From positions 1 through 64,000 of the forward strand of contig UCEU01000026.1 of NCBI GenBank assembly GCA_900471485.1: a stretch of DNA of 64,000 nt, in the 5' to 3' direction. Below are positions 1-64,000 of the stretch, one piece after another (positions within the stretch are counted from its first letter, which is position 1; each line of letters opens with the position of its first letter). The position numbers and the translations under genes were made by a program. The stretch comes from Hyphomicrobiales bacterium (lineage in GTDB: Bacteria > Pseudomonadota > Alphaproteobacteria > Rhizobiales > Rhizobiaceae). A model generated the notes under the pieces. That model was not told where the DNA came from. It did not search any database and saw nothing but the letters and a program-made list of their open reading frames with translations.

Positions 1-1652
1 TTGATCGAACCAGCGAGGCAATCTCGACGAGAAGTCCCTCCCCCTTGTGGAGAGGGGTTGGGGAGGGGTCTTCCTTCGACCCTCTCGATTGCGACATGGC
101 CGCTGCATGGACCGGGCCACGCCCCGATATCCTCGCGGACGTCTCGTCCGACCCGTGGCGCACCCAGGGCGACACCGTCGAGCGCATCGAGCTGCTGGCC
201 GCCAGATTCGTGTCCGGCGAGCTTGCGTGCCCGGAGGCCTGGCTCGCCACCCGCGCCGTCCTCCACGAGATCGAAACCCGCCTGAAACCCGCCATCCTCG
301 CCTGCGGCGACGCCGAGATCGAAGGCTTGCTGCGTGGCCTCGACGGCCGCTTCGTCCCGCCAGGTCCCTCGGGCGCACCGACGCGCGGGCGGCCGGATGT
401 GTTGCCGACGGGGCGGAACTTCTATTCCGTGGACAGCCGCGCGGTGCCGACGCCGGCGGCCTATGAGCTGGGAAAGAAATCGGCGGAGCTTCTGGTGCGC
501 CGCTATGTTCAGGATCATGGCGAGTGGCCTGTGTCCTTCGGGCTGACGGCCTGGGGGACGTCGAACATGCGCACCGGTGGCGACGATATCGCCCAGGCGC
601 TGGCGCTGATCGGCGTCAAGCCGGTCTGGGACATGACCTCGCGGCGGGTGACCGGCTATGAGATCATTCCGCCGGCTCTGCTGAGGCGGCCGCGGGTGGA
701 TGTGACGCTGCGGATTTCAGGTTTCTTCCGCGATGCATTTCCGGAGCAGATCGCGCTGTTCGACAAGGCGATCCGGGCCGTCGGGGCGCTGGATGAGGAC
801 GGGCAAGACAATCCGATTGCGTCGCGGATGCGGGGTGAGGCGGCGCGGCTTGAGGAGGCCGGGCTAGACGTTGCGCAGGCGAAGAGGCGGGCGGGGTATC
901 GGATTTTCGGGTCGAAGCCGGGTGCTTATGGCGCCGGGCTGCAGGCGCTGATCGACGAGAAGGGCTGGGAGCGGCGCGCCGATCTGGCGGAGGCCTATCT
1001 GGTCTGGGGCAGCTATGCCTACGGCGCCGGCGAAGAGGGCCGGGCCGAGCGTGGCGTCTTCGAGGAGCGGCTGCGCTCCATCCAGGCTGTCGTGCAGAAC
1101 CAGGACAATCGCGAGCACGACCTGCTCGACAGCGACGACTACTACCAGTTCGAAGGCGGCATGGCGGCGGCGGCGGAAACGCTCGGCGGCAACAGGCCGT
1201 CGATCTATCACAATGATCACTCGATGCCGGAGAAGCCCGTCATCCGCTCGCTGGAAGAAGAGATCGCCCGCGTGGTGCGCGGCCGCGTCGTCAATCCGAA
1301 GTGGATCGATGGCGTCATGCGCCATGGCTACAAGGGCGCCTTCGAGATCGCCGCCACGGTCGATTATCTCTTCGCCTTTGCTGCGACCACCGGCGCTGTC
1401 GGCAACCATCATTTCGAGGCGGTCTACCAGGCCTTCGTCGTCGATCAGCGCGTGCGCGATTTCATGACAGAGAAGAACCCGGCCGCCTACGAGGAAATGA
1501 AGCAGAGGCTGCTGGAGGCGGTCGAGCGGCGGCTGTGGACGCCGCGCAGCAATTCGGCGCAGTTCGATCTCGCCGCCACAGACAACACACACGACAGATC
1601 AGGCGGTGCCAACACCGCCGACCGATTGAAGATTGCATCCGGGGAATACTGA
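1..1652 (+). CDS. cobN: Cobaltochelatase subunit CobN, 3' part
   Basis: Large subunit of the ATP-dependent cobaltochelatase (CobN-CobS-CobT) that inserts cobalt into hydrogenobyrinic acid a,c-diamide in the aerobic cobalamin pathway. The frame is open from the first bases (first full codon at base 3), so the gene enters from the left; about 550 codons of a protein that is normally about 1250-1300 residues are present. Conserved CobN C-terminal blocks are visible, such as LPTGRNFYSVDSRAVPTPAAY, TGGDDIAQALALIG, QNQDNREHDLLDSDDYYQFE and MRHGYKGAFEIAATVDYLFAF. A TTG at 45 could look like a start, but the frame is open upstream and the homology is internal. cobO follows after one base. An in-frame palindromic repeat sits near base 36. 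Identification is firm. Confidence 0.95.
   Translation, partial: DRTSEAISTRSPSPLWRGVGEGSSFDPLDCDMAAAWTGPRPDILADVSSDPWRTQGDTVERIELLAARFVSGELACPEAWLATRAVLHEIETRLKPAILACGDAEIEGLLRGLDGRFVPPGPSGAPTRGRPDVLPTGRNFYSVDSRAVPTPAAYELGKKSAELLVRRYVQDHGEWPVSFGLTAWGTSNMRTGGDDIAQALALIGVKPVWDMTSRRVTGYEIIPPALLRRPRVDVTLRISGFFRDAFPEQIALFDKAIRAVGALDEDGQDNPIASRMRGEAARLEEAGLDVAQAKRRAGYRIFGSKPGAYGAGLQALIDEKGWERRADLAEAYLVWGSYAYGAGEEGRAERGVFEERLRSIQAVVQNQDNREHDLLDSDDYYQFEGGMAAAAETLGGNRPSIYHNDHSMPEKPVIRSLEEEIARVVRGRVVNPKWIDGVMRHGYKGAFEIAATVDYLFAFAATTGAVGNHHFEAVYQAFVVDQRVRDFMTEKNPAAYEEMKQRLLEAVERRLWTPRSNSAQFDLAATDNTHDRSGGANTADRLKIASGEY
33..72. repeat. Short palindromic repeat inserted in frame in cobN
   Basis: CCCTCCCC at 36-43 is the inverted complement of GGGGAGGG at 60-67. 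It is read in the cobN frame as a Ser/Pro/Trp/Gly-rich stretch (SPSPLWRGVGEG) that does not look like CobN and sits between otherwise normal CobN sequence. Short G/C-rich palindromes of this kind are scattered through rhizobial genomes and sometimes enter genes. Assignment to a named repeat family is not possible by eye. Confidence 0.55.
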
Positions 1653-1653
1653 C

Positions 1654-2298
1654 ATGACTGAGGAAACCACCGAGACCACGACGGAGGCCACCGGCCACGA
1701 CGACGCGCGCCACAGCGAGAAGATGGCCAAGAAGAAGGCCGCGCGCGACAAGATCATGGCGACGAAGACGGGCGAAAAGGGCCTGATCATCGTTCACACC
1801 GGCAAGGGTAAGGGCAAGTCGTCGTCTGCCTTCGGGATGATCTTCCGCCATATCGCGCATGGCAAGCCTTCCGCCGTCGTGCAGTTCATCAAGGGTGCGA
1901 TGTGGACGGGCGAGCGCGATCTGATCGAGAAGCATTTCTCCGATGTCTGCCAGTTCCACACGATGGGCGAGGGGTTCACCTGGGAGACGCAGGACCGCGC
2001 GCGCGATGTCGCAGCGGCCGGCGCTGCCTGGGAGAAGGCCAAGGAACTGATCCGCGACGAGCGCTACTCGATGGTGCTGCTCGACGAAATCAACATCGCG
2101 CTGCGCTATGACTACATCGATATCAACGAGGTCGTGGAGTTCCTGAAGACGGAAAAGCCCTATATGACTCACGTCGTTCTCACCGGGCGCAATGCCAAGG
2201 ACGAGCTGATCGAGATTGCCGACCTGGTGACGGAGATGGAGCTGATCAAGCATCCGTTCCGCTCGGGCATCAAGGGGCAGGCGGGCGTGGAGTTTTGA
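1654..2298 (+). CDS. cobO: Cob(I)yrinic acid a,c-diamide adenosyltransferase
   Basis: Transfers the 5'-deoxyadenosyl group from ATP to cob(I)yrinic acid a,c-diamide; cytosolic and active after cobalt insertion. The 214-residue product has the CobO/CobA-type P-loop TGKGKGKSSSAF (about residues 49-60), followed by the family blocks VVQFIKGAMWTGER, LLDEINIALRY and HVVLTGRNAKDELIEIADLVTEM, and ends with the usual HPFRSGIKGQAGVEF tail. The ATG at 1654 is preferred over an upstream in-frame ATG at 1633 because it gives the usual N-terminus; it lies one base after the cobN stop, so the two genes are probably translated from one message. The next gene starts on its stop codon. Confidence 0.95.
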   Translation: MTEETTETTTEATGHDDARHSEKMAKKKAARDKIMATKTGEKGLIIVHTGKGKGKSSSAFGMIFRHIAHGKPSAVVQFIKGAMWTGERDLIEKHFSDVCQFHTMGEGFTWETQDRARDVAAAGAAWEKAKELIRDERYSMVLLDEINIALRYDYIDINEVVEFLKTEKPYMTHVVLTGRNAKDELIEIADLVTEMELIKHPFRSGIKGQAGVEF

Positions 2299-2723
2299 TG
2301 ACGCAGAGTTGGGTTTTCTGGGCCGTTCTGTCGGCGGCATTCGCGGCGCTGACGGCGATCTTCGCCAAGATCGGCGTCGCCGGCGTCAATTCGGATTTCG
2401 CCACGCTCATCCGCACCGTTGTGATCCTCGTCATCATCAGTGCCATCGTGCTGGCGAGCGGCCAATGGCAGCCGTTCTCCAGCATCTCGTCGAAGACCTG
2501 GCTGTTTCTGTGCCTGTCGGGGGGGGCGACCGGTGCGTCGTGGCTCGCCTATTTCCGCGCCCTGAAGATCGGCGATGCCGCCCGCGTCGCCCCGATCGAT
2601 AAGCTGTCGATCGTGCTCGTCGCCATCTTCGGCGTCGTGTTTCTCGGCGAGAAGCTGAACATGATGAACTGGCTCGGCGTCAGCCTGATTGCCGGCGGAG
2701 CGCTGCTTCTCGCGCTGTTCTGA
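2298..2723 (+). CDS. EamA/DMT-family small permease
   Basis: A 141-residue membrane protein of the half-length EamA (drug/metabolite transporter) type, with about five hydrophobic helices: WVFWAVLSAAFAALTAIFA, VVILVIISAIVLA, WLFLCLSGGATGASWLAYF, a segment around LSIVLVAIFGVVFLGE, and WLGVSLIAGGALLLALF. Half-length members usually work as dimers. Its ATG overlaps the cobO stop (TGATG), so it is probably translated with cobO. The substrate is unknown; the position suggests, but does not show, a role in moving a cobalamin-related compound or cobalt. The family call is firm and the function is open. Confidence 0.85.
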   Translation: MTQSWVFWAVLSAAFAALTAIFAKIGVAGVNSDFATLIRTVVILVIISAIVLASGQWQPFSSISSKTWLFLCLSGGATGASWLAYFRALKIGDAARVAPIDKLSIVLVAIFGVVFLGEKLNMMNWLGVSLIAGGALLLALF

Positions 2724-2726
2724 GGT

Positions 2727-3512
2727 TCAGAGCCCCAGCCAGACGCGCAGCGGATTGGCGGGGTCGGACAGGAGCTTGATCGTGAACGCGATGCAGACGA
2801 TGACGAGCAGCGGCTTGATCAGCTTGGCGCCGATGCGCATGGCAAGCCGCGAGCCGAGCTGTGCACCGAGAAACTGGCAGACGCCCATCATCAGGCCTAT
2901 CTTCCAGAGCGTCGCGCCAAAGGAGGCGAAGACGATGAGGGCGCCGAGGTTCGAGCCGAAGTTCAAGAGCTTGGTGTGCGCGGTTGCCTTCAGCATGCCA
3001 AAGCCTGCCAGCGAAACGAATCCGAGCATGAGGAACGAGCCGGTGCCGGGGCCGAAGACGCCGTCGTAGAAGCCGATGGCCGGTACCAGCGTGAGGCCAA
3101 AGAGAAAGGGCGTGATACGGCGGTGCTTGTCGACATCGCCAAGGTTCGGCTTCAGGGCGAAGTAGAGCGCGATCGCGATCAGGAGAACGGGCATGATTGC
3201 CCTCAAGACATCGCCCGGCACGATCGTCGCGAGTGCCGCGCCGAGCGCGCCACCCATGACCGCCATCATCGCCATCGGCAGCTGATCACGCAGGTTCACG
3301 TGGCCCTTGCGGGCATAGGCGATGGTGGCAGAAGCCGCGCCGCAGACCGATTGCACCTTGTTGGTGCCCAGCGTCTGCAGGGGCGGGATGCCCGCGATCA
3401 GCATCGCAGGAACCGTGATGAGGCCGCCGCCGCCGGCGATCGCATCGACGAAACCGGCGAAGAAGGCTGCGAGGGCAAGGAGGAAAAGCAGGTGGGGGGC
3501 AAGATCGGACAA
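2727..3512 (-). CDS. TauE/SafE (TSUP) family membrane permease
   Basis: Inner-membrane protein of the TauE/SafE family, members of which export sulfite, sulfoacetate or other small organosulfur anions. The N-terminal family signature FFAGFVDAIAGGGGLITVPA is clear, followed by GTNKVQSVCGA and the repeat-half motif GFYDGVFGPGTGSFLMLGF. About eight transmembrane segments are expected over some 261 residues. The start is uncertain: the frame runs back to 3602, but family proteins begin close to SDLAPHLLFLLAL, so the TTG at 3512 is taken here. The gene opposes the cob genes and diverges from cobE, so it is a separate unit. Its substrate cannot be told from the sequence. Confidence 0.85.
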   Translation of the reverse strand: MSDLAPHLLFLLALAAFFAGFVDAIAGGGGLITVPAMLIAGIPPLQTLGTNKVQSVCGAASATIAYARKGHVNLRDQLPMAMMAVMGGALGAALATIVPGDVLRAIMPVLLIAIALYFALKPNLGDVDKHRRITPFLFGLTLVPAIGFYDGVFGPGTGSFLMLGFVSLAGFGMLKATAHTKLLNFGSNLGALIVFASFGATLWKIGLMMGVCQFLGAQLGSRLAMRIGAKLIKPLLVIVCIAFTIKLLSDPANPLRVWLGL

Positions 3513-3618
3513 AGGGAAACCTGTGGGAATGCTAATGCACTGCGTCGGCGCGCTTGTTGCATTTACCTGACGGTGCTGCAATGGCTTGCGTGACACAGGC
3601 AACCGGCATTTTCTGGAT

Positions 3619-4038
3619 ATGACATCACTGCATTTGGATTCGAACCGGCGCTATGTGCTTGGGCTTGGTTGCGAGCGCGGCACGGCGCCTGCCGAGGTGC
3701 TGGAACTGGCCTTGTCCGCTTTGCGGGCGGCTGGTGCGGATGCGCTCCAGCTGGCTGGCGTCGCCTCGATCGATTCCCGCCGTGACGAACCGGCCATTCT
3801 GGCGGTTGCCGCGCATTTCGGGGTCCCCGTCGTCTTCTTCGATGCCGAGACGCTTGAGCGGGAGACGCCGCGGATCAAAAGCCCGTCCGATATCGTCTTC
3901 GCGCGCGTCGGCTGCCACGGCGTGGCGGAGCCGGCGTCGCTGGCGGCGATTGGGCGTCAAGCCGAGCTCATCGTGCCGAAGATCAAATCCGCGCATGCGA
4001 CTGCCGCCGTTGCATGCATCCTGTTGCAGAAAGAGTAG
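3619..4038 (+). CDS. cobE: Cobalamin biosynthesis protein CobE
   Basis: A 139-residue protein of the CobE / CbiG C-terminal domain family. The start of the fold is plain (YVLGLGCERGTAPAEVLELA), and the end carries the family block GRQAELIVPKIKSAHATAAVA. CobE proteins belong to the aerobic cobalamin pathway; they bind late ring intermediates, but their exact step is less well settled than that of other Cob enzymes. The ATG at 3619 is chosen over an upstream in-frame start at 3586 because it gives the usual length. It diverges from the TSUP permease and is followed by a nucleoside hydrolase rather than another cob gene. Confidence 0.85.
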   Translation: MTSLHLDSNRRYVLGLGCERGTAPAEVLELALSALRAAGADALQLAGVASIDSRRDEPAILAVAAHFGVPVVFFDAETLERETPRIKSPSDIVFARVGCHGVAEPASLAAIGRQAELIVPKIKSAHATAAVACILLQKE

Positions 4039-4116
4039 GGGGCGTTATGGTGGCCGCGATTTCGCGGCGCCATCCGGCTCACCCGCGGCAATAACAAGAA
4101 AATGAGAAGGAACATC

Positions 4117-5067
4117 ATGCACAAGGTCATTTATGACACGGATCCCGGCGTTGACGACGCAATGGCGCTGCTCTTCCTGCACCGTCATCCCGAGATCGAC
4201 CTGATCGGCATCACCACCGTCTTCGGCAATGCCTCGATCGAAACGACCACGCGCAATGCGCTGTTCCTGAAGCGCGAATGGGATATCGCCGCACCCGTCG
4301 CCAAGGGCGCCGACGTGACCATCAACCCTTCCCGCAAGGAAGGCGCGTGGCCGACCTTCGTGCATGGCGATGATGGCCTCGGCAATATCGGTGTGCCCGC
4401 GACGGTCGACCTGCCGGTCGATCCGCGCCCGGCCTACAAGTTCATCATCGACACGGTGCGCGCCAATCCGGGCGAGGTGACGCTTGTCGCCGTCGGCCGC
4501 ATGACCAACCTCGCGCTTGCCTTGAAGGAAGATCCCGAGATCGCCGGCCTCGTGAAGCAGGTCGTGATCATGGGCGGCAACTTTTATGTGCCAGGCAACG
4601 TCACGCCGGTGGCGGAAGCCAACATCCATGGCGATCCCGAAGCCGCCGACATCATCCTGACGGCACCGTGGAAGGTCGTCGTCATCGGCCTCGACGTCAC
4701 CGCCATCACGACCATGAGCCGTGGCTATCTCGGCGAGATGGCGGCGAAGGGCGACAAGGCGATCCAGCTGCTCAACGACCTCTCGCAGTTCTATATCGAC
4801 TTCTACAAGCATGCGGTCGAGGACGGGATGATGGTGCATGATAGCTGCGCCTGCGTCTATGTCGTGGCGCCTGAGCTCTTCACCACCATCACCGGCGGCG
4901 TGCGTGTCGTCTGCGGCGGCATCGCCGACGGGCAGACGATCGTCAAGCCGGATGGCCGGCGCTTCCCGCCGGGCGATTGGGACAACCTGCCGAGCCAGGT
5001 CGTCTGCACCGGCGTCGAGTCGGAGAAGGTGGTCGATCTCATCCGCGACACGCTGCTTACGGCGTAA
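4117..5067 (+). CDS. Inosine/uridine-type nucleoside hydrolase
   Basis: Hydrolyses the N-glycosidic bond of ribonucleosides to base and ribose; a cytosolic calcium enzyme of the IU-nucleoside hydrolase superfamily. The diagnostic N-terminus IYDTDPGVDDAMALLF contains the calcium-binding DTDxGxDD motif (Asp7, Asp9, Asp13, Asp14). Further family blocks are GNASIETTTRNAL, VAVGRMTNLALAL, VIMGGNF and the late HDSCACVYVVAPELF, whose His-Asp also contacts metal and ribose. There are 316 residues, a normal length. The start at 4117 is preferred over ATG 4102 because GAGAAGGA lies just ahead of it. It stands between cobE and cobA and is closed by its own terminator, so any link to cobalamin is only positional. 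Confidence 0.92.
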   Translation: MHKVIYDTDPGVDDAMALLFLHRHPEIDLIGITTVFGNASIETTTRNALFLKREWDIAAPVAKGADVTINPSRKEGAWPTFVHGDDGLGNIGVPATVDLPVDPRPAYKFIIDTVRANPGEVTLVAVGRMTNLALALKEDPEIAGLVKQVVIMGGNFYVPGNVTPVAEANIHGDPEAADIILTAPWKVVVIGLDVTAITTMSRGYLGEMAAKGDKAIQLLNDLSQFYIDFYKHAVEDGMMVHDSCACVYVVAPELFTTITGGVRVVCGGIADGQTIVKPDGRRFPPGDWDNLPSQVVCTGVESEKVVDLIRDTLLTA

Positions 5068-5073
5068 CGATCC

Positions 5074-5100
5074 AAGCCCGGCCCACGCGGCCGGGCTTTC
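5074..5100 (+). terminator. Rho-independent terminator after the nucleoside hydrolase
   Basis: A perfect 10-bp stem, AAGCCCGGCC (5074-5083) and GGCCGGGCTT (5089-5098), with a 5-base loop, starting six bases after the stop codon and followed by a short T/C/A-rich run. It should end the cobE/nucleoside hydrolase transcript and separate it from cobA. Confidence 0.8.
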
Positions 5101-5229
5101 CAATTTGTCGAGTCGCTTCAGCGTCCTGTGGCGGTTTTCTCAGTTGTCGATTCCGGTGTTCGCGAGAGTTTACCGGGTGCGGCACGACCAGCGTTGACCT
5201 TGCCCGCCACGGGGCCTAGATCATCATCC

Positions 5230-6072
5230 ATGATCGGACCTTTCTTCTCACATCTGCCGGTTCTCGAACCCGGCAGCGTCTGGCTCGTTGGCGCGGGGCC
5301 GGGTGAACCCGGGCTGCTGACGCTGCTCGCCGCCAAGGGGCTCGCCGAGGCGGATGTGATCGTTCACGACGCGCTGGTCAACGAGGAATGCCTGAAGCTG
5401 GCGCGGCCGGATGCGGTTCTCGAATATGCCGGCAAGCGCGGCGGCAAGCCCTCGGCCAAGCAGCGCGATATTTCGCTAAGGCTGGTGGAGCTGGCGCGCG
5501 CGGGCAAGCGCGTGCTGCGCCTCAAGGGCGGCGATCCCTTCGTCTTCGGGCGGGGCGGTGAGGAGGCGCTGACGCTGGTCGAGCACAATGTGCCGTTCCG
5601 CATCGTGCCCGGCATCACCGCCGGTATTGGTGGTCTCGCCTATGCCGGCATTCCCGTCACCCATCGCGAGATCAACCATGCCGTAACCTTTCTCACCGGC
5701 CACGATTCCTCCGGTATCGTTCCCGATGCCATCAACTGGCAGGCGATCGGGCAGGGCTCGCCGGTAATCGTCATGTACATGGCGATGAAGCATATCGCCC
5801 AGATCAGCGCCAATCTGATGGCTGCGGGGCGCTCGGCCTTAGAGCCGGTGGCGTTCGTCTGCAACGCGTCGACGAAGGAGCAGCAGGTTCTGGAGACAAC
5901 GCTGGGCGAGGCGACGGCGGCTGCTGAAGCATCCGGGCTTGAGCCTCCCGCCATCGTCGTGGTCGGCGAGGTGGTGCGGCTCAGATCCTCGCTCGACTGG
6001 CTGGGCGCGCTTGCCGGACGCAGGCTGCAGCCCGATCCATTTCGACACGCGGACAGTAAGGAGACGGCATGA
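5230..6072 (+). CDS. cobA: Uroporphyrinogen-III C-methyltransferase (SUMT)
   Basis: Methylates uroporphyrinogen III at C-2 and C-7 with S-adenosylmethionine to give precorrin-2, the entry step to cobalamin. The 280-residue product is a single SUMT domain with no CysG fusion: WLVGAGPGEPGLLTL near the N-terminus, VLRLKGGDPFVFGRGGEEAL, PGITAGIGGLAYAGIPVTHR and TGHDSSG. The length equals that of the classical CobA. The frame is open back to 5128, but the ATG at 5230 gives the usual N-terminus. It begins the cobA-cobB-cobC-cobD run, overlapping cobB by four bases (ATGA). No cobalamin riboswitch could be recognised in the 130 bases upstream. Confidence 0.96.
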   Translation: MIGPFFSHLPVLEPGSVWLVGAGPGEPGLLTLLAAKGLAEADVIVHDALVNEECLKLARPDAVLEYAGKRGGKPSAKQRDISLRLVELARAGKRVLRLKGGDPFVFGRGGEEALTLVEHNVPFRIVPGITAGIGGLAYAGIPVTHREINHAVTFLTGHDSSGIVPDAINWQAIGQGSPVIVMYMAMKHIAQISANLMAAGRSALEPVAFVCNASTKEQQVLETTLGEATAAAEASGLEPPAIVVVGEVVRLRSSLDWLGALAGRRLQPDPFRHADSKETA

Positions 6073-7376
6073 GCGGCTTGCTGATCGCAGCCCCGTCCTC
6101 CGGGTCGGGCAAGACCACCGTGACGCTGGGGCTTTTGCGGGCGCTGAAGAAGCGCGGCGTGGCGATCGCGCCGGGCAAGGCCGGACCTGACTACATCGAC
6201 CCGGCCTTTCATGCGGCCGCGAGCGGTGTGGCGTGCCTCAACTTCGACCCATGGGCGATGCGGCCGGAACTGATTGCCGCCAATGCGACACTGCATCGCT
6301 CCGGCGACCGGATACTCATCATCGAGGCGATGATGGGTCTTTTCGACGGTGCCACCGACGGGCGCGGCACGGCCGCCGATCTCGCGGCGATGCTCGGGCT
6401 TTCCGTCGTGCTCGTCGTCGATGCCTCGCACATGTCGCAGTCCGTCGCGGCCTTGGTCACGGGCTTTGCCGGTTTCCGCGCCGATGTCCGGATCGCCGGT
6501 GTCATCCTCAACAAGGTTGGCGGCGAGCGGCACGAGATGATGCTGCGCCAGGCGCTCGACGCGATCCGCATGCCGATCATAGCCGTCGTGCGCCGGGACA
6601 ACGAAGTGGCGCTGCCGGAACGGCATCTGGGACTGGTGCAGGCGGGAGAGCATCGCACGCTCGAGGAGTTCATCGAGCACGCGGCCGAGGCGGTGTCCGA
6701 TTCCTGCAATTTCGAATTCCTGCTGCGGATCGCCCGCCAGGGGCTGAACCGGCCGTCGACGGCCAACATCGCCCGCCTGCCGCCGCTCGGCAGCAAGATC
6801 GCTGTCGCGCGCGATATCGCCTTTGCCTTTTCCTACGAGCACATGCTGCTCGGCTGGCGCCGGCGCGGCGCCGATATCTCCTTCTTCTCGCCGCTGGCCG
6901 ACGAAGCGCCCGAGGTGACCTCGGATGCCATCTATCTGCCGGGCGGATATCCGGAACTGCATGCCGGCCGCATCGCGCAGGCGAGCAATTTTCGCCAGGG
7001 GATGCTGGCGGCGGCTGCCCGCGACGCTCGCATCTACGGCGAGTGCGGCGGCTACATGGTGCTGGGCGAGGGGCTGGTGGATGCCGGCGGCGAGCGCCAC
7101 GAGATGCTCGGTCTGCTGCCCGTCGTGACCACTTACGAGGATCGCAAGCGGCATCTCGGCTATCGGTGGGTCAAGCCGGTCAACAGTTCGTTCTTCGAGC
7201 TGCCGATGACGGCGCATGAGTTCCATTATTCGGCGGTGGTGTCTGAAGGCGATGCCGACCGGCTGTTCCAGGTGACAGACGCTCTCAATAACGACCTCGG
7301 CCAGGCCGGTCTGCAGCGCGGGCAGGTAGCGGGGTCCTACATGCATCTGATCGACCTTGCCGGAGATGCCGCATGA
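6069..7376 (+). CDS. cobB: Hydrogenobyrinic acid a,c-diamide synthase
   Basis: Amidates the a and c side chains of hydrogenobyrinic acid using glutamine and ATP. The 435-residue product has an N-terminal ATPase domain with the P-loop APSSGSGKTT (residues 8-17) and the block PGKAGPDYIDPAFH, and a C-terminal class I glutaminase-like domain with LPGGYPELHA and YGECGGYMVLGE, where Cys326 is the expected nucleophile; a late HEFHYS supplies the usual His. It overlaps cobA and cobC by four bases each, so translation is probably coupled. All key residues appear intact. Confidence 0.95.
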   Translation: MSGLLIAAPSSGSGKTTVTLGLLRALKKRGVAIAPGKAGPDYIDPAFHAAASGVACLNFDPWAMRPELIAANATLHRSGDRILIIEAMMGLFDGATDGRGTAADLAAMLGLSVVLVVDASHMSQSVAALVTGFAGFRADVRIAGVILNKVGGERHEMMLRQALDAIRMPIIAVVRRDNEVALPERHLGLVQAGEHRTLEEFIEHAAEAVSDSCNFEFLLRIARQGLNRPSTANIARLPPLGSKIAVARDIAFAFSYEHMLLGWRRRGADISFFSPLADEAPEVTSDAIYLPGGYPELHAGRIAQASNFRQGMLAAAARDARIYGECGGYMVLGEGLVDAGGERHEMLGLLPVVTTYEDRKRHLGYRWVKPVNSSFFELPMTAHEFHYSAVVSEGDADRLFQVTDALNNDLGQAGLQRGQVAGSYMHLIDLAGDAA

Positions 7377-8386
7377 ATGCACCGATCGTGCATGGCGGCG
7401 GCATCACGGCGGCCGCGGCGCTCCATGGCGGGCGGCCGGAGGACTGGCTCGATCTGTCGACCGGCATCAATCCCAATCCGGTGGCCTTGCCCGAAATTCC
7501 GATGCGTGCCTGGCACCGGTTGCCGGATCGGTATCTGGTCGATGACGCCAGGACGGCGGCGCGTGACTTCTATCAAAGCGGCGATATCCTGCCGCTCCCC
7601 GTTCCCGGCACGCAGTCGGTCATCCAGTTGCTGCCGCGCCTGATTGAACAGGGTGCACGGGTGGCGATCGTCGGGCCGACCTATGGCGAATACGAGCGAG
7701 CGTTTCGCTCGGCCGGCTGCAGCGTCGATGCCATCGATGGCATCGAACTTGTAACATCGCAGCACCGCCTCGTCGTCGTCGTCAATCCGAACAACCCGAC
7801 TGGGCGAGTCTATGCGCCGGATGTGCTTGCGGCTCTCGCCGGGCAATTGGCGGCGAGGGGCGGGATGCTTGTCGTCGATGAGGCGTTCGGTGATACGGCG
7901 CGTGAGATGAGTCTTGCACCCTATGCCAGGGAATTCCCTAATCTCGTCATCTTCCGCTCATTCGGCAAGTTTTTTGGGCTGGCCGGTTTGCGTCTTGGCT
8001 TCGTCATTGCGAGCACGAGCGTTCTCGGACGCTTCGAGGAGTTGCTGGGGCCATGGGCTGTGTCCGGGCCGGCGCTGACGATCGCGTCACGGCTGCTTCG
8101 CTCGGAAACCAGCGGAATAAGCCGCAATCTCGCCGAGCGGGCCGACGCGTTGCGGGCTGTTCTTTCCGGCGCGGGGCTTGCGATCGCCGGGGGCACTGAT
8201 CTCTTTACGCTGGTGGAGGATGACGATGCAGTGGCGCTGCATGCGCATCTCTGCCGTAACCGCATTCTGGTACGCAAGTTCGACTACGCGCCGCGCTGGC
8301 TGCGCTTCGGGGTCGCGGCGGATGCTGCCGGCGATGAACGGCTTGCGGCAGCACTTCGGGATTATCGCCGATGTTATTCGATCTGA
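7373..8386 (+). CDS. cobC: Threonine-phosphate decarboxylase-like CobC
   Basis: PLP enzyme of aminotransferase fold type I that supplies the aminopropanol arm of cobalamin, most likely as L-threonine-O-3-phosphate decarboxylase. The 337 residues show the expected N-terminus (HGGGITAAAALHGGRPEDWLDLSTGINPNP), VNPNNPTGRVY, DEAFGD and the PLP-lysine motif SFGKFFGLAGLRLG with Lys199 as the Schiff-base residue. The substrate-carboxylate arginine lies in the C-terminal WLRFG block. It overlaps cobB by four bases and cobD by sixteen, so the three form one translational unit. Confidence 0.93.
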   Translation: MNAPIVHGGGITAAAALHGGRPEDWLDLSTGINPNPVALPEIPMRAWHRLPDRYLVDDARTAARDFYQSGDILPLPVPGTQSVIQLLPRLIEQGARVAIVGPTYGEYERAFRSAGCSVDAIDGIELVTSQHRLVVVVNPNNPTGRVYAPDVLAALAGQLAARGGMLVVDEAFGDTAREMSLAPYAREFPNLVIFRSFGKFFGLAGLRLGFVIASTSVLGRFEELLGPWAVSGPALTIASRLLRSETSGISRNLAERADALRAVLSGAGLAIAGGTDLFTLVEDDDAVALHAHLCRNRILVRKFDYAPRWLRFGVAADAAGDERLAAALRDYRRCYSI

Positions 8387-9351
8387 ACCTTCTCGTGCTG
8401 GTGCTCGCCTTGTTGCTCGACCGCGTCGTCGGGGACCCGGCGGCAATCTGGGCGCGGTGGCCGCATCCGGTCGTGTTGTTCGGCAAGGCGATCTCCGCCA
8501 TGGATGAGCGCTTCAACGGGCGCGATCTGCCCCGCGAGCAGAGGCGGCGCAATGGGGTGCTGGCGATTTCAGCGCTTCTCCTGGTCAGCGTCGTCGTGGG
8601 GCTCGTGTTGCAATGGTTCTTTGCGCTGTTCGGTCTTGCCGGCATCCTGCTCGAAGTGATCTGCGTGTCGGTGTTCCTGGCGCAGAAGAGCCTGGCCGAA
8701 CATGTCGAGGCGGTTGCCGAAGGGTTGAAGCTGGGCGGAATTGCCGGCGGTCGGTTGGCGGTGTCGCGAATCGTCGGCCGCGATCCGGAGACGCTGGATG
8801 AACCGGCCGTCTGCCGGGCGGCGATCGAGAGCCTGGCGGAAAATTTCTCCGATGGCGTCGTGGCGCCGGTGCTCTGGTACGCCGTGTTCGGTTTGCCGGG
8901 GCTGTTTGCCTACAAGATGCTCAACACCGCCGATTCCATGATCGGCCACAAGTCGGACCAGTACATCGATTTCGGCTGGGCGTCGGCGCGGCTCGACGAT
9001 CTCGCCAACTGGCCGGCGGCGCGGCTTTCCATCATGCTGATCGCCGGCGGTGCGCTCGTTCGTCGCGGTACGGCGGCCTGCCGCGAGGCGTTTCGGATCG
9101 CTGCGCGCGATGGCGGTCTGCACCGTTCTCCCAATTCCGGCCGCCCGGAAGCGGCGATGGCGGGCGCGCTCGACGTGCAGCTTGCCGGACCGCGCGTCTA
9201 TGGCGGCGAAGTGGTGATGGAGCCGATGATCAATATGGACGGGCGCGATACGGCGACGGTGGGCGATATTCGCCAGGGCGTATCGGTCTTTTACGCCAGC
9301 TGCTCGTTTCTGGCCGGTATCGCGCTGATGTTTTTCCTGCTGCTTCTCTAG
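8371..9351 (+). CDS. cobD: Adenosylcobinamide-phosphate synthase CobD/CbiB
   Basis: Integral membrane enzyme that attaches the aminopropanol (phosphate) arm to adenosylcobyric acid. The 326-residue product carries the CbiB signatures LLDRVVGDPAAIWARWPHPVVLFG near the N-terminus, ESLAENFSDGVVAPVLWY, and NTADSMIGHKSDQYIDFGW, plus SPNSGRPEAAMAGAL in the C-terminal third. Four or five hydrophobic segments are visible (residues about 6-16, 65-100, 170-190 and 305-326). The ATG overlaps the end of cobC by 16 bases. It is the last cob gene of this run. Confidence 0.95.
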   Translation: MLFDLNLLVLVLALLLDRVVGDPAAIWARWPHPVVLFGKAISAMDERFNGRDLPREQRRRNGVLAISALLLVSVVVGLVLQWFFALFGLAGILLEVICVSVFLAQKSLAEHVEAVAEGLKLGGIAGGRLAVSRIVGRDPETLDEPAVCRAAIESLAENFSDGVVAPVLWYAVFGLPGLFAYKMLNTADSMIGHKSDQYIDFGWASARLDDLANWPAARLSIMLIAGGALVRRGTAACREAFRIAARDGGLHRSPNSGRPEAAMAGALDVQLAGPRVYGGEVVMEPMINMDGRDTATVGDIRQGVSVFYASCSFLAGIALMFFLLLL

Positions 9352-9495
9352 CTCGCACGACGATAGTGCGCCCGGCCAATCGCTGTTTCGGCAACACTGC
9401 CCACGCAAATTGCGGAAGCCGGCTGACGAAACCATTGGCTTTTGAGCCGGATTTGCCTATGAGGGGGAGAATTTGTTATTTCCATGAGGTATAGC

Positions 9496-9774
9496 GTGAC
9501 CGCTACATTCGATAAAGTTGCCGACATCATTGCAGAAACCAGCGAGATCGATCGCGATACGATCACGCCGGAAAGCCATACGATCGACGACCTCGGTATC
9601 GACAGCCTCGACTTCCTCGATATCGTCTTCGCGATCGACAAGGAGTTCGGCATCAAGATTCCGCTCGAAAAGTGGACGCAGGAAGTCAACGAGGGCAAGG
9701 TCTCCACGGAAGAGTATTTCGTGCTGAAGAACCTCTGTGCCAAGATCGACGAGCTGCGCGCCGCCAAGGCCTGA
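9496..9774 (+). CDS. acpXL: Acyl carrier protein AcpXL
   Basis: Specialised acyl carrier protein that carries the very-long-chain (27-hydroxyoctacosanoic) acyl chain before its transfer to lipid A. The product has the phosphopantetheine site GIDSLDF with Ser37 and reproduces rhizobial AcpXL almost residue for residue. An in-frame ATG lies at 9484, but the GTG at 9496 is preferred: it gives the standard 92-residue protein beginning [11 protein letters not shown], and TGAGG lies six bases upstream, whereas the purine run before the ATG is too far away. It heads the VLCFA/lipid A block and is followed by a strong hairpin terminator. Confidence 0.96.
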
Positions 9775-9796
9775 GCGATATCGCCATCTTTTTTCT

Positions 9797-9836
9797 CCGC
9801 CCTGCCGCCGTTTAACATGGCGGCCGGGCGGTTTTG
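9797..9836 (+). terminator. Hairpin terminator after acpXL
   Basis: CCGCCC-T-GCCGCC (9797-9809) pairs with GGCGGC-C-GGGCGG (9819-9831), a 13-bp stem with one mismatch and a 9-base loop, followed by TTTTG. It lies between acpXL and the dehydratase gene and should lower expression of the downstream biosynthetic genes relative to the carrier protein. Confidence 0.75.
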
Positions 9837-9890
9837 TTCCTAAGTAGGCCTAACCGGAGGGCGCAGTGCCTCATCCGGCCGGAGGATCCG

Positions 9891-10373
9891 ATGCTGCTGG
9901 AATACTTCCAGATGATTGACCGCATCGAGGCGGTCGACCTTCAAAAGGGTACGCTCAAGGCGCGCTCCGTCGTGCCGGCGAAAAGCCCGGTCTTTGAAGG
10001 TCATTTTCCCGGAATGCCCCTTGTTCCGGGCGTGCTCCTGATCGAAACCATGGCGCAGGCATCCGGCATGCTGGTGCTGGCGGCGACCGATTTCGCGGCG
10101 ATGCCTTTCCTGATGTCCGTCGACGGCGCCAAGATGCGCACCTTCGTGGAGCCGGAAGCCGTTCTCGACATCGAGGCGTTTCTCGAGCACGACGGGTCCG
10201 GTTTCGCCGTGACCAAGGCCAAGATCACGAGCGGCGGCAAGAAAGTCTGCGATGCGCAATTGAAGCTGCGCACCATGCCTTTCAGCGAAGTTCCGCTCGG
10301 AGATATCGTCAAGAAGCGTGCAGGTGAGGTGGGTCTCATGGACGCCATCGCCGCACAGGGAGTGAACGGATGA
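9891..10373 (+). CDS. fabZXL: FabZ-like 3-hydroxyacyl-ACP dehydratase for VLCFA
   Basis: Hot-dog-fold dehydratase of the FabZ/FabA type expected to dehydrate 3-hydroxyacyl-AcpXL during elongation of the lipid A very-long-chain acyl group. In the 160-residue protein the active-site region FEGHFPGMPLVPGVLLIETMAQ carries the catalytic His38 and Glu52. The ATG at 9891 follows GGAGG at a normal distance; the frame is open back to 9834 but upstream sequence has no coding character. It overlaps the next gene by four bases (ATGA), so this gene and the two condensing-enzyme genes are tightly packed. Confidence 0.92.
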   Translation: MLLEYFQMIDRIEAVDLQKGTLKARSVVPAKSPVFEGHFPGMPLVPGVLLIETMAQASGMLVLAATDFAAMPFLMSVDGAKMRTFVEPEAVLDIEAFLEHDGSGFAVTKAKITSGGKKVCDAQLKLRTMPFSEVPLGDIVKKRAGEVGLMDAIAAQGVNG

Positions 10374-11566
10374 GCAAGGCTCAAAACGATGTCGTCATTT
10401 CCGGCATCGGTATCGTGACGTGCCAGGGTGTCGGCAAGGAAGCGCATATCGCGCTGCTCACCGCCGATGGCGCCCCGAAGACCATTGTCGAGACTGAAAA
10501 GTTCAAGCCATATCCGCTGCATCCGCTGCCCGAGGTCGACTGGTCGCAGCAGATCGCCAAGCGCGGCGACCAGCGCCAGATGGAAAACTGGCAGCGTATC
10601 GGCGTATTCGCGGCCGGTCTGGCGCTTGATGATGCAGGCCTCAAGGATAACGTTGAAGCTTGTGGCACGATGGACATGATCGTGGCGGCCGGTGGCGGTG
10701 AGCGCGATATCAATGTCGATACGCTGATCGTCGACGAGGGCCTGAAGCGCAACGACCGCGAAGTGCTCTTGAACGAGAAGCTGACGACCGAACTGCGTCC
10801 GACGCTGTTTCTGGCGCAGCTCTCCAATCTGCTCGCGGGCAATATTTCGATCGTCCACAAGGTCACCGGTTCGTCGCGTACCTTCATGGGCGAGGAAGCG
10901 GCCGGCATCTCGGCGGTCGAGACGGCCTTCTATCGCATCAAGTCGGGCGAATCCTCGCACGCGCTCGTCGGCGGCGCCTTTTCGGCGGAGCGCCTGGACA
11001 TGGTGCTCCTGTTCGAAGCCATCAACGTCCACAGCCGCGGCGAATGGAAGCCGCTCTGGTCGCGCGACGAGGGCGGTATCATCAGCGGTTCGCTCGGTGT
11101 CTTCCTCGTGCTGGAATCGCGTGCGCATGCGGAGGCCCGTGGTGCGCATATCTATTCGATGATCACCTCGATCGAGGGTGATCGCGGCAATCGCGGTGCC
11201 GGCAATCTCGAGAAGCGTCTCGAGCGCCTGCTGGAACCTGCAAGCGCGCTCTTGCCCGAGAGCACGGCGATCTTCTCCGGCTCGACCGGCATTCCGGATC
11301 TCGCAGCCCGCGAGCTCGCGGTTCTGGAGCGCAAGCTTCCGGGTGCCGCTGTGCGCGGCTTTGGCGGCGTGACCGGCCACGGCCTCGAGGCACAGTTCAC
11401 GGTCGGCCTGGCGCTTGCAGCGCTTGCCGTCGACAACGCCGCCAAGGTTCCCCCCTTCGATGCGTCGAAGGAGAAGCCGATGAGTTCAGGTACCAAGGCT
11501 GCCGTCGTGACGACGGTTGGCCATCAGCGCGGCGAAGGCGTCGCGGTACTTTCCGCGGAAGCGTGA
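10370..11566 (+). CDS. fabF2XL: Beta-ketoacyl-ACP synthase-like protein lacking the active-site Cys
   Basis: Thiolase-fold condensing-enzyme homologue of 398 residues in the conserved acpXL-lpxXL block, placed where fabF2XL lies in rhizobia. The KAS pattern is recognisable (VVISGIGIVTCQGVG start, GEEAAGISAVETAFYRIKSGESSHALVGG, GVTGHGLEAQFTVG). At the nucleophile position, where partners have STACASGA, this protein reads RTFMGEEA, so Met173 replaces Cys; at the first His position it reads FSGSTG (Ser303), while His337 in GHGLEA remains. It therefore looks catalytically degenerate and may be a chain-length/partner subunit for the following intact enzyme. It overlaps its neighbours closely. The gene symbol rests on gene order. 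Confidence 0.85.
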   Translation: MSKAQNDVVISGIGIVTCQGVGKEAHIALLTADGAPKTIVETEKFKPYPLHPLPEVDWSQQIAKRGDQRQMENWQRIGVFAAGLALDDAGLKDNVEACGTMDMIVAAGGGERDINVDTLIVDEGLKRNDREVLLNEKLTTELRPTLFLAQLSNLLAGNISIVHKVTGSSRTFMGEEAAGISAVETAFYRIKSGESSHALVGGAFSAERLDMVLLFEAINVHSRGEWKPLWSRDEGGIISGSLGVFLVLESRAHAEARGAHIYSMITSIEGDRGNRGAGNLEKRLERLLEPASALLPESTAIFSGSTGIPDLAARELAVLERKLPGAAVRGFGGVTGHGLEAQFTVGLALAALAVDNAAKVPPFDASKEKPMSSGTKAAVVTTVGHQRGEGVAVLSAEA

Positions 11567-11577
11567 GGAGCGAGCAA

Positions 11578-12864
11578 ATGACAGATTCGGCTTACAAGGA
11601 TCATCTCGGCCGCCCGATCGTCGCGGTAACCGGCGTCGGTATCATGACGTCGCTCGGCCAGGGGTTGAAGGACAACTGGTCGGCGCTGACCTCGGGCAAG
11701 TCGGGGATCCACGAGATCAACCGCTTCCCGACCGACGGCCTTTCCACCCGCATCGCCGGCACCGTCGATTTCATCGATATCCCGGTCGCCAACGCCGTCG
11801 AGCGTTCCTACGCCTTCGCGCGCGAGACGACCATCGAGGCGCTTGCCGATGCTGATATCACCGGCGACTTCAACGGCCCGCTGTTTCTTGCCGCTCCGCC
11901 GATCGAGCCGGAGTGGAGCGCCCGTTTCGAGCTTGCCGATCGTTCGCCGCCCGCCGATCATGCGGGCGATGCCTATGACCGATTCCTGGCCGCCATGCGC
12001 CAGCGCCCGGACGCGGCCTTTCACGAAGCGTCGCTGTTCGGCGCCATCTCCGAGCGGCTTTCCGACCGCTTCGGCACGCGCGGACTTCCGGTAACGCTTT
12101 CGACGGCCTGCGCCTCCGGTGCGACGGCCATCCAGCTCGGTATCGAGGCGATCCGTCAGGGCCGCACGAACCGCGCGCTCGCGGTCGCGACCGACGGTTC
12201 CGTCAGTGCCGAGGCGCTGATCCGCTTCTCGCTGCTGTCGGCCCTGTCGACGCAGAACGATCCGCCGACCAAGGCGTCCAAGCCATTCAGCAAGGATCGC
12301 GACGGCTTCGTCATCGCCGAAGGTGCGGCAACGCTGGTGCTGGAATCGCTGGAAGCGGCGATTGCGCGTGGCGCCAAGGTGCTCGGCATCATGAAGGGCG
12401 CCGGCGACAAGGCTGACAGCTTCCACCGCACCCGTTCCTCGCCGGATGGCGGACCCGCGATCGCCACGATCCGCGCGGCACTTGCCGATGCCGGCATGGG
12501 TGAGGACGATATCGGCTACATCAATGCGCACGGCACCTCGACGCCCGAGAACGACAAGATGGAGTACGGCTCCATGCTCGCCGTGTTCGGCGAACGGCTG
12601 GCGTCCATTCCGCTCTCGTCGAACAAGTCGATGATCGGCCATACGCTGACCGCCGCAGGTGCCGTCGAGGCCGTGTTCTCGCTGCAGACCATGCTGACGG
12701 GAACGCTGCCGCCGACCATCAACTACACCAATCCGGATCCTGCCATCGTGCTCGATGTCGTGCCGAACAAGAAGCGGGACGCGCAGGTCAATGCCGTGCT
12801 TTCCAACTCGTTCGGCTTCGGCGGCCAGAACGCCAGCCTTGTCATGGCGCTCGAACCGGCTTAA
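11578..12864 (+). CDS. fabF1XL: Beta-ketoacyl-ACP synthase II, intact triad
   Basis: FabF-type condensing enzyme that should elongate the acyl chain on AcpXL. The 428 residues include the full KAS II catalytic set: Cys178 in STACASGA, His318 in INAHGTSTPEND and His355 in KSMIGHTLTAAGAVE, plus the conserved PFSKDRDGFVIAEGA and NSFGFGGQNASLV. The frame is open to 11563, but the ATG at 11578 is preceded by GAGGAG at good spacing. It lies twelve bases after the cysteine-less homologue, an arrangement reminiscent of KS-alpha/KS-beta pairs. The symbol follows the rhizobial gene order. Confidence 0.9.
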   Translation: MTDSAYKDHLGRPIVAVTGVGIMTSLGQGLKDNWSALTSGKSGIHEINRFPTDGLSTRIAGTVDFIDIPVANAVERSYAFARETTIEALADADITGDFNGPLFLAAPPIEPEWSARFELADRSPPADHAGDAYDRFLAAMRQRPDAAFHEASLFGAISERLSDRFGTRGLPVTLSTACASGATAIQLGIEAIRQGRTNRALAVATDGSVSAEALIRFSLLSALSTQNDPPTKASKPFSKDRDGFVIAEGAATLVLESLEAAIARGAKVLGIMKGAGDKADSFHRTRSSPDGGPAIATIRAALADAGMGEDDIGYINAHGTSTPENDKMEYGSMLAVFGERLASIPLSSNKSMIGHTLTAAGAVEAVFSLQTMLTGTLPPTINYTNPDPAIVLDVVPNKKRDAQVNAVLSNSFGFGGQNASLVMALEPA

Positions 12865-12918
12865 TCGGTTTCCGATCCAACAAGAGATAGAGAACGCCTT
12901 CGGGCGAAGGACTTTGCC

Positions 12919-13947
12919 ATGCGCGCTTTGCAACTGATCGACGACCGCAAGCTTGAGATCACCGACCTGCCCGAACCGGAGGCTCCCGGTGCCGGCGAGG
13001 TGACGCTGCGGGTCAAGGCGGTCGCCCTCAACCACATCGACGTCTGGGGCTGGCGCGGCATGGCGTTCGCCAAGCGCAAGATGCCGCTGGTCATCGGCGC
13101 GGAAGCGTCTGGTGTCGTCGAGAGCATCGGTGCCGGCGTGTCCAACGTGCTGCCTGGCCAGCTCGTTTCCATCTACGGCGCACGCACCTGTGGTCTCTGC
13201 CGTCCGTGCCGCGAGGGACGCGACAATCTCTGCGAACACGTCTCCGGCGTTCACGGCTTCCATCTCGACGGCTTTGCCCGGGAGAAGGTGAACCTGCCGG
13301 CGCGTCTGCTGGTTCCGGCACCTCCGGGCGTCGATGCCATCGGCGCGGCGCTTGCGCCTGTTACCTTCGGCACGGTCGAGCATATGCTGTTCGACAACGC
13401 CAAGCTGGAGCCGGGCGAAACGATCCTCATCCACGCCGGCGGTTCCGGCATCGGCTCGGCGGCGATCCAGCTTGCCAAGAAGATCGGCTGCACCGTGATC
13501 ACCACCGTCGGTTCCGACGACAAGATCGAGAAGGCCAAGGCGCTCGGCGCCGATCACGTGATCAACTACCGCACCGACCGCTTCGAGGGCGTGGTGCGCA
13601 AGCTGACCAAGAAGAAGGGCGTCGACGTCGTCTTCGAACATGTGGGCAAGGATACCTGGGCGGCTTCGATGTTCTGCCTGAAGCGCGGCGGCAGGCTCGT
13701 AACCTGCGGCTCGACGTCGGGTGTCTCGACCGAGATGAACTTGATGATGCTGTTCCAGCAGCAGCTGAAGCTGCTCGGCTCGTTCGGCTGCCGCATGGAA
13801 AACATGGCCGACGCCATGCAGAAGATGGGCCGCGGGCTCGTCCATCCCGTCATCGACACGGAAGTCGATTTCGACAATATCGACAAGGCGCTGGAGCGCA
13901 TGGAATCTCGACAGATCTTCGGCAAGATCATCCTGAAGATGGATTGA
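12919..13947 (+). CDS. adh2XL: Zinc-type alcohol dehydrogenase/quinone reductase-like protein
   Basis: Medium-chain dehydrogenase/reductase of 342 residues in the lipid A VLCFA block, presumably reducing an enoyl- or keto-acyl intermediate. The GroES-like N-terminal half has the structural zinc cysteines Cys91, Cys94, Cys97 and Cys105 (CGLCRPCREGRDNLC), and the Rossmann half has HAGGSGIGSAAIQLAKKIG with the NAD(P) glycine motif. GHE-type active-site zinc binding is not retained in the usual form (GAEASGVV), so it resembles the quinone-reductase/enoyl-reductase branch. lpxXL follows after four bases. The precise reaction is inferred from context. Confidence 0.85.
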   Translation: MRALQLIDDRKLEITDLPEPEAPGAGEVTLRVKAVALNHIDVWGWRGMAFAKRKMPLVIGAEASGVVESIGAGVSNVLPGQLVSIYGARTCGLCRPCREGRDNLCEHVSGVHGFHLDGFAREKVNLPARLLVPAPPGVDAIGAALAPVTFGTVEHMLFDNAKLEPGETILIHAGGSGIGSAAIQLAKKIGCTVITTVGSDDKIEKAKALGADHVINYRTDRFEGVVRKLTKKKGVDVVFEHVGKDTWAASMFCLKRGGRLVTCGSTSGVSTEMNLMMLFQQQLKLLGSFGCRMENMADAMQKMGRGLVHPVIDTEVDFDNIDKALERMESRQIFGKIILKMD

Positions 13948-13951
13948 CCCG

Positions 13952-14887
13952 TTGAAGCTCTTCATTACCCGGATCGTCCTGAAGCTCGACCACTTTCGCC
14001 AGTGGCTGATCGCCCAGGTGATGTTCGGTTTCCTGACGTTCCTGAAGATCTTTCCTGCCGATGGCGCGATCAACGCCATCGACTGGCTGACGCGCAAGGT
14101 CGGGCCGCACACGTCGCGGCACCGGCTGATGCTGCTCAATCTTCGCAATGCCTTCCCGGAGAAGAGCGAAGCGGAGATCGAGACGATCGCGCTCGGCAGC
14201 TGGGGGAACATGGGGCGTCTCGCCGCGGAATACGTGTTCCTCGACCGGCTCTTTGATTTCGATCCCACACGCGACGAGCCGGGCCGGATCGAGGTGTCGG
14301 GTATTCCGATCTTCCTCGAGCTTCGCGACAATCCGCGGCCGTTCATCGTGTTTACGGCCCATACCGGCAATTTCGAGCTTCTACCGGTGGCCGGCGCCGC
14401 GTTCGGGCTGAACGTCACCGTTCTGTTCCGTCCGCCGAACAACCCTTATGTCGCCGAGAAGGTTTTCGATTTCCGCAGCGCTCGCATGGGCAATCTCGTG
14501 CCGTCGCATGCTGGCTCGTCCTTCGCGCTGGCGCGGCAGCTGGAAGCCGGGCAGGGGGTGGGCGTCCTCGTCGACCAGAAGTTCCGCAAGGGGCTGAAGA
14601 CGACGTTCTTCGGCCGCGATGTGAAAACCAATCCGCTGCTCGGCAAGCTGGTCCGCCAGTTCAACTGCGAGGTCTATCCTGCCCGCTGCATCCGGCTGCC
14701 GGGCAATCGCTACCGGCTGGAAATCGAACCCAAGCTGGAAATGCCGCGTGACGCCAACGGTAATCTGAATATGGTTGCAACTGCGCAGCTTTTGAACGAC
14801 AAGGTGGAGAGTTGGGTTCGCGAGAATCCGGAGCAGTGGTTGTGGTACCACGACCGCTGGAAGATCAAGCACGAACTACAGAAATAA
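13952..14887 (+). CDS. lpxXL: Lipid A very-long-chain acyltransferase LpxXL
   Basis: Inner-membrane acyltransferase of the LpxL/HtrB family that transfers the very-long-chain acyl group from AcpXL to lipid A precursor. The 311-residue protein has an N-terminal hydrophobic anchor (about residues 18-38), the catalytic motif HTGNFE (His137 to Glu142, HX4E) and late family blocks such as VGVLVDQKFRKGLKTTFFG and PEQWLWYHDRWK. The start is taken as TTG at 13952, four bases after adh2XL, because the peptide from there matches rhizobial LpxXL N-termini; no ATG is nearby. It closes the six-gene block that begins with acpXL. Confidence 0.93.
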   Translation: MKLFITRIVLKLDHFRQWLIAQVMFGFLTFLKIFPADGAINAIDWLTRKVGPHTSRHRLMLLNLRNAFPEKSEAEIETIALGSWGNMGRLAAEYVFLDRLFDFDPTRDEPGRIEVSGIPIFLELRDNPRPFIVFTAHTGNFELLPVAGAAFGLNVTVLFRPPNNPYVAEKVFDFRSARMGNLVPSHAGSSFALARQLEAGQGVGVLVDQKFRKGLKTTFFGRDVKTNPLLGKLVRQFNCEVYPARCIRLPGNRYRLEIEPKLEMPRDANGNLNMVATAQLLNDKVESWVRENPEQWLWYHDRWKIKHELQK

Positions 14888-15072
14888 GGCGCGTATACCC
14901 CTACATCTTACGAGTGAAAAAGATGTGACGGATTTTATTGAATATGAATGCGCGTCATGTTACGTTTTTTCCATTAAAGCGGGTGTCGTGGTTTTTCGGT
15001 TTCAACTTCCCGTAATACCGATCCGCGCATAGCTCAAAAGCATTCCTTACGGAATTGACATTGGGAGGCGTC

Positions 15073-15792
15073 TTGCTGGAGCTGTTTCAAGCGTTTTCGC
15101 TGCGCTGCGGCGAGATCGACGACGCAATCAGGATTGGTGACGACACGCGTGTGAGTGTGCTCGATCGTTCGATCGGGCCGTTGATCGACGCAATCGTCGC
15201 CTACAGGGCTACGAATTTCGTCGAAATCCATATGCAGCTGCAGTTCGTAGGCTGCCTTATCGATCAATACGCCGAAGACAGCGAATCGGTGCGCGAGCAC
15301 GTCACGTTGCTTGCCTATCTGATGGATCAGTATTTCGGTGGCACGGTGCCCGACATGCGCGACATGCCGGTTGCCCGCGAGATCATTTCGATGCCGCTCG
15401 CCTACGTTCCGAAGACGGATAACGGAAATTTCCTTAACTCCGCGATTCTCGATTCACTGCCGGATCGCGTGGCGGTGCTGACAAAGGATTATCGCTATCT
15501 CTATTCCAACGAGCTGAATTCGGTTCATCTCGGTCGCAAGCCGATCGATCTGGTCGGCCGGCACATCGTCGATTTCATCGGTGAAGAGCGATTCCTGTCC
15601 GGCGTGAAGGCGCGGCTGGATGCATGCTTCGCCGGACAGCAGTTCGATTACCGTCCGGACCGCGCGCAGCAGGATTCGCTGCAGCCGCTGCGCTGCCGAA
15701 TGTCGCCGCTGCGTGATTCCTACGGTGAAATCCTGGGGGCGTTGATCATCATGCAGGGCATGGGCGCTTCTACCAGAACGCTTGCTGCCTGA
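15073..15792 (+). CDS. PAS-domain protein of unknown role
   Basis: A soluble protein of about 239 residues with an all-alpha N-terminal half (residues about 1-120) and a C-terminal PAS-like domain (about 130-235) around ILDSLPDRVAVLTKDYRYLYSNELNSVHLGR and LVGRHIVDFIGEERF. No output domain such as a kinase, GGDEF or HTH is attached, so it probably works through a partner. The start is one of several TTG codons: 15073 is chosen because GGGAGG lies just ahead; 15055 and 15061 are alternatives. It is preceded by 170 gene-free bases and converges exactly on the VOC gene (stop codons abut). The family is recognised but the role is not. Confidence 0.75.
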   Translation: MLELFQAFSLRCGEIDDAIRIGDDTRVSVLDRSIGPLIDAIVAYRATNFVEIHMQLQFVGCLIDQYAEDSESVREHVTLLAYLMDQYFGGTVPDMRDMPVAREIISMPLAYVPKTDNGNFLNSAILDSLPDRVAVLTKDYRYLYSNELNSVHLGRKPIDLVGRHIVDFIGEERFLSGVKARLDACFAGQQFDYRPDRAQQDSLQPLRCRMSPLRDSYGEILGALIIMQGMGASTRTLAA

Positions 15793-16146
15793 TCAGGCCT
15801 TCGTCCATACGGCAAGCTCATAGCCGTCAGGATCGGAGAAATGAAAGCGCCTGCCGCCGGGAAAGGCGGTTATCGGGCGGACAATCCCGCCTCCGGCGGC
15901 TTCCACGGCTGTCAGCGCCGCTTCCAGATCATCGGCATAGAGGATGACGAGCGGGCCGCCGGGTTTCGGCGGTTCGAATGTCGTGAACCCGCCCTTGAGG
16001 CGTCCGTCGTCGAATTCGCAATATTGCGGACCATAGTCCGTGAAGCCCCAGCCGAACGCCTTGCCGTAAAACGCCTTCGAGGCGGCGATGTCGGCGACGT
16101 TGAATTCGACATAGTCGATGCGAAGGTCATTTGGCTGTTCGGTCAT
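15793..16146 (-). CDS. VOC-family (glyoxalase-like) protein
   Basis: A single vicinal-oxygen-chelate domain of 117 residues with the usual beta-alpha-beta-beta-beta start (DYVEFNVADIAASKAFYGKAFGWGF) and the closing block FPGGRRFHFSDPDGYELAVW, where the terminal Glu is a typical metal ligand. Such proteins range from glyoxalases to antibiotic-resistance and lyase enzymes, so the substrate cannot be given. It begins four bases after the SRPBCC gene ends, so the two are probably one operon. Confidence 0.88.
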   Translation of the reverse strand: MTEQPNDLRIDYVEFNVADIAASKAFYGKAFGWGFTDYGPQYCEFDDGRLKGGFTTFEPPKPGGPLVILYADDLEAALTAVEAAGGGIVRPITAFPGGRRFHFSDPDGYELAVWTKA

Positions 16147-16150
16147 GCTT

Positions 16151-16549
16151 TCATGTCTCCATGAGGCGCTTCAGTGCTTCGAGGTCTCGCCCCACATGCG
16201 CCGCGTCCGCCTCGAACTGTTCGTCGGTCATGCCGGGCATTCTTAGCAGGGTGAACATGATTTCACAGCCGCTGTCATTCGGTACGATCCGCAAGGCGTT
16301 ATAGACGCGCAGGCCGCTTTCGATCGTGACCGTGTGATCGATGACGCCGAATTCATTGTGGGGAACGAAGCTCACCCGGACCGTGCCAAGCACACCCTTC
16401 GCGATCCAGTCGTCACCATCACGCTCCAGTCCGGATGCGAGACCCGACGCCCATAGCGGCATGTTCTCCGGCGCGCCCGCGAAAGCGTAGGCATCCCGCC
16501 AGTCCCGATTGATGGAACGGTGAATGATCCTTGCGGGCATGGTGGTCAT
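16151..16549 (-). CDS. SRPBCC-family protein
   Basis: A START/Bet v1-like (SRPBCC) ligand-binding protein of 132 residues: ARIIHRSINRDWRDAYAFAGAPENMPLWASGL at the N-terminus, then LGTVRVSFVPHNEFGVIDHTVTIESG and a C-terminal helix. Proteins of this family bind hydrophobic ligands; no catalytic residues can be assigned. The start at 16549 (MTTMPAR) is preferred over the further open frame to 16600; Met at 16540 is an alternative. It is followed by the VOC gene and diverges from gnd. Confidence 0.78.
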   Translation of the reverse strand: MTTMPARIIHRSINRDWRDAYAFAGAPENMPLWASGLASGLERDGDDWIAKGVLGTVRVSFVPHNEFGVIDHTVTIESGLRVYNALRIVPNDSGCEIMFTLLRMPGMTDEQFEADAAHVGRDLEALKRLMET

Positions 16550-16726
16550 GGAAGTGAGCCTTTTCTTCAAATGGTGCCTAGTCGTAGGGGGCGCGACCAC
16601 GCTCAGGTGAATATGGTCCAGTTTTCACGGCATGCAATACGCGACGACTTTGGCCTGAATCGAACTTGCCGTTTCAGGCAGACAGTGCCAAAACACCGGT
16701 CCAAATCGACCAACCGGAGGTGTATC

Positions 16727-18157
16727 GTGGAAAAGGCAGAAATCGGGCTGATCGGCCTTGCCGTCATGGGTTCCAACCTGGCGCTGAATATCGCCGAAAA
16801 AGGCAACAAGATCGCGGTTTTCAACCGTACTCCTGAGAAAACGGATGAATTCTACGAGAGCGCCGGCGATCTGAAGAAGCAGATCATTCCGTGCAAGACG
16901 ATCGAGGAATTCGTCGAGGCGATCCGCCCGCCGCGTCCGATCATTATCATGATCAAGGCCGGCGAGCCGGTTGATCAGCAGATGGAGCTACTGCGCCCGT
17001 ATCTGTCCAAGGGCGACATCATGATCGATGCCGGCAACGCCAACTTCCGCGACACGATCGCCCGCTTCGACCGCCTCAAGGACACCGACCTGACCTTCAT
17101 CGGCATGGGTGTTTCCGGTGGCGAGGAAGGTGCGCGTCATGGCCCGTCGATCATGGTCGGCGGCACGGAAGATAGCTGGAAGCGGGTCGAACCGGTGTTG
17201 ACCTCGATCGCCGCCAAGTACAAGGGCGACCCCTGCGTCGCTTGGCTCGGCAATGACGGCGCCGGTCACTTCGTCAAGACGATCCACAACGGCATCGAAT
17301 ATGCCGACATGCAGATGATCGCCGAAATCTACGGCATCCTGCGCGATGGCCTCGGCAAGAACGCCAAGGAAATCTCCGGCATCTTCGGCGATTGGAACAA
17401 GGGTCGCCTGAACTCCTATCTGATCGAAATCTCCGAGAAGGTTCTGGCCGCGACCGACCCGATCTCCGGCGGTGCGATGGTCGACATGATCCTCGACAAG
17501 GCTGGCCAGAAGGGCACCGGCAAGTGGTCGGCGATCGAAGCGCAGAACATGGGCATCCCGGCAACTGCAATCGAAGCGGCTGTTGCCGCCCGCAGCCTGT
17601 CGTCGATGAAGACCGAGCGCGAAGCCGCCGAGAAGATCTTCGGCAAGCCGGAATACAAGTTCCCGATCGCCTTCGGTCCCGAGCTCGTCAAGGATCTGGA
17701 ACTGGCTCTGTTCGCCGCCAAGATCGGCGCTTACGCGCAGGGCTTCGCGGTGATGGCGGAAGCCTCGCGCGAGTTCAAATGGTCGCTGCCGATGCCAACG
17801 ATCGCCAAGATCTGGCGCGATGGCTGCATCATCCGCTCGCAGTTCCTCGACGAGATCACCTCCGCCTTCACCAAGGCGCCGGACGCCGCGAACCTGATCG
17901 TGACGCCTGCTTTCTCGGACATGGTCAAGGAATCGCTGCCGGCGCTTCGCCGCGTCGTTGGTGCGGCTCTTCAGGCCGGCCTGCCTGTTCCGGCGCTCAC
18001 CTCGGCGCTGACCTACTTCGACGCCTACCGCCAGAGCCGCGGCACCGCCAACCTGATCCAGGCACAGCGCGACTTCTTCGGCGCCCACGGCTTCGATCGC
18101 CTCGACGGCAAGGACTTCCACCACGGCCCATGGGGCAGCGGTGCGGCAACCTTCTAA
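16727..18157 (+). CDS. gnd: 6-Phosphogluconate dehydrogenase (decarboxylating)
   Basis: Oxidative pentose-phosphate enzyme converting 6-phosphogluconate to ribulose 5-phosphate, CO2 and NADPH. The 476 residues show the N-terminal NADP motif IGLIGLAVMGSNLALNIAEKG, the substrate loop IGMGVSGGEEGARHGPSIMVGG, the catalytic block AGHFVKTIHNGIEYADMQMI with Lys and His-Asn, and the C-terminal tail ending in the conserved FHHGPWGS-type sequence. The GTG at 16727 follows GGAGG by six bases and gives the standard N-terminus, so the open frame back to 16520 is discounted. A clear terminator follows. It is monocistronic. Confidence 0.97.
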   Translation: MEKAEIGLIGLAVMGSNLALNIAEKGNKIAVFNRTPEKTDEFYESAGDLKKQIIPCKTIEEFVEAIRPPRPIIIMIKAGEPVDQQMELLRPYLSKGDIMIDAGNANFRDTIARFDRLKDTDLTFIGMGVSGGEEGARHGPSIMVGGTEDSWKRVEPVLTSIAAKYKGDPCVAWLGNDGAGHFVKTIHNGIEYADMQMIAEIYGILRDGLGKNAKEISGIFGDWNKGRLNSYLIEISEKVLAATDPISGGAMVDMILDKAGQKGTGKWSAIEAQNMGIPATAIEAAVAARSLSSMKTEREAAEKIFGKPEYKFPIAFGPELVKDLELALFAAKIGAYAQGFAVMAEASREFKWSLPMPTIAKIWRDGCIIRSQFLDEITSAFTKAPDAANLIVTPAFSDMVKESLPALRRVVGAALQAGLPVPALTSALTYFDAYRQSRGTANLIQAQRDFFGAHGFDRLDGKDFHHGPWGSGAATF

Positions 18158-18178
18158 GGTTTGCTCTCTGAAAATGAC

Positions 18179-18209
18179 AGCAGCCGGGCCATTGGTCCGG
18201 CTGCTTTGC
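18179..18209 (+). terminator. Rho-independent terminator after gnd
   Basis: AGCAGCCGGGCC (18179-18190) pairs with GGTCCGGCTGCT (18194-18205), a 12-bp stem with one G-T pair and a three-base loop, followed by TTTG. It lies 20 bases beyond the gnd stop. Confidence 0.82.
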
Positions 18210-18230
18210 GTTTGGGCCAATTAACCTGGT

Positions 18231-18788
18231 TCAGAACTGGATTTCGGCGGCGGCGCGGACGATCGACAGCGCCGATCCGGCATCGAAATCATCAAGCGTC
18301 TCGTTATGGTGGGCGACGATCTCGGCGAAGGTCAATGAGCCCGAATCGGCGGTCGTGTGGCCGTCGGCGATCAGGGTGACGTTGTAGCCAAGCGAGACGG
18401 CGCGGCGCACCGTGGTGTCGACGCAGAATTGCGACATGCAGCCGCCGATGATGAGATGGGTCACGGAGCGCTCCGTCAGCCGTTCGGTCAAATCAATCTC
18501 GAAGAAAGAGTCGGCGCTCTTCTTGTGAACGACGGTGTCGCCGCTGCCAGGCGCGAGTTCCGGTCTGATTTCCCAGCCTTTCGTGCCGACCGCGAGGCGA
18601 TGGCCCGGATCGCCGTCGTGCTGCACGAGGATGACCGGGACGCGATCCTGCCTTGCGCGTTCCCTGAGTGTGGCAAGGCGCGTGACGGTCTCATCAAGCG
18701 CGGTGTCAATTAATGGCTGTTGCTCGGGCGTACCCTTGCCGGCGACGATGGCGTTCTGCACATCGATGATGAGGAGAGCCTTGGTCAT
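18231..18788 (-). CDS. Isochorismatase-family cysteine hydrolase
   Basis: Cysteine hydrolase of 185 residues. The family triad is visible: Asp9 in LLIIDVQNA, a lysine at 89/90 in VVHKKSADSFF and Cys122 in MSQFCVDTTVR, with the cis-peptide region IGGC before it. Members hydrolyse isochorismate, nicotinamide or other amides; the substrate here is not evident. The ATG at 18788 follows AGGAAAG and gives the canonical MTKALLIIDVQ start. The gene is downstream of the LacI regulator on the same strand, 30 bases away, and may be cotranscribed with it. Confidence 0.9.
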   Translation of the reverse strand: MTKALLIIDVQNAIVAGKGTPEQQPLIDTALDETVTRLATLRERARQDRVPVILVQHDGDPGHRLAVGTKGWEIRPELAPGSGDTVVHKKSADSFFEIDLTERLTERSVTHLIIGGCMSQFCVDTTVRRAVSLGYNVTLIADGHTTADSGSLTFAEIVAHHNETLDDFDAGSALSIVRAAAEIQF

Positions 18789-18817
18789 GCGCTGTCTTTC
18801 CTGGTTTGCAGCGTTCG

Positions 18818-19858
18818 TCAGTTGCCCGGCCGTGCCCACACCGGCTGACTGATGCTTTGCAGCAGTTCCGGCTCCACGCCATCGATACGGGCGATGACGG
18901 CCTTGGCCATCTCGCGGCCGGCGTGGCGGACGTCTTCATAGGCGGTGATGATCTCCGGGCGGATCCAGTTGAGGATCGGCGCCGATTCCTTCGAGGCCAT
19001 GTCGACATCGTGGCCGAGGCGCTTGCCGGCGGCTTCGATGCCGGCGTTCACGGCGATGGCGGCGCTGCCGGCGAGACAGACGATACCATCGGGCGCGTTG
19101 CTGGATCGCATCATGGTCTCGACAGCGTTGCGGATTTCCTCAAGCGGCGTGTCTATGGTGACGCGTAGGGGCACTTCCTCGGCGCCGTAATCATGCAGAC
19201 CGGTCTGGAAGCCGATGCGCGTGTGCGTGTAGTAGGTGAGCTTGCTCGGCGGCTGGAGGAGGGCAATGCGCTTGCGGCCGCGCGCCACAAGTTTCTGCAC
19301 GGCCTGGTGCGCGAAGGCTTCGTTGTCGAAGTCGTGGAAGGGATGGACCAGTCCGGCATCGGTGCGTCCATGCGTGGCGAACGGCATGTTGCGTTCGCTG
19401 AGCAGGCGCACACGCGGATCGTCGGGCTCGATGCGGGAGATGATGACGCCGTCGGCGGAGCCCGTTTCCAGGATGTAGCGCACCGGCAGCATCGGGTCCT
19501 TGCTGTGCGAATGCGGCGTGACGACGATATGGTAGGGCGTGCCGGTCAGGACCTCGGAGATGCCGAAGACCAGCTGACTCGAGAAGCCCATGATCTCTTC
19601 ATCAATGCTCAAAACAAGCGCGATGACGTTGGTCTTGCCGGTTCTGAGGCGCACGCCGGCGCGGTTCGGCTGGTAGCCGAGCTGGCTTGCCACCATCCGC
19701 ACGCGTTCCTTGGTCTCCGCGCCGATGTCGGGTGCATCCTTCAATGCTCTGGAAACAGTGGTGATGCCGAGGCCGGTCATGAAGGCGATCGTCTTCAGTG
19801 TCGGTCTTTCCCGAGAAGCCTCGGTCGCCGTCGTCCCGAAATTCGCTTTGTTTTTCAT
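18818..19858 (-). CDS. LacI-family transcriptional regulator
   Basis: DNA-binding regulator of 346 residues. The helix-turn-helix is [23 protein letters not shown] (about 19-41), followed by the hinge [16 protein letters not shown] and a periplasmic-binding-protein-like effector domain (about 65-335) with [15 protein letters not shown] and [14 protein letters not shown]. The ATG at 19858 gives the usual N-terminus; the frame is open to 20047 but that part overlaps the control region. It diverges from the sugar ABC operon and is the obvious local regulator; a perfect palindrome with a central CG lies in its leader, as expected for LacI-type sites. Confidence 0.93.
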
Positions 19859-19960
19859 CCCTCTAGGCCGTCCTACGCGATTTGGTTCGCTTATAGATGC
19901 TTTTCGCAGCGCTGTAAGCAGGATTACACAAATGTCGTTCCCTCCCACGGGTCTCAAAAT

Positions 19961-19974
19961 CTGTAACGTTACAG
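19961..19974. promoter_or_regulatory. Perfect LacI-type operator palindrome
   Basis: CTGTAACGTTACAG is a perfect 14-bp palindrome with the central CG step typical of LacI/GalR-family operators. It lies 103 bases upstream of the LacI-type gene start and about 340 bases upstream of the binding-protein gene, so it could act on either promoter. Confidence 0.65.
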
Positions 19975-20281
19975 TAGAATTGTCGAGCGATTTTTGCGGC
20001 AGGTTTGGCGCGAATACAGCTTTTGATTGAATGCGTCGATTCCGCACTAATTTTTTGCGACAGCGAACGAGCTTTGCAGATCACGTCAGGATACCAGTGA
20101 AGAAACGTGTTTTATAACGGATACTTATGATAAATGTTCAAGTGCACATTTCCTCGTCGATGCCGGTGGTTCTCTTGCGAGAATACGGCAAATTCGGCAG
20201 GCAAAGGTAGCAAAGCATGGCCAGAAAGAAAATTTTGGAGGGTGGCTGTTGCGCGGTAATATCGATTGAACTAAGTTTTTC

Positions 20282-20295
20282 CGGCAACGTTTCAG
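20282..20295. promoter_or_regulatory. Second, degenerate operator next to the binding-protein gene
   Basis: CGGCAACGTTTCAG matches the perfect operator at 19961 in 11 of 14 positions, including the AACGTT core. It lies directly ahead of the GGGAGGAG ribosome-binding site of the substrate-binding protein gene, a position where a bound repressor would block expression. Confidence 0.5.
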
Positions 20296-20311
20296 TGAGG
20301 GAGGAGAACTC

Positions 20312-21547
20312 ATGAATATTCGTTTGATGGCGGCAGCGCTGTGCGCATCCGTCGCCCTGCCGCTCGGTGCGGCACAGGCCACCGATCTTGAAGTCACGCA
20401 TTGGTGGACGTCGGGTGGTGAAGCTGCCGCCGTGGCGGAACTCGCCAAGGCATTCGACGCCACCGGCAACAAGTGGGTGGATGGTGCCATCGCCGGTTCC
20501 GGCGGCACGGCGCGTCCGATCATGATCAGCCGCATCACCGGCGGCGATCCGATGGGCGCCACGCAGTTCAACCACGGCCGTCAGGCGGAAGAACTCGTTC
20601 AGGCCGGCCTGATGCGCGACCTGACCGATGTCGCGACCGCGGAACATTGGAAGGACATCGTCCGTCCGTCGAACCTTCTGGATTCCTGCACGATCGACGG
20701 CAAGATCTATTGCGCGCCTGTAAACATCCACTCCTGGCAGTGGCTGTGGCTCTCGAATGCCGCCTTCAAGAAGGCCGGCGTCGAAGTGCCGAAGAACTGG
20801 GACGAGTTCGTCGCTGCCGGTCCGGCTCTCGAAAAGGCCGGTATCGTGCCGCTCGCCGTCGGCGGACAGGCATGGCAGTCGTCGGGCGCGTTCGACGTTC
20901 TGCTGCTGGCGCTTGCCGGCAAGGACACGTTCTACAAGGTCTACAAGGACAAGGATGCCGAAGTCGCCGCCGGTCCTGAGATCGCCAAGATCTTCAAGGC
21001 CGCCGACGATGCCCGCAAGATGTCCAAGGGCACCAACGTCCAGGATTGGAACCAGGCAACCAATCTCGTCATCACCGGCAAGGCCGGCGGCCAGATCATG
21101 GGTGACTGGGCGCAGGGCGAGTTCCAGCTCGCCGGCCAGAAGGCAGGCACCGACTATACGTGCCTTCCGGGTCTCGGCGTCACCGACATGATCGCAACGG
21201 GTGGTGACGCCTTCTACTTCCCGCTGCTCAAGGATGAAGAGAAGTCCAAGGCGCAGGCCGTTCTCGCCAAGACGCTGCTCGATCCGAAGACGCAGGTTGC
21301 ATTCAACCTGAAGAAGGGCTCGCTGCCGGTGCGTGGCGACGTCGATCTGGGTGCGGCCAACGACTGCATGAAGAAGGGTCTCGACATCCTCGCGAAGGGC
21401 AATGTCGTCGAGTGGACCGACCAGCTGCTTTCGGCCGATAGCCAGAAGCAGAAGGAAGACCTCTTCGCGGAGTTCTTCTCCAATGCATCGATGACGCCCG
21501 AAGACGCGCAGAAGCGCTTTGCTGAAATCATCGGCTCCGCCGACTGA
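20312..21547 (+). CDS. Sugar ABC transporter substrate-binding protein
   Basis: Periplasmic solute-binding protein (family 1, CUT1 type) of 411 residues. Residues 1-23 form a signal peptide with cleavage after AQA; the mature start TDLEVTHWWTSGGEAAAVAELAKAFDATG is typical of glucose/mannose or oligosaccharide binders. The ATG follows a strong GGGAGGAG site. It heads an operon with two permeases and an ATPase, followed by mannosidase and oxidoreductase genes, so a mannoside or another beta-linked oligosaccharide is the likely ligand; this is inference from context. A stable hairpin separates it from the first permease, as is common where binding protein is needed in excess. Confidence 0.93.
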   Translation: MNIRLMAAALCASVALPLGAAQATDLEVTHWWTSGGEAAAVAELAKAFDATGNKWVDGAIAGSGGTARPIMISRITGGDPMGATQFNHGRQAEELVQAGLMRDLTDVATAEHWKDIVRPSNLLDSCTIDGKIYCAPVNIHSWQWLWLSNAAFKKAGVEVPKNWDEFVAAGPALEKAGIVPLAVGGQAWQSSGAFDVLLLALAGKDTFYKVYKDKDAEVAAGPEIAKIFKAADDARKMSKGTNVQDWNQATNLVITGKAGGQIMGDWAQGEFQLAGQKAGTDYTCLPGLGVTDMIATGGDAFYFPLLKDEEKSKAQAVLAKTLLDPKTQVAFNLKKGSLPVRGDVDLGAANDCMKKGLDILAKGNVVEWTDQLLSADSQKQKEDLFAEFFSNASMTPEDAQKRFAEIIGSAD

Positions 21548-21656
21548 TCGTCTGCTCATGCTGTTGCGATCCGGCTTCTCGCCCAGGAACGGGATGCCGG
21601 ATCTGCCGCAAACGCCGTGAGGCGACTGGGGCCGCAACAGCGCTTTCCCGATGAAA

Positions 21657-21681
21657 CCCGGCCGCGGAGGATGCGGCCGGG
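21657..21681 (+). terminator. Strong hairpin between binding-protein and permease genes
   Basis: CCCGGCCGC (21657-21665) and GCGGCCGGG (21673-21681) form a perfect 9-bp stem with a 7-base loop in a 224-base gap. There is no T-run, so it is more likely an mRNA-stabilising or attenuating element than a full terminator. Confidence 0.55.
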
Positions 21682-21771
21682 ATCATCCGGGGAGGGAAGA
21701 GACGGGAGCGGTGTCCGGAATCGGCTGCTGCTCTCGGTCACAAAAGCAAGTGCGTGTCAGGAGGAAACACA

Positions 21772-22677
21772 ATGACGGGTCCAGCGAAAGCAGGCCGGCC
21801 AAATCAGTTGCTACGCAACCTGAATTCCAAAATCGCATCGATCCCGATGATTCTCACCGCCCTGGTCATCTTCCTCGGCGGCACACTCTGGACGGTGTTC
21901 TATTCCTTCACCAACTCGAAGCTCCTGCCAAGGATGAGCTTCGTTGGTTTCGACCAGTATCATCGGCTCTGGGCCGCGCCGCGATGGATCGTCTCCATCG
22001 AAAACCTAGCCATCTACGGTATCTTCTCGCTGATCTTCAGCTTGGTGATCGGCTTCACGCTGGCCGCCCTGATGGACCAGAAGATCCGCTTCGAGAATGC
22101 CTTCCGTACCATCTTCCTCTACCCCTTCGCTCTGTCCTTCATCGTCACGGGCCTCGTCTGGCAGTGGGTGCTCAATCCCGAGTTCGGCGTGCAGTCGGTG
22201 GTGCGTTCGCTCGGCTGGACGAGCTTCACCTTCGACCCGCTCTATACGCCGAGCATCGTGATCTATGGCGTGTTGATCGCGGCGCTCTGGCAGGGAACGG
22301 GGCTCGTGATGTGCCTGATGCTCGCCGGCCTGCGCGGGATCGACGAGGACATCTGGAAGGCTTCGCGCGTCGACGGCATTCCGATGTGGAAGACCTATCT
22401 CTTCATCGTCATCCCGATGATGCGTCCGGTTTTCATCACTACGCTCGTCATCATCGCGTCAGGCATCGTCAAGGTGTACGACCTCGTGGTGGCGCAGACG
22501 TCGGGTGGACCCGGCATCTCGTCGGAAGTGCCGGCCAAGTATGTCTATGACTACATGTTCCAGGCGCAGAACCTGGGGCAGGGCTTCGCCGCCTCGACCA
22601 TGATGCTGATCACGGTCGCGATCATCATCATTCCATGGGCTTATCTGGAATTCGGGGGAGGGCGTAAACGTGCCTGA
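21772..22677 (+). CDS. Sugar ABC transporter permease (MalF-like)
   Basis: First membrane subunit of the CUT1 importer, 301 residues with six expected transmembrane segments beginning with IPMILTALVIFLGGTLWTVFYSF. The EAA loop that contacts the ATPase is seen in EDIWKASRVDGIPMWKTYLFIVIP. The ATG at 21772 is preceded by AGGAGG at good spacing, which decides against the in-frame ATG at 21754. Its end overlaps the second permease start by eight bases. Confidence 0.93.
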   Translation: MTGPAKAGRPNQLLRNLNSKIASIPMILTALVIFLGGTLWTVFYSFTNSKLLPRMSFVGFDQYHRLWAAPRWIVSIENLAIYGIFSLIFSLVIGFTLAALMDQKIRFENAFRTIFLYPFALSFIVTGLVWQWVLNPEFGVQSVVRSLGWTSFTFDPLYTPSIVIYGVLIAALWQGTGLVMCLMLAGLRGIDEDIWKASRVDGIPMWKTYLFIVIPMMRPVFITTLVIIASGIVKVYDLVVAQTSGGPGISSEVPAKYVYDYMFQAQNLGQGFAASTMMLITVAIIIIPWAYLEFGGGRKRA

Positions 22678-23608
22678 TACCATCGCTCTCAAGACGGCTG
22701 AAGTCGCACTGTCGCCATCCAAGTCCTTCGACGGACCCAACGGTCCGAAGCCGAAGCGGGTGCTCTCGCCACGCAACATCATGCTCTACGGCACGCTGTT
22801 CGTCGCCGCCGCCTACTATCTGCTGCCGCTCTACGTGATGATCGTCACGTCGCTGAAGGGCATGCCCGAAATCCGCATGGGCAACATCTTCTCGCCGCCG
22901 ATGGAAATCACCTTCGAGCCGTGGGTAAAGGCCTGGGCGACAGCCTGCACAGGGCTCAACTGCGACGGTCTCTCGCGCGGGTTCTGGAACTCGGTGAGGA
23001 TCACCGTGCCTTCGGTCGTCGTCTCGATCGCAATTGCCTCGGTCAATGGCTATGCGCTCGCCAACTGGCGCTTCAAGGGTTCCGAGCTGTTCTTCTCGAT
23101 CCTCGTCATCGGCGCGTTCATTCCCTACCAGGTGATGATCTATCCGATCGTCATCGTGCTCAGGGAGATCGGCATCTACGGGACGCTGACCGGCCTCATC
23201 ATCGTGCATTCGATCTTCGGCATGCCGATCCTGACGCTGCTCTTCCGCAACTACTTCGCATCGCTGCCGCAGGAGCTGTTCAAGGCCGCCCGCGTCGATG
23301 GCGCCGGCTTCTGGCAGATCTTTTTGAAGATCATGGTGCCGATGTCGCTGCCGATCTTCGTGGTCGCCATGATCCTGCAGATCACCGGCATCTGGAACGA
23401 CTTCCTGTTCGGCGTGGTCTTCACCCGGCCGGATACCTATCCGATGACCGTGCAGCTCAACAACATCGTCAATTCCGTCCAGGGCGTGAAGGAATACAAC
23501 GTCAACATGGCCGCAACGATCCTCACGGGTCTGGTGCCGCTCGTCGTGTATTTCGTGTCGGGACGTCTGTTCGTCCGCGGCATCGCCGCCGGCGCAGTGA
23601 AAGGCTGA
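22670..23608 (+). CDS. Sugar ABC transporter permease (MalG-like)
   Basis: Second membrane subunit of the CUT1 importer, 312 residues. It starts at GTG 22670, overlapping the previous gene by eight bases. A soluble N-terminus of about 35 residues precedes the first membrane segment (NIMLYGTLFVAAAYYLLPLYVMIVTSLKG). The EAA loop is QELFKAARVDGAGFWQIFLKIMVPMSLP, followed by the usual WNDFLFGVVF segment. It pairs with the preceding permease and the ATPase that starts four bases downstream. Confidence 0.93.
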   Translation: MPDTIALKTAEVALSPSKSFDGPNGPKPKRVLSPRNIMLYGTLFVAAAYYLLPLYVMIVTSLKGMPEIRMGNIFSPPMEITFEPWVKAWATACTGLNCDGLSRGFWNSVRITVPSVVVSIAIASVNGYALANWRFKGSELFFSILVIGAFIPYQVMIYPIVIVLREIGIYGTLTGLIIVHSIFGMPILTLLFRNYFASLPQELFKAARVDGAGFWQIFLKIMVPMSLPIFVVAMILQITGIWNDFLFGVVFTRPDTYPMTVQLNNIVNSVQGVKEYNVNMAATILTGLVPLVVYFVSGRLFVRGIAAGAVKG

Positions 23609-23611
23609 TCC

Positions 23612-24697
23612 ATGAATTCAAGCGTTTCCATCAAAGACCTTTCGCTGAACTTCGGCGCCGTCAGCGTGCTCAAGGATCTCAACCTCGAGATCAATGACGG
23701 CGAGTTCCTGGTGCTGCTCGGCTCGTCCGGCTGCGGCAAGTCGACCCTGCTCAACTGCATCGCCGGCCTGCTCGACATCAGCGAGGGACAGATCCACATC
23801 AAGGGCCGCAACGTCACCTGGGAAGAGCCCAAGGACCGCGGCATCGGCATGGTGTTCCAGTCCTACGCGCTTTATCCGCAGATGACGGTGGAGAAGAACC
23901 TCTCCTTCGGCCTGCAGGTCGCCAAGATTCCGCAATCCGATATCGACAAGCGCGTGGCCAGGGCTTCCGAAATCCTGCAGATTCAGCCGCTCCTGAAGCG
24001 CAAGCCGGCGGAGCTTTCCGGCGGCCAGCGGCAGCGCGTGGCGATCGGCCGTGCTCTGGTGCGCGATGTCGATGTGTTCCTGTTCGACGAGCCGCTCTCC
24101 AACCTCGACGCCAAGCTGCGTTCGGAGCTGCGCGTCGAGATCAAGCGGCTGCACCAGTCGCTGAAAAACACGATGATCTACGTCACCCACGACCAGATCG
24201 AGGCGCTGACGCTCGCCGACCGCATCGCGATCATGAAGAACGGCGAGATCCAGCAGCTTGCCGATCCGACGACGATCTACAACAAGCCGCGCAGCCTGTT
24301 CGTCGCCGGCTTCATCGGCTCGCCGTCGATGAACTTCCTGCGCGGCGAGATCGCCAAGCGGGGCGACGCCACCGTGTTCACCGCCAATGGTGTCGATTTC
24401 AACGTCGATGCCTATGAGGCGAGCGGGCCGCTGCAGCCGGGCCGGAAGGTGACGCTCGGCGTGCGGCCGGAGCATATCAAGGTCAACGAGAACCTCGGCG
24501 CCGAGGTTCACGACGCGACCGTGGATATCGAGGAGCCGATGGGCGCCGACAACCTGCTCTGGCTGAAGCATGCCGGGCATACGATGTCGGTGCGCATCAA
24601 CGGCGCCCGCCGCTTCAGTCCCGGCTCCGCCGTCAAGCTCGGCTTCGACATGTCGCTGGCGTCGATCTTCGACGCCGAGACGGAACTGCGCCTTTAG
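23612..24697 (+). CDS. Sugar ABC transporter ATP-binding protein (MalK/UgpC-like)
   Basis: Energising subunit of the CUT1 importer, 361 residues. Walker A is LGSSGCGKST (36-45), the Q-loop is MVFQSYALYP (80-89), the ABC signature LSGGQ is at 135-139, Walker B is DVFLFDEP (154-161) and the switch His193 lies in VTHDQIEA. A C-terminal TOBE-type regulatory domain (about 235-361) includes LGVRPEHIKVNE. All catalytic motifs are intact. A GC-rich hairpin after the stop separates it from the mannosidase gene. Confidence 0.95.
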   Translation: MNSSVSIKDLSLNFGAVSVLKDLNLEINDGEFLVLLGSSGCGKSTLLNCIAGLLDISEGQIHIKGRNVTWEEPKDRGIGMVFQSYALYPQMTVEKNLSFGLQVAKIPQSDIDKRVARASEILQIQPLLKRKPAELSGGQRQRVAIGRALVRDVDVFLFDEPLSNLDAKLRSELRVEIKRLHQSLKNTMIYVTHDQIEALTLADRIAIMKNGEIQQLADPTTIYNKPRSLFVAGFIGSPSMNFLRGEIAKRGDATVFTANGVDFNVDAYEASGPLQPGRKVTLGVRPEHIKVNENLGAEVHDATVDIEEPMGADNLLWLKHAGHTMSVRINGARRFSPGSAVKLGFDMSLASIFDAETELRL

Positions 24698-24709
24698 ACG
24701 ACTACGCTG

Positions 24710-24747
24710 CGGGCGGGGCCGTCCCAAGCGGTTCCGCCCGTTCTTCC
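24710..24747 (+). terminator. Hairpin after the ABC transporter genes
   Basis: CGGGCGGGGCCG (24710-24721) pairs with CGGTTCCGCCCG (24729-24740) through 12 pairs (two G-T), loop of seven bases, then TTCTTCC. It may partly terminate or attenuate transcription before the mannosidase gene. Confidence 0.55.
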
Positions 24748-24811
24748 AATACCACATTCGGTCGCAGCCCGGTGACGGGTTCTCCCAAGAGCGGCCTGAT
24801 CGGACAGTGCT

Positions 24812-27277
24812 ATGACATCCTTGCCCACCAACGGGTTCAACCTCGACCTCTCAGGCTCGTGGAAGCTCACCTCCACGGATGGTGAAATCACCGCGCCGAT
24901 CACGCTTCCGGGCGACGTGCATTCGGCGCTGCATGCCGCCAAGCTCATCCCCGATCCCTATTTCGGCCGCAACGAAGAGGTCGTGCAGTGGGTGGCGCAT
25001 CGCGACTGGTCGATCGAGCGCAGCTTCACGGTGTCGGAGCCCGATGGCGACTGGTATCTCGACATCGACTATCTCGACACGGTCGCGGCGGTCTTCATCA
25101 ACGGCTCGCCGGCGCTCGTCGCCGACAACAGCTTCCGCCGCTATCGCCCAGATGTCAGCAGCCATCTGAAATCCGGCGAGAACGTCATGCGCATCGTGCT
25201 GCATTCGAGCATCGCGGCGGGTGCCGATCGCCAAGGCAAGCAGCCGTTTTACATTCCCTATTCGACCGGCAATTCGCCGATCCCCAACGGCAACATGCTG
25301 CGCAAGCCGCAGTGCCATTTCGGCTGGGATTGGAACATCGCGATCGCGCCGCTCGGGCTTTACGGTACGATCGCTCTGCGTCGCCTCGACACCGCCCGCA
25401 TCGAGCATGTGACGACGCAGCAGGTGCACAATCTCGACGGTTCCGTCGATCTCAAGGTCACGGCGACGCTGTTCTCCAAGAACCCAGGCATCGTTCCCGT
25501 GCATTTTTCGCTCGATGGCGAGCGGGTGCGCCTCGATGTCGGCGTCAGCGCCGGCGAGACTGTCGTCAACCACGTGTTCGAGATCGACAAGCCGCGCCTC
25601 TGGTGGCCGGCGGGCAGCGGCGAGCAGGCGCTTTATGCGCTGACCGTCGATCTGCCTTCCGATGCCGTTACCAAGCAGATCGGTCTGCGCACCGTCGAGC
25701 TCATCACCACGCCTGACGCTGCAGGCGCCCGTTTCGCGCTGAAGGTCAATGGTCGCGAGATTTTCTGCCGCGGCGCCAACTGGATCCCGGCCGACGCACT
25801 GTTTTCGCTGTCGTCGCCCGAGAAGACCGAGGACCTGCTGCAATCGGCCAAGTCCGCCAACATGAACATGATCCGCGTCTGGGGCGGCGGGTTTTATGAG
25901 CATGATCATTTCTACGATCTCTGCGACCGTCTCGGCCTCATGGTTTGGCAGGACTTCATGTTCGCCTGCAACCTCTATCCCTCGACCGAGGACTTCCTCG
26001 ACAATGTCGCGCTCGAGGTCGACTACCAGGTTCGCCGTCTGAACTCGCATCCGTCGATTGCACTCTGGTGCGGCGACAACGAGCTCGTCGGCGCGCTCAC
26101 ATGGTTCGAGGAATCGCGCAAGGATCGTGACCGCTATCTCGTCTCCTACGACCGCCTCAACCGGGTGATCGAGCAGGCCATGAAGAAGGCGGCTCTGGAT
26201 GCGATCTGGTGGCCGTCGAGCCCGGCTTCCGGCTATCTCGATTTCGGCGATGCCTGGCATGCCGATGGCTCTGGCGACATGCACTACTGGTCGGTCTGGC
26301 ACGAGAACAAGTCGTTCGACAATTACCGTTCCGTTCGCCCGCGATTCTGCTCGGAATTCGGCTTCCAGTCCTACACCTCGCTGCCTGTTATCAAGACCTA
26401 TGCCGAGGCCAAGGACATGAACGTCGCGTCTCCGGTCATGGAGCTGCACCAGAAGAACGCTGGCGGCAACGAGCGGATCGCCGGCACCATGTTCCGCTAT
26501 TTCCGCTTCCCGAAGGATTTCCCGAACTTCGTCTATCTCAGCCAGATCCAGCAGGGTCTCGCGATCAAGACGGCGGTGGAATACTGGCGGTCGCTGAAGC
26601 CGCATTGCATGGGTACGATCTACTGGCAGCTCAACGACACCTGGCCGGTGGCCTCGTGGTCGAGCCTTGATTACGGCGGCCGCTGGAAGGCGATGCACTA
26701 TCTGGTCAAGCGCTTCTTCCAGCCGGTCGCGGTTGCCGCCATCCCATCGGACGACGGCAAGCAGATCCGCTTCTCGCTGGTCAACGACACGCTTGATGAC
26801 GTCAGCATCGACCTGTCGGTCTCGATCATCGACATGAAGGGCGAGCGCAAGCACCTCAAGGATGTGCAGGCGGTCTGCACGCCGGACGCGGCGGTGACGG
26901 CTACCAGCATCGACGTCTCCGAGATCCCCTCGGGTACGCTGCTTGCCTGGCGCTTCACGGCGTCGAACGGCATGGGCGGCGAGGGGCACTATGTGCACGG
27001 CACCTACAAGGCGCTGGAGCTCGAACCGGCGGGCCTGATGGTCACGCACGAATATGTCGAGGAGGACGGCTCCGTCTGCCTCAACGTCACCGCGAAGGGA
27101 CTTGCGCTCTTCGTGATGATCGAGACCGAGACCGACGGCAAGTATTCCGACAATGCCTTCGATCTGGCGGCGGGCGAGACGCGCCGCATCACCTTCACCC
27201 CGGCCACGCCGCTTGTTGATGGCGCCCTGCCGGACTTCCGTTTCTACGACCTGCAATCCTGTCAGTCCGTGGATTGA
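24812..27277 (+). CDS. GH2 beta-mannosidase
   Basis: Glycoside hydrolase of family 2, beta-mannosidase type, 821 residues without a signal peptide, so cytosolic. Domain order is the jelly-roll N-terminal domain (about 1-170), Ig-like domain (about 175-290), (beta/alpha)8 catalytic domain (about 290-620) and C-terminal beta domains. The acid/base is Glu424 in LWCGDNELVG and the nucleophile is Glu515 in RFCSEFGFQS; WGGGFYEHDHFYDLCDRLGLMVWQDFMFACNLYP is a strong mannosidase block. It would release mannose from imported beta-mannosides. It lies between the transporter and sugar-converting enzymes in one direction. Substrate type is well supported; the exact oligosaccharide is not. Confidence 0.94.
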   Translation: MTSLPTNGFNLDLSGSWKLTSTDGEITAPITLPGDVHSALHAAKLIPDPYFGRNEEVVQWVAHRDWSIERSFTVSEPDGDWYLDIDYLDTVAAVFINGSPALVADNSFRRYRPDVSSHLKSGENVMRIVLHSSIAAGADRQGKQPFYIPYSTGNSPIPNGNMLRKPQCHFGWDWNIAIAPLGLYGTIALRRLDTARIEHVTTQQVHNLDGSVDLKVTATLFSKNPGIVPVHFSLDGERVRLDVGVSAGETVVNHVFEIDKPRLWWPAGSGEQALYALTVDLPSDAVTKQIGLRTVELITTPDAAGARFALKVNGREIFCRGANWIPADALFSLSSPEKTEDLLQSAKSANMNMIRVWGGGFYEHDHFYDLCDRLGLMVWQDFMFACNLYPSTEDFLDNVALEVDYQVRRLNSHPSIALWCGDNELVGALTWFEESRKDRDRYLVSYDRLNRVIEQAMKKAALDAIWWPSSPASGYLDFGDAWHADGSGDMHYWSVWHENKSFDNYRSVRPRFCSEFGFQSYTSLPVIKTYAEAKDMNVASPVMELHQKNAGGNERIAGTMFRYFRFPKDFPNFVYLSQIQQGLAIKTAVEYWRSLKPHCMGTIYWQLNDTWPVASWSSLDYGGRWKAMHYLVKRFFQPVAVAAIPSDDGKQIRFSLVNDTLDDVSIDLSVSIIDMKGERKHLKDVQAVCTPDAAVTATSIDVSEIPSGTLLAWRFTASNGMGGEGHYVHGTYKALELEPAGLMVTHEYVEEDGSVCLNVTAKGLALFVMIETETDGKYSDNAFDLAAGETRRITFTPATPLVDGALPDFRFYDLQSCQSVD

Positions 27278-27319
27278 TCCTGATTGAAATGAATGGGCAC
27301 GAGGCCCGAGGAGGATATT

Positions 27320-28081
27320 ATGACGAAACTGAGTTTCCAGCTTTATAGCGCCCGCAACTTCCAGCCCTATTCGGCAATCTTCGAAAAGCTCGGCAAGGCC
27401 GGCTATCAGGAAGTCGAAGGCTTCGGTGGCATCTATGCCGATCTCGACGATGCCGGCCTCAAGGGCCTGCGCGCCGAACTCGACAAGAACGGCCTCACCA
27501 TGGCGAGCGGCCACTTCAGCCCCGATTTCCTCGACGGCGAAGTCAAGAAGTCGCTGAACATTGCCAAGATCCTCGGCATGGATTCCATCTATGCGCCGCA
27601 TCTGGCGGCCGATGAGCGCCCGACCGATGGCGCCGGCTGGCTGGCCTTCGGCAAGCGCCTGCAGGAAATGAGCAAGCCCTACAAGGATGCAGGCTACGAG
27701 TTCGGCTGGCATAACCACGACTTCGAATTCGTGAAGCTCGCCGACGGCTCGCTGCCGATCGAGCGCATCTTCGAAGGCGCGCCCGACATTTCCTGGGAAG
27801 CGGATATCGCCTGGGTCGTTCGCGGCGGTGCCGATCCCTTCGCATGGATCGAGAAGCTCGGTTCCCGCATCACCTCGGCGCACGTCAAGGACATCGCGCC
27901 CGCTGGTGAGAACAAGAACGAAGACGGCTGGGCGGATGTCGGCCACGGCACGCTTGATTGGCCGAAGCTCGTCGCGGCGCTGAAGGGTACCAAGACCAAG
28001 CACTACGTCGTCGAGCATGACAATCCCGCCGATATCGATCGCCTGATCACCCGCTCGATCGCATCCTTCAAGACCTACTGA
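27320..28081 (+). CDS. Sugar phosphate isomerase/epimerase-like TIM-barrel protein
   Basis: AP-endonuclease-2/xylose-isomerase-like TIM barrel of 253 residues. Typical metal-site strands are seen in GYEFGWHNHDFEF, ISWEADIAWVVRGGADP, SAHVKDIAP and HYVVEHDNPAD. Members include epimerases, isomerases and lyases acting on keto-glycosides. The ATG at 27320 follows GAGGA; an upstream in-frame start at 27293 is less likely. It is only eight bases before a Gfo/Idh oxidoreductase, a pairing often seen for linked redox and isomerase or lyase steps. The reaction here is not known. Confidence 0.88.
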   Translation: MTKLSFQLYSARNFQPYSAIFEKLGKAGYQEVEGFGGIYADLDDAGLKGLRAELDKNGLTMASGHFSPDFLDGEVKKSLNIAKILGMDSIYAPHLAADERPTDGAGWLAFGKRLQEMSKPYKDAGYEFGWHNHDFEFVKLADGSLPIERIFEGAPDISWEADIAWVVRGGADPFAWIEKLGSRITSAHVKDIAPAGENKNEDGWADVGHGTLDWPKLVAALKGTKTKHYVVEHDNPADIDRLITRSIASFKTY

Positions 28082-28089
28082 GGACCATC

Positions 28090-29223
28090 ATGACCAAGGA
28101 ACTTGGCGTCGGCATCATCGGATGCGGCAACATCTCCACCACCTATTTTTCGCTGGCCCCGCTGTTCAAGGGCCTCAAGGTCGTCGCCTGCGCCGACCTC
28201 AACATGCAGGCCGCCGAAGCCCGCGCCGAGGAATACGGCGTGAAGGCACAGACGATCGACGAACTTCTCGCCAATGACGAGGTCGACGTCGTCGTCAACC
28301 TCACCATCCCGGATGCGCATTTCCCGGTTTCGAAGTCGATCCTCGAAGCTGGCAAGCATGTCTATTCGGAAAAGCCGCTGGTTCTCACCCTCGAGCAGGG
28401 TGAGGAACTGCGCCGCATTGCCAAGGAGAAGAACCTCTCCGTCGGTTGCGCGCCCGACACCTTCCTCGGTGGTGCGCATCAGCTCGCCCGCAAGTATATC
28501 GACGAGGGCGGCATCGGCCGTGTCACCTCCGGCGCGTGCTATGTCATGAGCCCCGGCATGGAGATGTGGCACCCGAACCCGGACTTCTTCTTCCTGCCCG
28601 GCGGCGGCCCGATCCTCGATCTCGGCCCTTATTACATCGCCAACCTGATCAACCTGATCGGTCCGGTGAAGCGCGTTGGCGCGATGACCTCCATGGCATC
28701 GCCGACCCGCACGATCACCAGCGAGCCGCGCAACGGCGAAGTCATCCCGGTAAAAACGCCGACGACCATCCAGGCGATCCTGGAGTTCGTGAACGGCGCG
28801 ACGGTCACGCTGACCGCGAGCTGGGATGTCTGGTCCCACCGCCACGCCAACATGGAGCTCTACGGCACCGAGGGTTCGCTCTACGTGCCTGATCCGAACT
28901 TCTTCGGCGGCGTCGTCGAGGCGAGCGGCAAGGACAAGGACATCAAGCCGCTCGACGGCTGGGAGCATCCTTTCGGCATCTTCAACCAGGAGAGCCCGCA
29001 GGGACCGCGCGCCAACTATCGCACGGCGGGTCTCGCCGACATGGCAATCGCGATCATCGAGGGCCGCGATGCGCGTTGCTCGCTCGATCGCACGCTGCAT
29101 GGCGTCGACGTCATGACCTCGATCCTGAAGTCGGGCGAGGAAGGCCGCTTCATCGAGCTGACGACCACCTGCACGCAGCCCGCCGCGCTCGGCATCGAAG
29201 AGGCGCAGGCTCTTCTGAAGTGA
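28090..29223 (+). CDS. Gfo/Idh/MocA-family sugar oxidoreductase
   Basis: NAD(P)-dependent oxidoreductase of 377 residues. The Rossmann start is LGVGIIGCGNISTTYFSLAP, and the family's catalytic lysine is in VYSEKPLVLTLEQGEEL. The C-terminal alpha/beta domain contains GGGPILDLGPYYIANLINLIGPV, where the Asp and a following residue are typical active-site positions. Such enzymes oxidise hydroxyls of sugars, inositols or glycosides. It is packed behind the TIM-barrel gene and followed by a terminator, suggesting the two act on the same sugar. Confidence 0.92.
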   Translation: MTKELGVGIIGCGNISTTYFSLAPLFKGLKVVACADLNMQAAEARAEEYGVKAQTIDELLANDEVDVVVNLTIPDAHFPVSKSILEAGKHVYSEKPLVLTLEQGEELRRIAKEKNLSVGCAPDTFLGGAHQLARKYIDEGGIGRVTSGACYVMSPGMEMWHPNPDFFFLPGGGPILDLGPYYIANLINLIGPVKRVGAMTSMASPTRTITSEPRNGEVIPVKTPTTIQAILEFVNGATVTLTASWDVWSHRHANMELYGTEGSLYVPDPNFFGGVVEASGKDKDIKPLDGWEHPFGIFNQESPQGPRANYRTAGLADMAIAIIEGRDARCSLDRTLHGVDVMTSILKSGEEGRFIELTTTCTQPAALGIEEAQALLK

Positions 29224-29262
29224 TGGGCACTCTTGAAGTACGTGCCTAAAGGTCTATGGTCC

Positions 29263-29290
29263 GGCGCGGGCGACGAACCCGCGCCGTTTC
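29263..29290 (+). terminator. Terminator after the Gfo/Idh gene
   Basis: GGCGCGGG (29263-29270) and CCCGCGCC (29278-29285) form a perfect 8-bp stem with a 7-base loop followed by GTTTC. It separates the mannosidase group from the aldo/keto reductase gene. Confidence 0.7.
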
Positions 29291-29312
29291 TGTATACGAG
29301 GGATGAGGACAT

Positions 29313-30344
<1,032 letters not shown>

Positions 30345-30351
30345 GCCAACG

Positions 30352-30379
30352 CGCCCGGAACGATCTTCCGGGCGTTTTT
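30352..30379 (+). terminator. Rho-independent terminator after aldo/keto reductase
   Basis: CGCCCGGAA (30352-30360) and TTCCGGGCG (30366-30374) form a perfect 9-bp stem with a five-base loop followed by five T residues, a textbook intrinsic terminator. Confidence 0.88.
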
Positions 30380-30438
30380 CATATCCGATGTGATGTACGT
30401 GCCGCAGAAAATGCGCGCGTCTGGGAGGAGACGTCACC

Positions 30439-32052
30439 ATGATCCGCAATCCGATCCTGCCGGGCTTCAATCCGGACCCGTCGATCTGCCGTGTCGGCGA
30501 GGATTACTACATCGCGACCTCGACCTTCGAGTGGTATCCCGGCGTGCAGATCCATCACTCGCGCGACCTGATGAACTGGACGCTGGTGCGCCGGCCGCTG
30601 GAGCGGGGCTCGCAGCTCGACATGCGCGGCAATCCCGATAGCTGCGGCGTCTGGGCGCCCTGTCTCTCCTATGCCGACGGGCTGTTCTGGCTCGTCTATA
30701 CCGACGTCAAGCGCTTCGACGGCAACTTCAAGGATGCGCATAATTACATCGTGACCTCGCCAACGATCGAGGGCGAATGGTCGGAGCCGGTATACGTGAA
30801 CTCGTCGGGCTTCGACCCGTCGCTGTTCCACGACGATGACGGCCGCAAGTGGTTCCTCAACATGCAGTGGAACCACCGCACCGAGAGCTTTGGCGGCGCG
30901 CCGAAGTCTCCCGCCTTCGACGGTATCCTCATGCAGGAATGGGATGCGGAAACGAAATCGCTGAAGGGGCCGATCAGCAACATATTCGCCGGCAGCTCGC
31001 TCGGGCTGGTCGAAGGGCCGCATCTCTTCAAGCGCAACGGCTATTATTATCTGACCACCGCAGAGGGTGGCACGGGTTACGATCACGCGGTGACCATGGC
31101 GCGGTCGCGCGACATCGGCGGTCCCTATGAAATGCACCCGAACAAGCATCTCATCACCTCGAAGAACAATCCCGAGGCGATCCTGCAGCGGGCAGGGCAT
31201 GGGCAGTATGTCGAGACGCCAGATGGTCAGGTGTACCACACGCATCTCTGCGGCCGGCCGTTGCCGCCCAAGCGGCGCTGCACGCTGGGACGCGAGACCA
31301 GCCTGCAGAAGTGCGTCTGGAAGGAAGACGGCTGGCTCTATCTCGAGAACGGCACGACGGTGCCCGATGTCGAGGTGTCAGGCCTTGGCGGCGCGGTTCT
31401 CCGCGAGAAGCCTGTCCGCAGCGAGTACAGTTTCGACGGCGGTGCGTTGCCTGCCGATTTCCAGTGGTTGCGCACGCCGAAGCCGGAGCGAATCTTCAAC
31501 CTCACGGAGCGTCCCGGCCATCTCAGGCTGATCGCCCGTGAAAGCGTCGGCTCGTGGTTCGAGCAGGCGCTGGTGGCGCGGCGGCAGGAGCATCACAGTT
31601 TCAGGGCCGAGACTGTCGTCGAGTTCGATCCCGACACCTACCAGCAGGTGGCCGGGCTGACGCACTATTACAACAGGCACAAGTTCCACGCGGTAGCGGT
31701 GACGCTGCACGAAAAGCTCGGGCGTTGCGTGACGATCCTGTCCTGCGACGGCGACTATCCGAACGGACGGCTGAGCTTTCCCGCAGGCAGCGGCGAGGCG
31801 CTTCCCGCCGGCGGCCGGGTCCAGCTTTCGATGGAAATCCGCGATAACGATCTGCAGTTTTTCTGGCAGACCGAGGGCATGGGCGCGTGGCGGGCGATTG
31901 GGCCGGTGCTCGACGCCGGCGTCGTGTCGGACGAGGGCGGGCGCGGCGAGCATGGTTCGTTCACCGGGGCGTTCGCCGGCGTTTTCGCCTTCGATACATC
32001 GGGTCGGGCGAAGACGGCCGACTTCGACTGGTTCAACTACGAGGAACTGTGA
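30439..32052 (+). CDS. GH43 glycoside hydrolase (beta-xylosidase/arabinofuranosidase type)
   Basis: Five-bladed beta-propeller hydrolase of family 43, 537 residues, no signal peptide and so cytosolic. The general base is Asp13 in LPGFNPDPSICRVG, the pKa-modulating Asp126 lies in SSGFDPSLFHDDDG and the general acid Glu192 in LVEGPHLFKRNGYYYL. A C-terminal beta-sandwich (about 330-537) is the arrangement of beta-xylosidases such as those of Selenomonas and Geobacillus. It follows a strong terminator and is the last gene of the carbohydrate region. Xylo- or arabino-oligosaccharides are the expected substrates, which differs from the mannosidase upstream. Confidence 0.92.
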   Translation: MIRNPILPGFNPDPSICRVGEDYYIATSTFEWYPGVQIHHSRDLMNWTLVRRPLERGSQLDMRGNPDSCGVWAPCLSYADGLFWLVYTDVKRFDGNFKDAHNYIVTSPTIEGEWSEPVYVNSSGFDPSLFHDDDGRKWFLNMQWNHRTESFGGAPKSPAFDGILMQEWDAETKSLKGPISNIFAGSSLGLVEGPHLFKRNGYYYLTTAEGGTGYDHAVTMARSRDIGGPYEMHPNKHLITSKNNPEAILQRAGHGQYVETPDGQVYHTHLCGRPLPPKRRCTLGRETSLQKCVWKEDGWLYLENGTTVPDVEVSGLGGAVLREKPVRSEYSFDGGALPADFQWLRTPKPERIFNLTERPGHLRLIARESVGSWFEQALVARRQEHHSFRAETVVEFDPDTYQQVAGLTHYYNRHKFHAVAVTLHEKLGRCVTILSCDGDYPNGRLSFPAGSGEALPAGGRVQLSMEIRDNDLQFFWQTEGMGAWRAIGPVLDAGVVSDEGGRGEHGSFTGAFAGVFAFDTSGRAKTADFDWFNYEEL

Positions 32053-32213
32053 CAGCATGCGACATGGCCTGGATTTGCTGGAAATATCGCATATGCTAAT
32101 TTAATATATGCTTTCAAGTATGTGTTTTTATTACACAAGTTTAATCTAACTTTCAGTTTCGGTTCATCATTTCGGGTCTAGGTTCGGGGCGTGTTCAACA
32201 CGAGGAAACCCCG

Positions 32214-32528
32214 ATGAAAAAGATGTTTGCCGTTCTTCTCTCCGCTTCTTTCCTGGCCGCCCCGCTGGTTGCCGCGACCGAAGCCAGCGCCCAGGATCAC
32301 CGCCGCCCCGTCGTCGTGCATCGCGATGTTCATGTCACGAAGTACAAGTGGAGCCGCGGCCATCGCATGAGCCCTGCAGAGCGCCGCAACATGCGCGAAG
32401 TGCGCGACTATCGCAGCCACCGTCTCGCACCGCCGCCGCGCGGCTATCGCTGGGTGCAGGTCAACAACGACTACCTGATGATCAGCATCGCCAGCAATGT
32501 GATCTCCAGCATCGTCACCGGCCGCTGA
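32214..32528 (+). CDS. RcnB-family periplasmic protein
   Basis: A 104-residue protein with a signal peptide (residues 1-26, cleavage after ASA) and a C-terminal RcnB-like domain, recognisable from PPPRGYRWVQVNNDYLMISIASNVISSIV. RcnB proteins help nickel/cobalt homeostasis in enterobacteria, but many alphaproteobacterial relatives have no known role. The mature part is basic and rich in His/Arg. It has its own AT-rich upstream region (32053-32213) and a terminator shared with the opposing zinc-linked genes. Confidence 0.82.
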   Translation: MKKMFAVLLSASFLAAPLVAATEASAQDHRRPVVVHRDVHVTKYKWSRGHRMSPAERRNMREVRDYRSHRLAPPPRGYRWVQVNNDYLMISIASNVISSIVTGR

Positions 32529-32551
32529 TCGGTTGACGTGACTTGTGTGGG

Positions 32552-32578
32552 AAGGGCGGCTTCGGCCGCCCTTTTTCA
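32552..32578. terminator. Bidirectional terminator between the RcnB-like gene and the zinc GTPase operon
   Basis: GGGCGGC (32554-32560), loop TTCG, GCCGCCC (32565-32571), then TTTTT on the plus strand; on the minus strand the tail is less T-rich. It ends the RcnB-like gene and lies right at the stop of the opposing 57-codon gene. Confidence 0.8.
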
Positions 32579-32749
32579 TGTCTGCCTTTCCGGCGTGTTG
32601 CGCGACAGCCGCGCCGCCAGCCGGCCGAGGACGCCGGTGCCGGGCCTGCGCTCTTCGGGCTCGGGTGGTGCTGCCAGCCCCTCGATCGGCGGCAGCGGGT
32701 CGCATTCCTCGCAGACGCATTGATATCTCCTGATCGCTTGCGCCTTCAT
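32576..32749 (-). CDS. 57-residue CxCxxC protein coupled to the zinc GTPase
   Basis: A small protein of 57 residues. Its ATG overlaps the stop of the CobW-type GTPase gene (ATGA), so it should be translated with it and fall under the same Zur control. The N-terminal part QCVCEECD has Cys11, Cys13 and Cys16 in a CxCxxC pattern suited to metal binding; the middle is Pro/Glu-rich and the C-terminal 20 residues are basic ([19 protein letters not shown]). I do not recognise a named family. A role in zinc delivery is inferred from the coupling and the cysteines only. Confidence 0.65.
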
Positions 32750-33951
32750 GCGGCTTGCTCTCCCCAGCGGGCGAACGGGTCGGGCATGTCGCGCCATTTG
32801 TCGGGCGTGAAGTCCACGGCACCGACAAGACATGCGTCGAGACGCTCGCGGATCCAGGCTTCGTCCATCGGGTCGGCGCCGATGAAGACGATCTCCTGCC
32901 GGCGGTCGCCCCAGACGGGGTGCAGGTAGGGGCCGATCGCGGTCATGAAGCGCGGATCGGTCGGCCAGCGCTCCCTCGGCACCGCCGACCACCATGTGCC
33001 CATGCGGCTGGTGCGCAGGATTGCGCCGGCCTGGCTGACTTCGCCGGCATGATGCGGCCGGGTCGCCAGCCAGAAGAAGCCCTTGGCGCGCACCACGCCC
33101 GGCCAGGCCGTGTTGAAGAAGCGCTGCAGCTTTGCCGGATCGAAGGGGCGCTTCTCGCGATAGACGAAGGAGCGGATGCCGTATTCCTCGGTTTCCGGCA
33201 CATGGTCGTTGAAGCCATGCATCTCCTTGTACCAGAGCGGGTGGGTCTCGGCCTTGTCGATGTCGAACAGGCCGGTGCCGAGTACCTCCTGCGGCCGGAC
33301 CTTGCCGAAATCGGCCTCGATCAGTCGGGCATCCGGGTTCAGGCCGACGACGATCTGGCGGGCGGCCTGGAGCTGCTCGGCGGTGGCGGTGCCGACCTTG
33401 TTGAGGATCACGACGTCTGCGAATTCGATCTGCTCGACCAAGAGGTCGATCACCGTTCTGACATCGCCATCACCCGCCGTCTCGCCGCGATCGCCGAGGA
33501 AATCGGTTGAGGCGTAGTTGGCAAGCAGGCCGGCGGCATCGACGACGGTGACCATGGTGTCGAGCTCGGCGACATCGGACAGGCTCATGCCGTCCTCATC
33601 GCGGAACTCGAAGGTGGTGGCGACGGGCAGGGGCTCGGCGATACCCGTGGATTCGATCAGCAAGTAGTCGAAGCGTTTCTGCTCGGCGAGCTGACGGACT
33701 TCCTTCAGGAGGTCGTCTCGCAGCGTGCAGCAGATGCAGCCGTTGGTCATCTCGACCAAAGCCTCATCCGTGCGTGACAGGTTGGCGCCGCCATCGCGCA
33801 CCAGCGCCGCATCGATATTGACCTCGCTCATGTCGTTGACGATGACGGCGACGCGCAGCCCATCGCGGCTCGCCAATATGTGGTTCAGCAGCGTCGTCTT
33901 ACCGGCGCCGAGGAAGCCGGAGAGGACGGTGACCGGCAGTTTCCTGTTCAT
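32746..33951 (-). CDS. CobW/COG0523-type GTPase, putative zinc metallochaperone
   Basis: G3E-family GTPase of 401 residues. The P-loop is [10 protein letters not shown] (11-20), the metal-binding GCICC motif lies at 71-75 between switch I and Walker B, and [10 protein letters not shown] carries the NKxG base-specificity element; the C-terminal CobW_C domain includes GFFWLATRP and [28 protein letters not shown]. In spite of the family name it is more likely a zinc-responsive chaperone (ZigA/ZagA-like) than a cobalamin protein, because a Zur-box-like palindrome lies 18 bases upstream and znu/zur genes are adjacent. It is translationally coupled to the 57-residue gene. Confidence 0.92.
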
Positions 33952-33966
33952 TGTGATCTCCAGTTA

Positions 33967-33983
33967 ATGTTATAATATTACAT
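33967..33983. promoter_or_regulatory. Zur-box-like palindrome upstream of the GTPase
   Basis: GTTATAATATTAC at 33969-33981 (GTTAT-N3-ATTAC), embedded in ATGT...ACAT, matches the two palindromes between znuA and znuC. It lies 18 bases before the GTPase start, where a zinc-loaded Zur dimer would block transcription. Confidence 0.78.
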
Positions 33984-34044
33984 CTATGGACCTGAAAAAA
34001 GCGGACTGTGTGCCCGCCTTTTTCGATATGCGGTGGGGCCGGTA

Positions 34045-35109
34045 TCAGCTTTCGCGTGACAGGCAATCCTTGAGATTGTTGGCGATCCCGCGCATCAGCT
34101 TGAAATAGAGATCCGGGCCGGCATCAAGCGTTGCGGCTTCGGGATCGAGCACGCCGGCCTTGGCCTTGGTGCCCTCGAGCACGACATCGACCAGACGCGG
34201 CTGGAACTGCGGCTCGGCGAAGACGCAGGTGGCGCCGAGGTCCGATACCTTCTTGTGGATCTCGGCGATCCGTTCGGCACCGGGGATGGTTTCCGGGCTG
34301 ACGGTGATCGAACCCGCGACGCGCACATGATAGCGGTTTTCGAAATACTGGTAGGCGTCGTGGAAGACGATGAAGGGCTTGTCCTTGACCGGTGATACGA
34401 TGCCGGAGATTTCCTTGTCGAGCGCGTCGAGCTTGGCGTTCAGCGCCTCGGCATTGGCCTGGTAGGCAAGGGCATTGGCGGGGTCGGCGGCGACAAGCGT
34501 CGTGGTGATCTCGGCGGCCATTGCCTTGGCGTTTTCGGGGTCGAGCCAGAGGTGGGTGTCGAAGGCGCCGTGGCCGTGGTCATGGTCGTGATCGTCATGC
34601 GCTTCGGATGCGTGATCATGAGCGGCCCCTTCCTTGGCGTGATCGTGATCGCCTGCCTTTTCGGCATGGTCATGGCCGGCTTCATGCGCATCTCCGTCAT
34701 GATCCTCGTCGCCGTCGTCATGCGCCTCGAAGGCGCCGCCTTCGCGGAACTTCAGCTTGGTCAGGCCCGGTGCCTTGTCGAGCTCGGCGACGCTGGCATC
34801 CTCTCCGAGCGCTTCCAGCGGCTTCTCCAGGAAGGCTTCCATGCCGGGGCCGACCCAGAAGACCACCTTGGCTTCCTGCAGCGCCTTGGCGTTGGAGGGC
34901 TTCATCGAATAGGTGTGCGGGGAGGCGGCGCCGTCGACGATCAGCTCCGGCGTGCCGACGCCCTGCATGATGGCGGAGACCAGCGAATGCACCGGCTTGA
35001 TCGAGGTGACGACGACGGGGGCGTCGGCGCCGTGGGCCGTGCCGGCAAGGAGGAGGGCCGGGAGTGCGAGCCCTTGTAGCGCCAGGGAAAGGCCGGTCGC
35101 GAGTTTCAT
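34045..35109 (-). CDS. znuA: Zinc ABC transporter substrate-binding protein ZnuA
   Basis: Periplasmic zinc-binding component of ZnuABC, 354 residues. A signal peptide covers residues 1-27 (cleavage near AHG-ADA). The cluster A-I fold is seen in VVVTSIKPVHSLVSAIMQGVG, with metal-ligand His65 in SPHTYSMKPS, His186 in THLWLDPENA and a further His in FHDAYQYFENRY. Residues about 130-180 are an Asp/His-rich loop typical of zinc (rather than manganese) binders. The start at 35109 is preferred over 35133 and 35115 because GCGGAGC lies eight bases ahead. It diverges from znuC across paired Zur boxes. Confidence 0.95.
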   Translation of the reverse strand: MKLATGLSLALQGLALPALLLAGTAHGADAPVVVTSIKPVHSLVSAIMQGVGTPELIVDGAASPHTYSMKPSNAKALQEAKVVFWVGPGMEAFLEKPLEALGEDASVAELDKAPGLTKLKFREGGAFEAHDDGDEDHDGDAHEAGHDHAEKAGDHDHAKEGAAHDHASEAHDDHDHDHGHGAFDTHLWLDPENAKAMAAEITTTLVAADPANALAYQANAEALNAKLDALDKEISGIVSPVKDKPFIVFHDAYQYFENRYHVRVAGSITVSPETIPGAERIAEIHKKVSDLGATCVFAEPQFQPRLVDVVLEGTKAKAGVLDPEAATLDAGPDLYFKLMRGIANNLKDCLSRES

Positions 35110-35135
35110 GTGCATGCTCCGCTTGAATTGCATAG

Positions 35136-35148
35136 GTAATGTTATTAC
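35136..35148. promoter_or_regulatory. Zur box, znuA side
   Basis: GTAATGTTATTAC is a 13-bp palindrome with a three-base spacer (GTAAT-N3-ATTAC), 27 bases upstream of the znuA start. Its centre is 22 bases from that of the second box, so each divergent promoter can have its own operator. Confidence 0.82.
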
Positions 35149-35157
35149 ATCAATTGC

Positions 35158-35170
35158 GTTATGCTATAAC
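35158..35170. promoter_or_regulatory. Zur box, znuC side
   Basis: GTTATGCTATAAC (GTTAT-N3-ATAAC) is a 13-bp palindrome 41 bases upstream of the znuC start and shares the GTnAT-N3-ATnAC pattern with the boxes at 35136 and 33969. Confidence 0.82.
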
Positions 35171-35210
35171 GTGTGCGATAGCAGGGCGCAACAGCACTTT
35201 CGGAAAAATG

Positions 35211-36164
35211 ATGCCATTACCCGCAAATTCCGAGGCGAGGCCGCTCGTCTCGCTTTCCAATGTCGGTGTCCGCAGAAACGGCCGCTGGCTGGTTCGCGGC
35301 GTCGATTTTTCCGTCTCGCGCGGCGAGATCGTGACGCTGATCGGCCCCAATGGCTCCGGCAAATCGACGACGGTGAAGACGGCGATCGGCGTGATGAAGG
35401 CCGACGAGGGCAAGGTGACGCGCGCCTCCGGTCTCAAGGTCGGCTATGTCCCGCAGAAGCTTGCCATCGACTGGACGCTGCCGCTGACGGTGCGCCGGCT
35501 GATGACGCTGACAGGGCCGCTTTCGGCAAGCGACATGAACGAGGCGCTCGATGCCGTCGGCCTCGCGCATATGATCAATGCCGAGGTGCAGCATCTCTCC
35601 GGCGGCGAATTCCAGCGGGCGCTGATGGCGCGAGCCATTGCCCGCAAGCCTGATCTGCTGGTGCTCGACGAGCCGGTGCAGGGCGTCGATTTTTCCGGCG
35701 AGATCGCCATCTACGACCTGATCAAGACGATCCGCAACACGACGGGATGCGGCATTCTTTTGATCTCGCACGACCTGCATGTCGTGATGGCGGCGACCGA
35801 TACCGTGATATGCCTCAACGGCCATGTCTGCTGCCGGGGCACGCCGCAGGCGGTGACGCAGAGTGCGGAATATGTGCGCCTGTTCGGCAGCCGCGCGGCG
35901 CAGTCGCTTGCCGTCTATAGTCACGATCACGATCATACGCATCTCCCCGATGGCCGCGTTCTGCATGCGGATGGCTCGGTGACGGATCATTGCCACCCCG
36001 ACGATGGCCACCACCACGGCCATGGTCATGACCACCATGATCATTCGGATCACTCGCATGATCATGCTCACGACCATGGGCATGCTGGCCATGACCACGC
36101 TCACCATCATACGACCGATGACGGGCACGGGCATAAGCATTCGGCGGGAGAGCGCCATGTTTGA
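35211..36164 (+). CDS. znuC: Zinc ABC transporter ATP-binding protein ZnuC with His-rich tail
   Basis: ATPase of ZnuABC, 317 residues. Walker A GPNGSGKST lies at 45-53, the signature LSGGEFQRAL near 128-137, Walker B LLVLDEP near 148-154 and the switch His in ISHDLHV. The first 235 residues are a normal ABC domain; residues about 237-316 are an unusually long tail with dozens of His and Asp (DHDHTHLPDG, GHHHGHGHDHHDHSDHSHDH), probably a cytosolic zinc buffer or sensor. ATG 35211 is preferred over 35208 by ribosome-binding-site spacing. Its end overlaps znuB by eight bases. Confidence 0.95.
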   Translation: MPLPANSEARPLVSLSNVGVRRNGRWLVRGVDFSVSRGEIVTLIGPNGSGKSTTVKTAIGVMKADEGKVTRASGLKVGYVPQKLAIDWTLPLTVRRLMTLTGPLSASDMNEALDAVGLAHMINAEVQHLSGGEFQRALMARAIARKPDLLVLDEPVQGVDFSGEIAIYDLIKTIRNTTGCGILLISHDLHVVMAATDTVICLNGHVCCRGTPQAVTQSAEYVRLFGSRAAQSLAVYSHDHDHTHLPDGRVLHADGSVTDHCHPDDGHHHGHGHDHHDHSDHSHDHAHDHGHAGHDHAHHHTTDDGHGHKHSAGERHV

Positions 36165-36975
36165 CGATTTCTTCGTCCGCGCCATCATTGCCGGCGTCGG
36201 CCTGGCGCTGACGACAGGGCCGCTCGGCTGCTTCATCATCTGGCGGCGCATGGCCTATTTCGGCGATACGATCTCGCATTCGGCGCTGCTCGGCGTGACG
36301 TTATCGCTGCTCATGCAGTTCAACCTGACGCTCTCGGTCTTCGTGGTGGCGGCCGCCGTCTCGATCCTGCTGCTCTTGCTGCAGAAGCGGCAGGCTCTCT
36401 CGGCCGATGCGCTGCTCGGCATTCTCTCGCATGCGACGCTGGCGATCGGGCTTGTCATGGTCGCCTTCATGACGTGGGTGCGCATCGATCTCATCGCCTT
36501 CCTGTTCGGCGATATCCTCGCCGTCTCCAAGGCCGATATCGCCTTCATCTGGGGCGGCGGCATTCTGGTGCTCGGTGCGATCGCCTGGCTGTGGCGGCCG
36601 CTGCTTGCCTCGACCGTCAATCCCGAGCTTGCCGAGGCCGAAGGGCTGAAGCCGGAGCGGGCGCGGCTGTTCTTCATGCTGCTGATGGCCGTCGTCATCG
36701 CCATCGCCATGAAGATCGTCGGCATCATGCTGATCACCTCGCTGCTGATCATTCCGGCCGCCGCTGCCCGGCGCTTTTCGTCGACGCCCGAGATCATGGC
36801 GGTGCTCGCCTCGCTGATCGGGGCTGTTGCCGTCGTCGGCGGGCTGTTCGGCTCGCTCACCTACGACACGCCGTCGGGCCCTTCGATCGTCGTCGCGGCT
36901 CTCATTCTCTTCATTCTCAGCCTGCTGCCCAAGCTCGGGCGCGGCCAGGCCGTCACGGAAGGACAAGGCTCATGA
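36157..36975 (+). CDS. znuB: Zinc ABC transporter permease ZnuB
   Basis: Membrane subunit of the zinc importer, 272 residues with about eight hydrophobic segments. Family blocks are GPLGCFIIWRRMAYFGDTISHSALLGV near the N-terminus, FGDILAVSKADI in the centre and KIVGIMLITSLLIIPAAAARRFS, which holds the coupling region. The ATG at 36157 overlaps the znuC end; the frame is open further upstream only because the His-codon run reads as Met/Thr codons there. It overlaps zur by four bases (ATGA). Confidence 0.95.
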   Translation: MFDDFFVRAIIAGVGLALTTGPLGCFIIWRRMAYFGDTISHSALLGVTLSLLMQFNLTLSVFVVAAAVSILLLLLQKRQALSADALLGILSHATLAIGLVMVAFMTWVRIDLIAFLFGDILAVSKADIAFIWGGGILVLGAIAWLWRPLLASTVNPELAEAEGLKPERARLFFMLLMAVVIAIAMKIVGIMLITSLLIIPAAAARRFSSTPEIMAVLASLIGAVAVVGGLFGSLTYDTPSGPSIVVAALILFILSLLPKLGRGQAVTEGQGS

Positions 36976-37370
36976 GCGCACCCGCACTGACCAAGAACCA
37001 GGCGCTTGTCTTCGACGTTCTGGAGAAGGCCGACGGCCCGCTCAGCGCCTACACCATTCTCGACAAGCTGCGCGACCACGGCTTTCGCGCGCCGCTGCAG
37101 GTCTACCGGGCGCTGGAGAAGCTGCTCGAATATGGCGTCGTGCACCGGCTGGAGAGCATCAACTCCTTCGTCGCCTGCGCGCATCCCGGCGAGAACTGCC
37201 ACAGCCACGGCATCGTCGCCTTCGCCATCTGCGAGAGTTGCGGCCAGGTGATGGAATTCCACGACCACGAGGTCGACCATCGCCTGATGGACTGGACCAA
37301 GGGCAAGAAGTTCAAGGCCGAGAAGACGACGATCGAGATCCGCGGGCTTTGCGAGGCTTGCGCGGCGTAA
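36972..37370 (+). CDS. zur: Zinc uptake regulator Zur (Fur family)
   Basis: Fur-family repressor of 132 residues that binds zinc and represses uptake genes. The winged-helix half (1-80) has LSAYTILDKLRDHGFRAPLQVYRALEKLLEYGVVHR; the dimer half has structural zinc cysteines Cys87/Cys90 (CESCG) and Cys127/Cys130 (CEAC), and the metal-site His cluster MEFHDHEVDH. It is the last gene of znuC-znuB-zur and therefore probably autoregulated through the Zur boxes upstream. It converges on the carbonic anhydrase gene with adjacent stop codons. Confidence 0.94.
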   Translation: MSAPALTKNQALVFDVLEKADGPLSAYTILDKLRDHGFRAPLQVYRALEKLLEYGVVHRLESINSFVACAHPGENCHSHGIVAFAICESCGQVMEFHDHEVDHRLMDWTKGKKFKAEKTTIEIRGLCEACAA

Positions 37371-37901
37371 TCAGTCGAGCCGCTTCAGATCGCGCGCGAA
37401 ACGCTGCCAGTTCCCGACGTATTTTTCCGCCGAGCGCCTGAGGCCTTCGATCGCCTTGTCGTCGAGGGTGCGGATGGCGCGGGCGGGTGAGCCGACGATC
37501 AGCGAGTTGTCGGGGAATTCCTTGCCTTCCGTCACCAGCGCATTGGCGCCGACGAGGCAGTTGTTGCCGATCTTCGCGCCGTTCAGCACCGTAGCGCCCA
37601 TGCCGACAAGCGAATTGTTGCCGATCTCGCAGCCATGGACGATGGCGTGGTGGCCGATGGTGCAGCCTTCGCCGATCGTGACGGGATAACCGGGATCGGT
37701 GTGGAGCATGGCGCCTTCCTGGATATTGCTCGCCGCGCCGACCGTGATGGGCTCGTTGTCGCCGCGCAGCACCGCGCCGAACCAGACGCCGACATCGGTG
37801 CCGAGTGTGACCTTGCCGATCACATGCGCATCGGGCGCGATCCAGTATGTGCCTGACGGCGGCAAATCCGGTTCGTGGCCCGAGAGCGCATAGATCGGCA
37901 T
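37371..37901 (-). CDS. Gamma-class carbonic anhydrase-like protein
   Basis: Left-handed beta-helix protein of 176 residues with hexapeptide repeats (about 20-150). The zinc-ligand histidines are expected at His67 (MLHTDPG), His84/85 and His89 (GHHAIVHG). It resembles the YrdA/CaiE-type gamma carbonic anhydrases, many of which have weak or unproven anhydrase activity. It is downstream of the FAH-family gene on the same strand, 12 bases apart, so probably in one operon with it. Confidence 0.92.
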   Translation of the reverse strand: MPIYALSGHEPDLPPSGTYWIAPDAHVIGKVTLGTDVGVWFGAVLRGDNEPITVGAASNIQEGAMLHTDPGYPVTIGEGCTIGHHAIVHGCEIGNNSLVGMGATVLNGAKIGNNCLVGANALVTEGKEFPDNSLIVGSPARAIRTLDDKAIEGLRRSAEKYVGNWQRFARDLKRLD

Positions 37902-37913
37902 GGTTGTTTCTCC

Positions 37914-38627
37914 TTAGGCGACGTCGATCGACAGCTTGGCGATACCGTCGATGCCGCAATCGATATGGTCGCCGCGCTTCACCGCGCCGACGCCAGCCGG
38001 CGTGCCGGTCATGATCACGTCGCCGGGGGCGAGTTCGAACAGTTTCGAGAGTTCGGCGATGATTTCAGGCACCTTCCAGATCATCTGGTTGAGATCGCCA
38101 TCCTGCACGCGCTTGCCGTTCAGATCGAGCCAGACGCGGCCGGCATCGGGATGGCCGAGCTTTGCGGCCGGCACGATCGAAGAGACCGGAGCGGAGTGTT
38201 CGAAGGCTTTCGCCAGCTCCCACGGGCGGCCGAGCTTCTTGGCTTCGGCCTGCAGGTCGCGGCGGGTGAAATCGATGCCGACGCCATAGCCGTAGACACA
38301 ATCGAGCGCGTTTTCGAGCGCGATATCCTTGCCGCCCGCCTTCAGCGCCAGCACGCATTCGACCTCGAAATGGACGTCATCAGACAGCGGCGGGTAGGGG
38401 AAGTCCTTGCCGTCAGACAGGAGATTGTCGGCGTTCTTCTGGAAGAAGAAGGGCGGCTCGCGGCTCGGGTCATGGCCCATCTCGATGGCGTGGTCGGCAT
38501 AGTTGCGGCCGACGCAATAGACGCGGCGGACCGGAAAACGATCGGTGGTGCCTTCGACGGGGAGGAGGACGGGGGCGGGCAGGGGAATGACAGTGCCGGC
38601 GGCCGGGACGGAAGAGGAGAGGGACAT
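37914..38627 (-). CDS. Fumarylacetoacetate hydrolase-family protein
   Basis: FAH-superfamily enzyme of 237 residues. The family core is YCVGRNYADHAIEMG, FFFQKNADNL, HFEVECVLALKAGG (metal-ligand Glu pair) and GYGVGIDFTRRDLQ, then MTGTPAGVGAV with the conserved Gly-Thr-Pro. Members act as hydrolases, isomerases or decarboxylases such as acylpyruvase or oxaloacetate decarboxylase; the substrate cannot be fixed. ATG 38627 is preceded by GAGGAGAGGG. It leads the two-gene unit with the gamma carbonic anhydrase. Confidence 0.9.
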   Translation of the reverse strand: MSLSSSVPAAGTVIPLPAPVLLPVEGTTDRFPVRRVYCVGRNYADHAIEMGHDPSREPPFFFQKNADNLLSDGKDFPYPPLSDDVHFEVECVLALKAGGKDIALENALDCVYGYGVGIDFTRRDLQAEAKKLGRPWELAKAFEHSAPVSSIVPAAKLGHPDAGRVWLDLNGKRVQDGDLNQMIWKVPEIIAELSKLFELAPGDVIMTGTPAGVGAVKRGDHIDCGIDGIAKLSIDVA

Positions 38628-38783
38628 GAGATGCTCTTGCTGTTTCCTTGAGTCCGATCATCTTAGCCGCAAAAGCAAGCGGGGGGAAAGCGTGGAAGGC
38701 GGGGTGGCGGTACGCGCGTTCCGGCATTGCTGCCCTGCGCTGGAAAACTGGCGTTTTCGCGCGCTTTGCGCTATGAGCGCGGC

Positions 38784-39815
38784 ATGACACCATCGCATTT
38801 CTACAAACAGGCGCTCGAAACGAAGCGGCCGGTCTTCGCTGTCGCACCCATGATCGACTGGACGGATAGACATTGCCGTTATTTCCACCGGCAGATCAGC
38901 CGCAATGCGCTGCTCTACACGGAAATGGTCGTGGCCGACGCGATCATTCATGGGCCGCGCGAGCGGTTGCTGTCGTTCGACGCCGCCGAGCATCCGGTGG
39001 CGTTGCAGCTGGGCGGGTCCGATCCGGAGAAGCTGGTGAAGGCGGTGGAGATCGCGGCGCCTTACGGCTACGACGAGATCAATCTCAATGTCGGCTGTCC
39101 CTCGGACCGGGTGCAATCGGGCACCTTCGGGGCCTGCCTTATGTTGACGCCTGATGTCGTGGCGGATTGCATCCGGGCGATGAAGCAGGTCTCTTCGGTG
39201 CCCGTCACTTTCAAGTGCCGGATCGGGGTGGACGAGCAGGAACCGGAAAAGGCTTTGCCCGATCTTCTCGACCGGGTGCTCGACGCCGGCGCCGACGCGA
39301 TCTGGATCCATGCCCGCAAGGCCTGGCTGAAGGGCTTGTCGCCGAAGGAAAACCGCGAGATTCCGCCGCTCGATTACGACATCGTCTACCGCACCAAGCA
39401 GGCACGGCCGGATGTGTTCATCGGCATCAATGGCGGCATCCAGACGCTGGATCAGGCGGAAGAGCATCTGCGGCATGTCGATGGCGTGATGCTCGGGCGG
39501 GCGGCTTATCAGAATGCCGGCGTGCTGGCCGATGTCGATCACCGTTTCTTCAGGGCGGAGGCGCAGGCCTTCGACTGGGCGCTTCTGCGCGACCGGATGA
39601 TGGACTACGCGGCGCGGCACATCGCCGATGGCGGCCGACTGCAGCAGGTGGCGCGGCATATGGTCGGGCTGTTTACCGGGATGCCGGGCGCGCGGCGCTA
39701 CCGGCAGATCCTCTCCACCGATGCGGTGAAGGCCGGGGCCGGGCCGGAGGTGATCGCAGCGGCTTTCGCGGCGGTGGATTTTTCCGGTGTAGTGGAGGAT
39801 GCCGTCAGCGCCTGA
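38784..39815 (+). CDS. dusA: tRNA-dihydrouridine(20/20a) synthase DusA
   Basis: FMN enzyme that reduces uridine 20 (and 20a) of the tRNA D-loop. The 343-residue TIM-barrel protein has AVAPMIDWTDRHCRYFHRQIS near the N-terminus, LQLGGSDPEKL, the active-site cysteine motif INLNVGCPSDRVQSGTFGACLM and the FMN-phosphate site INGGIQTLDQ. The C-terminal helical RNA-binding part includes RHMVGLFTGMPGARRYRQ, typical of the DusA branch. ATG 38784 gives the normal N-terminus; the open frame back to 38727 is ignored. Monocistronic. Confidence 0.95.
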   Translation: MTPSHFYKQALETKRPVFAVAPMIDWTDRHCRYFHRQISRNALLYTEMVVADAIIHGPRERLLSFDAAEHPVALQLGGSDPEKLVKAVEIAAPYGYDEINLNVGCPSDRVQSGTFGACLMLTPDVVADCIRAMKQVSSVPVTFKCRIGVDEQEPEKALPDLLDRVLDAGADAIWIHARKAWLKGLSPKENREIPPLDYDIVYRTKQARPDVFIGINGGIQTLDQAEEHLRHVDGVMLGRAAYQNAGVLADVDHRFFRAEAQAFDWALLRDRMMDYAARHIADGGRLQQVARHMVGLFTGMPGARRYRQILSTDAVKAGAGPEVIAAAFAAVDFSGVVEDAVSA

Positions 39816-40011
39816 CGCCGGTTGCACTGTTGGTCGTGAAAATGGCTGTCGATCCGTTGTTCTCCTTGTCCGGTGCGGTTGAAGGAGAGGTTTCGGCGCT
39901 GCCCTTCATCGCTTGAGCGCATCATCGCATGGTTTCAAGGCGCGGGGACGGGGCGATGGCGGATTTCGCCCGGCGGCGAGGCGAGGGTACCGCCTACCGG
40001 ACCGACCAACG

Positions 40012-40040
40012 AAAAACGGCGCCCCTTGCGGAGCGCCGTT
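40012..40040 (-). terminator. Terminator of the cold-shock gene
   Basis: On the minus strand AACGGCGCTCC, loop GCAA, GGGGCGCCGTT is followed by TTTTC. The stem has about ten pairs and lies 28 bases after the cold-shock gene stop. Confidence 0.8.
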
Positions 40041-40067
40041 CTCATTCCCGCCTAAGCGGAAACGGAA

Positions 40068-40280
40068 TTAGTTGGCCGAGATGTTGACGGCCTTCGGGCC
40101 CTTGCCCATGCGATCCGGCTCGGTGTCGAAGGTAACCTGCTGGCCTTCGCGGAGCGACTGGATGCCGGAAGCCTGGAGAGCGGAGATGTGAACGAAAACG
40201 TCCTTCGCACCGCCATCAGGAGTGATGAAACCAAAACCCTTGTCCTGGTTGAAGAATTTTACGACGCCTTTGGTGGCCAT
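40068..40280 (-). CDS. Cold-shock-domain protein (CspA family)
   Basis: Single cold-shock domain of 70 residues, an RNA/ssDNA chaperone. RNP1 is KGFGFITP and RNP2 is [10 protein letters not shown], both intact. Codon choice is strongly biased, as in highly expressed genes. The ATG at 40280 has AAGGACC upstream; the open frame to 40349 covers the leader. Its message may have a long 5' untranslated region, since no gene lies upstream for over 500 bases. It is followed by a clear terminator. Confidence 0.95.
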
Positions 40281-40808
40281 TGGGATAGGTCCTTTTCCCT
40301 GTAGTCTGTCTGGTATCCACCCCCCCGAAAGGAAATGGACGGCTTTCACTTTCGCGCCCCCTCATCTGAATTCAGCGCGCGAAGGGTCAGTCGAGTAGTT
40401 CACGAACGGGGAAAGAACGTCTACGCACGTGAGGTCCCCCCACGCCACCTTCCCGCGAGAAGGCTCAGCCACATCAGTCCAGTCACCGGCATGCAAATGC
40501 CCGAGTACCGAATTGGTGCCAGTATTCGGAGCAAATTGCAAGCGACATTATTCTCGCATTAGTTCAAGCAAAGCGGGAATGGCCAAAGATTCAAAGACTT
40601 GACGAATGGTAACCTTTGATGACGGCGGCTGTTTCGTTTCCGGATTCCGTACCGGAATGGCACGTCAGGAGTGTTTTTCCGGGCGGAAATGCAATCCGAA
40701 GGACCCAATTTCACGTCCGTGGCGGGCCGGGCACCCTTGGTCGAGATTATTGTCTCCCGGCGGTGACAGGCGAAACTTTGCCGCCCTGCCGTCGCGCCCC
40801 GAAGAATC
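40281..40808. other. Gene-free region upstream of the cold-shock gene
   Basis: 528 bases with no open frame that has coding character on either strand. The part next to the cold-shock gene probably holds its promoter and leader. Nothing else was recognised; small open frames here have poor starts and no family resemblance. Confidence 0.5.
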
Positions 40809-41012
40809 TCACTTCGCTCCGGCGGTGCCGAGCTTGTGCTGGATGATGTCGGCGCTGCCCCGGACATAGGAGACGACAGGCTTGCCGGCGGCGTCGGAGA
40901 CGGCATAGGCGATGATCGAGACGTCTTCCTCATAGGTGGAGACATAGAGCACCTGGGCCGGATTGACGTAGATCGTGTGGTTGTGGGTGTTCCTGAAGCC
41001 GACGAATGCCAT
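40809..41012 (-). CDS. Small hypothetical protein, 67 residues
   Basis: A 67-residue soluble protein beginning MAFVGFRNTHNHTIYVNPAQV, with alternating hydrophobic residues that predict a small beta-rich fold (VLYVSTYEEDVSIIAYAVSD, KPVVSYVRG). No signal peptide, membrane segment or known motif. AGGAG lies seven bases before the ATG, and the start fits well, so it is probably real. It stands alone between the cold-shock gene and another hypothetical gene on the same strand. Function unknown. Confidence 0.65.
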   Translation of the reverse strand: MAFVGFRNTHNHTIYVNPAQVLYVSTYEEDVSIIAYAVSDAAGKPVVSYVRGSADIIQHKLGTAGAK

Positions 41013-41129
41013 TGATGTCTCCTACCGTGTCGCGTGGTGAGATATGCCACGCGGGCGTTGATGCAAGTTTAACGCGCCTGATGGGACAGGGTGGGGATTC
41101 TGGATCCCGATAGCGGGAGTGGTGCTGCA

Positions 41130-41609
41130 TCAGGGCATTGCTTGCCGGTTCTCCTCGTCCGGGGTCTGGAAGACCGGCGGCGCGGCGTCGGCGTCGGCGA
41201 TCAACGCCAGCGAGGCGTCAAGGCAGGCAAGGGCCGCGGCGTCATCGGCAAGGCATTGTCGGGCGATCCAGGCTGCGTTGCCGCGCAGGCGCGGCGTCAG
41301 CGCGTTAAGGAGTTCGAACAGCGGCCCGTGTTCGCCGTCGCGGGCGTCCGCGCAGAGGGTCGCGGCCCAGCCGAGATAGTCGCTGTAGCAAGGCGTGAAT
41401 TCCTGAGGCAGCGTCGGGACGCAGACGGGCAGATACCGCGCCGGGCCGATCCGCAGGCAGGCGCGGGCGCGGCGGCAGCGGCGGACGGGGCAGGTCTCCT
41501 GCGGCAGATACATCATCTCCGCGGTCCGCGCGGCCAGATCGCGGATCCGGTCACGGCCGAGGCGGGCAAGGAGTATGTTTTCCGGTTGGTCGTCAGGCTG
41601 CTGCGGCAT
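41130..41609 (-). CDS. Hypothetical protein with N-terminal cysteine cluster
   Basis: A 159-residue protein not recognised as a named family. The first 90 residues contain six cysteines (40, 45, 51, 63, 74, 86), in a C-x4-C-x5-C-x11-C arrangement around ETCPVRRCRRARACLRIGPARYLPVC, which could bind zinc or an iron-sulfur cluster. The C-terminal half is helical and Ala-rich (NAAWIARQCLADDAAALACLDASLALIADAD). A GGAGAGG sequence precedes the ATG at 41609. There is no signal peptide. It borders the AT-rich foreign patch. Confidence 0.6.
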   Translation of the reverse strand: MPQQPDDQPENILLARLGRDRIRDLAARTAEMMYLPQETCPVRRCRRARACLRIGPARYLPVCVPTLPQEFTPCYSDYLGWAATLCADARDGEHGPLFELLNALTPRLRGNAAWIARQCLADDAAALACLDASLALIADADAAPPVFQTPDEENRQAMP

Positions 41610-42290
41610 TGCGGTCCTCTCCGGTTCGTGAGCTGGATCCGGGCGCGCGGCAAGGCCGTCACGCGGCTGATGTCACCCGTGGTTTGATCCTGCACTGCTG
41701 GCGCCGACCCCGAGGGGCGGCAATTCGGACGGGGCGCTCGAAAGAACCTCATCAAAAACTATAAATACTGGCGCTTCCGGCGCCCCGTTCGGCGGTTTAT
41801 GCCCGAACTCCGGTCCCTCTGCAGCCGTCTTTCAAACTTCGCGACGGCGTTGTGTGCCTCACAGGCACGTCCAGGGCACTCCGACGGACAAGGCGCGCAA
41901 GCGCGATGGTCCGCCAGCCCCGGAGGGAGACCATTTTCGCGGACCCGGTGAGTGAGGTTTTGCGTCCTACCCTCACGCCCCGCGCCGGTCCTGCCTCGCC
42001 GGCACGCCTGCCGGTGTATCCGATGACGGAACGAGGGGATGATGGCATGGGTTTTGTGGGCGGGGAAAATTTGGGGGAGAGAATTTTCGCTGTTAAGGCG
42101 GCCGAGCAATTATCCGAGCGATACAATTACGTTCTCTGGATGGCCTGCGGGAACAGATTGGATAACCAAGTGGCTGAGGATCACAAATATAATCTTGTAG
42201 ATTAAAAGCCGGTTACGTTCTTCTGAGTTGCAATATTATCGATTCTCACCTTAGGATCGTCCCGAAGTATAGTTTTACCGGATTGCTAAT
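41610..42290. other. Gene-free, repeat-like stretch bordering the AT-rich gene
   Basis: 681 bases with no convincing gene. The left two thirds are GC-rich with short inverted repeats, for example CCGGCA-N4-TGCCGG at 41999-42014, and have the look of dispersed rhizobial intergenic repeats. From about 42050 the sequence becomes AT-rich and leads into the 460-codon gene, where its promoter should lie. A plus-strand open frame at 41852-42205 crosses the repeat and has no coding character. Confidence 0.5.
41860..42060. repeat. Candidate dispersed intergenic repeat
   Basis: A GC-rich block with several imperfect inverted repeats (GCGCAAGCGC near 41893, CCGGCA-N4-TGCCGG at 41999-42014) that is out of keeping with both neighbouring genes. 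It resembles RIME-type mosaic repeats of rhizobia in size and character, but the family cannot be confirmed without comparison to other copies. Confidence 0.35.
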
Positions 42291-43673
42291 ATGTCTTCGG
42301 AACTCTCTGCGTTGCCCGATAGCCTAAATTTAACGGCGATACAAACCAGCCAGCCGAGCGATATGCCGGTAGCAAAGAACATTGATATAAGTTTCTTTTC
42401 TCATCGTGGAAGAAAGTCAACACAACTTGTCGGTAATGCTGAGGAACGGAGCTTTATCAAGGCACGCCGTGAGTGGATGGATTTTGATTTCAATGAAGTC
42501 ATCTACGTAACAAGTATCGACGTGTACGCAACCGGTTATGAAATATATCACGAGCTCGAAATGAGCTACGAGGATTTTCTTTCTAAATCCGTAAACAGCG
42601 AGAAAGTCAGGTTCGACGGAGCGGTCTTCCGTTTCAAACTGAATAGATTTGTGGGCGGATTTGGCCTTCGGCCGAGCGATAGTTGGTTTAAGGACTCCAA
42701 GCTAACGCGCATTGAGGTTTCGGGTGTCGAGCAGAAACACTTTTCAGAAGTCACCGCAATATTTCATAATTTAAATAAAGAGAAAGAAAAAATCGAGATA
42801 TATTTAAATCAGTATCTTGAGAGGGCGCGGGTCGCTGAAGCGAAGCGGCACGAAGTAACGGCCGAAATAGAGACTTTGGAGGCCGAAATTGATAGCGCAA
42901 ATGCGGAATTATCTAAGCTGACTGCGGAAGTGGACGGCCACAGTAAGGATTTGGAGAGTGTAAAGAAGCAGGTGGCGATAGCTGAGGCGGTTAAGCGTAA
43001 TATAGACGAGCAAACCCAGATTGCCAAAAATAACAACGATGTTATGGCGGGTAACTCTGAAAAACTTGCAATTGATATATCCAATAAAGAAAACAAGCTT
43101 CGGTCATTGGAGAATGATATAAATCTCTTTCCAACGGAGATTGCTGGATATGTTACTCAGGGTTCAAAGAACGTATCCCTATATTGGAAGCTGTGCGCAA
43201 TACCATTGGTCGTCATTGCGGTCGTCACGTTTCGTTTGTTTATGAACTCGGAAAAAATACTAAATTACGTATATCAAGAAAACTTTAGTATAGTGGAGTT
43301 TCTAATATCTAGAGTGCCGTACGTAGCCGTCTCAACCGTCATTCTGGCGGTTTGCTATACGCTGCTGCATAGGCTGATAACCGAGATCATCGGGATTAAT
43401 CGGCGAAGACAAGACCTGTTTAAGGTTAGCATTATTGCTACAGATATTTCGTACGCGTCTCAGACTGGTTTAGAGCTGTCAGATGCAGATAGATATAACC
43501 TTAGAACGCAGACCAAGATGGAGCTTTTGAAGGAGCACCTCAAGCAACATATTAGCGAAGAATATATTTACAGTCCTAAATCAAGTCTAGTTCATAAAGT
43601 TAGTACGATTGTCGCAAGCGCTATCGCTGATGACGAAAAAGAAGCCACACCTGGCGCGTCTCCTTCTCAATAA
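42291..43673 (+). CDS. AT-rich orphan: membrane-anchored coiled-coil protein
   Basis: A 460-residue protein not recognised as a known family. Residues about 30-147 look like a beta-rich domain, possibly galactose-binding/discoidin-like (EWMDFDFNEVIYVTSIDVYA). Residues about 150-285 are a long coiled coil (EAKRHEVTAEIETLEAEIDS and onward). Two transmembrane segments follow at about 298-317 and 338-360, then a 100-residue soluble C-terminus. With no signal peptide, both ends probably lie in the cytoplasm. Base composition and codon use (many ATA, AAT and AAA codons) differ sharply from all neighbours, pointing to horizontal transfer. It stands alone, with a repeat-rich region on its left and uvrB converging on its right. 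Confidence 0.85.
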   Translation: MSSELSALPDSLNLTAIQTSQPSDMPVAKNIDISFFSHRGRKSTQLVGNAEERSFIKARREWMDFDFNEVIYVTSIDVYATGYEIYHELEMSYEDFLSKSVNSEKVRFDGAVFRFKLNRFVGGFGLRPSDSWFKDSKLTRIEVSGVEQKHFSEVTAIFHNLNKEKEKIEIYLNQYLERARVAEAKRHEVTAEIETLEAEIDSANAELSKLTAEVDGHSKDLESVKKQVAIAEAVKRNIDEQTQIAKNNNDVMAGNSEKLAIDISNKENKLRSLENDINLFPTEIAGYVTQGSKNVSLYWKLCAIPLVVIAVVTFRLFMNSEKILNYVYQENFSIVEFLISRVPYVAVSTVILAVCYTLLHRLITEIIGINRRRQDLFKVSIIATDISYASQTGLELSDADRYNLRTQTKMELLKEHLKQHISEEYIYSPKSSLVHKVSTIVASAIADDEKEATPGASPSQ

Positions 43674-43721
43674 AATCAGATCTTCGCAGCAACTGCGCTT
43701 CTGGCAAGGTGGGGCCGCCAC

Positions 43722-46664
<2,943 letters not shown>

Positions 46665-46909
46665 GGCCGGAATATGGAGAGAGTCAGCGCGAAATGGAAG
46701 AGGCAAAGAGTACAAAAGGGAAACGGATTTTCGCAGCCTGGAGGCGCGATAGCGTGGCGATCACGCAAAACGTGATGGAACAAGGGCAGCATGGCTGACG
46801 TTCCCGAATGCTGCCTGTCACAGCACCACCCGCGCCCGCCCGGGCGATCCCTCTCTTCGACGGCATCCGGACTTTGCCCGCCTCGCCGCCGCTTTCGGAC
46901 GGAGGAACA

Positions 46910-48163
46910 ATGATGTCCGCACTGGAAAGCCTGCGCCGGCTGACGCCGCAGCAGCGCAACACCGTCATCGCCAGCTATCTCGGCTGGACGCTCGACGCCT
47001 TCGATTTCTTCATACTCGTCTTCGTTCTCAAATATATCGCCGAGGAATTCCACACCGACGTTCCTGCCGTCTCGGTGGCGATCCTGTTGACGCTGGCGAT
47101 GCGGCCGGTCGGAGCGCTGCTCTTCGGGCTGGCGTCGGACAAGTACGGGCGGCGGATCACGCTGATGATCAACGTGCTGCTCTATTCGATCTTCGAGTTC
47201 CTGACCGGTTTCTCCACGGGGCTCACCATGTTCATCGTGCTGCGCGCACTCTATGGCATCGCCATGGGCGGCGAGTGGGGTGTCGGGGCGTCTCTGGTCA
47301 TGGAAACGGTGCCGGAGGAGAGCAGGGGTATCGTCTCCGGCATCCTGCAGGCGGGCTATCCCTCGGGCTATCTGCTGGCCTCGATCGTGTTCTTCCTGCT
47401 CTTTCCCGTCATCGGCTGGCGCGGCATGTTCTTCGTCGGCGCGGCGCCGGCGCTGCTGGTGCTCTATATCCGCCGCAGCGTCGAGGAGAGCCCGGCCTTC
47501 CTGAAGCGGCAGAGCCAGGGGCGGCGGCCGTTCCTCACCGTGCTGCGCGAGAACATTCCGCTGTTTCTCTGGGCGGTGCTGCTGATGACGGCGTTCAACT
47601 TCTTGAGCCATGGCACGCAGGATCTCTATCCGACCTTCCTGGAAACGCAGCGTAACTACGACAGCTACACCACCGGCGCCATCGCCATCGTCTACAATAT
47701 CGGGGCGATCTGCGGCGGGCTGTTCTTCGGTGCGCTGTCGCAGCGGATCGGGCGCAAGAAGGCGATGGTGATCGCGGCGCTGATCGCCGTGCCTGTCGCG
47801 CCGCTCTGGGTCTATGCGCCGGGACCGGTGCTGCTCGCCATCGGCGCCTTCCTGATGCAGTTCTTCGTTCAGGGCGCCTGGGGCATCGTGCCGGTGCATC
47901 TGAACGAGCTGTCGCCGGACGAGGTGCGCGGCACCTTCCCGGGCTTCGCCTACCAGCTCGGCAATTTGCTTGCCTCTGGCAACGCCACCATCCAGTCGGC
48001 GCTCGCGGCGCAATGGAACGGCGACTATGCCTACGCGCTCCTCATCGTTGCCGGCATCGTCGCGATCGTGGTGGCGGTGCTCGCCGGCTTCGGCTTCGAG
48101 AGGAAGGACGTCCGCTTCGGCTCGGAGGATGCCGAAGCGCCGCACCGCGCCTTGCGCGCGTGA
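46910..48163 (+). CDS. MFS carboxylate/sialate-type transporter
   Basis: Major facilitator of about 417 residues with 12 expected transmembrane segments. The first helix and loop, YLGWTLDAFDFFILVFVLKYIAEEF, and the signature GLASDKYGRRITLMINVLLYS match the sialate:H+ symporter/lactate permease branch, whose members import lactate, pyruvate or other monocarboxylates. GGAGG at 46901-46905 serves ATG 46910 or 46913; the open frame upstream to 46808 is not likely to be used. It diverges from uvrB and is followed by a hairpin. The substrate is inferred from the branch only. Confidence 0.88.
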   Translation: MMSALESLRRLTPQQRNTVIASYLGWTLDAFDFFILVFVLKYIAEEFHTDVPAVSVAILLTLAMRPVGALLFGLASDKYGRRITLMINVLLYSIFEFLTGFSTGLTMFIVLRALYGIAMGGEWGVGASLVMETVPEESRGIVSGILQAGYPSGYLLASIVFFLLFPVIGWRGMFFVGAAPALLVLYIRRSVEESPAFLKRQSQGRRPFLTVLRENIPLFLWAVLLMTAFNFLSHGTQDLYPTFLETQRNYDSYTTGAIAIVYNIGAICGGLFFGALSQRIGRKKAMVIAALIAVPVAPLWVYAPGPVLLAIGAFLMQFFVQGAWGIVPVHLNELSPDEVRGTFPGFAYQLGNLLASGNATIQSALAAQWNGDYAYALLIVAGIVAIVVAVLAGFGFERKDVRFGSEDAEAPHRALRA

Positions 48164-48168
48164 GCGCG

Positions 48169-48195
48169 GGGGCGGTCTTCGCGGCCGCCCCTTGT
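48169..48195 (+). terminator. Hairpin terminator after the MFS gene
   Basis: GGGGCGG (48169-48175) and CCGCCCC (48185-48191) form a 7-bp stem with a 9-base loop followed by TTGT. It lies directly after the stop codon. Confidence 0.6.
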
Positions 48196-48300
48196 CCCCC
48201 TGGGGACGGCTGGCTTCTACTTCCGGTAGGCTTTTCTTAACGATCTTTGATTAGCCTTTTTCGCGGGAGATAAAGTATTGCGTATCTCCGCGAGAGCCTG

Positions 48301-49488
48301 ATGGATTCCACTGATCGTTTCGCCTTCCTGCTGCCGGTCATGATGATGATCTTCGGCTGCACCTTCCTCGTCGTCGCCCGGTTCGGCTCGCGCGAGGCGA
48401 TCTTCTGGAGCATGGGTTTTCTTTGCGCCGCCGCCGGCTTCGCCGTGCCCATGGCGCTGTTTCCGCTTCCCGTCGTCATCCAGGCGCTGACCGCAGACGC
48501 TCTCTTCCTCGCCGCCTTCCATGGCTACAGCAGCGCGCTTCTGGTGCGTTTCGGCCGACCGCCGAGCTTCCGGCTGCGGACGCTGTTCTGCGCCATCGCC
48601 TATGGGGGGCTAGCCTATGCCGTGATCGTGCTGCAGAGCCTGCCGGCCGAGCTGATGATCAGCGACATCGCCTGTTCGGCGCTGCTGATCTTCGCGATCG
48701 GCGCCTGCCTGCACAGCGCCACCCAGCTCATCGATCGCATCCTGCTCGGCGTCGCCTCGCTGATCGTCGTCGAGACGATCGTGCGCAATGTGGTGATGCT
48801 GGCGATCTTCACGCCACAGGGCGGCATCGACAGCTTCGCCGGCTCGCCCTACGCATTCGTCATGCAGGCCGGCGCGTCGGTGATCGCGCTGCTCTTCGCG
48901 CTCTCGGCGCTGGGCGCGACGACGCTGGATACCGTCGCGCAGTATCGCGATGCCGCCGAACGGGACTCGCTGACGAGCCTGCTCAACCGGCGCGGTTTCG
49001 AGGATGCGGCGAGAAGGCTGCGGGTACGCGGGGCGCTGCATGGCGCCGTGCTCGTCTGCGACATCGACAACTTCAAACGCATCAACGATACGCTCGGCCA
49101 TGCGGCGGGCGATTCCGTCATTGCCGGGCTGGCGCAGCTCCTGCAGTCGCGGCTGCCTCACGGCGCTTTCGCGGCACGCTTCGGCGGCGAGGAGTTCGTG
49201 GTCTTCCTGCCGGGCGCGACGCTCGTCGAGGGCGGCAAGTTCGCCAATGCCGTCAGGCTCGCCTTCTCCGCCGCCGACCGCCAGGAAATCGGCGGCGCCG
49301 GCAAGATCACCGCCAGCTTCGGTGTCGCCCTGGTGACGCCAAGCGACGCATCGCTCAGCGAAAAGATCGGCCGCGCCGACGCCGCGCTCTACGCCGCCAA
49401 GGAGGCCGGGCGAAACCGGGTGATGCTCGAGGGCTCGCCGGCGGTTGAAGCGCCGGCGATCCATATGGCTTCGGTGTCGAAGCCGTGA
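48301..49488 (+). CDS. Membrane-bound diguanylate cyclase (GGDEF)
   Basis: Makes cyclic di-GMP from two GTP. The 395 residues consist of about six transmembrane helices (residues about 8-200) and a GGDEF domain (about 215-380) with DSLTSLLNRRGFEDAARRL, DIDNFKRINDTLGHAAGD and the catalytic RFGGEEFVVFL. The RxxD inhibitory site, normally five residues before GGEEF, is absent (PHGAFAARF), so product inhibition through this site is unlikely. The membrane part is an unnamed sensor. No EAL domain is attached. It converges on the P5/CHAP gene. Confidence 0.92.
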   Translation: MDSTDRFAFLLPVMMMIFGCTFLVVARFGSREAIFWSMGFLCAAAGFAVPMALFPLPVVIQALTADALFLAAFHGYSSALLVRFGRPPSFRLRTLFCAIAYGGLAYAVIVLQSLPAELMISDIACSALLIFAIGACLHSATQLIDRILLGVASLIVVETIVRNVVMLAIFTPQGGIDSFAGSPYAFVMQAGASVIALLFALSALGATTLDTVAQYRDAAERDSLTSLLNRRGFEDAARRLRVRGALHGAVLVCDIDNFKRINDTLGHAAGDSVIAGLAQLLQSRLPHGAFAARFGGEEFVVFLPGATLVEGGKFANAVRLAFSAADRQEIGGAGKITASFGVALVTPSDASLSEKIGRADAALYAAKEAGRNRVMLEGSPAVEAPAIHMASVSKP

Positions 49489-49490
49489 GG

Positions 49491-50729
49491 TCAGACGATA
49501 ACCGGCATCAGGAAGGCGACGAACTCCGACAGCTTGGTGCCCGAACTGTTTTTCTCCAGCAGCGGGAAGGTCTTTTCACAGACGGTATTCCCCTGGTTGC
49601 CGCCAAGCAACGTGACGGTGGTGCTCGTCCATGAGACGACAAAACCCACGTGGCCGTTGCCTGTCGTCCATTTCGGGTCGGTGAAGGGCGCATAGCGCCG
49701 CACAGCGATGGCGCCGCGCTGAGGGCCGGAAAGTACATGGAACTGCTTCTTCTTGTTCCAGAAGAAAGACCGTGCACCGGGGTGATCCGTTCCCATATGG
49801 CCGCTGGTCACGAGGCAGAAATTGACGAAGGCGGCGCACCAGTCGACCTCGTCGCCTCCAGCGACCTCAAACCATGGCGCGCAGACCTTGAAGTAATGCA
49901 GGATCCGCGGGTTCTCGCCGGGGTCAGGCCATTGGCTGCGCTCGCGAACCGGAAGGGCCGCCTCGCGCCGCGCAATGGTCATCCAATCCTGGGTGGCGGA
50001 CGCGGCCGATGATGCAACGCCGATGTCCGGGCCCATCAGTGGCGCAGGTGGCGCGTTGGAGCGGATAATGCCAGGCTTCCAGCCTTCGACAATCTGGATG
50101 GTCTTGGCGATCTTGCGGAAGTCCTCTGCCTTGAGGTCGGCAAGCATCGCATTCAGCGCGATACCTGTCTGGTCGTGAATGAACTTGGCATAGGCTTCGG
50201 AATTGTTCTCGACCGGTGGCGCATAGCGGAAAATCGCTTCCTTGAGCGTCAGCCGGATATAGGCGGAGGTCCTGAGCAGGGCGATGATGGCGGCCTTTCC
50301 GGCGTCCTCATCGGGAAAGATCGCAAAGCTGGCGTCGTCACCGATCGCGCCGGCATTGATGGAGAAGTCGCCCTTACGAATATTGCCGGGGTTGCAGTTT
50401 CGCCAAGAGCGCGATCCGCCTTCACGGATCTGATCGCGGCCCTTCGCGTCGGTATATAGGATCGTCTTCGGTGCTATCGCGCGGGCATGGACGAACTCGC
50501 CGGGCGCACCTGCCGGTGGCGGTTCGGGTGCGTCCATATTCGCGACGGGCGGGACGCTCGGCAGCACCTGCTCAAGCTGTTCGTCGTTCGATGACGCGCC
50601 GGCAGGCGTGAAGCCTACGGTATAGGCGCCGTCGATCTTCGTCAGCGAGGTGACGATCATGCGGGTACGGACGAGGTCTGCCAACGCATCGGCCAGACCA
50701 GCCTCTGGAATTCCTCTGAGCGTTTCCAT
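49491..50729 (-). CDS. Phage P5-like / CHAP-type (TIGR02594) peptidase fusion
   Basis: A 412-residue protein without a signal peptide. Residues 1-80 are a unique N-terminus with a Pro-rich linker; about 100-215 resemble the phage structural protein P5 domain (SRSWRNCNPGNIRKGDFSIN, DASFAIFPDEDAGKAAIIALL, SEAYAKFIHDQTGIAL); about 245-412 resemble the TIGR02594/NlpC-P60-CHAP amidase type, with Cys298 in VDWCAAFVNFC, His360 in NGHVGFV and Asn378 in LGGNQGN as likely catalytic residues. This suggests a peptidoglycan-cleaving enzyme, from a phage or delivered as an effector. The ATG at 50729 has GGAG upstream. It stands alone. Confidence 0.8.
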   Translation of the reverse strand: METLRGIPEAGLADALADLVRTRMIVTSLTKIDGAYTVGFTPAGASSNDEQLEQVLPSVPPVANMDAPEPPPAGAPGEFVHARAIAPKTILYTDAKGRDQIREGGSRSWRNCNPGNIRKGDFSINAGAIGDDASFAIFPDEDAGKAAIIALLRTSAYIRLTLKEAIFRYAPPVENNSEAYAKFIHDQTGIALNAMLADLKAEDFRKIAKTIQIVEGWKPGIIRSNAPPAPLMGPDIGVASSAASATQDWMTIARREAALPVRERSQWPDPGENPRILHYFKVCAPWFEVAGGDEVDWCAAFVNFCLVTSGHMGTDHPGARSFFWNKKKQFHVLSGPQRGAIAVRRYAPFTDPKWTTGNGHVGFVVSWTSTTVTLLGGNQGNTVCEKTFPLLEKNSSGTKLSEFVAFLMPVIV

Positions 50730-50892
50730 GACAATGCTCCGCCTGGCGGTGGCGACAGGCGGCACCGCGGTTTGTTCGATTGCATGCCTGCTGTGATTGA
50801 TGTGGCGGGGATCGGTACAGTGCTTCACCCCCACGCGGCAGTAACGCACAGATCGCGGGAGTTTTACACTAATCGAAAGCAACTACAGATTG

Positions 50893-52125
50893 CTATCTGC
50901 GGGAAGGCGCTTTTCTTCTCTCCGGGGCAATCCACCGCCGCGCCGTCACGAACAGCGCCAGTGCCAGCAGCGCGACGCCGCCGTGGACCCAGTAGGCGAG
51001 GCCGTAGCCGCCCTTGTCGGTGAGCCAGCCGGCCACGATGTTGCTGAGCGAGGCGCCGATGCCCTGGACGGTCATGACGGCGCCGAGGCCGACGTTGAAG
51101 CGGCCGGTGCCGGAGAGGATGCGTTCGGCGGCGATCGGGGTGGCGATGCCGATGAGGCCGGCGCCGACGCCATCGAGGAACTGGACCGGATAGATCGACG
51201 CGAAGCTCGGGAAGGCGCCGGCGATGGCGCCGCGCAGCGGCAGGGCGCAGAGCGCGATGATGAAGACGGAGGCGAGGCCGAAGCGGCGGATGATCAGCGG
51301 CGCGGCGAGCGCCATCGCGATCATCGACAGCTGCGAGACGCCTGTGACGATCGCAGTCGTGCGAAACGGCGAGCCGAGCTGGATGGAAAAGTTCTGGGCG
51401 ATCAGCCGGCTCATCGGCGCGTTGCCGAAGTGGAAGATCAGCAGCGTCACGGCCAGCAGGATCAGGCCAGGTGAGCCGAGGACGACGGAGTAGCCCGACG
51501 GACCGGGTGCGCCGTCGTCGTTGGCGAGGCCGCGCGCGACGTCGTTGTCGATATGGGCGGGATCGATCGCCAGTGTGGCCGCGATGGCCGCAAGCGCCGT
51601 GATCAGCATCAGGCCGATGACGCCTGCAAGGCCATAGAGCGAGGCGGCGATATAGACGCAGGCGAGCGAGACGACATTGCCGGCATGGTTCCAGAACTCG
51701 TTGCGCGCCACCTGGGCGGAGAAGGCCTGTTCGCCGACCAGGCCGAGCGTCAGCCCCATGAGGGCGGGTCCGATGACGGCGCCGACGACCGCCGTCATCG
51801 ACTGGCCGCCGAAGACCGAGGCATTGCCGGGGCTTGCGAGCGTCCAGAGTGCCGCGGCGGTGACGAGGATGACGGGAATGACGATCAGCAGGCGCTTGCG
51901 GCTGGAGGCGTCGACCAGCGCGCCGAAAAGCGGCGTGGCGATAAGCCCGAGGATGCCGCCGAGCGTTGCGACGATGCCCAGTGTCATCGGGCTCCAGCCG
52001 TGGGTGGCGAGAAACCCGTCGAGGAAGGGGCCGAGACCATCGCGCGCGTCGGCGAGGAAGAAGTTGAGCGTGGCGAGCGCCACCAGGGAGCGGCCCGCCG
52101 GGGCGGATTTCGAAACGGAATGCAC
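50893..52125 (-). CDS. MFS transporter, unknown substrate
   Basis: Major facilitator of 410 residues with 12 expected membrane segments. The N-terminus SLVALATLNFFLADARDGLGPFLDGFLATHGWSP and the loop GALVDASSRKRLLIVIP are typical of a drug-exporter-like MFS branch of Proteobacteria. It begins with GTG at 52125, preceded by GAGGAT. The C-terminus is Arg/Lys-rich. The gene is separate from the P5/CHAP gene, with a 160-base gap, and diverges from the DUF486 gene. Confidence 0.85.
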   Translation of the reverse strand: MHSVSKSAPAGRSLVALATLNFFLADARDGLGPFLDGFLATHGWSPMTLGIVATLGGILGLIATPLFGALVDASSRKRLLIVIPVILVTAAALWTLASPGNASVFGGQSMTAVVGAVIGPALMGLTLGLVGEQAFSAQVARNEFWNHAGNVVSLACVYIAASLYGLAGVIGLMLITALAAIAATLAIDPAHIDNDVARGLANDDGAPGPSGYSVVLGSPGLILLAVTLLIFHFGNAPMSRLIAQNFSIQLGSPFRTTAIVTGVSQLSMIAMALAAPLIIRRFGLASVFIIALCALPLRGAIAGAFPSFASIYPVQFLDGVGAGLIGIATPIAAERILSGTGRFNVGLGAVMTVQGIGASLSNIVAGWLTDKGGYGLAYWVHGGVALLALALFVTARRWIAPERRKAPSRR

Positions 52126-52350
52126 CTGCTATCCTCGCTGCCGGACCGATAACCGAGACCGCCAGCTGGACGGGAGACACTTCCCTGGCTTTCGGTGCAG
52201 CCTAAAACGGGTGATCGCTCTAAAGGTTCCGGCGGGAACCGCCTGTGGTGCAGTCAAAGCGGATAAATTTCACGGCGATCCACGGACCACTTGAAGCCAT
52301 GGAGTTTGGCGGTACATGCTGCGGCCAGCTTCAACTCTCGGGAATCATCC

Positions 52351-52704
52351 ATGCCCTTCGCCATCAGTCCCGCGGCCATCTGGCCCATCGTCATGCTGCT
52401 TGCCTCCAACGTCTTCATGACCTTTGCCTGGTACGGGCATCTGAAGCACAAGAGCACGGCGATCTTCATCGCCATCGTGGTCAGCTGGGCGATCGCCTTC
52501 TTCGAATATTGCCTGGCCGTTCCGGCCAACCGCATCGGCTCGGCGGTCTATTCGACGGCGCAGCTGAAGACGATGCAGGAAGTCATCACGCTGCTGGTGT
52601 TCTCGGGTTTCTCGGTGTTCTGGCTGGGCGAGAGCCTGACCTGGAACCATGCGATCGGCTTCGCTTTGATCGCGGTCGGCGCCTCGTTCATCTTCCGGGG
52701 CTGA
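52351..52704 (+). CDS. DUF486 family small membrane protein
   Basis: A 117-residue membrane protein with four hydrophobic segments (residues about 9-27, 37-53, 75-93, 97-116). The motif LLASNVFMTFAWYGHLKHK and IAFFEYCLAVPANRIGSAVYSTAQLKTMQEVI are the defining features of DUF486, a member of the drug/metabolite transporter clan. Function unknown. It starts at ATG 52351 with a weak ribosome-binding site and stands alone between the MFS gene and the DUF1800 gene. Confidence 0.92.
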   Translation: MPFAISPAAIWPIVMLLASNVFMTFAWYGHLKHKSTAIFIAIVVSWAIAFFEYCLAVPANRIGSAVYSTAQLKTMQEVITLLVFSGFSVFWLGESLTWNHAIGFALIAVGASFIFRG

Positions 52705-52842
52705 TCTCCGGCGTTTTGGCGTTCGAGGTATTTGCCCCGGTAAGTTCTTGAATTACAAATCGTCCATGTGCGGATATTGCCGCAATTTGCGACCATTGCG
52801 GGGACAGGCTGTCACCACCAGGGGATATGGAGGTGACGGCTG

Positions 52843-54384
52843 ATGAGTCTTTCCTTTCCGACGATGGCGGCCATTCGGTTCGGCTACGGGTTTCGGCCCG
52901 GCGAGAGCCCAGTGAAGAACAAGGACGATCTGCTGAAACAGGTCGGCGCGGGCGCGCAGGCGTCGGCGGCTTTTCCCGTTGGCGGGATCGAGACCCGGCA
53001 TCGGCAGATCGCGGCGCTCCAGGCCGATCTGCGGGATATCAGGCAGAATGGCGACGACGCCGCGCGGCGGGAGCAACGCAAGGTGCTGCAGAAGCAGGCG
53101 CAACGCGCCTTCCAGCAGGATGCCAATGCGCGGCTGATGCAGGCGGTGACCTCGCCCAGCGGCTTTTACGAGCGGCTATCGACCTTCTGGACCAACCATT
53201 TTTCCACCAGCGCCAACAAGAGCCTGCCGATGCGGCTGCTCGTGCCGCTCTACGAGGCGGAGGCGATCCGGTCGCGCATCGGCGGGCGTTTCGCCGAGTT
53301 GCTGCGCAGCGCCACCGAGCATCCCGCCATGCTGATCTATCTCGATCAGGCGGAATCGCTCGGGCCAGACTCCCGGGGCGGCATGCGGCAGAAGAAGGGA
53401 CTCAACGAAAATCTCGGTCGCGAACTGCTGGAGCTGCATACGCTGGGCGCCGGCAGCGGCTACACGCAGGCGGATGTGCGGGCGGCGGCGATGGTGCTCA
53501 CGGGGCTGACGATCGACCGGCAGGACATGGACATGATGTTTCGCCCCAACATCGCCGAGCCGGGCCGCCACGAGGTTCTCGGCGTCAGCTACGGCGGCGA
53601 CAAGCGGCGGCCGGGCGACTATCTGGCGATGCTCGACGATCTCGCCGCCAATCCGAAGACGGCGCAGCATATCTGTCGCAAGCTTGCAGTGCACTTCATC
53701 TCGGACCAGCCGCCGGGTGAGCTCATCGCTGCGATGGCCGCGGCGTGGAAGAAGACGGACGGCGATCTCACCGCCGTCTACGGCGCCATGCTCGACCACC
53801 CCGCGGCCTGGGACAATGCCGGTGCCAAGGCGCGGCAGCCGTTCGATTTCGTCGTGGCCGGGTTGCGGGCGCTCAATGCCGGAGCGGGCAGCGGCGAGGT
53901 CGTGGGCTTTTTCGACGCCAACCAGGAGGACGATGCGGCCGATGCGACTGATGACAAAGGTGCTACGGCGGGCGGCGGCAATGCGATGTCTGGCGGCATG
54001 AACGACGGCGGGGCGGCGGCGAACGGCATGGGCGCAGCCGACGACGAGGCCAGGCTGAAGAAGCGCAAGGCGATGCAGACGGCGCGCGCGCTCGGGCAGG
54101 GGGCGTTGCGGCGGATGGGCCAGCCGATCTGGCTGCCGCCGAGCCCTGAGGGGTTCGAGGAAAGTTTCACCGCCTGGATCACCGCCAGCCAGCTGGCCGA
54201 GCGGCTGCGCTGGGCACGCCGCGCGACCGCGCAGTTCGGGCAGGGGCTCGATCCCCGCGAATTCCTGAAGACGACGCTCGGCGATGCCGCGCGCGACGAT
54301 ACGATCCATGTCGTCAGCCAGGCGCCCAACAAGACGACGGGGCTGATGCTCGCTCTTGCGTCGCCCGAGTTCAACCGCCGATAG
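52843..54384 (+). CDS. DUF1800 domain protein
   Basis: A 513-residue DUF1800 family protein: AIRFGYGFRPGES at the start, FWTNHFSTSANKS, GLNENLGRELLELHTLGAGSGYTQADVRAAAMVLTG and HICRKLAVHFISDQPP. A low-complexity insert rich in Gly, Ala, Asp and Met (about residues 360-405) interrupts the C-terminal third. The ATG follows a perfect GGAGGTGA. There is no signal peptide, although the partner gene 10 bases downstream encodes a Tat substrate. DUF1800 and DUF1501 proteins are habitually encoded together; their role is unknown, with some links to cell-surface or exported complexes. Confidence 0.9.
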   Translation: MSLSFPTMAAIRFGYGFRPGESPVKNKDDLLKQVGAGAQASAAFPVGGIETRHRQIAALQADLRDIRQNGDDAARREQRKVLQKQAQRAFQQDANARLMQAVTSPSGFYERLSTFWTNHFSTSANKSLPMRLLVPLYEAEAIRSRIGGRFAELLRSATEHPAMLIYLDQAESLGPDSRGGMRQKKGLNENLGRELLELHTLGAGSGYTQADVRAAAMVLTGLTIDRQDMDMMFRPNIAEPGRHEVLGVSYGGDKRRPGDYLAMLDDLAANPKTAQHICRKLAVHFISDQPPGELIAAMAAAWKKTDGDLTAVYGAMLDHPAAWDNAGAKARQPFDFVVAGLRALNAGAGSGEVVGFFDANQEDDAADATDDKGATAGGGNAMSGGMNDGGAAANGMGAADDEARLKKRKAMQTARALGQGALRRMGQPIWLPPSPEGFEESFTAWITASQLAERLRWARRATAQFGQGLDPREFLKTTLGDAARDDTIHVVSQAPNKTTGLMLALASPEFNRR

Positions 54385-54394
54385 GAGAGTTGAG

Positions 54395-55567
54395 ATGACC
54401 GATTTCACGCTGTCGCGCCGCGGCTTTCTTGCTTCCGCCTGCTGCCTGGCGGCCGCGCCGATCTTCACGCCCGTCACCTTCGCGGCGATGCCCGGCGACA
54501 ACAGGTTCGTGACCATCGTGCTGCGCGGGGCGATGGACGGGCTGGCGCTGGTCCAACCCTATGGCGATGCCGGCTTCGCGGCCTTCCGGCCGACGCTGGC
54601 ACTGACGCCGGAGATCGGGCTCATCGATCTCGACGGGCATTTCGGGCTGCATCCCGATGCGGCCGGGCTGATGCCGCTGTGGAAGAGCCGGGAACTCGCC
54701 TTCGTGCAGGCGGTGTCGACGCCCTACCGCGACCAGCGCAGCCATTTCGACGGGCAGGACATGCTGGAATCGGGCGGCGGGCATGTGGCCGAGGAAAAGA
54801 CCGGCTGGCTCAACCGGGCGCTGGCCGTCATCCCGCGTTCCGACGCCCGCAAGGCGATCGACGTCAATACCTCGACGGAGCTGATCCTGACCGGGCCGAA
54901 CAATGTCGACGTCTGGGCGTCGGATTCCAATCTCGGGCCGGCGCGTGACGAGACGCAGTTCCTGACGCGGCTCTATGCCGGCGATCCCGCCTTCGCCAAG
55001 GCGATGGAGGAGGCGACGCGGGCAAACAGCGCCTCGATGGTGGCCGAACCCGGCGGGCCGCGCGGGCAGAAGGTGGCGGATGTCGCAGCCCTTGCGGGCA
55101 ACATGCTGAAGGGCGATTACCGGATCGCCAGCTTCTCGATCACCGGCTGGGACACGCATGTCGGCCAGGCCGGCCAGTTCAAGCGGCCGGTGCAGGACCT
55201 TGCGCAGGCGATCACCACGCTGAAGGCGACACTCGGGCCGGGGATCTGGTCGAAGACGGTGGTGCTCGCAATGACCGAATTCGGCCGCACTGTGCGCGAG
55301 AACGGTTCCGGCGGCACGGACCATGGCACGGGCGGCTGTGCGCTGCTTGCGGGCGGCGATATCAATGGCGGGCGGATGCTCGGCAGGTGGCCGGGGCTGA
55401 CCGAGGCTGCTCTGCTCGACGCGCGCGACCTCACTCCGACGGCGGATGTGCGCGAACTGGCGGCGGCCATGCTCTACCGCCAGTTCGACGTGAGCGCCGA
55501 GGACCTGACGGCGAAGATCTTTCCAGGCGTGAGCTTCGACAAGGGGTCACAGTTCCTGCGGGCGTGA
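54395..55567 (+). CDS. DUF1501 protein with Tat signal
   Basis: A 390-residue protein with a twin-arginine signal (LSRRGFLASACCLAAAPIF, residues 5-23) followed by an alkaline-phosphatase/sulfatase-like DUF1501 domain, seen in RGAMDGLALVQPYGD, SHFDGQDMLESGG, DTHVGQAGQFKRPVQDLAQAI and AMTEFGRTVRENGSGGTDHGTGG, the last containing the likely metal-binding Asp-His. Export through Tat means it folds, probably with its metal, in the cytoplasm. It is co-operonic with the DUF1800 gene, ten bases upstream. Exact function unknown. Confidence 0.92.
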   Translation: MTDFTLSRRGFLASACCLAAAPIFTPVTFAAMPGDNRFVTIVLRGAMDGLALVQPYGDAGFAAFRPTLALTPEIGLIDLDGHFGLHPDAAGLMPLWKSRELAFVQAVSTPYRDQRSHFDGQDMLESGGGHVAEEKTGWLNRALAVIPRSDARKAIDVNTSTELILTGPNNVDVWASDSNLGPARDETQFLTRLYAGDPAFAKAMEEATRANSASMVAEPGGPRGQKVADVAALAGNMLKGDYRIASFSITGWDTHVGQAGQFKRPVQDLAQAITTLKATLGPGIWSKTVVLAMTEFGRTVRENGSGGTDHGTGGCALLAGGDINGGRMLGRWPGLTEAALLDARDLTPTADVRELAAAMLYRQFDVSAEDLTAKIFPGVSFDKGSQFLRA

Positions 55568-55582
55568 CGTCTGTTCGGGCGT

Positions 55583-55924
55583 TCAGCCTTCGACGAAGGC
55601 GCGCAGGCGGCCGAGCGCGTCCTCCCATTGGCGGGAAACGTTTTCGAGGTAGGCGCGCATCGTTTCGACCCGGTCGGGGCGGAAGCCGTAATGGCTCTCG
55701 CGGCCGACGCGGATGCTTTCGACGAGGCCGGCCTGCTGCAGGACGCCGAGATGCTTGGTGATCGCCTGGCGGGTGAGGTCGGTGCCGCCGGAGAGGCTGG
55801 CAATGGATCGCCGGCGGCCGTCGCTCAGCGTCGTCAGCAGCGACAGGCGGGTGGGATCGCCGAGTGCCGCGAAAAGGATGGCGGCGTCCCGCGCGCCGGG
55901 CAGGCCGGGATCAACGTTCGACAT
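55583..55924 (-). CDS. ArsR-family winged-helix regulator
   Basis: A 113-residue ArsR/SmtB-type repressor: LFAALGDPTRLSLLTTLSDG is the family N-terminal helix, followed by DLTRQAITKHLGVLQQAGLVESIRVGRES as recognition helix and wing. No metal-binding cysteine motif is present (no ELCVCDL), so it belongs to the metal-independent branch usually paired with an SRPBCC protein. It overlaps the end of the SRPBCC gene by 14 bases, so both are made from one message that starts within palindromic repeats upstream. Confidence 0.92.
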   Translation of the reverse strand: MSNVDPGLPGARDAAILFAALGDPTRLSLLTTLSDGRRRSIASLSGGTDLTRQAITKHLGVLQQAGLVESIRVGRESHYGFRPDRVETMRAYLENVSRQWEDALGRLRAFVEG

Positions 55925-56357
55925 GGGCCTTGATGTTCCTGATCTGCTCGGCCCAGCCGCCGTCGTTCATGCGGAAAGCCTCGGCGCGGCGATATTCGGA
56001 GACGTTGTCGAAGCCGGATTCGGTGATCGTCAGCCGGGTCCCTGATGTCGTCGGCTCCAGCCGGAATTCGACCAGCGTCGGGATCTCGGCGGAATAATCG
56101 GTATCGGGATCGACCGCATAGGGCTTCCAGGTGAAGGAAAACAGCGTCGGTTCCTCGATGCGCTTGATGGTGGCGGTCCAGCGGATATGTTCGTAGCCGG
56201 GATAGAGGATCTGCCCCGACGCCACTTCTCCGGCGACGAACGGCGCATCCAGCTTGATGCGGAACCATTCGCCGAACTCGCGGTAATCCGTGATGGCTTT
56301 CCAGACGCGGGCGACAGGGGCATTGAGCTCGATGGTCTTTTCGATGCGATCGGTCAT
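55911..56357 (-). CDS. SRPBCC/AHSA1-type protein paired with ArsR regulator
   Basis: A 148-residue START-like protein of the AHSA1/activator of Hsp90 ATPase type: RIEKTIELNAPVARVWKAITDYREFGEWF, SFTWKPYAVDPDTDYSAEIPTLVEFRLEP and FRMNDGGWAEQIRNIKAHVER. Such proteins bind small hydrophobic ligands; none can be named here. The ATG at 56357 follows GGAGG at eight bases. It is first in the SRPBCC-arsR operon, and its ribosome-binding site lies inside one of the two operator palindromes. Confidence 0.9.
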   Translation of the reverse strand: MTDRIEKTIELNAPVARVWKAITDYREFGEWFRIKLDAPFVAGEVASGQILYPGYEHIRWTATIKRIEEPTLFSFTWKPYAVDPDTDYSAEIPTLVEFRLEPTTSGTRLTITESGFDNVSEYRRAEAFRMNDGGWAEQIRNIKAHVER

Positions 56358-56360
56358 ATT

Positions 56361-56378
56361 GGCAACCTCCTGGTTGCC
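56361..56378. promoter_or_regulatory. Operator palindrome 1 of the ArsR-SRPBCC operon
   Basis: GGCAACC-TCCT-GGTTGCC is a perfect 18-bp palindrome with a four-base spacer, covering the ribosome-binding site of the SRPBCC gene. Confidence 0.75.
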
Positions 56379-56404
56379 TGTTTGTCGCATGGATCGACTT
56401 GATT

Positions 56405-56421
56405 GGCAACCGGGTGGTTGC
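56405..56421. promoter_or_regulatory. Operator palindrome 2 of the ArsR-SRPBCC operon
   Basis: GGCAACC-GGGT-GGTTGC repeats the GCAACC-N4-GGTTGC pattern of the site at 56361. The two centres are 44 bases apart, about four helical turns, so two repressor dimers could sit on one face of the DNA. Confidence 0.75.
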
Positions 56422-56795
56422 TGATTTCTTGGGCTATGTGAAACATCCAGCCGATGGCTTCATCGTGAGGTCTTACGGACCATTTGTTCCGGGAAGTCGT
56501 AGCAGTCCAGACGCGGTGCTGCGATGACCATTGAAGCGCCGGCCTGCCGATGTCGGCGGTCTCTGTGCCGTTGGTCTCTTCAGTCGCTGCGGCGACCGAT
56601 TTCGGAATGGGTCTGTAATATATGTTTTAATATATTTTCCGATTTTCATAGTTTGTTTCTGTAGCTGTTCCAAGGTTGTCTTTTTCTTATTTTGTGTCGT
56701 GCTGATTTTGTTTTATAATTTAGGATATTATTTTATATTTACTTTGTTGAAGGGTGGTGTTTCATATATGTGAAAATATAAACGTGGGGGACGTC
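56422..56795. other. Gene-free region with a very AT-rich tract
   Basis: 374 bases with no convincing gene. The first half is of ordinary composition; from about 56615 to 56790 the sequence is extremely AT-rich, with long T-runs and TATAT words, unlike the rest of the window. It ends just before the 2OG-oxygenase gene and probably holds its promoter. Confidence 0.55.
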
Positions 56796-57662
56796 ATGTC
56801 TGTTTTCTTTCCGATGGATCCGGAGACGCTTGCAATAACGCATCAGGAGGCCAAGCGGATCGGGAGTTCGGTCGCCGCCGACTACCAGTCCAAGACGCCT
56901 TATCCGTACATATGTATCGACGACTTTCTGCCTCCGGAAATACTGGAGCGCGTCCGCGAAGAGGCGCTTGCCATGGGCGACGCCGCACCCGAGTATGCCA
57001 GTGCGAACGAAAAGCTGAAGACATCGTTCAACCCCGACCGGATGCCGCCATATTCCAAGGCTGTGTTCTATGCGCTGAACTCGCGCCCGTTCATTCAGTT
57101 CCTGGAAAACATGTCGGGAATCAAGGGGCTGATCCCCGATCCTTATTACCAGGGCGGCGGGATCCACCGCACGAATACGACCGGTCACCTGGACATCCAT
57201 GCCGATTTCAATCACCACACCATCATGAATCTGGAGCGGCGGGTGAACCTGCTGATCTATCTCAATCCCGGCTGGAAGGACGAGTATGGCGGCGCCTTCG
57301 AGGTCTGGACCAACGACATGTCGGCAAAGGTTGCCGCATTCGCGCCAGTGATGAACCGCATGTGCGCGTTTTCGACCGGCGACGACACGATGCATGGCAA
57401 CCCGGAGCCGGTAAACCATCCGGCCGGAGATCCGCGTCTATCGATCGCGCTTTACTACTACACCGCCACTTGGGAAGATGGGCGGACGGCACAGTCCACG
57501 GTGTTCAAACGGCGACCCGGATCCGCCGACGCGCGAAGCAATGAAGCCACCATGCGCGTCGTCCGCGATTTCATTCCGCCGTTCCTGTACCGGAAATCGC
57601 GCAACCTGCTCATCAAGCTTCGGGGTGGGGGAGCCGGCAAGACGGGACCCGTCAATCAATGA
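56796..57662 (+). CDS. 2OG-Fe(II) oxygenase (prolyl 4-hydroxylase-like)
   Basis: A 288-residue non-haem iron oxygenase using 2-oxoglutarate. Iron ligands are His135 and Asp137 (HLDIHADFN) and His200 (DDTMHGNPEP); Arg214 in DPRLSIALYYYT should bind 2-oxoglutarate. The N-terminal block YPYICIDDFLPPEILERVREE is typical of bacterial relatives of prolyl hydroxylases and of the Tpa1/OGFOD1 type. The ATG at 56796 lies after GTGGGGGAC. The substrate is unknown; relatives occur in surface-polysaccharide loci. The C-terminal 50 residues are basic. It is preceded by the AT-rich tract and stands alone. Confidence 0.88.
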   Translation: MSVFFPMDPETLAITHQEAKRIGSSVAADYQSKTPYPYICIDDFLPPEILERVREEALAMGDAAPEYASANEKLKTSFNPDRMPPYSKAVFYALNSRPFIQFLENMSGIKGLIPDPYYQGGGIHRTNTTGHLDIHADFNHHTIMNLERRVNLLIYLNPGWKDEYGGAFEVWTNDMSAKVAAFAPVMNRMCAFSTGDDTMHGNPEPVNHPAGDPRLSIALYYYTATWEDGRTAQSTVFKRRPGSADARSNEATMRVVRDFIPPFLYRKSRNLLIKLRGGGAGKTGPVNQ

Positions 57663-57725
57663 TGAAAGCGCCGGTCTTCGCTAGATGCCAAGTGGTGGCA
57701 GGCGGAAACCGGCGGTGCGGCGACG

Positions 57726-58112
57726 CTACTCAGCCGGAACCGGTGTCGGCTGGCCCGTCTCGTCGAGAGCGACCATGATGAAGGTGCCGGCGGTTACTCG
57801 CTCCATCTTGTTGTAGCGGGCGCGGGTGGCCCATGCTTCGACGCTGAGGGTGATCGAGGTGCGGCCGACGCGCTCGATCTCGGTATAGATCGAGAGGGTG
57901 TCGCCGATCTTCACCGGCAGGGCAAAGGCCATCTCCTTGACGGCGGCGGTGACGACGCGGCCCTTGGCACGCTCGGCGGCCGAGATTCCCGAGGCAAGGT
58001 CCATCTGCGCCATGACCCAGCCGCCGAAGATATCGCCGGCCGGATTGGCGTCGGCGGGCATCGCCATGGTGCGTAGCGTCAGCGTGCCCTTCGGTTTGGC
58101 ATCTTCGGTCAT
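57726..58112 (-). CDS. Acyl-CoA thioesterase (hot-dog fold, YciA-like)
   Basis: A 128-residue single hot-dog-domain thioesterase that should hydrolyse acyl-CoA to free acid and CoA. It matches the YciA/BFIT branch: LRTMAMPADANPAGDIFGGWVMAQMDLASGISAAERAKGRVVTAAVKEMAF, with the Asn/Asp of DANPAGDIFGG at the active site. ATG 58112 gives the normal N-terminus, so the open frame to 58202 is discounted. It stands between the oxygenase and the broken cyclase gene. Confidence 0.9.
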   Translation of the reverse strand: MTEDAKPKGTLTLRTMAMPADANPAGDIFGGWVMAQMDLASGISAAERAKGRVVTAAVKEMAFALPVKIGDTLSIYTEIERVGRTSITLSVEAWATRARYNKMERVTAGTFIMVALDETGQPTPVPAE

Positions 58113-58227
58113 GGGATCTCCTGTTTGGGGCGACGGCGTCGCGATTCCGGGCAAGGGTAGCGTATCGGGGCACAATGCGAAATTGGCTTGATCATTCTGC
58201 ACTGCCCATAGCGGTTGCCGGGCGGTG

Positions 58228-59002
58228 TCACCGATCGGTGAGGACGTTGGCCTCGACTGGTTGCTCTATGCCCTTGAGTTGAAGGCTGCGGGTTTGACTG
58301 CCGGTCATCAGATCGGGGGCGCGGGCGGCCGTTACGGGCGAGATCAGGATCTCGCCGATAGCGGCCTGGGATTCCAGCCGTGCCGCGAGATTCACGGCGC
58401 CGCCGATGGCGGTGAAGTCGCTACGGAAGCTCGAGAATTCGCCGATCTCCACATCGCCGGTGTGGATGCCGACGCCGACGCCAAGGACATGATCCGGCAG
58501 GTCGCCGAGATCTGATCGGAGATTCTCCAAGGCCGCGCTGCAGTGCTCCTGGATATCCCGCGCCGCCAGGATCGCGGCGCTCGCATGGGCGTCGATCTTG
58601 ATCGGGAAGTTGAATATCGCCATCAGCCCGTCGCCCATCTGCTTGTTGACGATACCGTCATGCGCCCAGATCGCTTCGGCGCAGCGGTCATGAAAAGTGC
58701 TGACGACCTCGCTCAGCCGGATCGGATCCATGCGCTCTGACAGGAGGGTAAAGCCCCCTGATGTCGGCGAAGAGAATGGTGGCATTGGCCGTGACGTGGT
58801 TCTTCTGCTTCACATAGCGAAAGGCGCGTTCGCAGATGGTGCAGATATTGGGGTTCATCTTGCTGCGGGTAATCCCGAAGGCGCGGAACGGCAGCGCGAG
58901 TGGCCCGCGGATCGGGATCGGCACATGCATCTGGTCCCAGCAGCCGAGGCAGATGCTGGTATTGCCGTGGCTCCGCAGCGTCATGGGGTCGATGCTTGTC
59001 AT
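58228..59002 (-). pseudogene. Class III adenylate cyclase, broken by a one-base frameshift
   Basis: Read as one gene, the product would be about 257 residues: an N-terminal part with two Cys pairs (CLGCW and CTICERAF, a possible zinc ribbon) and a class III cyclase domain with ILFADIRG, QMGDGLMAIFNFP and VGIHTGDVEIGEF. The frame changes at a run of five C on the plus strand (58754-58758; G on the coding strand): the upstream frame gives ADIRGLYPPV, whereas removal of one G gives ADIRGFTLLSERMDP, the expected sequence. The start is ATG 59002. It is either a pseudogene, a slippage product or a sequencing error; all other motifs look intact. Confidence 0.85.
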
Positions 59003-59351
59003 GCGCCTCTGTCCGTTCGCGCGAGAAGAGCGTAAATCCGCGGAAGCAGAATGCTCCGCTATTCGCGCTGGTTTTGCAACTGCCGAGAACGGCGCGATGC
59101 TGGATGCGCGCCGGCGATCAGGCCGGGCGCGATCGAGCACATAGAACCTTAGTCGCATGCGTGGATCGAAACGCGGTTTATTTTTGTTGCAGGAAAATCG
59201 ATGTTCTCCAACATCTTAGGTCGGGTTTCGGCTGATGCTCAGCGCGCCCTGACGTTGCGTTATGTGAGGACTCTCTAAACGAGCTTCACTGTCCGGTAAG
59301 GGTGACATAGCAGAATTTGACTATAAGCAAATTCTGAACTTCCGGGGACTC
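59003..59351. other. Divergent intergenic region before the chemotaxis receptor
   Basis: 349 bases with no convincing gene between the broken cyclase and the MCP gene. It should hold both divergent promoters. The only clear structure is an inverted repeat just upstream of the MCP start, listed separately. Confidence 0.5.
59311..59336. promoter_or_regulatory. Perfect inverted repeat upstream of the MCP gene
   Basis: CAGAATTTG (59311-59319) and CAAATTCTG (59328-59336) form a perfect 9-bp inverted repeat with an 8-base spacer, ending 15 bases before the MCP start codon. It could be a regulator's operator or a leader hairpin affecting translation; an intrinsic terminator is unlikely because no T-run follows. 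Confidence 0.55.
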
Positions 59352-61172
59352 ATGCGCAACGTCAAGATTTCCACGCGTCTCTATGCCCTGGTGGGCATGG
59401 CGCTCGCCATTCTGGTGCTTACCGTCACCTTCTTCCTCAACTACTCCCACGCCAACCTCGTGAACGAGCGCAAGGCCGGGCTGGCGCAGATGGACGCGAC
59501 GGCAATCGCGATCTTCGACAAATACTACAAGCTGGAGCAATCGGGCGCGATGAGCCGGGAACAGGCGCAGGCCGCCGCCAAGGAGGTGATCGCCGCGATG
59601 CGCTACGGCGGAAACGGCTACTTCTGGATCAACGACATGCATCCGACGATGATCATGCATCCGATCAAGCCGGAGTTGAACGGGACGGATCTGTCGCAGA
59701 ACAAGGATCCGAACGGCAAGTTCATCTTCGTCGAATTCGCCAATACGGTGAAGAAGAGCGGTGAGGGGTTCGTCGACTACTACTGGCCGAAGCCGGGTGC
59801 GGCCGAACCGGTGCTGAAATACTCGCATGTGATCGGCTTCCAGCCCTGGGGCTGGGTCGTGGGAACCGGCGTCTATGCCGACGATCTCGCGACACTCTAT
59901 CGCCGCAACGCGCTGTGGGCCGCTGCCGTCTGTCTCCTCGGCGCCATCGCGATCGCCACGGTCGCCTTTGCCATCGTGCGGAGCGTCACATCGCCGATCG
60001 CCCGCCTGAAGGGTGCAATGAACGCGATCGCCGACGAAGACCACACCGTTGCCATATCCGACCACGACCGCCGCGACGAAATCGGCCAGATGGCGAAGGC
60101 GCTGCTGGTGCTGCGCGATTCCGTGCATGATCGCGTCGTCATGCGGGATCGTGAGAGCGAGCAGCAGCGGTTGATCGACCAGGAGCGTCGCGGCAACGAG
60201 GCAAACCTGAAGTCGTCGGCCGATCGCCAGGCTCTCGCGATCCAGTCGCTCGGTGCGGGCCTGGAAAAACTCGCCGCCGGCGATCTGACGGTTTCGATAG
60301 GCGATATCGGGGCGGAATACGCCAAGCTTCGGGCCGACTTCAATACGGCCGTCGATGCGCTGAACGGTGTCATCCAGGCGATCGCCGAATCCAGCCGCGT
60401 GGTCAACGACAGCGCTAGCAACATCAGCGAGGCGACGAACAATCTTTCGAGGCGCACGGAACAACAGGCGGCTGCGCTGGAGGAGACGGCGGCGGCGCTC
60501 GACGAGATCACCGCGACGGTCAGGACCGCGTCGGAGCGTGCGATCGAGGCGCGGGAGATGGTGGCCGAGACCAAGGCAAGCACCGGAAAATCAGGTGAGA
60601 TCGTCCGCAATGCGGTGGCCGCGATGAACCGCATCGAGGATTCTTCAAGCCGTATCGGGCAGATCATCGGGGTGATCGACGAGATTGCGTTCCAGACCAA
60701 CCTTCTGGCGCTGAACGCGGGGGTCGAAGCCGCTCGCGCCGGCGAGGCTGGGCGTGGGTTTGCCGTGGTGGCGCAGGAGGTGCGCGAACTGGCGCAGCGC
60801 TCGGCCAATGCCGCCAAGGAGATCAAGACGCTGATCAGCAATTCCGCCACCGAAGTCGGTACCGGCGTGACGCTGGTGCGCTCGACTGGGGACGCGCTGG
60901 TCGAGATCGAGGAACTGGTGAACCGGGTGAACGCGCATGTCGGCTCAATCGCTACCGCCGCGCGCGAACAGGCGACCGGCCTGCACGAGATCAATACGTC
61001 GGTCAATCACATGGACCAGATGACCCAGCAGAACGCCGCGATGGTGGAAGAGACGACCGCAGCGAGCCAGACCCTTGCGGAGGAAAGCACGCAACTAAGC
61101 AGTCTGCTTGCCAATTTCCGCCTGCGCGCGCAGCAGAGCGCTGGAGCGCAGCGGTTCGGCAAGGCGGCCTGA
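59352..61172 (+). CDS. Methyl-accepting chemotaxis protein
   Basis: Transmembrane chemoreceptor of 606 residues. TM1 lies at about 11-30; a single-Cache (sCache_2) sensor domain occupies about 35-185, recognisable from [29 protein letters not shown] and [16 protein letters not shown]2 at about 187-212 leads to a HAMP domain. The signalling domain includes the hairpin tip [47 protein letters not shown] and the tail [14 protein letters not shown]. There is no C-terminal CheR pentapeptide. sCache_2 receptors often sense small carboxylates, but the ligand is not known. Confidence 0.96.
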
Positions 61173-61182
61173 TCGCTACCAG

Positions 61183-61219
61183 TTCCACTGCGGTATGGCT
61201 GCAACCGGCCGCAGTGGAA
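61183..61219 (+). terminator. Hairpin after the MCP gene
   Basis: TTCCACTGCGG (61183-61193) and CCGCAGTGGAA (61209-61219) form a perfect 11-bp stem with a 15-base loop, beginning 10 bases after the stop. No T-run follows, so it may protect the transcript end rather than terminate by itself. Confidence 0.6.
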
Positions 61220-61290
61220 ATACAAGTCACGCTTGAATTATCAGCTTCCGGGCGTAGAGTGACGGCAGGCTGTTCAAACGGGGACTTTGA

Positions 61291-62127
61291 ATGGGAGAGG
61301 GGAAATCCGGCCGGCATCATGCGTGTCTGGCCGTGGCGTTCGTGCTGACGGCGCTTTCGATGACAACGGTCGCAGCTGCGGCCGATTTCGACAACCAGCG
61401 GATGGCGCCGGAGCGGGAATGGGCGGTGATCGTCAGTCCCTATGCCTGGGCGGCATCGCTGAAGGGCAAGGGGTCGCTCGCCGGCTTCGATACCGATGTC
61501 GACGTGCCATTCTCCGACATCTTCGATCATCTCGACTTCGTGGCCATGGGCAATGTCGAGATCACCAACGGCACATGGGGCGTCTACTTCGACGGTCAAT
61601 ATGTCGAAACCAGCCAGGACGAACGGGCACTGGCGCAGGAGATCGGCATAGGGATCAAGACGACGACGCTTTCGGCGGGCGGCTTCTTCAAGGCTTACGA
61701 GGCACCGCTCGGCGGCGACACGGTGTTCGGCAAGCCGCGGACGGTGTCGATCGAGCCGACGGCGGGCGTGCGGTGGACCAAGCTGCAGGCGGAAGCCGAG
61801 GTGGCGGCCTTCGGGCTCAGGACCAAGAAAAGCGCCAACTGGACAGATCCCTTCATCGGTCTTCGCGTCAATGCCGACCTCACGGATCGCTGGAATCTGT
61901 TTGCCGAGACCGATGTCGGCGGCTTCGGCCTGGGGTCTAAGATCAGCGTCAACGCGCAGGCCTATCTCGGCTACCGCATGACGATGTTCGGCCATCCTAC
62001 CATTTTACGGGCCGGCTACCGGCTGCTCTACCAGGACTACGAGAGCGACGATTTCACCGGCGCGAACAAGTTCCGTTGGGATGTCAGCCAGCATGGACCG
62101 GCCATCGGCTTTTCCATGCGGTTCTAA
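61291..62127 (+). CDS. Outer-membrane beta-barrel-like protein
   Basis: A 278-residue exported protein with a signal peptide (about 1-31, ending TVAAAADFD) and a long series of short amphipathic strands with aromatic ends (YAWAASLKG, GVYFDGQYVETS, FIGLRVNADLTDRWNLFAETDVGGFGLG), closing with a C-terminal Phe (GFSMRF), as in outer-membrane barrels. No ligand can be named. It is 18 bases upstream of the penicillin-acylase-like gene and probably transcribed with it. Confidence 0.75.
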   Translation: MGEGKSGRHHACLAVAFVLTALSMTTVAAAADFDNQRMAPEREWAVIVSPYAWAASLKGKGSLAGFDTDVDVPFSDIFDHLDFVAMGNVEITNGTWGVYFDGQYVETSQDERALAQEIGIGIKTTTLSAGGFFKAYEAPLGGDTVFGKPRTVSIEPTAGVRWTKLQAEAEVAAFGLRTKKSANWTDPFIGLRVNADLTDRWNLFAETDVGGFGLGSKISVNAQAYLGYRMTMFGHPTILRAGYRLLYQDYESDDFTGANKFRWDVSQHGPAIGFSMRF

Positions 62128-62145
62128 TTCACGATCGGAGTTGCC

Positions 62146-63222
62146 ATGTTCTTCGCCCGGAAATCCGCTGCCCGCTCCCTCGTCACGCTGCTGGCGGGTT
62201 CGTTCCTGCTTCTCGGCCAGGTGGCTGCGGACGCCTGCACGCGGCTGGTCTATCTCGGGCCTGACGGCAACGTCATCACGGCGCGCTCCATGGACTGGAA
62301 GAGCGACATCACCACCAACCTCTATGTGCTGCCGCGCGGGATGAAACGCAGCGGCGAGGCGGGGCCGAACTCCATCGAGTGGACGTCGAAATACGGCAGC
62401 CTGGTCGCGACCGGCTATGACGTCTCGACCACCGACGGGGTCAACGAGAAGGGCCTGAACGCCAACCTGCTGTGGCTGGTGGAGTCCGAATATCCGGCCT
62501 TCGGCAAGGCGAGCAAGCCGGGGCTGACGATCGCCGCCTGGGCGCAATATGTGCTCGACAATTTCGCGACGGTGAAGGAGGCGGTCGATGCGCTCGAGAG
62601 CGAACCCTTCACCATCGTTACCGACAACGTGCCGGGCGAAAACCGGCTGACGACGGTGCATCTGTCGATATCGGACGCCACGGGCGACAGCGCGATCATC
62701 GAATATATCGCCGGCAAGCAGGTGATCCATCACGACCGCGCCTATCAGGTCATGACCAATTCGCCGACCTTCGACCAGCAGCTGGCGCTCAACGCCTACT
62801 GGAAGCAGATCGGCGGCACGGTGATGCTGCCGGGCACCAACAGGGCCGCGGATCGTTTCGCGCGTGCATCCTTCTATGTCAACGCCATCCCCAAGGACGA
62901 GGATCCGAACCGAGCGCTTGCCAGCGTCTTCAGCGTCATCCGGAACGCATCGGTTCCCTATGGGCTGAACACGGCCGACGAGCCGAACATCTCCTCGACC
63001 CGCTGGCGCACGGTGTTCGATCACAAGCGCAAGCTCTATTTCTTCGAGTCGGCGCTGACGCCGAACACCTTCTGGGTGGACCTGAAGAAGATCGACTTTT
63101 CCAAGGAGGGCGGCAAGGTGAAGCGGCTCGATCTCGGCGAGAGCCAGGACCACACCTATTCCGGCGATGCCACCGGCCAGTTCAAGGACGCCAAGCCATT
63201 CATATTCCTCGGCCTGCACTAG
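62146..63222 (+). CDS. Secreted linear-amide C-N hydrolase (penicillin V acylase/choloylglycine hydrolase family)
   Basis: Ntn-hydrolase of 358 residues with a signal peptide (about 1-30, ending QVAADA). The mature protein begins with Cys31 (CTRLVYLG), the N-terminal nucleophile of the family; further conserved residues lie in ITARSMDWKSDITTNLYVLPRG, TDGVNEKGLNANLLWL and VMTNSPTFDQQL (the Asn of the oxyanion hole). Gram-negative members cleave penicillin V and long-chain acyl-homoserine lactones, so quorum-signal degradation in the periplasm is a reasonable guess. The ATG follows GGAG. It is preceded by the barrel-protein gene. Confidence 0.92.
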   Translation: MFFARKSAARSLVTLLAGSFLLLGQVAADACTRLVYLGPDGNVITARSMDWKSDITTNLYVLPRGMKRSGEAGPNSIEWTSKYGSLVATGYDVSTTDGVNEKGLNANLLWLVESEYPAFGKASKPGLTIAAWAQYVLDNFATVKEAVDALESEPFTIVTDNVPGENRLTTVHLSISDATGDSAIIEYIAGKQVIHHDRAYQVMTNSPTFDQQLALNAYWKQIGGTVMLPGTNRAADRFARASFYVNAIPKDEDPNRALASVFSVIRNASVPYGLNTADEPNISSTRWRTVFDHKRKLYFFESALTPNTFWVDLKKIDFSKEGGKVKRLDLGESQDHTYSGDATGQFKDAKPFIFLGLH

Positions 63223-63256
63223 AGTCTCCTACAAGTGGGATGAACGGAGGACGCCG

Positions 63257-64000
63257 ATGAGGCGGTTGATTTTCGCACTGCTACGGTCGCTCTCGGTGGT
63301 CGGCCTTGCGCTCGGATTCGCCTTCTTCGCGGCTTCGCTGACGCCGAGCCTGATGCCGCGCAGTTTCGTGGTGCAGGGTGTGCTCTCGGGCATATCGGCG
63401 GCCGTCGGCTATCTCGTGGGTGTCATGCTCGTCTGGCTCTGGACGTATATGGAGCTGCCGGCGCCGAGGGCAGGGCTAGCGGTCTACAGGGCCGTCGTGC
63501 TGGTGGTCGGCATCCTTTTAGCCATCGGCTTCCTCTGGCAGGCGGCTGGGTGGCAGAATTCGATCCGCGACCTCTGGCACATGGAGCCCGTGGAAACGGC
63601 CGATCCCTTCAAGCTCGCCGGTATCGCCTTCTTGGTTTTCGTGGTCGGGATACTGATCGGGCGGCTGTTCCTGTTCACCTGGCGGTGGTTCTCCCGGCGG
63701 CTTGCTCGCTACGTGCCGCAGCGGGTGTCTAATGTCATCGGAGGGGTGATTGCGATCGCCTTGTTCTGGTCGGTGGTCGAGGGCGTATTGCTGCGCGCGG
63801 GGCTGCATCTGGCCGACAGTTCGTTCCAGAAGGTCGATGCACTGATCGAGGCGGATGTGCCGCAGCCGACGGCATCGGGCAAGACGGGAAGCCCGGCCTC
63901 GCTGGTGGCGTGGAACGGGCTCGGTCGGCAGGGGCGGCATTTCGTGGATTCGGGGCCAGGTGCCGCCGATATCCAGGACTTCTGGAACTCGGAGGCGAAG
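63257..64000 (+). CDS. Membrane alpha/beta-hydrolase family protein, 5' part
   Basis: The first 248 residues of a protein that runs off the window. Four or five hydrophobic segments (about residues 9-30, 40-60, 72-92, 112-132, 152-172) form the N-terminal membrane domain of the 'alpha/beta-hydrolase family' (SLTPSLMPRSFVVQGVLSGISAAVGY is its hallmark). The start of the hydrolase domain is reached at SGKTGSPASLVAWNGLGRQGRHFV; the catalytic Ser lies outside the window. The ATG at 63257 follows ACGGAGG. Some actinobacterial and proteobacterial members are linked to lipid or wax-ester metabolism, but the role is unknown. Confidence 0.9.
   Translation, partial: MRRLIFALLRSLSVVGLALGFAFFAASLTPSLMPRSFVVQGVLSGISAAVGYLVGVMLVWLWTYMELPAPRAGLAVYRAVVLVVGILLAIGFLWQAAGWQNSIRDLWHMEPVETADPFKLAGIAFLVFVVGILIGRLFLFTWRWFSRRLARYVPQRVSNVIGGVIAIALFWSVVEGVLLRAGLHLADSSFQKVDALIEADVPQPTASGKTGSPASLVAWNGLGRQGRHFVDSGPGAADIQDFWNSEAK

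Follow-up and report, generated by a model that had tools for sequence, protein, structure and literature searches.

Genomic context of the gene

The window analyzed here is a 64-kb stretch of DNA from a member of the Rhizobiaceae. One of its genes encodes a 460-aa protein and is arranged tail to tail with uvrB, with 48 bp between the two stop codons (Table 1). The coordinates, plus strand and length previously given for this gene were correct. It also departs from its surroundings in composition, as the earlier note on this DNA had claimed. Its GC content is 0.433 (GC3 0.47) in a window of about 62% GC, and other stretches of 1383 bp, the gene itself excluded, have a mean GC of 0.624 with a standard deviation of 0.026, so that the gene lies about 7 standard deviations below the mean. 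It is the sole ORF of at least 150 aa with less than 50% GC in the window; here and throughout, ORFs were called by our own longest-ORF script rather than by a trained gene finder.

Repeat-like DNA, previously described as flanking the gene, is present on one side and not on both. Elsewhere in the genome, the segment 41740-42110 of the window recurs as two long copies (90% and 89%) and as five short pieces. A promoter scan gave four sites against 2.0 expected, none of them directly upstream of the 460-aa gene, and a terminator scan gave no excess. The Rfam scan of window positions 40000-45000 returned nothing except a sub-threshold match to the cspA thermoregulator (RF01766; 40011-40377, minus strand; 61.5 bits vs. 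a gathering threshold of 78), which overlaps the cold-shock gene.

Table 1. Features of the window and of the encoded protein, and contents of the slot downstream of uvrB in relatives (L numbers denote loci).
Feature	Residues	Position	Strand	Basis
Candidate defence gene, 460-aa coiled-coil membrane protein		window 42291..43673	+	ATG start, GC 43%
Beta-sandwich, galactose-binding-like/F5-8C fold, predicted cytosolic sensor (putative role)	28-147	42372..42731	+	AlphaFold2, Foldseek, VIA-align
Long coiled coil	148-277	42732..43121	+	AlphaFold2, periodicity
Predicted transmembrane helix 1, conserved NLFP motif (residues 278-281) ahead	294-320	43170..43250	+	
Predicted transmembrane helix 2, conserved SR-PYV	334-369	43290..43397	+	
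Tail, best-conserved part	366-420	43386..43550	+	
uvrB, core gene bounding the slot		43722..46715	-	Pfam UvrB domains
Slot downstream of uvrB in the window		41610-43721		
Dispersed repeat, far side of slot		41770..42075	.	
Small flanking ORF, family unassigned		41130..41609	-	no Pfam match
Cold-shock protein gene, far side of slot		40068..40349	-	Pfam CSD
Dihydrouridine synthase (dusA-like) gene, far side of slot		38727..39815	+	Pfam Dus
Retron II-A		slot L114, L139		PADLOC
Retron III-A		slot L151, L155		PADLOC
Retron XII		slot L148		PADLOC
DRT UG21 with RTasSLATT		slot L108		PADLOC
HEC-01		slot L116		PADLOC
dCTP deaminase type		slot L124, L142		PADLOC
SIR2 paired with ParA-like ATPase, two genera		slot L104:2203-4266, L137:1496-3345		PADLOC for SIR2
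NsnA-like		slot L132		PADLOC
PDC-S33		slot L133		PADLOC
Common methyltransferase and DpdB-like gene		slot L117		PADLOC
Weak restriction enzyme match, E 1.4e-6		slot L119		PADLOC
AIPR		slot L102		Pfam
OLD-like TOPRIM		slot L147		Pfam

Domain architecture and predicted fold

The order of parts previously read from the sequence, a beta-rich domain followed by a coiled coil, a membrane hairpin and a tail, is reproduced by AlphaFold2, hydropathy and a 3.5-residue periodicity. The whole-protein AlphaFold2 model was built from the window protein aligned to seven relatives and is of low confidence (mean pLDDT only 67.6, pTM 0.34); it places strands at residues 63-147, a single long helix at 148-277, helices at 280-329 and 334-392, and then the tail helices. 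The hydrophobic periodicity of residues 148-277 at 3.5 residues is 14.4, vs. a 95% point of 9.4 and a maximum of 16.1 in 2000 shuffles. Hydropathy peaks at about residues 294-320 and 334-369. No earlier hydrophobic peak is seen in the protein, which disfavours a signal peptide, in line with the absence of one claimed before. The motif NRRRQ after the second helix suggests an N-in/C-in topology.

When residues 1-165 were modelled alone, the model reached pTM 0.69 and pLDDT 72.3. The structure search proposed earlier for the N-terminal domain, made with Foldseek, found the galactose-binding-like/F5-8C fold. In VIA-align comparisons the closest structures included IFT25 (2yc2_A; Z 11.3, rmsd 3.3, 115 residues), with Z 11.2-11.4, rmsd 3.1-3.3 and 111-116 residues across alignments to 2yc2_A and 2yc4_A. 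BIRC6, the HERC2 DOC domain and APC10/Doc1 were matched as well, and many CBM32 domains at Z about 10. The predicted fold of residues 28-147 is thus the galactose-binding-like/F5-8C jelly roll, which leaves the ligand unspecified. The domain resembles discoidin, CBM32, DOC and IFT25 in this predicted fold; unlike known F5-8 type C domains, to which it shows about 10% identity, it is predicted to be cytosolic and is joined by a coiled coil to a membrane hairpin.

Conservation differs strongly between the parts. Among eight near relatives, the tail (residues 366-420) has a mean pairwise identity of 71%, the hairpin of 54%, the beta domain of 51% and the coiled coil (residues 148-276) of 26%. Besides NLFP and SR-PYV, INRRRQ and KMELLKEHL are conserved. 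We infer that the membrane part and the tail may form the acting end, with the coiled coil as a spacer. Two transmembrane helices and a helical cytosolic tail as the likely effector are also the arrangement of SLATT effectors, and RTasSLATT itself occurs in one of the slots (L108). No relation was found at the sequence level: no SLATT model is among the 14 Pfam matches at E<=1, and hhalign gave a probability of 0.2 against a single RTasSLATT sequence.

Library searches with the 460-aa protein mainly returned its coiled coil. Pfam and NCBIfam gave nothing beyond it, so membership in a housekeeping family was rejected. None of the 14 Pfam matches begins before residue 140, and no galactose-binding-like profile is among them. 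PADLOC-DB 2.0.0 likewise gave 14 matches at E<=1, with the best stretches all within residues 147-290 and none outside the coiled coil. Matches to PHROGs were also to the coiled coil, that to phrog_1775 (minor head protein, E 7.8e-6) extending to residue 370, and neither the N- nor the C-terminal piece had a match when searched alone. Among PDB sequences, none matched a profile of the beta domain at E<=10, and the best 60 of 126 matches to the whole protein are mostly to coiled-coil stretches. In this respect the protein is a specific new candidate for phage defence: neither its N-terminal domain nor its membrane part, whether scanned alone or taken as the best-matching stretch, matches a family of PADLOC, Pfam, NCBIfam or PHROGs, except that one PHROGs coiled-coil match runs into the membrane part. 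A literature search for exclusion or discoidin-type defence proteins found nothing relevant among the papers listed.

Distribution of homologues

The gene had been called an orphan, a description that has to be dropped. A contig search recovered seven relatives with 33-57% identity, from Rhizobium sp. LCM 4573, two Shinella, Peteryoungia, Kaistia, Aquamicrobium and Motiliproteus, and a further homologue is carried by phage phi2LM21. In the genus survey the gene was found in one of 148 genomes, namely that of the window, and in the family survey in 4 of 297; draws from the phylum and the class gave 5 of 398 and 1 of 385 genomes (all four counts include the genome of the window, and the draws overlap). 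Sixty-eight other matches in the genus were set aside, scoring at most 28.4 bits vs. 718.5 and all falling on profile columns within 149-278, the coiled coil. These low counts characterize a rare, scattered accessory gene. Close orthologues at the same site in most Rhizobiaceae, with composition matching that of their genomes, were not found in the family survey, and the copies that do occupy the site are AT-rich.

With the C-terminal half as query, 6 of 329 genomes were positive. This search also addressed a C-terminal module attached to other N-terminal domains. It yielded one new case, a protein with a divergent N-terminal part (G675, locus L212); as this part may share the same fold, we do not regard it as a clear domain swap. 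Among 50,697 phage records the phi2LM21 protein is the only one related to the window protein, with 46% identity across 95% of the query. Plasmids gave no match to the window protein or to three distant homologues; two of these four queries were used on the phage set, with phi2LM21 as the sole result. IMG/VR gave none with peptide patterns that reach close relatives only.

Neighbourhoods away from uvrB

In phi2LM21 the homologue (ATE84674.1, p57; MF614627.1 37747-39126, L009:19965-21344) lies between a holin-like and an SRAP gene. Several bacterial copies are found near genes of mobility or defence. The Motiliproteus copy (L008) comes immediately after a phage integrase and is followed by a small ORF, the Hachiman genes HamA (E 7e-154) and HamB (E 3e-254), and a PDC-S31 gene. 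The G329 copy (L038) comes immediately after an integrase-like gene with the N-terminal SAM domain only, and a ThsB-type TIR gene lies 1.7 kb on; that TIR protein and the product of the next gene have no PADLOC match. Neighbours of the G757 copy (L043) show moderate matches to the SIR2-pAgo (E 3e-14) and PDC-M28B (E 3e-8) profiles. The G488 copy (L042), split into two ORF pieces, is near a dGTPase-type gene (E 1e-37), and the G707 copy (L041) adjoins a resolvase-type recombinase, two further neighbours having no PADLOC match. The distant homologue of G675 (L212:8337-10345) follows an integrase piece. It adjoins what by eye resembles a prophage of the tailless, corticovirus-like kind, whose putative packaging ATPase has no Pfam match. 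In G269 the homologue is present as two pieces at contig ends.

The recurrent location in defence islands that had been named as support for a defence role is therefore seen in part. It holds for the uvrB slot described below and for those copies near integrases, Hachiman, dGTPase-type and ThsB-type TIR genes. It does not hold for the Kaistia, Aquamicrobium and G219 copies (L006, L007, L037), beside which no mobile or defence gene is obvious by eye within the stretch covered; the G219 copy sits after carB.

The site downstream of uvrB

In the Rhizobium, two Shinella and Peteryoungia loci (L002-L005), the gene is again arranged tail to tail with uvrB and has a GC content of 0.37-0.43. We compared the same place in 60 other genomes: from the genus, all 29 further genomes in which uvrB was found, and from outside it 31 of 57, taken with the best UvrB matches first; four genomes were skipped because of nearby contig ends or a stop in uvrB. 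The 460-aa gene had no match in these 60 regions. An AT-rich ORF (at least 150 aa, less than 50% GC) is present within 7 kb downstream of uvrB in 25 of the 60. Within the genus these are 13 of 29 genomes, and among the other family members 12 of 31. Nine of the downstream stretches are shorter than 7 kb. The upstream side was taken from 40 of the 60 genomes, one of which (G070) was too short and was dropped. In the remaining 39, AT-rich ORFs are found downstream in 20 and upstream in 3 (Fisher p 4e-5, relatedness ignored).

Many of these inserts match named defence families (Table 1). PADLOC was applied to 30 of the 49 AT-rich slot proteins, from 20 of the 25 loci, picked after inspection rather than at random. 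At E<=1e-5, 22 of the 30 proteins and 15 of the 20 loci had a match; the five loci with none are L106, L126 (one of its four proteins scanned), L129, L131 and L134. For the other loci (L102, L103, L105, L135 and L147) the comparison was with Pfam alone and covered one of the two proteins at L105 and at L147. Ten control proteins, consisting of four high-GC and three AT-rich proteins from upstream of uvrB and three from the window, gave a single match (PDC-M28B), to an AT-rich ORF upstream of uvrB. The excess of AT-rich ORFs downstream, together with the PADLOC matches, indicates that this group of Rhizobiaceae probably has a defence hotspot just past uvrB. In the L102 genome, a UvrB fragment is 100% identical (rounded) to that of the window over the 300 aa compared.

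A site of this kind has a precedent in cDHS1/2 of Pseudomonas aeruginosa, described as fixed places set by core genes that carry many immune systems, where unknown genes can prove to be new systems, Shango being one that was reported (PMC10250203). The uvrB slot is similarly a fixed site at a core gene with varied defence genes; it differs in lying at uvrB in a group of Rhizobiaceae, here sampled by 60 genomes, and in holding inserts of mostly 1-3 kb. No defence hotspot at uvrB or in rhizobia was found among the best-matching papers, including PMC12429752.

How the slot is filled can be addressed from a repeat and a tree. At 8 of 64 loci searched (L002, L003, L004, L108, L128, L132, L134 and L137), of which L128 has no AT-rich insert, the dispersed repeat lies 1.5-3.1 kb past uvrB, its side and orientation being the same at each. 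None was found in 40 stretches upstream of uvrB. Our guess is that the repeat may help exchange at the slot. In the tree the five copies at the uvrB site form a cluster of weak support (67/96), and several long branches disturb the topology. These copies may derive from one old arrival followed by many losses, or from repeated exchange at the slot.

Possible function and alternative explanations

The analysis sustains the earlier description of a foreign, lone, membrane-anchored coiled-coil protein. Because the gene occupies a slot where relatives hold virus-defence genes, it probably encodes a new single-gene phage-defence protein, which we treat as a candidate. The idea of single-gene defence raised in the earlier note is thereby strengthened as to location, PADLOC-named defence proteins being found in the same slot in relatives; this support is positional rather than functional. 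We consider it fairly probable that the gene was acquired horizontally as single-gene anti-phage cargo, that its site just past uvrB is a defence hotspot, and that it works by a membrane mechanism as follows. The protein would be anchored in the inner membrane, its head and tail both facing the cytosol, and the coiled coil would make it an oligomer. The galactose-binding-like head would sense something made or delivered by the phage during infection, the coiled coil would relay this signal to the two helices of the hairpin and to the conserved tail, and these would open or disturb the inner membrane. Phage growth would then be halted (abortive infection) or DNA entry blocked (superinfection exclusion). 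Composition, predicted parts, rarity, scattered occurrence, the phage and integrase contexts and the hotspot are what the analysis shows; oligomer, topology, ligand, membrane action and defence function are inferred. The best reading is a candidate single-gene cargo, anti-phage or superinfection-exclusion, that acts at the inner membrane.

A rival explanation starts from a phage origin. The gene could be a single-gene remnant of a prophage, encoding a superinfection-exclusion protein that keeps related phages from entering at the inner membrane while the cell survives. The homologue in the temperate phage phi2LM21 lies outside the structural genes, as such a protein might, and the copies that immediately follow an integrase (L008) or integrase-like gene (L038), or else a piece of an integrase (L212), point the same way. 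However, by eye no phage genes accompany the copies at the uvrB site. Small exclusion proteins usually have neither a large cytosolic head nor a long coiled coil, and in both respects the protein exceeds them. We regard this origin as rather unlikely. The position after a holin-like gene in phi2LM21 could also suggest an accessory gene of prophage lysis or lysogeny, for instance a holin regulator, with no part in defence; but the bacterial copies examined show no visible lysis genes, five of them being beside uvrB and others alone or by defence genes, which makes such a role very unlikely.

Least probable, in our estimate, is a physiological gene of the host, serving membrane stress, the envelope or chromosome anchoring, that is old in Rhizobiaceae, evolves fast and has often been lost, its low GC having some other cause. 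The shared site in the genus of the window, Rhizobium, two Shinella and Peteryoungia would fit such a gene, as would the weakly supported cluster of the five site copies. Against it, the search cut-offs left 147 of 148 genomes of the genus and 293 of 297 of the family without the gene, copies occur in a phage and beside an integrase with Hachiman, and the contents of the slot differ between genomes.

The reading as acquired anti-phage cargo can be carried further, although here our confidence is tentative and leans toward doubt. The protein might found a new single-gene anti-phage family. Its discoidin-like domain, in the cytosol, would detect a phage-made ligand, whether sugar-bearing or of another kind (e.g., a modified nucleotide or a phage DNA mark), and through the coiled coil would open a two-helix membrane pore. 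In Rhizobiaceae, uvrB would mark a defence hotspot, and the remaining unassigned genes there would be new systems as well.

Other genes of the slot and annotation of the phage homologue

More widely useful than the single candidate is the site itself, a short, fixed place beside a core gene of Rhizobiaceae where defence genes come and go. Genes between uvrB and the cold-shock and dus genes can be read as candidate defence genes. At L106, L131, L134 and L135 the AT-rich slot genes are unmatched in the libraries used for each (for L135, Pfam only), and they are further candidates. At two loci (L103:1364-3985 and L126:6924-9617) a similar block of four genes occupies the slot, encoding a protein of about 225 aa, a PF14350 'Beta protein', an IrrE-like peptidase and, by eye, a small membrane protein. 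This block is possibly a new system.

The phi2LM21 homologue p57 is labelled 'ATP-dependent DNA ligase' in its record, though it is a homologue of the coiled-coil membrane protein. The paper on this phage assigns the ligase to p65, and its main text does not mention p57 under its locus tag (PMC5537653).
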